In this document: piece by piece, positions 1 through 22,810 of the stretch
Layout: each line of letters begins with the position of its first letter
Numbering within the stretch: position 1 is the stretch's first letter
Virus record (IMG/VR): IMGVR_UViG_3300037093_000044
Location: 1 to 22,810 of that record
Reading direction: 5' to 3' (one strand)
Length of the DNA: 22,810 nucleotides
Origin: a virus
Position numbers and translations under genes: made by a program
The notes under the pieces: model-generated
The model's input: only the letters and a program-made list of their open reading frames with translations
What the model was told of the DNA's origin: nothing
Databases searched by the model: none

Positions 1-102
1 AGAAGTAAGAGTGGCCCAGGCGGAAGTGACTACACCAGCAGCAGTAACTTTTGAGATGGTACTGTTGGTGTAGTTGGCTGTGTAAACGTCGCCGTTAGCC
101 AT
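1..102 (-). CDS. NHL-repeat-like (beta-propeller) phage protein, N-terminus only
   Basis: The frame is open for all 34 codons from an ATG at 102 to the left edge, so only the N-terminus is visible. It begins MANGDVYTANYTNSTISKV, followed by an Ala-Gly-Val-Val run. The pattern G-[DN]-V-Y-x-A-N-Y-x-N-S-T-[IV]-S-K-[IV] is the blade consensus of NHL/SMP-30-like beta-propellers. An in-frame TGA lies 8 codons upstream of the ATG. The only SD-like element is a G-run about 8 to 13 nt upstream, so a start at CTG or GTT a few codons earlier is possible. It is the last visible gene of the leftward structural block, after the collagen-like fibre. An adhesion or tail-tip role is inferred from this position and not shown by sequence. 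Confidence 0.55.
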   Translation of the reverse strand, partial: MANGDVYTANYTNSTISKVTAAGVVTSAWATLTS

Positions 103-145
103 GGCAGTTGCAACGCCCCCCAGTCAAGAGCCATACCTGCTTTGA

Positions 146-553
146 TCAGGGATGCGTGACCGTTCCCGCCGTGATCGACACCGTCTCGCTGGCCGTGATC
201 GAGGTCGAGGTGATGATGATGTCGGTGGCGGACGTGCCCACAGTCAGGCCCGAGACGACCGTATTGCCGTCACTGTCTCGCAACTCGGCGAGGGCGGCAG
301 TGCCAGACCCCGAGGCAAGCACAGAAAGTGTAACGCCCAACAGCGTCGCCACCTTGCCCACGATCGAGAAACTCGGCTTCTGCAGGACGATCGTCGCCAG
401 GACGCCGGTAGTGCCGGACAGCCCAGACGTGCCAATAACCAGCGTGCCGAAGGACGAGCGACCGTCGACTGAAACGCCGGCAGCTTGGGAGGTCGCAATG
501 AGCGCGGCGGTGAGGCGGGCAGTCGCCGCCACAGTCGAATACGTGCAGGTCAT
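146..553 (-). CDS. Small conserved beta-rich phage protein, function unknown
   Basis: This 135-aa protein has a perfect AGGAG SD site 8 nt before its ATG. It is rich in Thr, Ser, Val and Ala. It ends in a beta-rich stretch with SGLTVGTSATDIIITSTSI followed by SETVSITAGTVTH. This closing pattern (TVxSGLTVGTSxxDI, then ITAxxTVSITxxTITH) recurs in short phage proteins of unknown function encoded near virion structural genes; that recall was not checked by search. It follows the collagen-like fibre gene by 15 nt, which suggests a small structural or fibre-associated part. No signal peptide, membrane segment or enzyme motif is visible. Confidence 0.75.
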   Translation of the reverse strand: MTCTYSTVAATARLTAALIATSQAAGVSVDGRSSFGTLVIGTSGLSGTTGVLATIVLQKPSFSIVGKVATLLGVTLSVLASGSGTAALAELRDSDGNTVVSGLTVGTSATDIIITSTSITASETVSITAGTVTHP

Positions 554-568
554 GTTCTTAGCTCCTAC

Positions 569-2059
569 TTAGGCCCAAACGACGGCGATATTCGCGCCGC
601 TCTGGACGTTGTTAAACCGGATCACATTATAAGTCGAGACATGCCCGGAGGCATTCGTGAAACTCTGGGCCACGAGGGTAAAATCTGAGAACGCCAATCC
701 GCCGACCGTGACGTTCGAAGGCGAGCCCCAGGCTGCTGGGTAGGCGTAGTACGGATAGACATTCGTCGCCGCGCAGTTGTAATTGATCGATTTCCCAAAG
801 CTGGTCGCAAACTCGCTGCTCCCGAGCGCGAGAATCTGCGCAGTGGTCAGCGTGGCGCTCGCGTTCACACCCCAATATCGCTGGTTGTAGAACCCGATGC
901 TGGTCGACGCGGTGGCAGTGTTCGTGCCGTCAGAGGCGCTGATCGTCCAGGTCTCATTCGATGCCCAGCTACCGGTGATCGTGTCACTGCCGTTGCTCAG
1001 CGCCACCGCGCCGACACCGTTGTTGATCGAGGCGCTCGTCATCGTCTTGTTGTAAGTCCACGTGAACGTGATGCTGGTGATCGTCGTGCCGACCTCAACC
1101 GTGTTGACGTTGTTCGAAAGGCTGACGGACGGCGCAACATAAAGCAGATCATCGAGCGCCAATTGGACAGTCGTGAGAAGCGGATAGCCTGAGTTCGTGT
1201 AGCTGACATCGGCTGCGGTGGACGCCCCCCCACCAGTCCCCGCGGCTCCGGTCGGACCCGTCGGGCCTGCGCCTGTAGGACCCGTCGGACCTACCGTGGT
1301 TGAGTCGGCTCCTGTCGGACCGGTCGGTCCCGTAGGACCTCCTGCACCATCACCGCCATTCGTTCCTGCTGCGCCTGTAGGACCAGTCGGTCCCGTAGGA
1401 CCTCCTGCACCATCACCGCCATTCGTTCCTGCTGCGCCTGTAGGACCAGTCGGTCCCAATCCGCCCGCTGAGCCGCCGACCCCTGTTGGCCCTGTTGGTC
1501 CGCCACCGCCAGTCGGGCCCACGCCTCCCGCTCCGCCAGTCGGGCCAGCCGTACCTGGAGCCCCCGCAGCTCCGGCGACCCCTGTGGGGCCCGTAGGACC
1601 TCCTGCACCAGCAGCGCCGGCTGAGCCTGCAGCTCCCGCCGCACCAGTCGGACCAGTTGGTCCCATTCCGCCTGTTTGACCGACATCTCCTTGCACCCCC
1701 GTTGGGCCCCATGTACCGGTCGGGCCGGTCGGGCCTGCGTTCCCCGGCAATCCGGTCGGGCCGGTTAGACCTGGCGAGCCAGTAGGCCCGGTGGGTCCAT
1801 TGGAACCGGTCGGGCCGGTCAAACCATCTGACCCAGCCAGCCCGGCAGTCCCGGAAGGTCCGGTTGGCCCAGTCGGCCCCGTAACCCCCGGCGCACCATT
1901 CATCCCTGACGCACCTGCCGATCCTGTGGGGCCTGGAGCCCCAGCGCCAGTAGGCCCCGTCGGACCTGAACCATTGCCCATCGGACCGCGCGCGCCAGTC
2001 GGCCCCGTCGGGCCGGTCGCCATCCAAATCCCGTGAGCCTCAAACTCGCGCATCATCAT
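569..2059 (-). CDS. Collagen-like tail fibre/appendage protein with C-terminal beta domain
   Basis: This 496-aa protein has a short N-terminal leader (about residues 1-13). A long Gly-X-Y collagen-like region dominated by GPTGPTG follows (about 14-280), then a roughly 215-residue C-terminal part. The C-terminal part begins with an Ig-like/beta-sandwich stretch ([19 protein letters not shown] onward) and ends in an aromatic-rich region. Collagen-like repeats in phage proteins form trimeric stalks that carry a receptor-binding or trimerising head, so a fibre role is a good inference. Three tandem ATGs lie at 2059, 2056 and 2053. The first overlaps the stop of the giant virion gene as ATGA, suggesting coupled translation. 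A further ATG at 2023 would start directly before the first GPTG. A 63-bp perfect tandem duplication lies inside the stalk. Many antisense and frame-shifted open frames here are by-products of the repetitive composition. Confidence 0.85.
1323..1448. repeat. Two perfect tandem copies of a 63-bp unit in the collagen-like gene
   Basis: Positions 1323-1385 and 1386-1448 are identical by eye. A third copy begins at 1449 but diverges after about 9 bases. The unit encodes 21 residues, seven Gly-X-Y triplets containing [12 protein letters not shown] and GPTG steps. Because the unit length is a multiple of nine bases, gain or loss of a copy preserves both reading frame and triple-helix register. Confidence 0.9.
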
Positions 2060-5000
2060 TGTCCCGGATTAGCGAAGCCGAGCGTGTTGCGTAGGCTGAG
2101 GTCGGGCAACTTGACACCAGACGGCGTGCCCATCGCCTGTGCCAGCATACTCTGACGCAAATGACGTGACAGATTTCGGCCGAAGCTCGCCGCCGGAGAA
2201 CCCAGCCCAGGGTGGTCCATCTGATACTTCACGGCCTCTTGCATCCACGACTGGACCCCCGCGTTGTCGCCGGTCTGCGCCGCCCGCAAGAGATGCTGAT
2301 TGATGTTCTGCAGCCGGTACTGCCGCTGTGCGAGCAGGCCGGTCTTGATGCGGTTGGCGTCTTCGTATAGCGCCAGATTCGCTGGGTCAAGCCCGAACGC
2401 CATCTTGGCGATGTCCGCTCCAGATGGCTGCACGTTGTACCGATCGCCTGACGCGTTGATGTAGCCGTGCTCGCGCGCATATTCCGCCTCAGCGATGCCC
2501 TTAAAGCCCTCCGGCAGCATCTTGATCGCGGCGCGCATGTAGTCGCCGTTCATCAGATCACGCGCCCCGAGATACATATTGCTGATCTCGCCAGCACCTG
2601 AACCGGCCATGGACTTGTAGAAGTCCTTCGACGAATCCTCGAACTTGCGCTTGTCAGTCAGGATGCTGGTGCCCGGCAGCAAGTTGGCGTCACCAAGACG
2701 CGACATGTCCACGCCGAGCGCGCGGGGCAGCCCCTTCGACAGGACCTCACCGACATCCTTGCCGAACATGGTGCGCAGCCACGTGCGGTACAGGCCCTCA
2801 GTGTCTATGTCGTCCCTGCCTGTAATCCCGTAGGCCAGTTTGTCGGCGACGCCAGCGAACGCATTCGCCAGCGGCAGCCCGAGCGTGCCGCAGACCATCG
2901 TCGTCATCGCCGCATGCACCGCTAGGAACTTAATCGCCTCCTTCTGTGCGTCTGGCCCCCGAGCGCCGGCAGCCGAAATGACCTCCTGGTAGAGTTTGCC
3001 CACCATCTTGGTGTGCCAGCTGCTGAACGCAAGCGAGATTTTCGTGTACGGGCCGAATGGGCCATAGCCGCTAAGCAGGCGCGACGACGCTTGCGCGCTC
3101 CAATCCCACTGGGAATCACGCACAATCTTCTCGACGAAATCACCCCGCGACATTCCCTTCACAGGATGTGCGTCGTAGGCGTCCGCCGCGGCGAAGGCCA
3201 TGGTCACACGACCAGTCATCTCCGCACCGAAGCCAAGGGCGTTCGCCCAGTGTTCCGCCTTCTGCATCGGCGATCCGGTGTCTTCTCCGTGCTCGATCAT
3301 GGTGCGCGTGAAAGTCGAGTTGAGACCCCCGCGAGCGTCCAGGTCCATGAGGGTCGCGAGTCGGTTTGCGGAGATTTTGCCTTCCAGCGCACTCTTGCGG
3401 AAACCCATCTCCGCGCCGTCAGGACTGCGCACGACCGCCGCCATCGTCTTGACGGTGTCCGGCGTCGCACCTGCAATATGCAATGAAGACTTCATGAACC
3501 CATGCGTCTTGGCCAGCTCTGGAAGACCTACCAGCGGGACCTGCGACATGGCGGTGAACGTGTAGACCGGACTGAAGCCAATCATGATCGTGTGCATTAC
3601 AGCTCGCACACCGTCGATCAGTTTGTTGCTCAGCGGGTGCAAGGCATACGCCTCGCGCTGCATCCACTCGTCCGCGATGTCGTGGATCGCCACGCGCTCG
3701 TTATCCGTCAGAGTCGGGTCGCTCTTCGCATCCAGCACCCTCTGGCGCATCGCTTGCATGGTCGTCGACATCATGCCCCTGGTCCCGAGCCCGACCGACG
3801 TGCGAACGCTGGAGCGCAGGGTCAGCGCCTGAGCCTTCAGCATGTCGCTATCGAAGCCGTGAACCATGTTGCGCGGCTGCAAGAATTTCGTAAACGAGTG
3901 ATCGGGCAAGCCGTCCAGCACCTGGTTGGTGATGTTCTCCCGCAGCACCTGGGCGTCAGCCGCGTTCATGCCCTCAGGAATCCATTCCTTGGAGTTGTCG
4001 AGCAGCCGCTGAAGGATCGCCGGGGCCTTGCCCTGACTCGTGTCAAGCGACTCCGGGCGACCGACGAACAGCTCTGGCCCGAGATGTCCAGCCTTCTGCA
4101 GCTCCCGGAACACACCGGCGAGGCTTTCCATCTGGCCCTGAGTCTCGACACGCGACATGATCGATGACTGGTCGTCGCCGCCCATCAGATGCAGGTTGCG
4201 GAAGCTGGCCTTATCCAGCGCATCCCGCATCGCCACGATCGCCCCCGGCTTGACCTTACCCGCCTCATCGACCGCAAATTTGCCAGCGACGAAATACTTG
4301 CCACTGCGCCGAAACGGCGCGTAGTCACCTGCCGCCGCCTGATCCAGCGCCATGCCGGCCTGCTTGCTCAGCGCCTTGAGATCAGGGTTCGCAGCGGCCA
4401 ACACCTTGGCGACCTTCGGATCGGTCTCCGCCTTCGCTGCATCCGCCGCAGTCATGAGGTGCAACTGCAGTTTCCCGTAGCCCTCGTTGGCGATCCGCTT
4501 CCAGTACGTGTTATTCTTGACCGCGTTGTCGTGCTCGTCCGCCATCGCCTGGTAGTCCAGGAACGGGTTCGTCGCCCAAGGCTTGAACGGCACCGGGTCA
4601 TTCGCGTGACGATCCACAACCTCTTGGATTTGCGCTGCGACGCGCATGTAGTGCGAAGTCTGGCCGTCCATCAGGTAGCCATCCAAGATCGGCTTACCGC
4701 CCTGCGTGCGGATGCTGTCGAGCTGGCTCTTCAGCCCAGGGTCGTCCTTGGGGAGGCGCTGCGAGTCGATGAGGTATTGCTGAATCTGGCCCCACATCGC
4801 CTTGCCGCCCGGAGTCTTGATGAACTCCCGCACGGCCCTGATCCCTGGGGTGAAGCCCTTATTGGCCTTGTCCAGCACGTTGTCACGCGTGTTCGACGCC
4901 TCGTAGTAGGCTTTGCCCTCAGCGAATTTCTTGGCCCAGATGTTGGCCAGCGACTGGCCGTCTGTAGCCATCGCCAGAGCACGCCGTGACGCCCCGCGGA

Positions 5001-8000
5001 GATTGGCCCACCACTCCGACCCCATGCCGGCGGCGCGCTTGGTCAAGCCGTCTGCGCTCTTGATGAAGTCGCCGACATCCTTCTCCATGTCCTGGACCGA
5101 GCGCGCGGCACGCATCTCTGGTGGCTCGATCGGAATTTGTCCGCCGCCCATCAGCTTGCGCTGCGCCAGCCAGCCCATGTCAGAGTCGGGTTGCATGTGA
5201 TCGAGGAAGTCCTTCACCGCGTCGTTCGGCATGAACTTCTGACCAGTGACGGCAGTGATGAACTCCCGCATCCGTTGCGCCACCGCAGAGAAGAACTTCT
5301 GAACCGCCGACAACGGCTTCTCAGCCGTCGTGGCCCAGCGCGACACGTTGTCGGCGAACCATTCGTCGAACCCGGTCAGATATCTGAAGTACGCAGCGTG
5401 AGCCGAATCGACCGGGCGTGCCCAGGACGGATCGTCAAGCTCCATCGCCATCTCGCGGTTGCGCGTCATGCGGACGATGTCCTGCATCGTCGCGCCAGTC
5501 GTCGCACGAAAATACGCGTCATACGCCCTCCGGACGGCCGACTGGACCGCGTCCGACGCGTTGTGCAGCGCCACCCGTTGGACAATATGACCTACCTCAT
5601 GCGAGGCGGCCTCGACCGTCCGAACGTCCGACATCCCAGGCCGCATGTAGATGTAGAAATCCTTCTGATCTGGTCCGAACTGACGCATGTGCCCCAGCTG
5701 CGCCCCATCCATGCCTGCCGTCCTGGCCGGTGCGTATGCCCCGTTGAGCTGGAGATCATCTCCAGCCTGACCATGTACGTCACCAGGGTGAACGATCAGC
5801 ACACGCGTATTACCAAGGCCCAGCATACGCATCAGGCGCGAAACATACCCAACCACCCGCGGATCAGCGGATGGGGTGCCGACGACCTTGTCGGTCGCAC
5901 CCTTGAACGGGCCATCGGGATCAGTCTTCTGCGACTTGATGTACTGATCCCGCGCCGCCACCAGCTTCGCCTTGACCGGTTCGGTCATCCACGGAGCCGT
6001 AGTGTCATCCAGGCTGAACTTAGTGCGCTGCCCGGTCGCCCGATCGACAGGGACATACAGGTCCTGGCCGAGCATGTTGTGCCCGCGGATCAGCGCATGA
6101 TCTGCGTCGTGATACGCCACGTCGCCACCAAGTTCTGCCGCATGACCCGTCGCCCAGCTCGGTGGCTGATCCTTGGGGGATTCAACCCCCTGCGCCTCGA
6201 ACGCAGTTAGCGGCGCGGCGGCGCGCACGGTGCGCCCCTCGATGTCATCGCGGGCCGCGAACGCGTTGATCGCCCGGCGCACAGCGTCCGGATCACCATG
6301 CCCCAGGCGATCAGACGCCAGCGCTTTATCGGCGTACGCCTGCCAGACCGAATTCGGCTCGGCGTCGCGGATGGCCTGTAGCCTGGCCCGCTGCTCATCA
6401 CGGAACTGCTTGACCGTATCAACCGCAGCCTGCACCACCTTCGGGTCGGAGTGCTGTAGATCACCAGGGATCGTTGGTGGCTGCCCAGCCCGACCCGCAA
6501 TAGGCTCAGATTTCGCTAGTAGTGGCTCGACATGCGTTGGCGCAGGCGGCAGCTTGGCTTCCTCGCCGGTCAGATCGCGGAGCACCCGACCACCGTCGGG
6601 GGCGGTCAGGTTTGGTTCGAGTCCTTCGGGGGCGGTGGCGACTTCTGGGTGGTCTTGGGCGTACTGCTCCCAGTGGGGGAGGCGAGCATCCCCAGGTGCA
6701 ACTTCCGCGGGAGCTTCTTTCCCTTGGGCGTCGCTGCCTCGAACTCCTTCGCCAACTCCGGGTGCTGGCTGTACATGAACGCCCGCTGTGCTTGGCTCTT
6801 GAACGGCATCTGGAGCCTCCGTTGGTTCCGGCGCGATGGGCTTCTTCAAGGCGTCCAAGCGTAGACCGGCCTCAGCGTGCAGGTCGGCCATCGCCTGAGC
6901 CGCGGCCAGCTCGGGTTTCAGCGCATCGTTCGCCCGCTTCACACGCAGGAAGTCTTCTTTCGTCTTGGCGGCAGCCTGATCGGCCTGCAGCCTATCATTC
7001 TGGTCGTTCAATTCCTTCAGCACGACCTGTGGATCAGACGGAAGCCCGTCCTTCATCACACCGTATTTCTCGGCGATTTTCTGGAGATACCCCGGAACAT
7101 CCTTGTTAGATGCGTCAGCGTCGTTCACGTAATCCTTCAACGCGCTGACCATCTCGTAGGGGTCCTTCGCGTTGAGGTTCTGGAAAAACGGATTCTTCGC
7201 CGCCCACATCTGCTGCTGTTTGGTCAGGTCGGCGAGCACCGATTCCTTGAACTGGTTCACCTCGGGCTCACGCGCCGCCACCTCTTCAGGGGTGTAGTTC
7301 GGGATGACAAAGCCAATACCGGGCGTCGCACCGGGAGGCGTCCGCCGGGCGAATTCCTGGTTGATCTCCGCGTATTCCGCTTTCTGGAGCCGTCCAAGAC
7401 CAGCAGGGATCGCGCCGCGCGCTGGCTTCTCAGCCCTGCCCCGCAGTGCCTCCTGCCTGGCGTTCAGATCGGCATCCGACATGTCGGACACGGGCGTTGG
7501 CGCTTCGAGCAGAGGCGTGCCATCTGGAGCGGGCAGGCCGTGTCCGATCGGCGGGTTGTTCAGCCACTCTTCAGGCGGACGCCAGCCAGGTGCCGCACCA
7601 GCCGGCAGCGAGCCTGGTGGGCGCGTGTACATCTTCTGCGCTTCTTCTGGCGGCAGGCCAGCTAGCGGAAGGCCCATCGTGCCAGGACGGACAGGTGCAG
7701 GCTGAGACTTGGTCGCAGCGTCTACCACCGCTGACATATCGTCAGGTGTAACGCCGCTCGGGGGTGTCCCCTGCATGTCCACCATCTTCGGATGGAGCGC
7801 CCCGAACGCACCACCCAGAACACCCCCCATCATCACCGCGGACAGACCGGCGTCGACAATCTTGCGCGCACGATCAGGAGCAGGCATCTCCGGGGCATAA
7901 GCCTCTTGGGATACGGCGGTCTGTCCGGCTGCTAGAACACCTTGATAGCCACCCACGACGGCTGCATTGGTGAACGCCCGCTTGGCGGGGCCCCCCACTG

Positions 8001-8583
8001 CGCCATCCTTCATGATTTGGCCGAGTTTGCCGGGCATGAAGCCCATAGCTGCACCCTCAGGGATGCCCAAAGCCAACGCCTTGGCCGCGCCGGCCTGCGA
8101 CAGAGCGCCGGGGTGCTGTGCCTCTTCCTGCTCGACGTTCGACCCCACAGCCCCAGGGATCATGAACGGCGCAGCCCGCGCCGCGGAAGCGAGTGTGCCG
8201 GCCCCCGACAGTGCCTTAATACCCCCAAGCGCCTCGCCACCAAAGCCAGCGAGCGCCAAAGTTGGGACCATCTGGGCGATGTTGTACGCGATGCGTTCTG
8301 GGTGGTACCAGGGCAACGCGTCGATATCGGGGCGGCTGGCCTGCTGCGCCCACGCGGCCGAGTTGTCGCCAAGCCGCTTGCCGAGGCCACCCTGAACAAC
8401 GTCAGGGACCCCAAGGACCGTACCGGCCGCTTGGATGGTGTGGCCAATCCCAGCATACAGCTCCCCCGTGCCTTTCTGAAGGCCAGAGGTCAGCCAGTTC
8501 CCCGGCTGAGACGCCGGAGCTGGATTACTTCCATCCAGGACATGAAAGATTGGAAGCTGTGAGAGCCAGTCTTGATCGGCCAT
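2056..8583 (-). CDS. Giant virion (probable ejection) protein with zinc-peptidase-like motif
   Basis: This 2175-aa protein starts at the ATG at 8583 ([10 protein letters not shown]). A TTG at 8595 would add four residues but lacks an SD site, whereas a G-run lies 4 nt before the ATG. The first 250 or so residues include Gly/Ala-rich hydrophobic segments. Residues about 250-700 are Pro/Glu/Ala-rich and look disordered. HEVGH at 995-999 fits the HExxH zinc-peptidase motif, and E1074 in DEWFAD is a plausible third ligand. The rest is largely helical, with [11 protein letters not shown] at about 1839 and a hydrophobic stretch near 1875-1900. Its size, position after the connector genes and mixed architecture match large proteins carried in phage heads and injected with DNA. 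No RNA-polymerase motif was recognised, so it is not evidently an N4-type virion RNA polymerase. Residues about 592-660 are also read in another frame by a nested gene. Confidence 0.8.
6606..6809 (-). CDS. Small conserved phage protein (MPFKSxAQR family) nested in the giant gene
   Basis: This 67-aa gene lies wholly inside the giant virion gene, in the +1 frame. It starts [19 protein letters not shown] and continues to [11 protein letters not shown]. The pattern MPFKSxAQRxFMYxxHPE..TPKGKKLP is one I recognise from small stand-alone phage proteins of unknown function. The ATG at 6809 has a full GGAGG SD site at 6816-6820 with 6-nt spacing. Third codon positions in its first 40 codons are mostly G or C. 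The host frame over the same stretch has many A/T third positions and encodes a Pro/Gly/Ala/Glu-rich low-complexity run, so this frame looks like the better-conserved one there. The tail ([19 protein letters not shown]) is low complexity, where the host frame looks more constrained. Function unknown; the basic, Lys-rich composition is compatible with nucleic-acid binding but does not show it. Confidence 0.75.
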   Translation of the reverse strand: MPFKSQAQRAFMYSQHPELAKEFEAATPKGKKLPRKLHLGMLASPTGSSTPKTTQKSPPPPKDSNQT

Positions 8584-8598
8584 GATGCCCCCCAACTA

Positions 8599-9444
8599 TC
8601 AGGTGCCATCACCCGGATCAACTGCTCCAGCCGGCAGAGTCGGCGTGGGCATCGTCGGTGCCACGCCGTTCTGTGCGCCCCACACCTCGTTGGCCGTCGG
8701 GTTGAAAACGCGCCGAAGCTGCTCAATGCGCGCTGCGTACGCTGCGTCCCTCGCGGCCAACGCCTGCGGAGTGCCTGCGCCCTGCGCCGCGTCAATTTGG
8801 CCGAGCGACTCCTGGAGAGCCCGATTGATCCCCTCCACCATCAGATGTTGGGCTTGTTCTTGTGGGTGAAGGAAGAACGGGGCGGCCATCTTCACGTCGT
8901 AATTGGTCATGGGCCGCTGCATCGTAACCGGAGCCGAAGCATCCGATTTTGGACCACCAGGTTGCCCTGGAAGAGCCTGATCGAGAGCACTCAGCTGAAA
9001 CGACTTCCCACGCACCGCCGTAGCCACTTGCGCCCGCGCAAGATCATTTCCCACGCCACCCTGGTACGTAGCTGGCCTTCCATCAGCCCCATAGACCATA
9101 GGGGGCGCACCAGTCGCCGCCGCACCCCAGCGGGCGACCATGGCCGGAGTTGCATAAGCCGGAGGACCACTCGGCGGTCCAGCCGCCACAGGCCCGGTAA
9201 TGGGCGGCGCGCCAACAGGCGCAGCCATGGTACCGGCAGGCGGCCAGCCGACGCCGCGCGCGCGACCCACAGCGGTCGGGGCGATCGGGGCCGGGGTCAG
9301 GTTGACGGGGAACGGGCCGGTGGTCCCCTTGGTCAGCGTGCCGGGTTTGACGCTAGGGGCAGCCACATCAGCCGCGCCGTCCTTGAAGTGCGGAACAGCG
9401 CCGAACTGAAGCGGCGACATCTTCGGGAGGGCCATACCGGACAT
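8599..9444 (-). CDS. Pro/Ala/Gly-rich probable virion protein, unknown
   Basis: This 281-aa protein has an AGGAG SD site 8 nt before its ATG. Residues about 1-120 are rich in Pro, Ala, Gly and Val with no obvious fold. Residues about 185-250 are more helical (QEQAQHLMVEGINRALQES, then an Ala/Arg/Gln-rich helix). The last 30 residues are again Pro-rich. The gene lies between the head-tail adaptor and the giant virion protein, with its TGA 15 nt before the ATG of the latter. A small internal or connector-associated virion protein is the best guess from context alone. No family was recognised. Confidence 0.7.
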   Translation of the reverse strand: MSGMALPKMSPLQFGAVPHFKDGAADVAAPSVKPGTLTKGTTGPFPVNLTPAPIAPTAVGRARGVGWPPAGTMAAPVGAPPITGPVAAGPPSGPPAYATPAMVARWGAAATGAPPMVYGADGRPATYQGGVGNDLARAQVATAVRGKSFQLSALDQALPGQPGGPKSDASAPVTMQRPMTNYDVKMAAPFFLHPQEQAQHLMVEGINRALQESLGQIDAAQGAGTPQALAARDAAYAARIEQLRRVFNPTANEVWGAQNGVAPTMPTPTLPAGAVDPGDGT

Positions 9445-9518
9445 CGCGAAATCTCCTACACGCGGGCAAACTCACCGTAACGCGTTCGCGCTGCGGTTGC
9501 AATGGCCTGCGCGGAGCG

Positions 9519-10274
9519 TCAATTGCCCTCGTATGACCACGCATTCCGGCCGAAACCCCAGGCCGAGACTGCGAATAGTTTGCGCATCGCGATGTTCCGG
9601 GCCTCAGTGCAGTGAGCCTCGAAGGACGCACGGAAAGCCGCAGCGAGATCGGGGTTGCCTGCGTCGACATCCACCTTACGGAGCGCCAAGTAGGCGGCCC
9701 AATCGAGCATGTCGAGATGGTGTTCCTCGGGGATTTCGGGAACGGCTTTCATGTCGTCCATGGTCAGGTGGTTCATCGGCATACGGATGACCCGCAGGAT
9801 CAATTCCTGGACATGCACAGGGTCCGGCGCGGGGTAGACGCGGAGCACCATCGTACCCATGGACCCGTCCTCGTCCGGGGCCACCTGCTCGTCAGTGTCG
9901 AACGCCACCATCTTGCCGGGCGGCAGCACGCTCAGCGCCGACGGATCGAAGAAATAGGTGTCGGGGACGTGGTAGGTGTCGAACAGCGCGTGCCCGGCGC
10001 GCGCCAGGTCGGCCTGGTCGCCGCGACAGCGGGCGGAGATGACTGCGATGATCGAGGAGTCCAGCACGTATTCGCGCTCAAACGGCTCGGTCTCCTGCGG
10101 CATCTTGTCGCGGATCATGAGCGCCTGACGCGCCATGCGGCGCTGGGCTTGATCGATATAGAGGACGAGACGGCGATCAGACCACAGCTGGCTGTGGCCA
10201 CCCCCGCCGATCTGATCGGAGTTGTCATGCAGGATGCCATCCCGCAGCTCTTCGAGCAGCTCGGCGAGGTTCAT
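9519..10274 (-). CDS. Probable head-tail adaptor (connector) protein
   Basis: This 251-aa soluble protein begins MNLAELLEELRDGILHD and then has LWSDRRLVLYIDQAQRRMARQ. Such an N-terminal helix, followed by a W-[ST]-[DN]-x-x-L-x-x-[YW]-[IL]-[DN] step, is typical of phage adaptor proteins that bind beneath the portal. A middle beta-rich part follows, then a C-terminal helical segment (DMLDWAAYLALRKVDVDAG). The order portal, scaffold, capsid, small head genes, adaptor is also what podovirus-type phages show. The SD site is AAGGGG, 6 nt before the ATG. No large tail nozzle gene is recognisable in this window; it may lie beyond the left edge. Identification rests on motif impression and gene order. 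Confidence 0.6.
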   Translation of the reverse strand: MNLAELLEELRDGILHDNSDQIGGGGHSQLWSDRRLVLYIDQAQRRMARQALMIRDKMPQETEPFEREYVLDSSIIAVISARCRGDQADLARAGHALFDTYHVPDTYFFDPSALSVLPPGKMVAFDTDEQVAPDEDGSMGTMVLRVYPAPDPVHVQELILRVIRMPMNHLTMDDMKAVPEIPEEHHLDMLDWAAYLALRKVDVDAGNPDLAAAFRASFEAHCTEARNIAMRKLFAVSAWGFGRNAWSYEGN

Positions 10275-10289
10275 AGCCAGCCCCTTGAC

Positions 10290-10631
10290 TTACGCAGCGA
10301 ACCGGAATGGAAACCGCTGCTTCTGACGATGGCCCACGACACGCCGGGTAGTTGCGTCGAGGACCGGGGTCATCTCGATGGCGTGCTCCAGAATGTCGAT
10401 CACGCCGATGGGTGCGTTCACGACTTCGCCGGGCTTGAGAATGTAGCCAACCCCGTTGAGGCCAATGTACAGCCCGTTCGGCGGGATGTTTTCGTTCTCT
10501 TCGAGGATGATCTTCTTGCGCTCCGGCATGCCCACGGCCTGGGATGGCTTGGCTTCCTCCGGAGGTTTGGCCGCCCGCGGTTTGCGCGCGGGCGGGATAG
10601 CGAGATTGGAACCGAGTTCTTCGATGTTCAT
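10290..10631 (-). CDS. Small phage structural-region protein, unknown
   Basis: This 113-aa protein has a basic, Pro/Ala/Lys-rich N-terminus (to about residue 40), then a compact domain. That domain starts KKIILEENENIPPNGLYIGL and continues with GVGYILKPGEVVNAPIGVI. Phages with related capsid modules often carry a similar short protein (hydrophobic strand, ENE-x-IPP-x-G, G-Y-x-L-x-PGE) near the capsid gene; this is recalled, not searched. The SD region is GAGAG, 7 nt before the ATG. It is 15 nt downstream of the 52-aa gene's stop and 15 nt upstream of the adaptor's start. Function unknown; a minor head or neck component is possible. Confidence 0.7.
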   Translation of the reverse strand: MNIEELGSNLAIPPARKPRAAKPPEEAKPSQAVGMPERKKIILEENENIPPNGLYIGLNGVGYILKPGEVVNAPIGVIDILEHAIEMTPVLDATTRRVVGHRQKQRFPFRFAA

Positions 10632-10646
10632 TTGTCAGCTCTCTGA

Positions 10647-10805
10647 TTAGCCGGTAGCGCCGGTCGGACCGGTCGGGCCGGTCGGGCCGGTGACTCCAGC
10701 GTTCACGCCGGCCGCCAACGCGGCAAAATTGGCGTTGATCCGCGCAGCCGTCTTGGCCCACGAATCATTGCCGGTGGTGTCGATTGTGGTCACGGTCACG
10801 GTCAT
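10647..10805 (-). CDS. 52-aa protein with INANFAAL motif and GPTGPTG tail
   Basis: The protein opens MTVTVTTIDTTGNDSWAKTA, continues ARINANFAALAAG and ends in [15 protein letters not shown]. The N-terminal part resembles the short W-x-x-x-x-x-x-[IL]-N-x-N-F-x-x-L segment found at the start or middle of many phage fibre proteins. The tail is a miniature version of the collagen-like stalk of the fibre gene at 569-2059. Its ATG at 10805 shares one base with the upstream TGA (TGATG), so it is probably translated by coupling. Third codon positions are mostly G or C. It could be a minor fibre or capsid appendage, or a fragment copied from a fibre gene; nothing in the sequence decides between these. 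Confidence 0.7.
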   Translation of the reverse strand: MTVTVTTIDTTGNDSWAKTAARINANFAALAAGVNAGVTGPTGPTGPTGATG

Positions 10806-11089
10806 CACTCGTCTCCATCGTTGTCAGACGTTGCCTTGACGGCCGCGTCGAAGGCTTTCGCGAATGAGTCCGGCGGGGTGGACTCGGCGGGGAGCGCGGT
10901 GGCGATGACCTTCTCGACGAATTTCACCACTGCCGCCTCATTGTCGAACCGGTATTCCCGGCACGGGTCCATCCACTTGCTGGACGGCACGTCCTTCCCA
11001 GATCGAGCCTCGTTCGCCGCGACGATCTTGGGATCGGTCACGGACACGGTGAAACCGTTTTGGATGCGCTCGATGCGGATGCAGGCCAT
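10805..11089 (-). CDS. Small hypothetical phage protein
   Basis: This is a 94-aa soluble, mildly acidic protein starting MACIRIERIQNGFTVSVTDP. It has two predicted beta strands first, then a helical acidic C-terminus (FDNEAAVVKFVEKVIATAL). The SD site is AGGGG with 6-nt spacing. It follows a strong hairpin that separates it from the 146-aa gene upstream, and its stop overlaps the start of the 52-aa gene. No family recognised; the location among head genes suggests a minor structural or assembly role. Confidence 0.7.
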   Translation of the reverse strand: MACIRIERIQNGFTVSVTDPKIVAANEARSGKDVPSSKWMDPCREYRFDNEAAVVKFVEKVIATALPAESTPPDSFAKAFDAAVKATSDNDGDE

Positions 11090-11112
11090 GACGGACCCCT
11101 GAAAGAGGTGGA

Positions 11113-11130
11113 GGCGGGCCGGAGCCCGCC
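11113..11130 (-). other. RNA hairpin with UCCG tetraloop after the 146-aa gene
   Basis: On the transcribed (minus) strand this is GGCGGGC-TCCG-GCCCGCC, a perfect 7-bp GC stem. The C-G-closed UCCG loop belongs to the very stable UNCG tetraloop class. Beyond one mismatch the stem can extend by about three more pairs. It begins 9 nt after the TAA of the 146-aa gene. There is no T-run after it, so an mRNA-stabilising or weakly attenuating role is more likely than full intrinsic termination. Confidence 0.65.
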
Positions 11131-11138
11131 ACCGTTCG

Positions 11139-11579
11139 TTAGCCGATGGCGACCCAGACGTAGGTGTGGGCGTTCACGTTGATGTTGAACGTGAGCTTGG
11201 CCACAGTCGGGTCCGGCGAGTAGACACTGACCGAGGCCGTGCCGTTCACGCCGTCATCGGGAGTCTGCGCGCCGGGGGCCGGGAAGGCGACCTCGGTGCG
11301 AGAGGTGATCTTGCCATTCGACACGATCGCCGAGTTGGCGTCGATCGCCGGATCGACCAGACCAGTCGTCAGGAGGGTGTCCGTCGCCGCCATACCGAGA
11401 ATCCACTCGTACTCGGACGCGCCGGTGGCGGCCGCCATGTCGATGAGCTTCGCGTAGACGGGCGTGAAGCCCAGATTGACCGTAATGGCACCCGAGCCGT
11501 CGCCGGTGAAGTGGCCCGTGGCGATGTTGCCGAAGGCGGTGTAGGTGTCGGGGCCGATGCCCGAGGCATTGAGAGTCAT
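11139..11579 (-). CDS. Probable capsid-associated (decoration-like) protein
   Basis: This 146-aa protein is beta-rich, starting MTLNASGIGPDTYTAFGNI and containing GAITVNLGFTPVYAKLIDM; it ends in NINVNAHTYVWVAIG. It has no signal peptide, membrane segment or enzyme motif. It sits directly after the major capsid gene with its own AGGAG SD site 7 nt before the ATG. Strong UCCG-loop hairpins lie on both sides, which would suit independent high expression. Small beta-rich proteins encoded just after the capsid gene are often head decoration or cement proteins, so that is the favoured inference. Confidence 0.65.
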   Translation of the reverse strand: MTLNASGIGPDTYTAFGNIATGHFTGDGSGAITVNLGFTPVYAKLIDMAAATGASEYEWILGMAATDTLLTTGLVDPAIDANSAIVSNGKITSRTEVAFPAPGAQTPDDGVNGTASVSVYSPDPTVAKLTFNINVNAHTYVWVAIG

Positions 11580-11609
11580 TTTCGTGCTCCTAGAACCGAG
11601 GGGTTGCGA

Positions 11610-11633
11610 TGACGGGGCCCGGAGGCCCCGTCA
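11610..11633 (-). other. Strong UCCG-tetraloop hairpin immediately after the capsid gene
   Basis: On the minus strand this reads TGACGGGGCC-TCCG-GGCCCCGTCA, a perfect 10-bp stem closed by a C-G pair over a UCCG (UNCG-class) loop. It starts 6 nt after the stop of the major capsid gene and ends about 20 nt before the SD of the next gene. No T-run follows, so it is not a canonical rho-independent terminator. It could protect the 3' end of capsid mRNA or partly attenuate readthrough. Confidence 0.75.
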
Positions 11634-11639
11634 GGGTGA

Positions 11640-12701
11640 TTACGCCGTGCAGCCGACTTCGAGGCGAGCCATGAAGGCGTCCTGCAGGATGATCGTGGCG
11701 GTCCACAGCTTCCAGCCGACCGTGCCGCGCTGCGCCAGGGGATCACCCGCCGCAGGCTTGGGGTTGACGACCATGGGGGTCATGGACGACTTGCCCTTGA
11801 GCGGGACGATGCCGAAAGCGTCGCGCGCGAAGATCAGGATCGGGTACACATCGACATTGCCGCCGGTGGCGCGCAGCCCGCTCGCACCCACCGCAGCGCC
11901 AAGGCCCGCAAACGGGGCGATGACAGTCGAGGTGAGGTAGCGAACCTGCTCGCAGGAGCCGATTTCGCCTTCGAACGGGGTCGTGTGCGGGCCGTAGTCG
12001 GCGACCACCTTGAAGCCGGTCATCGAGCGCAGATCGGTTTCCAGGTCCGGATGGCAAACGGCCATGTAGGACGCTTCGACCGACTTCGTATTGAAGTCCG
12101 CCGTGGAAGCGACCACCGTGGTGATCTTCTTCGCGTTCTGCCGGTTCAGGCCGGTCGTCACCTTGCGCTGGTCGGACAGCGCGATCGCGGTGATGACGTT
12201 GGCACGAGCCGCAACCGCGTTCGCGTACCAGACGTTGGTGCCGGCCTTGAGAACGTTGAACCGCAGGGTCTCCACGGTGAGCGCAGCCTGCTCGCCAAGG
12301 ATGTCGGTCATCTGTTGCAAGACCGGGTCCGTGTGGGTGTCCTCGATCACGTCGGTGATGGTCATGAAGTCGCCATACTGGGCGAGCGTCACGGTGTAGT
12401 CCTGGTTGGCCAGGGTCGAGCCCGAAGGCGTGACACCCTCGATCAGCGGCGTGATGGCCACCGGGATGTTGAACGCCGCGCCAGCGCCGTTGGTGCCACC
12501 GCCATCAGGACCCGCCGCGCCAGTAGCGCCGGTCATGAAGTAGCGACGGAACTTCGCGGTCTGCGTCGAGTTCGTCGGAAGGGGATAGGTCTGGCCGAAT
12601 TTTTCCAAATGCAAATAGGGCATGGCCCTCTTGAGCATGCGGACGACGGAATAGGCGGCGACTGCTGGGGAGATGTCGCCATAAGAGGTGATCGCGGCCA
12701 T
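11640..12701 (-). CDS. Major capsid protein, N4-gp56 family
   Basis: This 353-aa protein forms the head shell. It shows features I associate with the N4-gp56 capsid family (HK97-like fold expected): an N-terminal segment leading to TQTAKFRRYFMTGATGA, then TVTLAQYGDFMTITDVIED, THTDPVLQQMTDILGEQAA, and a central FNVLKAG. The length is typical for the family (about 300-400 aa). A Gly-rich insert after FRRYFMTG contains AGPDGGGTNGAG, which may form a flexible loop. The start at 12701 has AGGAG 7 nt upstream. It follows the scaffold gene after a 135-nt hairpin-rich leader and is followed by a strong UNCG hairpin, both unusual in this otherwise tightly packed block and consistent with high-level expression. 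The C-terminus (GWKLWTATIILQDAFMARL) is also family-like. Confidence 0.9.
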   Translation of the reverse strand: MAAITSYGDISPAVAAYSVVRMLKRAMPYLHLEKFGQTYPLPTNSTQTAKFRRYFMTGATGAAGPDGGGTNGAGAAFNIPVAITPLIEGVTPSGSTLANQDYTVTLAQYGDFMTITDVIEDTHTDPVLQQMTDILGEQAALTVETLRFNVLKAGTNVWYANAVAARANVITAIALSDQRKVTTGLNRQNAKKITTVVASTADFNTKSVEASYMAVCHPDLETDLRSMTGFKVVADYGPHTTPFEGEIGSCEQVRYLTSTVIAPFAGLGAAVGASGLRATGGNVDVYPILIFARDAFGIVPLKGKSSMTPMVVNPKPAAGDPLAQRGTVGWKLWTATIILQDAFMARLEVGCTA

Positions 12702-12836
12702 GATGAGTCTCCTGAATCGGGGGTGTCTCGCCGACTAGGGCCAGAGGTCGTCCCGCTTGTATGGGACCCTGAGGCAGCTCAGCATGTTACGCTGACAGGC
12801 TGTACCACCATAGGTAGCAGCCTGTCAACTACTCAA
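12702..12836 (-). promoter_or_regulatory. Hairpin-rich leader between scaffold and capsid genes
   Basis: This 135-nt gap is the longest non-coding stretch inside the leftward block. In transcription order it holds three hairpins. At 12793-12827 there is a perfect 10-bp stem (TGACAGGCTG with CAGCCTGTCA) extended by four more pairs past one bulged G. At 12769-12782 there is CTGAG/CTCAG, and at 12750-12767 GTCCC/GGGAC. A TTGACA hexamer overlaps the first hairpin on the minus strand, but no good -10 lies 16-18 bp after it. The arrangement may be an RNase processing site, mRNA-stabilising leader, attenuator or phage-specific promoter; the sequence alone does not decide. Confidence 0.55.
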
Positions 12837-13814
12837 TCACAGGTCTTTGAGCGCAGCCGCAGCAGCGAACGCGCCGTCGAAGTCCGTGGGTTCGCTGGCA
12901 ACCGCGACAGACCTCTTCGAGCCGACCGGAGCCAGCGCCGCAGCAGCCGCTTTGCGATCAGCCTCGGCCTTGGCAGTCTTGGCCGCAGCCGCAGCAGCCG
13001 CAGCAGCCGCCGCCGGGTCAGCCGTGGCGGCCACCGGCGTGCCTGTGTCGGCGTGATACCGCTTGATCAGGTCGGCCACCTCGGCGGCCGTGCCCTGCGC
13101 GACCACTGCCTGGTAGGCAGCCTTCAAGTACGCCGGCTGTTTGTCCACCCACGCGATGACCTGGTCGCGCGTCGCGTCGTAGTCCGGCACCGCCGTGTGC
13201 AGATCGCCCAGATGCGTGCGCTGCGCCAGCACCTGGACCTGCTCGATGATCGGCTGCAGACTGCGGGTAATCTCCCCGAAAATGTAGCCGGTCGTGGCCA
13301 CGAGATCGGCCCGGCGCTGCAGCCGCTCCGCCGCGGCGATGTCCGGGAACTCCTTCTCGTAGGCTGCCAGGAACGCCGCCTGCTCCTGGGTGAACGGAGA
13401 CTGAGGCTGATCCGGTTCCACCCGCTGCATCTGTGGCACTGCCACCGGCTCCGGCGCAGCTTTCTTGAGCACGCCGCCAAGTCGCTTCAGCAAGTCCTCT
13501 TCAGCCTGGGCGACGATCGCGGCCTGGGCCGTTTCGGTCTCCTTGACCTTCGCCGCGGCAGCCTCGGCAGCCGCCGCGGCCTCGTCGGTGGCAGCCTTTG
13601 CCGCCAGCTCCGTCGGGGTCAGGGTCTCTACGGCAACGGTGCCGGTCGGACCCTCGGTTGGGGCTGCCGTGCCGGTTGGGCCCGTCGGAGCCGTCTGCAA
13701 CGCCGGAGGCGCATCACCAGCCGCTGGGCCGGTGGGCACCTTGTTCTCCGTGGCGTCGGCCGCCGAGAGCTGCTTGAAGGCGTCTTCGAACGCGGTATCA
13801 TTTTCAGTAGACAT
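12837..13814 (-). CDS. Probable capsid scaffolding protein
   Basis: This 325-aa protein has typical scaffold composition: an acidic, Ala/Glu/Gln-rich N-terminal half, a long helical middle (TQEQAAFLAAYEKEFPDIAAA onward), a poly-Ala run near residue 270 and a charged C-terminus containing EPTDFDGAFAAAAAL. Scaffolds of many tailed phages end in a short helical capsid-binding segment like this. It lies between portal and capsid, the usual position. The N-terminal region also carries APTGPTGT and EGPTGTV, echoing the GPTG repeats of the fibre protein. The start at 13814 has GAGGG at 6-nt spacing. No protease domain is seen, so no self-cleaving prohead protease is indicated. Confidence 0.8.
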   Translation of the reverse strand: MSTENDTAFEDAFKQLSAADATENKVPTGPAAGDAPPALQTAPTGPTGTAAPTEGPTGTVAVETLTPTELAAKAATDEAAAAAEAAAAKVKETETAQAAIVAQAEEDLLKRLGGVLKKAAPEPVAVPQMQRVEPDQPQSPFTQEQAAFLAAYEKEFPDIAAAERLQRRADLVATTGYIFGEITRSLQPIIEQVQVLAQRTHLGDLHTAVPDYDATRDQVIAWVDKQPAYLKAAYQAVVAQGTAAEVADLIKRYHADTGTPVAATADPAAAAAAAAAAAKTAKAEADRKAAAAALAPVGSKRSVAVASEPTDFDGAFAAAAALKDL

Positions 13815-13840
13815 GATTATCCCTCAACCGTTTGAAATTG

Positions 13841-14086
13841 TTACTCAGATGCCGGCGAGTCGATGTTAGCCACCGGACGCGTCAGGTCCCGCAGGAGACT
13901 CAGGTAGGCCGCCGCCAGGGCCTGCTGGCGCGGCATCTCCAGGACCGGGCACAGCACCAGGTTGGTCTTGGCTTCCTCCAGCCGGTGCTCCACCAGCCGT
14001 CGAACCATCAGCAGCTCCGGGGTCTCCTTCGCCTGGACCAGTCGCCGCATCAGGTCCAGCTGTTCCGTTTTGTTGAGCAATTGCAC
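13841..14086 (-). CDS. 81-aa protein overprinted on the 3' end of the portal gene
   Basis: The frame starts at GTG (14086) with GGGAG 6 nt upstream and ends 26 nt before the scaffold ATG. It overlaps the last 221 nt of the portal frame in +1 phase. The product, beginning MQLLNKTEQLDLMRRLVQAK, is a charged amphipathic helical protein. Its codons are dominated by CTG, GAG, CAG, AAG and GCG, matching the G/C third-position preference of neighbours. The portal frame over the same bases is rich in A/T third positions and encodes a Gly/Ala/Pro tail. Small helical proteins are often encoded directly after the portal in such phages. Function unknown; a portal- or scaffold-associated assembly factor is possible. 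Confidence 0.75.
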   Translation of the reverse strand: MQLLNKTEQLDLMRRLVQAKETPELLMVRRLVEHRLEEAKTNLVLCPVLEMPRQQALAAAYLSLLRDLTRPVANIDSPASE

Positions 14087-16181
14087 CGGTCACTCCCGCT
14101 TCCAACAGCTTCAGCGCGGCGTCGACACTTGCCGCGTCCGCCAAAGCCGAATTCTTCTGCCCCTGCGCGATGTTCTTGAAGGCGTCGGACAGCACCTTGC
14201 GCACCTGCGCCTCGACCGTCGCCTGCTGCTGCTGGGCCATCTGGGCGTCAGTCGCGTCCTGCTGCTTCTGCCGGCGCTCAGCCTCTTCCTCGGAGACCAG
14301 CATGTCGGTCAGATCACGAGCCGCGAAGCGAGCACGCGTCCACTTGCGCTGGTCGATCTGGATCAAATCCTTGGGAGTCAGCGTCGTCGCCAACTGGTCC
14401 ATCTGGATGCCGCGCACTTCCTTGGCCACCAATGAGGTAGCGCCGCGCGCGATCACGTTGTAGTCGCCCTCAGGGGCGCGATCCGGATTGAACTTGCGGT
14501 TGAATTGCACGAGCGATTCGAGCACCGATTGCGTGAACGAGTCGAAGTGGCGGACGATGTCCTTGAACGGCAGTGCCGCATCGCCCCGGATCATGGACGC
14601 GCCGGCCGCCGTCCGCATGGGCTCGCTCGGCCCCTGCGACATGTCGCCACCGGTGGCTGGGCCCACGAACGTCTCCAGATCGGCGAACTTCATGAACAGC
14701 TCGATAATCTGCTGCAGCTCAGGGATGTGCGACTCGATCTCGACATTCTGCACCGCGCGCTGCTGCGCGTCCACGCCCGTGCCCTCACGATACCAAATCT
14801 TGTAGGCGCTCGTGCTGGTCAGGTCCTGGTCTGGACGGAGAAGATCGGTATTGAGTTCAAGATTTGGTCCGCAGACCACTGAGGCATTGTCGAGCAGCAT
14901 CCGGGTCGAGGCGCTGACCGCCATTTGGCTGTCCCGGATCGCGTTTGGCAGCCCGAACCCAACGGGCGACGTATCGTCCTCGTCAAAGAGGAAGGTGTGG
15001 ATCGTCTTGACCTTGACACCGAGCTTCTCCCACGGGTTCAGAGACGCCTTGATCACGTTGCCGTCGATCATCCAAATCTCGGCGTCAATCTCGTCGGCGT
15101 GCTTGTCTTCCGGCACGTCGACACCGCAGATCGCGAGCCACGCACCGGAAGTCTGGCCGTGCCAGACGACGACCTCGTACTTCGAGGATTCGACCTTCAT
15201 CTCGTTGACGTTGACCTTGACGCCCATCGCGCGCAGCTCCGTCTCGAACGGCTGCGGGCGGTAGTTGCCCATGATGTGGTCGGTCAGATACCGCTTGATC
15301 ACGGTGTCGAAGAAGTCAGTGCGCTTGGCCAGCGCTCGCACCTGGGAGCGCGACATAACGACGCGGGTGAAATAGCCGTCCATATCATCGAAGGACTTGG
15401 ACGCCATGTCTGGGTAGAAGTCCCACACCTTGAGGAACTCGTACATCGGCTTGTAGACGGTCTTGGACTTCACCACAGGCTGGTTCGTCGTCGGATCGAG
15501 CGACCATGCTGACGACTTCGATTCCTGCGCGTACGGGCCCCGCAAGAGCCCCAGGCCGTAGATGATGCCGCTGCGCAGCACGTCGCGGTTGAGCGCCACG
15601 TAATCGTAGGTCTGGTTGCCGCCCAATTCCTGCAGCTGATCGTCGATCAGCGTCGAGAGCTGATCAGCCCGCTTGTCCGCCAGCGTCTGCACGGCCGCCA
15701 TGACGAAGCTGAGATCGACATCGGACTGAATGCTGGCCTCCGCGTCGGTCTTTTTGGCGTCCTCGATCGCCTGCGTGACATCCTCGACCGACATATCGGG
15801 GGACGGCGACGCCTTGATCTCCCAGTTCCGCTCGTTGCCTGGGAACATCAGGTTCATCAGACGCGCCAGAACGCTCAGGCACTTCACCCGCGTCAGTCGT
15901 GGGTACGCCTTGGAGCGATTGGAGGTCAATTCCTTCTCGACCTCTGGGTCGTAGATGCCCAGGTACTGCCGTTCGTTGCGCAGCCACCGCAATTCGGCGA
16001 TGCGCCGGTCCGACACGTACTGCCGGAACAGCACATCGAGCTTTTTGCCCACTTCCTGCAGCTCGACGGGGTTGAGCACCTTGACAGGCGCGTCTTTGGG
16101 GGTCTCGACCTCGACGGCGGGCGGCAAAAGCTCCCCACGGGCGACCGCGGAGGCTTCACTGGGAAGAATGGTCTGCGTCAT
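13866..16181 (-). CDS. Portal protein (head-tail connector ring)
   Basis: This 771-aa protein would form the dodecameric ring at the packaging vertex. It lies between TerL and scaffold, starting 6 nt after the TerL stop. The N-terminal part is helical (ELQEVGKKLDVLFRQYVSDR). A middle part carries SKSFDDMDGYFTRVVMSRSQ and the glycine-rich VWHGQTSGAWLAICGVDVPE. The long helical C-terminal third includes PATGGDMSQGPSEPMRTAAG and ends with Gln/Ala-rich helices (QKQQDATDAQMAQQQQATVE). The length is large, closer to P22/N4-type portals than to T7 (536 aa). Residues from about 699 on form a Gly/Pro/Ala-rich tail, which coincides exactly with the overprinted 81-aa gene, so the tail may be little constrained. 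Identification is from gene order, length and general architecture. Confidence 0.85.
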   Translation of the reverse strand: MTQTILPSEASAVARGELLPPAVEVETPKDAPVKVLNPVELQEVGKKLDVLFRQYVSDRRIAELRWLRNERQYLGIYDPEVEKELTSNRSKAYPRLTRVKCLSVLARLMNLMFPGNERNWEIKASPSPDMSVEDVTQAIEDAKKTDAEASIQSDVDLSFVMAAVQTLADKRADQLSTLIDDQLQELGGNQTYDYVALNRDVLRSGIIYGLGLLRGPYAQESKSSAWSLDPTTNQPVVKSKTVYKPMYEFLKVWDFYPDMASKSFDDMDGYFTRVVMSRSQVRALAKRTDFFDTVIKRYLTDHIMGNYRPQPFETELRAMGVKVNVNEMKVESSKYEVVVWHGQTSGAWLAICGVDVPEDKHADEIDAEIWMIDGNVIKASLNPWEKLGVKVKTIHTFLFDEDDTSPVGFGLPNAIRDSQMAVSASTRMLLDNASVVCGPNLELNTDLLRPDQDLTSTSAYKIWYREGTGVDAQQRAVQNVEIESHIPELQQIIELFMKFADLETFVGPATGGDMSQGPSEPMRTAAGASMIRGDAALPFKDIVRHFDSFTQSVLESLVQFNRKFNPDRAPEGDYNVIARGATSLVAKEVRGIQMDQLATTLTPKDLIQIDQRKWTRARFAARDLTDMLVSEEEAERRQKQQDATDAQMAQQQQATVEAQVRKVLSDAFKNIAQGQKNSALADAASVDAALKLLEAGVTGAIAQQNGTAGPDAATGPGEGDPGAADGSTAGGAPAGGSQDQPGAVPGPGDAAPAGPGGGLPESPAGPDASGG

Positions 16182-16187
16182 GACGCG

Positions 16188-17684
16188 TCACCGCTGGTTG
16201 TAGGCCGACCCAAACGACCTGGGCGGTACGAAACGCTTCTGGCCAGCCGCAGCATAACGCCCCTCACGCTCGTTGGACCGGTGGAAGTAGCGAGCCAGAT
16301 ACCCAGTCGCGTCGCCCGTATGGCTGTACGCGTTCTTTTCCGGCTCGACACCCTTCGCGATGCCCTTCTTCGGGTCCATAGCATACCGCCAGCCACCCTT
16401 TAGTGCTCGGATGACCGTAGGACATTCGTTAGCATCAATCAAGAGGGCTGGCCCAACCTCCAACAACTTAGTGGTGTATGCCTCGATGGCATCCAACCTA
16501 AGCGGGAGGCGGTTGTTCGTCTCGATCTTGACCATGTAATAGCGCTTGAACACGTCCACGACCGTCTTTTCGTCGGTTTGGGTGCGGTTCGCCGCGGCTG
16601 GGTCCGGGGCGATGATCACGTTGGCGTCCGGGAAACGCCGACGGAGGTAGGGTCGGAGCCGCTCGTTGATCAAGCGCATGGCTCCATAGCCCTCCTGCAC
16701 CAGCTCGCCAAGGATCAGCAGCCTCCCGAACGAGTCCTCCTGCCCGAAGATCAGCGCACTGCCAATGATCCCAGGGTCCAGCCCGATGACCAGCGGCAGC
16801 AGTGGGTTGAAGAGCAGCCGCTTCTTGGAGATGTGCATCTCCTTGAAGGTCGGGACGACTGGCTTGCCTGCGATCGAGAAGCCCCAGTTGGCGTTGATAT
16901 ACTGCTCGATCCAGACTTCACTCTTCCCCTTCGCCTGGTTCGTGTAGTAGCTGTGGTTCCCGGCCTCGAACGGTGGCAGGTTCTCTAGGTTCTCGGCGTC
17001 GTCGGCGAAGCCGGAAGGCTGGACAAAATAGCGGACGTTCGGCTCGGGTAGCCTGAGAAGGGCCCGCCGCGCCTTTGCCACCTCCACGTCCTCGCCATAC
17101 CGATCCACAGAATTGCTGTGCAGGAAATCGTACCACCAGCAGTCCTCCGTGTCAGGATTAGACGCACCCCACATGCCCCAGTTCGTCGCCCCGCCGTCCT
17201 TCTTCGATGGGAAGCGGCCGAGACGAGCGGAGAGCGCGTCGACAATCTCCTTCGGAATTTGCACGAACTCGTCGAGGATCGCGAAGGTCACTTCAAGGGA
17301 GAGCACGCGCGCGATGTCGTCCGGGGTGTCAAGCGGGCGGAACAGCACCTCGCACTCGACATCGTCGAAGCGCAGCACGAAGTTGCGCTCGGTGGCCTTC
17401 CACTTGCCGGCCTGGCCATCCTTGAACCACAGGTCCCAGGAGGCGATGGTGGTGTCCTTCAGCTGCGGGGCGGTGTTGCGAACGATGACCGCACGCGAGC
17501 GCCGGATGCCATCCGCCCAAGGCTTTTGCTTCTTCGCCATGTAGACGAGCTTGAAGAAGCTCGCGGTGGTCTTGCCGGAGCCGTAGGGGCCGACCACCCA
17601 GTCGTAGAAAAGTTCTGATGGTCGATGATCGGTGATGAACGCCTTGAGGACCGGCGGTGGCCTGTAGTTGATGACCTCAGACAT
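16188..17684 (-). CDS. terL: Terminase large subunit (packaging ATPase/nuclease)
   Basis: This 498-aa motor protein pumps DNA into the prohead and cuts the concatemer. The N-terminal ATPase has Walker A GPYGSGKT at 32-39 and Walker B FAILDE at 134-139 with catalytic E139. A coupling-type motif WGASNP lies at 172-177. The C-terminal RuvC-like nuclease starts near residue 298 with VIGLDPG (D303 as first metal ligand), continues with IIAPDPAAANRTQTD and has a late acidic residue in YSHTGDATGYLAR. Order and length fit complete, active terminases. The first 8 nt overlap the end of the 82-aa gene upstream, and portal follows 6 nt downstream. The ATG at 17684 encodes MSEVINYRPPPVLKAFI. Confidence 0.95.
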   Translation of the reverse strand: MSEVINYRPPPVLKAFITDHRPSELFYDWVVGPYGSGKTTASFFKLVYMAKKQKPWADGIRRSRAVIVRNTAPQLKDTTIASWDLWFKDGQAGKWKATERNFVLRFDDVECEVLFRPLDTPDDIARVLSLEVTFAILDEFVQIPKEIVDALSARLGRFPSKKDGGATNWGMWGASNPDTEDCWWYDFLHSNSVDRYGEDVEVAKARRALLRLPEPNVRYFVQPSGFADDAENLENLPPFEAGNHSYYTNQAKGKSEVWIEQYINANWGFSIAGKPVVPTFKEMHISKKRLLFNPLLPLVIGLDPGIIGSALIFGQEDSFGRLLILGELVQEGYGAMRLINERLRPYLRRRFPDANVIIAPDPAAANRTQTDEKTVVDVFKRYYMVKIETNNRLPLRLDAIEAYTTKLLEVGPALLIDANECPTVIRALKGGWRYAMDPKKGIAKGVEPEKNAYSHTGDATGYLARYFHRSNEREGRYAAAGQKRFVPPRSFGSAYNQR

Positions 17685-17925
17685 CGGGACCGCTCAGGTA
17701 ATTCGCGATCCAGGTCTGCTTGAGAATCTCAATCCTGCCGATCGCCTCCAGAAAGACCTCGGTCGTGCTGGCGACCTCCGCCCAACCGCCAGGAGTCTGG
17801 TGGATTACACCCGCGAAGGTGTCGAGCTTGCCAGCCCGCGCGTCCTCCAGCAGCGACTCCAGCAACTGGACTACACTGTCCCGAACTTCGGTATCCGGCT
17901 CCGGCACCAGAGAAATGACGCTCAT
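17677..17925 (-). CDS. 82-aa protein upstream of terL, unknown
   Basis: This small acidic, helical protein (MSVISLVPEPDTEVRDSVVQ, later VFLEAIGRIEILKQTWIANYL) has consistent G/C third positions. Its ATG overlaps the stop of the 51-aa gene as ATGA, and its own stop lies inside the start of terL by 8 nt. This tight packing indicates translational coupling with the terminase. It has no membrane segment or recognised motif. It could be a terminase accessory factor; this is inferred only from location. Confidence 0.75.
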   Translation of the reverse strand: MSVISLVPEPDTEVRDSVVQLLESLLEDARAGKLDTFAGVIHQTPGGWAEVASTTEVFLEAIGRIEILKQTWIANYLSGPDV

Positions 17926-18077
17926 TTGAACTGCAAGCTCTTCGCCATCGAGCCGAGAGTTTTAGGGTCAATCGGACCCTTCGGCCCGGCGGGCACCGGC
18001 AGTTTGCCCTTCTTGCCCTTCGGCTTGGCTCCTGGGACTGCAGGGGCGATCGAGGCGTTCGTGGTCATGGCAGCCAT
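17922..18077 (-). CDS. 51-aa basic protein, unknown
   Basis: The protein starts MAAMTTNASIAPAVPGAKPK, has a Lys/Gly/Pro-rich centre (KGKKGKLPVPAGPKGPIDP) and ends SMAKSLQFK. The SD site AAGGAG is ideal, 6 nt before the ATG at 18077. The stop overlaps the next start as ATGA. The basic, probably unstructured composition could suit nucleic-acid or protein binding, but no function is shown. It is too short for many gene callers. Confidence 0.75.
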   Translation of the reverse strand: MAAMTTNASIAPAVPGAKPKGKKGKLPVPAGPKGPIDPKTLGSMAKSLQFK

Positions 18078-18087
18078 GGTGGTCTCC

Positions 18088-18222
18088 TTAGGCGGCTTTC
18101 GGCGTGTCCCGCGTGATCGGGTGCGAGATCACCTGGGACCACTGCTCCATCGAGCCGGCCCACACGATCACATCGCCCACGTAGAGATAGATCATCCCGT
18201 CGCGCTTCTCAATGCTGAGCAT
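18088..18222 (-). CDS. 44-aa protein, unknown
   Basis: The protein begins MLSIEKRDGMIYLYVGDVIV, continues WAGSMEQWSQVISHP and ends TPKAA. It looks like a small folded beta unit with one hydrophobic strand pair followed by a short helix. AGGTGA lies 4-5 nt before the ATG. It ends 10 nt before the ATG of the 51-aa gene, whose SD site immediately follows this gene's TAA. Third codon positions are mostly G/C. Function unknown. Confidence 0.65.
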   Translation of the reverse strand: MLSIEKRDGMIYLYVGDVIVWAGSMEQWSQVISHPITRDTPKAA

Positions 18223-18226
18223 GTCG

Positions 18227-18271
18227 TCACCTTAAATGTTTCCAGTGCGTGCCCCGGATCGCGTCGGTCAT
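18227..18271 (-). CDS. Possible 14-aa microprotein MTDAIRGTHWKHLR
   Basis: An ATG at 18271 lies 2 nt after the stop of the small terminase gene and opens a 14-codon frame ending in TGA. That TGA forms part of the AGGTGA SD of the next gene. The tight stop/start packing resembles coupled genes, and the peptide contains GTHWKHL. The length is too short for codon statistics. It may instead be a spacer that keeps ribosomes moving to the 44-aa gene. Confidence 0.25.
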   Translation of the reverse strand: MTDAIRGTHWKHLR

Positions 18272-18273
18272 GT

Positions 18274-18693
18274 TCAGCCCAACTGGATGTTGATTTGCAA
18301 GGCGTTTTGGGGCCCAGTATTGGCCGCCTGATCGCGACTACCATCCAATCCTGCCGCGCGAATTGTAAATTTGACCAAGTCGGCCTTCACCGCGTGGGGC
18401 GTCCTGATATCGTGGATCATCTCCCACGAGGTCTCCAGCAGCTGCTCTGCCTGGAGCTGCGCCTTCATCTTGAACGAGACGCCGTCCTTCTTGACTTCCT
18501 CCACCCGCTGCGCCAGGTCGGCGATGAACGCCGGGTCCGCGCGAAGCCGGTCCCACTCGGTCTTATCGATCCCCCAGCTCTCGCAGATAAACTGCACCGG
18601 GTTCTCGTGCAGCGCAATCTCCAGCGGCAGCGTCGGCGGGTAGCCGAGCTTCGCCGGATCGCGGGGAATGACTGCGAGCGCCGTGTCGGTCAT
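18274..18693 (-). CDS. Probable terminase small subunit
   Basis: This 139-aa protein would recognise phage DNA and hand it to TerL. It has an N-terminal part ending LPLEIALHENPVQFICESWG and a helical middle (WDRLRADPAFIADLAQRVEE). A segment follows with FKMKAQLQAEQLLETSWEMI, then HDIRTPHAVKADLVKFTIRA, AGL and a C-terminal NALQINIQLG. The K-A-D-L-[IV]-K-x-[TA]-[IV]-R-x-AGL step and a final beta strand (I-x-I-x-[IL]-G) are typical of small phage proteins annotated as small terminase in this type of phage. It is upstream of terL with three tiny genes between them. No clear helix-turn-helix is visible by eye. Its ATG lies 4 nt after the o-spanin stop. Confidence 0.6.
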   Translation of the reverse strand: MTDTALAVIPRDPAKLGYPPTLPLEIALHENPVQFICESWGIDKTEWDRLRADPAFIADLAQRVEEVKKDGVSFKMKAQLQAEQLLETSWEMIHDIRTPHAVKADLVKFTIRAAGLDGSRDQAANTGPQNALQINIQLG

Positions 18694-18697
18694 CGGA

Positions 18698-18982
18698 TCA
18701 CTTTTTCACGCCTGGGTTCGAGAACCGCGCCCAAACGTCTTCCTGGAACGATTTGTCATTCAGGAGCCGCCGGGCATCCGCCGCGATCACCGCCAGGGCC
18801 TTCGCCGCGAGCACGCGGGCGTCCCCGCCCTTGGTCGGGACCGGAGCCGGGACCGGCACGCCGAACGTCGAGGGCGGGTTCGGCAGATACGGCCGAACAC
18901 TCGGATCACTTGATACCTGACAGGCGCTTAACGTCGTCAACAGACAGATCGCAGCCAGGAGAGTTCGCGAGTTGAGCAACAT
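18698..18982 (-). CDS. Outer-membrane spanin lipoprotein (o-spanin)
   Basis: This 94-aa protein starts at the ATG at 18982. A longer in-frame opening to 19117 is only i-spanin sequence read in another frame. It has a lipoprotein signal (MLLNSRTLLAAICLLTTLSA) ending in lipobox L-S-A-C, with Cys21 the expected lipidated residue. A Pro-rich linker (about 32-50) and a helical end (about 54-86) follow. AGGTGG lies about 6 nt before the ATG. The start is embedded in the last 77 nt of the i-spanin gene in another frame, as in Rz/Rz1-type pairs. It would bridge the periplasm with the i-spanin and disrupt the outer membrane in the last step of lysis. Confidence 0.85.
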   Translation of the reverse strand: MLLNSRTLLAAICLLTTLSACQVSSDPSVRPYLPNPPSTFGVPVPAPVPTKGGDARVLAAKALAVIAADARRLLNDKSFQEDVWARFSNPGVKK

Positions 18983-19331
18983 AGGAGTCCACCTTCTGCT
19001 GATTCGCAGTGGCCTGATCTTCAGCCACCTTCTCGGCCGCCGCAGCATCAGCGGCCACATTCTTAGCCTCGTCGGCTTGGCGTTGCAACTCGGCGATGTC
19101 CGCCTTCTGCCGGGCAATGTCGGCCTTCAGCGTCGCCGACTGGTCGAGCCCGCCCCGCACCCGGTAGCCTTCGTCGAAGGCGAACACGCCGGCCGCGATG
19201 ACCACCATGACCACCGCGATCTGATGCCCGAACACCGGGACGTTGAGATAGACCCACACCGCCACGCCGATGAGCACGAGCGCGAGGATGGGCATGACGT
19301 AACCCCAGAGGGTCGTGAGAAAAACGAACAT
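18906..19331 (-). CDS. Inner-membrane spanin (i-spanin), unusual two-TM form
   Basis: The chosen start at 19331 (MFVFLTTLWGYVMPILALVL) has AGGGAG at 6-nt spacing. An ATG at 19337 overlaps the previous stop as ATGA but sits directly against the SD. The 141-aa product has two hydrophobic segments (about 8-29 and 36-52) and a coiled-coil stretch rich in Ala, Gln, Lys and Asp (about 63-120). It ends CDLSVDDVKRLSGIK, and a C-x-L-x-x-x-D-[VL]-x-x-L end is common in Rz-like proteins. The o-spanin gene overlaps its 3' end, which strongly supports the assignment. Most i-spanins have one N-terminal TM, so the second segment raises a topology question. Confidence 0.8.
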   Translation of the reverse strand: MFVFLTTLWGYVMPILALVLIGVAVWVYLNVPVFGHQIAVVMVVIAAGVFAFDEGYRVRGGLDQSATLKADIARQKADIAELQRQADEAKNVAADAAAAEKVAEDQATANQQKVDSYVAQLANSPGCDLSVDDVKRLSGIK

Positions 19332-19333
19332 GG

Positions 19334-19504
19334 TCATCTCCCTGTATCGGCAAGTGGCATCCGCACATCCTTGCAGATGTCGAACACCTGATCGAACACC
19401 TTCTGGTCGACCGCCGATACCTCGGCGTCGGCCCATGCCGCGACCATTCTCTGCTGATCGCGTTTGGCTCGCGCCTTGAGCTGCTTCCGCGCATACCCGT
19501 TCAT
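19334..19504 (-). CDS. 56-aa lysis-cluster protein, unknown
   Basis: The protein opens MNGYARKQLKARAKRDQQRM, continues VAAWADAEVSAVDQKVFDQV and ends in a short segment with one Cys. It is basic at the N-terminus and helical throughout, with no membrane segment. GGAGA lies about 6 nt before the ATG. The start is one base after the endolysin TGA, and its stop overlaps an ATG of the i-spanin gene (ATGA). Its place between endolysin and spanins suggests a role in lysis timing or only coupling; no family recognised. Confidence 0.7.
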   Translation of the reverse strand: MNGYARKQLKARAKRDQQRMVAAWADAEVSAVDQKVFDQVFDICKDVRMPLADTGR

Positions 19505-19505
19505 A

Positions 19506-19979
19506 TCAGTTCTCCAGACAAAGATGCCGTTCTTGGGCGCGCCGGCTGGTCAGCCCAGGGAAGACGATCCCTGCCGCGCGGTTGTAGCGCATGAAGGCGT
19601 CGCACGCAGCCTGCACTTCGCCGGCGTTGAGATCGGCCGCAATGCTTGATTCGCAGAAGCCCCCGACGCCGATGTTGTAGGCCAGCGACAGAACCGCCAC
19701 GTAGCGTGTATCTGGCATCGCCGCTACAACCTTAGGTAGCAGGCACGCCTCGACCCCACTCGCGTAGGTCTTGGCCAGGTCGGCCTGCAGCAGCGCCTTG
19801 CACTGCGCGATGCTGTCGCGCTGGTAGGGCTTCACGCTGCCGGTGTGCCCGTAGCAGATCGTCCACGGCGGACCGCGCGTCGCTGGGTCCGGGTAGGCCG
19901 TCTGGCGCAGCCCCTCGAAGCCCCCGATGACGGTGGCCGCCATGACTGCAACCGCGCCGCCCTTTGCGATCCTGTTCAC
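19506..19979 (-). CDS. SAR endolysin, T4/P21-type lysozyme (GH24-like)
   Basis: This 157-aa enzyme would cleave the glycan backbone of peptidoglycan. It starts at GTG (19979) with GGAG 6 nt upstream. The N-terminus (MNRIAKGGAVAVMAATVIGG) is a weakly hydrophobic Gly/Ala-rich segment ending directly at the catalytic Glu. This is the layout of signal-anchor-release endolysins, which are exported by Sec and stay tethered until the membrane depolarises. The catalytic triad is E22, D31 and T40, in FEGLRQTAYPDP and WTICYGHTG. Later LSLAYNIGVGGFCESSI fits the lysozyme core. Several cysteines (such as C42 and C79) lie in the catalytic domain and none in the SAR segment, so Cys-isomerisation control as in P1 Lyz is not indicated. 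Confidence 0.9.
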   Translation of the reverse strand: MNRIAKGGAVAVMAATVIGGFEGLRQTAYPDPATRGPPWTICYGHTGSVKPYQRDSIAQCKALLQADLAKTYASGVEACLLPKVVAAMPDTRYVAVLSLAYNIGVGGFCESSIAADLNAGEVQAACDAFMRYNRAAGIVFPGLTSRRAQERHLCLEN

Positions 19980-19982
19980 GAC

Positions 19983-20207
19983 TCACTCCGGCTTAACGTT
20001 CACCCGCGGGTCATCGTGTTCGAGGTCCAGGATGCGCAGCCCCTGTGTCGTCGTGACGAAGGTCCGCATCTCGCCGTCCTCCGGCCACAGAATCTGCTCG
20101 CTCGACACCTCTTCAAGCTCCGCGGCCCCGTCCGTCGCAGGCGTCACACGCAGGGTCTGCACCAGGACAGGGAAATTGTGCGATTGAACTTTGACTGACG
20201 ATGTCAT
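19983..20207 (-). CDS. 74-aa lysis-cluster protein, unknown
   Basis: The preferred start is the ATG at 20207 (MTSSVKVQSHNFPVLVQTLR), 7 nt after GGAG; the frame is open five codons further to 20222 but without an SD. The protein is acidic and appears mostly beta, with EDGEMRTFVTTTQGLRILDL near the end. There is no signal or membrane segment. It lies between the holin-like gene and the endolysin. Function unknown. Confidence 0.7.
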   Translation of the reverse strand: MTSSVKVQSHNFPVLVQTLRVTPATDGAAELEEVSSEQILWPEDGEMRTFVTTTQGLRILDLEHDDPRVNVKPE

Positions 20208-20211
20208 GATC

Positions 20212-20475
20212 TTACTCCACATCTACCCCTGGTTGCCGGGTCATGCGCGCCACAACCAGGATGACGCACAGAATGATGTTGATCAGCGCGAAGATGAGCA
20301 GCGCCCACGGCGTCTGCGGCACGATGCCGCCAAGCCACGGGTACACGCCCACCAACGCAGAAAAGGCCGCCCAGAACAGGGCGACCCTCATGGTCCAGAG
20401 TCGGGTCAGCTTGAAGCGCCAGTCTTCGATCAAGTGCCGATCGAGAAATGGCTGCAGAGCTGGCATGACGATCAC
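20212..20475 (-). CDS. Holin-like two-TM membrane protein
   Basis: This 87-aa protein has a short basic/amphipathic N-terminus (HLIEDWRFKLTRLWTMR), two hydrophobic helices (about 31-48 and 57-76) joined by a short Pro/Gly turn, and a polar tail (ARMTRQPGVDVE). The pattern [IL]-[IE]-[DE]-D-W-R..LW-[ST]-[MV]-R followed by two TMs resembles putative phage holins recalled from alphaproteobacterial phages. A small two-TM protein next to a SAR endolysin would suit a pinholin that depolarises the membrane. The GTG start overlaps the upstream TGA as GTGA, indicating coupling; an ATG three codons later is the alternative. Confidence 0.7.
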   Translation of the reverse strand: MIVMPALQPFLDRHLIEDWRFKLTRLWTMRVALFWAAFSALVGVYPWLGGIVPQTPWALLIFALINIILCVILVVARMTRQPGVDVE

Positions 20476-20750
20476 GCGGCCGGGGCGGCGGGGGCGGCGG
20501 GGGCGACGGGAGCCGCGGGCGCAGGGGCGGCCGGAGTCGCGGGCGTTGGGACGCTGGCCGTGATCTTGCCAGCGGCGACCGCCGAGGCGAGCGCGCGGTG
20601 CGCGACGGCCTGGGCTTCGAGCGACTGCAGCTCAGCCTCCGCAACCTTCAGCCTGGCCTCCACCCACGCAGCGATGGTCTTGTAGGTGAAGCCGAGCGCG
20701 GCGAGAACGAGACCGGTGGCGACGCCAGCGGCAAGCGAAAGAATGTCCAT
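20472..20750 (-). CDS. One-TM protein with Ala/Pro-rich tail in lysis cluster
   Basis: This 92-aa protein has one N-terminal TM (about 3-22, DILSLAAGVATGLVLAALGF), then an amphipathic charged helix (about 24-60). The last 30 residues are almost entirely Ala and Pro (from TPATPAAPAPAA on). GGAGA lies about 7 nt before the ATG. The stop overlaps the holin-like start. It could be a second holin component, a holin regulator or a spanin-like envelope protein; the sequence does not decide. Confidence 0.65.
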   Translation of the reverse strand: MDILSLAAGVATGLVLAALGFTYKTIAAWVEARLKVAEAELQSLEAQAVAHRALASAVAAGKITASVPTPATPAAPAPAAPVAPAAPAAPAA

Positions 20751-20804
20751 GAGATTTCTCCAAAGATAGACGCACTGCGAATGCGCAGCCCTTATACGCC
20801 TGCG

Positions 20805-21284
20805 TCAGTTCCCCGGCAAGGCTTCGGTGGCGTGGACCGCCCTCACCAGCTCAGGGTACGACCTCGGGTGCAGGCCGTCCCTGCCCGGCACGTAGGTCAC
20901 GAACCGATCGCCGTACGTCTGCCCTGTCGCCAGCTGCGCTGCCCTCGCGTGGGTGTACCTGGGAGGGGAGACGATCCAGATGACCCTCGCCGCCGGCCCG
21001 ACGCTGGCCCGCACTTGCCGCACGCAGCGGCCCTGGTCGTTAACTCCGGCGGAGAGGACCACCCAGCCCCAGAGCCCCTTGGGGACCTTCTGGGCGATCT
21101 CGCACGAGCCCGCGCCCACCCTGCACCGCACCGGCATGCTCGCCGCCTGCGCCGCCCCGCACGCAATCGAGTCGCCGCCGTAGACCTCAGCGGCCTTGGC
21201 GGTGCTGACGCCGGTCCAGAAGCAGACCGCGGCGAAGAGCCCCCAGACCAGGAGGAACAGGAGCAGCGCCCAGCGCCGGGACAC
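20805..21284 (-). CDS. Exported SGNH/GDSL-type hydrolase
   Basis: The start is GTG at 21284 (MSRRWALLLFLLVWGLFAAV) with GGGAG 7 nt upstream; the longer open frame to 21353 overlaps the previous gene. The 159-aa product has a signal sequence with a likely cleavage at A-K-A before AEVYGG. The SGNH blocks are all visible: GDS at 37-39 (nucleophile S39), Gly in VGAGS around 57-59, GVND at 80-83 (N82), and D136-G-L-H139 near the C-terminus. Members of this superfamily are esterases or lipases. In a lysis cluster, plausible targets are O-acetyl groups of peptidoglycan or envelope polysaccharide, or lipids; the substrate is inferred. The length is short but complete. Several Cys (42, 54, 61, 87) suit periplasmic disulfides. 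Confidence 0.75.
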   Translation of the reverse strand: MSRRWALLLFLLVWGLFAAVCFWTGVSTAKAAEVYGGDSIACGAAQAASMPVRCRVGAGSCEIAQKVPKGLWGWVVLSAGVNDQGRCVRQVRASVGPAARVIWIVSPPRYTHARAAQLATGQTYGDRFVTYVPGRDGLHPRSYPELVRAVHATEALPGN

Positions 21285-21286
21285 CG

Positions 21287-21649
21287 TCAGGCTCCCTTGC
21301 CGATGATGTCGGAGAACCTGGTTCTGTCGAGATGGACGAGAAATTTGAGACATCCGCCCTTGTCGAAGGCGAACAGGAACACCTGGTCGGCGTAGTGCTC
21401 AGTGAGGCCCACCCGGATCGTCACGATCCCGTCTGGCCAGTCCTGGCCGGCCTTGTCCCAGGCCGCCTTCAATTCATCGAACATCACCTGTGGCAGCGCC
21501 ACATAGACCATGTCGGGGACGTCGGCGTTGATCTGCTTGACGGTGTCGATCGTCTGACATGCTGGAAGAGGGGTATCCACGGTGAGCGCGAGCGCTGGGT
21601 TTGCGCCCACGGCGAACAGCAGGCTGGCGGCGAGCAACAGCTTTTTCAT
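21287..21649 (-). CDS. Small secreted protein, unknown
   Basis: This 120-aa protein has a classical Sec signal peptide (MKKLLLAASLLFAVGANPAL, cleavage likely after ALA near residue 22). The mature domain is alpha/beta with VYVALPQVMFDELKAAWDKA and ends in KFLVHLDRTRFSDIIGKGA. Two cysteines in the mature part (about 31 and 100) could form a disulfide. No enzyme motif recognised. It is two bases from the SGNH hydrolase start, so the two may act together in the periplasm. Its SD (GGAG, 7 nt before the ATG) lies in the 3' arm of a 7-bp hairpin. Confidence 0.75.
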   Translation of the reverse strand: MKKLLLAASLLFAVGANPALALTVDTPLPACQTIDTVKQINADVPDMVYVALPQVMFDELKAAWDKAGQDWPDGIVTIRVGLTEHYADQVFLFAFDKGGCLKFLVHLDRTRFSDIIGKGA

Positions 21650-21654
21650 CGGAC

Positions 21655-21671
21655 CACTCCAGGTTGGAGTG
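21655..21671 (-). promoter_or_regulatory. Hairpin sequestering the SD of the secreted 120-aa gene
   Basis: On the minus strand CACTCCA-ACC-TGGAGTG forms a 7-bp stem with a 3-nt loop. Its 3' arm contains the GGAG used for the ATG at 21649. Folding would block ribosome binding, so expression may depend on translation from upstream or on RNA melting. The remaining gap 21672-21760 shows no other clear element. Confidence 0.5.
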
Positions 21672-21760
21672 CCGAGACTGCAGGCTCAGGCCGCTGGTGT
21701 CAAGCCCACGAGGAAAGAAGCTTTCTGGTGGCCCGGTTGGCCATGGAAGGGTGGCGTGCA

Positions 21761-21832
21761 TCAAATCACTCCGAAGACAGCGAGCAGGAGAACTGTGCCA
21801 AAGCTACAGACGACGATCAGATCGTAAGTCAT
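21761..21832 (-). CDS. 23-aa membrane microprotein
   Basis: The peptide is almost one hydrophobic helix: MTYDLIVVCSFGTVLLLAVF followed by GVI. Its ATG overlaps the stop of the 31-aa microprotein gene as ATGA, the same coupling used throughout this block. It would be a single-pass inner-membrane peptide. Its place at the start of the lysis cluster is compatible with a holin or antiholin regulator, but it is too short to assign. Confidence 0.5.
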   Translation of the reverse strand: MTYDLIVVCSFGTVLLLAVFGVI

Positions 21833-21924
21833 TGCTCGTCTCGATCTGTGGGTCCGCCTAGTGTGATCTCGTCGTACATGGCGATGACGAAGGTGAGGGC
21901 GGCTGCGAGAACGATGAGGATCAT
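21829..21924 (-). CDS. 31-aa membrane microprotein
   Basis: The peptide starts MILIVLAAALTFVIAMYDEI and ends TLGGPTDRDEQ: one hydrophobic helix followed by an acidic tail. The SD is weak (GGTG about 6 nt before the ATG). The frame stays open upstream to an ATG at 21978, which would add 18 polar residues but has no SD. It is the first plausible gene of the leftward block and overlaps the 23-aa gene by 4 nt. Both are likely real because of the coupling and the complementary membrane character. Confidence 0.5.
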   Translation of the reverse strand: MILIVLAAALTFVIAMYDEITLGGPTDRDEQ

Positions 21925-22110
21925 GGGAGCACCGCGAATCTGCTGATGCGACCATGTCAGACGAGGGGACCAGTGCATAGGATCGGAATCTACTCAGATC
22001 ACCGGCGCGTGCAGGAGGGAGGTACTCAGCACGCGGAAATTGTCCGAGTTCTTATCGCTGGAGGTGCGGCTACAAGAACATGTGCTTAAAGTTTTGTCAA
22101 GATCAAAGTC

Positions 22111-22130
22111 TAAAATTTTGGGAAATTCTA
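22111..22130. repeat. AT-rich imperfect inverted repeat
   Basis: The arms TAAAATTT and AAATTCTA are separated by TGGG and match at 7 of 8 positions. The repeat lies in the most AT-rich part of the region. It may bind a regulator or aid DNA melting; no similarity to a known site is claimed. Confidence 0.35.
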
Positions 22131-22160
22131 TGTGGGCGACGGTGAAACACCCGCCCGCGC

Positions 22161-22181
22161 AAACAAACCCCCTCGGAGGGG
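22161..22181 (-). terminator. Leftward intrinsic-terminator-like hairpin
   Basis: On the minus strand CCCCT-CCG-AGGGG forms a 5-bp GC stem followed by GGTTTGTTTG-like T-rich sequence. On the plus strand there is no T-run, so the direction is leftward. It would stop transcripts entering the late block from the right, for example antisense readthrough from beyond 22.2 kb. The stem is short and the T-tract is broken by G. Confidence 0.4.
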
Positions 22182-22209
22182 TCATGTAGAATTGAGACTT
22201 CTTAGCCCC

Positions 22210-22226
22210 AGTAAGACGGTCTTACT
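22210..22226. promoter_or_regulatory. Perfect 17-bp palindrome, candidate operator
   Basis: The sequence AGTAAGACGGTCTTACT has two perfect 8-bp arms around a central G. Its last base is the first base of the -35 hexamer of the rightward promoter. Such placement is typical of a dimeric regulator site, either a repressor overlapping the -35 or an activator just upstream. A degenerate related element, TGAGACTTCTTA, lies about 20 bp to the left (22193-22204), close to two helical turns away. Confidence 0.65.
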
Positions 22227-22254
22227 TGACGAACGATTGACAATAGCCTATACT
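22226..22254 (+). promoter_or_regulatory. Sigma70-type rightward (probable early) promoter
   Basis: The -35 TTGACG (22226-22231) and -10 TATACT (22249-22254) each differ from consensus at one position and are separated by exactly 17 bp. Transcription should start around 22261 and read into the gene at 22297. A second TTGACA at 22237-22242 has no matching -10. Confidence 0.8.
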
Positions 22255-22260
22255 ATTCAA

Positions 22261-22276
22261 GTCGCAATACAGCGAC
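22261..22276 (+). other. 5' UTR stem-loop of the rightward transcript
   Basis: GTCGC-AATACA-GCGAC forms a 5-bp stem with a 6-nt loop right at the predicted transcript start. A 5'-terminal hairpin can protect mRNA from RNase E entry. The AAAGG SD site follows at 22283-22287, 9 nt before the ATG. Confidence 0.5.
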
Positions 22277-22296
22277 AACACGAAAGGTTAACGCAA

Positions 22297-22810
22297 ATGT
22301 TCAACTCAACTCTCAACACCAAGACTGACGCCGCGTTTCAAGTCTCGGTCTATAACGCCGCGCGCACCGAAGCTCGCACGTCGGTCGCGACCGTCGCGCT
22401 AATCCGTCAATTGGATTGGAGCGACAAGGAATTGTGCGAGCGCACGTCGCGGTCATTCCGCGTCGGTCACTATTGCGGCGCGGCGAATGTCAGGCGCGAG
22501 GATGCAATCGCTGTCCTGGATAAGGCGGAAAAGGCTCGCACGGCGGAGGAACAAGCGCTTGTTCGTCGCGGGATTAGCGCGTGGTCACATGCGGCGCAAC
22601 TCGCCGGCAAGCCGAACGCCAAGACGGGCGCGCCGCGCGCCGAGCGCAAGCCCGCTACGCCTGCCACGCCTACCGTCGCGCCCAAGGACTCGTTCCCGAT
22701 GGAAGCGGCGTCCATCCCGACGGCGCGCACGTTTGACGATGTGCGCACATTCGCGCTGCTTCTGTCCGGTATCGCCGGCAAATACCAGAAGAAAAATGAG
22801 AAACTCATGG
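22297..22810 (+). CDS. Rightward probable early protein, partial at right edge
   Basis: The frame opens at ATG 22297 and is uninterrupted for 171 codons to the window end, so the C-terminus is missing. It starts MFNSTLNTKTDAAFQVSVYN. Residues about 15-100 look helical and charged (LIRQLDWSDKELCERTSRSF, then REDAIAVLDKAEKARTAEEQ). A Lys/Ala/Pro/Thr-rich linker lies at about 105-135 (ERKPATPATPTVAPK), and a second helical part follows (RTFDDVRTFALLLSGIAGKY). AAAGG lies 9 nt upstream, behind a strong promoter and palindrome. It is the only plus-strand gene seen. No family recognised. An early regulator or host-takeover protein is inferred from its promoter only. Confidence 0.8.
   Translation, partial: MFNSTLNTKTDAAFQVSVYNAARTEARTSVATVALIRQLDWSDKELCERTSRSFRVGHYCGAANVRREDAIAVLDKAEKARTAEEQALVRRGISAWSHAAQLAGKPNAKTGAPRAERKPATPATPTVAPKDSFPMEAASIPTARTFDDVRTFALLLSGIAGKYQKKNEKLM

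Follow-up and report, generated by a model that had tools for sequence, protein, structure and literature searches.

The window analysed here, i.e., the whole stretch of 22,810 nucleotides of IMG/VR record IMGVR_UViG_3300037093_000044, very probably contains an overprinted late gene which is real and translated, as judged from sequence evidence. Genuine overprinting was proposed in a first-pass annotation of this DNA and is borne out by homology of the small protein, recurrent nesting in a single frame, dominance of selection on the small frame, codons which are compatible with the host gene, and enrichment of start signals in the GC-richer phages. The nested gene, identified by translation and family match, occupies positions 6606–6809 on the minus strand and encodes a 67-aa protein beginning with MPFKSQAQR. 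It is a complete frame of 67 codons, with ATG and stop, in the +1 frame of a giant open reading frame (2056–8595, minus strand), whose ATG at 8583 yields a late protein of 2175 aa (2056–8583, minus strand). Homologues of this host protein are present in L004, L032, L087, L121 and other contigs, and its gene is flanked by adaptor/head genes on one side and by the tail fibre gene on the other.

The nested start codon is preceded by the bases AACGGAGGCTCCAG-ATG, and the annotated Shine-Dalgarno-like GGAGG (6816–6820, minus strand; AACGGAGGCTCCAGATG) is found exactly there, 6 nt 5' of the ATG. The third-position bias had also been read correctly: GC3 is 0.90 in the first 40 codons of the small frame and only 0.40 in the host frame of the same stretch, compared with 0.75 for the whole giant gene. 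A chance reading frame was ruled out by homology, since the window protein matched the family profile with E 6.8e-25 (the profile includes the window protein as one row, most rows being independent relatives). An assembly error was ruled out as well, because the near-identical contig L002, from another IMG/VR record, carries the same frames, with the 67-aa frame 100% identical and the giant frame different in 3 bases; this argues against an assembly indel.

A scan of viral contigs for relatives of the small gene gave at least 435 matches, and 212 distinct family genes were collected from several such scans and one scan of contigs from prokaryote genomes. They include free-standing copies, as had been expected from the N-terminus of the protein. 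In the alignment, residues M1, P2, F3, K4, S5, A7, Q8, P17, A20, T27, P28, L33 and P34 are invariant or nearly so. The conserved core, common to nested and free relatives, comprises the first 38 codons (6696–6809, minus strand), followed by a variable C-terminal tail (6606–6695, minus strand), which was modelled with low confidence. The AlphaFold2 model of the 67-aa protein had a mean pLDDT of 76.9, with values of about 90 for residues 1–30 and of 51–76 per 10-residue block thereafter; helices are predicted for residues 6–15 and 17–26. In PHROG, the family corresponds weakly to phrog_1375, a group of phage proteins to which the library assigns no function; it was matched by 37 of 60 family members at E <= 0.01 (best value 3.4e-6), and weakly by the window protein (E 0.018 for the whole sequence, 0.0056 for the first 40 residues). 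A search for a function in Pfam, PHROGs and solved structures yielded nothing beyond phrog_1375, and the best matches in a structure comparison of the model were only uncharacterised phage proteins. With the window protein as tblastn query no match was obtained in phage records, while other family members led to the cultured elemo phages and others. Among the papers searched, none was found on the MPFKS motif or on such nesting.

Some copies form the in-frame N-terminal domain of larger proteins; in L048 (8001–9275) the motif is the N-terminus of a 425-aa protein with a match to M48-type metallopeptidases. In L109, a reading frame at 8574–9014, just upstream of and overlapping an MPFKS gene, contains MPFVSQKQRKWM and then a LAGLIDADG-like stretch, AYLAGAIDGEGCIRIF, which suggests a homing endonuclease that was either joined to a copy of the motif or inserted into one.

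Nesting was found for 121 of the 212 genes, a fraction which is no estimate for the population, since the viral contigs were scanned for relatives with query sets made up mostly or entirely of nested genes, and the 80 best matches were retained. Giant genes harbour 67 of the nests, and 54 are in an unrelated protein of about 400 aa; phmmer grouped the host sequences into six clusters. Altogether 113 of the 212 genes lie inside a same-strand reading frame of at least 300 codons, all 113 in the same relative frame and none in the other; 8 further nests, at contig ends or with a short 5' margin, have the same frame open and bring the number to 121. Almost all records with any copy have one. In L032 (7482–7652, corresponding to L095, 4517–4687) the giant gene contains, upstream of the first copy and in the same frame, a second one which is diverged and lacks the MPF start (LYKSEAQRQWTRENNPELAKRLEAETPPWKRLP). 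The only other such case among the records searched is that behind L163 (105 kb), with two copies about 60 kb apart; it may represent joined sequences or several genomes in one contig.

In the cultured elemo phages the nest lies in a protein of 3667 aa, annotated by the depositors as structural. The complete genome of ctfjg026 (MW202828) contains the small gene at 9593–9724 within a giant gene at 741–12320, in the same frame. In the annotated nested records which were read, elemo MT497075 and MW202828, the small gene is unannotated. The host of about 400 aa adjoins a portal gene (phrog_6547) and a head protein gene (phrog_13704). In L215 the order is terminase, portal, host protein of about 395 aa and virion structural (head) protein, the last of which, from order and size, would be the major capsid protein. 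The host gene thus lies between portal and capsid-type genes, where scaffolding proteins are encoded; three members had no match in PHROG, hence none to a known scaffold family, and "scaffold-position" is therefore used only as a label.

The host-frame linker over the nested gene (6604–6810, minus strand) belongs to a type which is acidic and of disorder-type composition across 112 nests. The proposal that a disordered linker of the host absorbs the constraint of the overlap is supported by this composition. Per 32 codons, the net charge is -4.9 in the overlapped frame, which is of the same sign as the acidic host flanks, and +10.7 in the alternative frame. A basic small gene, read in the overlapped frame, would thus encode an acidic linker which fits the host, and in the other frame a strongly basic one; we infer that the frame is constant for this reason. 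That the nesting frame is simply easier to keep open was ruled out, since it is the harder one: in 95 free copies (including a few later recognised as truncated nests) the nested-type frame was open in 19 and the other shifted frame in 59. The nested-type frame was open in none of the 16 copies located directly 3' of homologous giant genes, and in 11 of 71 testable copies lying elsewhere, 49 of which had the other frame open.

These data could perhaps be accommodated by one mini-gene which was overprinted repeatedly into unrelated virion genes, in a frame predictable from protein chemistry, with the conserved nested DNA marking a module boundary at which N- and C-terminal parts of the giants are exchanged; this view is put forward tentatively. 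Two trees bear on it, both limited by shortness or recombination of the alignments and silent on the direction of change: a quick tree of host N-terminal parts gave at least 6 changes between nested and 3' states, at least 4 of them forced, and a tree from 48 columns gave 9 changes between nested and free states, at least 4 of them forced. By these trees, the small gene has moved between the linker and the 3' end of the giant more than once. If the gene was nested just once, long ago, in a giant and was afterwards only un-nested, relocated or lost, the constant frame would be explained without an argument from composition, and the clustering of nested copies on the trees as well as the derived position of copy-less giants (see below) would fit such a history. 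It appears rather unlikely, though, in view of the changes of state just given and of hosts of two unrelated kinds; moreover, the elemo phages possess a homologue of the protein of about 400 aa, yet their sole detected copy lies in the giant gene.

The first-pass annotation had raised a different possibility for the origin, namely that two virion genes which once flanked the small gene were fused through its alternative frame. The host N- and C-terminal parts have indeed been swapped independently around the nest, which places it at a module boundary; the pairs L010/L031 and L037/L069 have the N-terminal part in common, with little or no similarity of the C-terminal part. However, a search for the parts of the giant as separate genes found none around free small genes, and the arrangement of separate N gene, small gene and C gene was found at no locus. 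Homologous giants without a nest are continuous reading frames. Some of them (L074, L100, L133 and others) are followed immediately 3' by the small gene; others (L088–L096, except the nested L093 and L095) are in records with no detectable copy, and the small protein is therefore not obligatory for the giant. In the giant family of the window the six copy-less relatives form one derived clade (support 99/99), which is explained most simply by loss with the giant left intact. Origin by fusion is thus very improbable.

On the most probable reading, one mRNA carries both the giant virion-module protein and, inside the acidic, disordered-type linker of the latter, a complete second gene. Translation of the nested gene probably starts internally, at an ATG of its own, which in the window phage is preceded by the Shine-Dalgarno-like site. 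In contigs with more than 40% GC, an SD-like motif was present at 19 of 26 nested starts, compared with 197 of 1904 other out-of-frame ATGs of the same host genes (10%); in AT-rich contigs it was present at 1 of 86 nested starts. Bacteroidota in general make little use of SD sites, a habit which the hosts of the AT-rich contigs may share. The mostly absent SD sites in AT-rich nests, and the one relative frame everywhere, would also suit programmed +1 frameshifting from the giant into a short alternative C-terminus; this is highly improbable, since essentially every copy has the ATG, at which the free ones also begin, an in-frame stop lies a few codons upstream in many nests, SD-like sites are enriched in the GC-richer phages, and inspection of the sequences by eye revealed no common shift site upstream of the ATG.

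Purifying selection on the nested frame was detected when nested relatives were compared as 54 disjoint pairs. The substitutions at positions 1, 2 and 3 of the small codons, which correspond to host positions 2, 3 and 1, were 153, 91 and 314, respectively. In the C-terminal flanks of the hosts of the same pairs, host positions 1, 2 and 3 had 2727, 2002 and 4447 substitutions. Host position 3 is thus the freest in the flank and the least changed in the nest, i.e., the normally free position of the host is the most constrained there. Amino acid changes amounted to 193 of 1512 in the small frame versus 409 of 1512 in the host frame. The L010–L031 pair (4, 2 and 15 substitutions at small positions 1, 2 and 3) agrees with this pattern; pairs from the window's own giant family (72, 60 and 79) have diverged too far to show the contrast clearly, and the case for the window therefore rests also on membership in the family.

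Codon choice points in the same direction. Phe3 is encoded by TTC in 119 of 120 nests and by TTT in 15 of 16 copies 3' of homologous giants, and T in third positions accounts for 4–9% in the nests versus 22–23% in the un-nested comparison. Nested copies avoid codons which would stop the host frame; copies 3' of giants do not. That the small frame is an untranslated by-product of a conserved host motif ([DN]A[VI]QEPS...), which spells MPFKS when shifted, can practically be dismissed: the host-frame peptide is recognisably similar between nests too, but free-standing copies exist without host frame or host, the host third position is the least and the small-frame third position the most changed in the nests, and the copies 3' of giants keep the protein and lose the host-frame motif, as is evident from their TTT codons and closed frames.

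The window giant had no family match in Pfam or PHROG, including known ejection or polyvalent domain families. This distinguishes it from the polyvalent and ejection-type giants (PMC5512222; podoviral internal virion proteins), which it resembles in an HExxH motif and in its late location, ahead of the tail fibre; a further likeness is a DNA methylase domain in the giant of the relative L069. The motif in the window giant is HEVGH (5587–5601, minus strand; residue 999 from the TTG of the reading frame) and is zinc-peptidase-like; the domain in the L069 giant (6485–11695) is of the N6/N4 type (E 3.7e-15) and follows the nest. The paper on polyvalent proteins (PMC5512222) makes no mention of overlap or of an alternative frame.

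Free copies of the small gene are also found in L035, where the portal gene immediately precedes the copy, and in a similar order in L049. The small basic protein, with two short helices and, in most members, a basic tail, may act late in head assembly or in DNA packaging or ejection, since its gene lies in or 3' of giants in ejection position, in a gene in scaffold position, or after the portal gene. This assignment, drawn from gene position, is offered as a possibility only.

Rz1 is nested in Rz, and the two are functional partners. The present arrangement is similar in that a larger phage gene wholly encloses a complete small one, on the same strand and in a shifted frame. It differs in that the nested gene is a member of a widespread family, which also occurs free, in two unrelated hosts and 3' of one of them; a partnership with its hosts would here be hypothetical.

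Overlapping genes are usually pictured as new frames which were born within old genes. Here, a gene family which also exists free was placed into other genes, by the current trees more than once, and always in one frame. The un-nested relatives of the same genes reveal the cost of the constraint, which amounts to a natural experiment on overlapping genes, and a large one. A conserved gene is missing from the annotation of the elemo phages and of ctfjg026, and the nests are a pointer to an uncharacterised small phage protein which is tied to the head and to giant late proteins.
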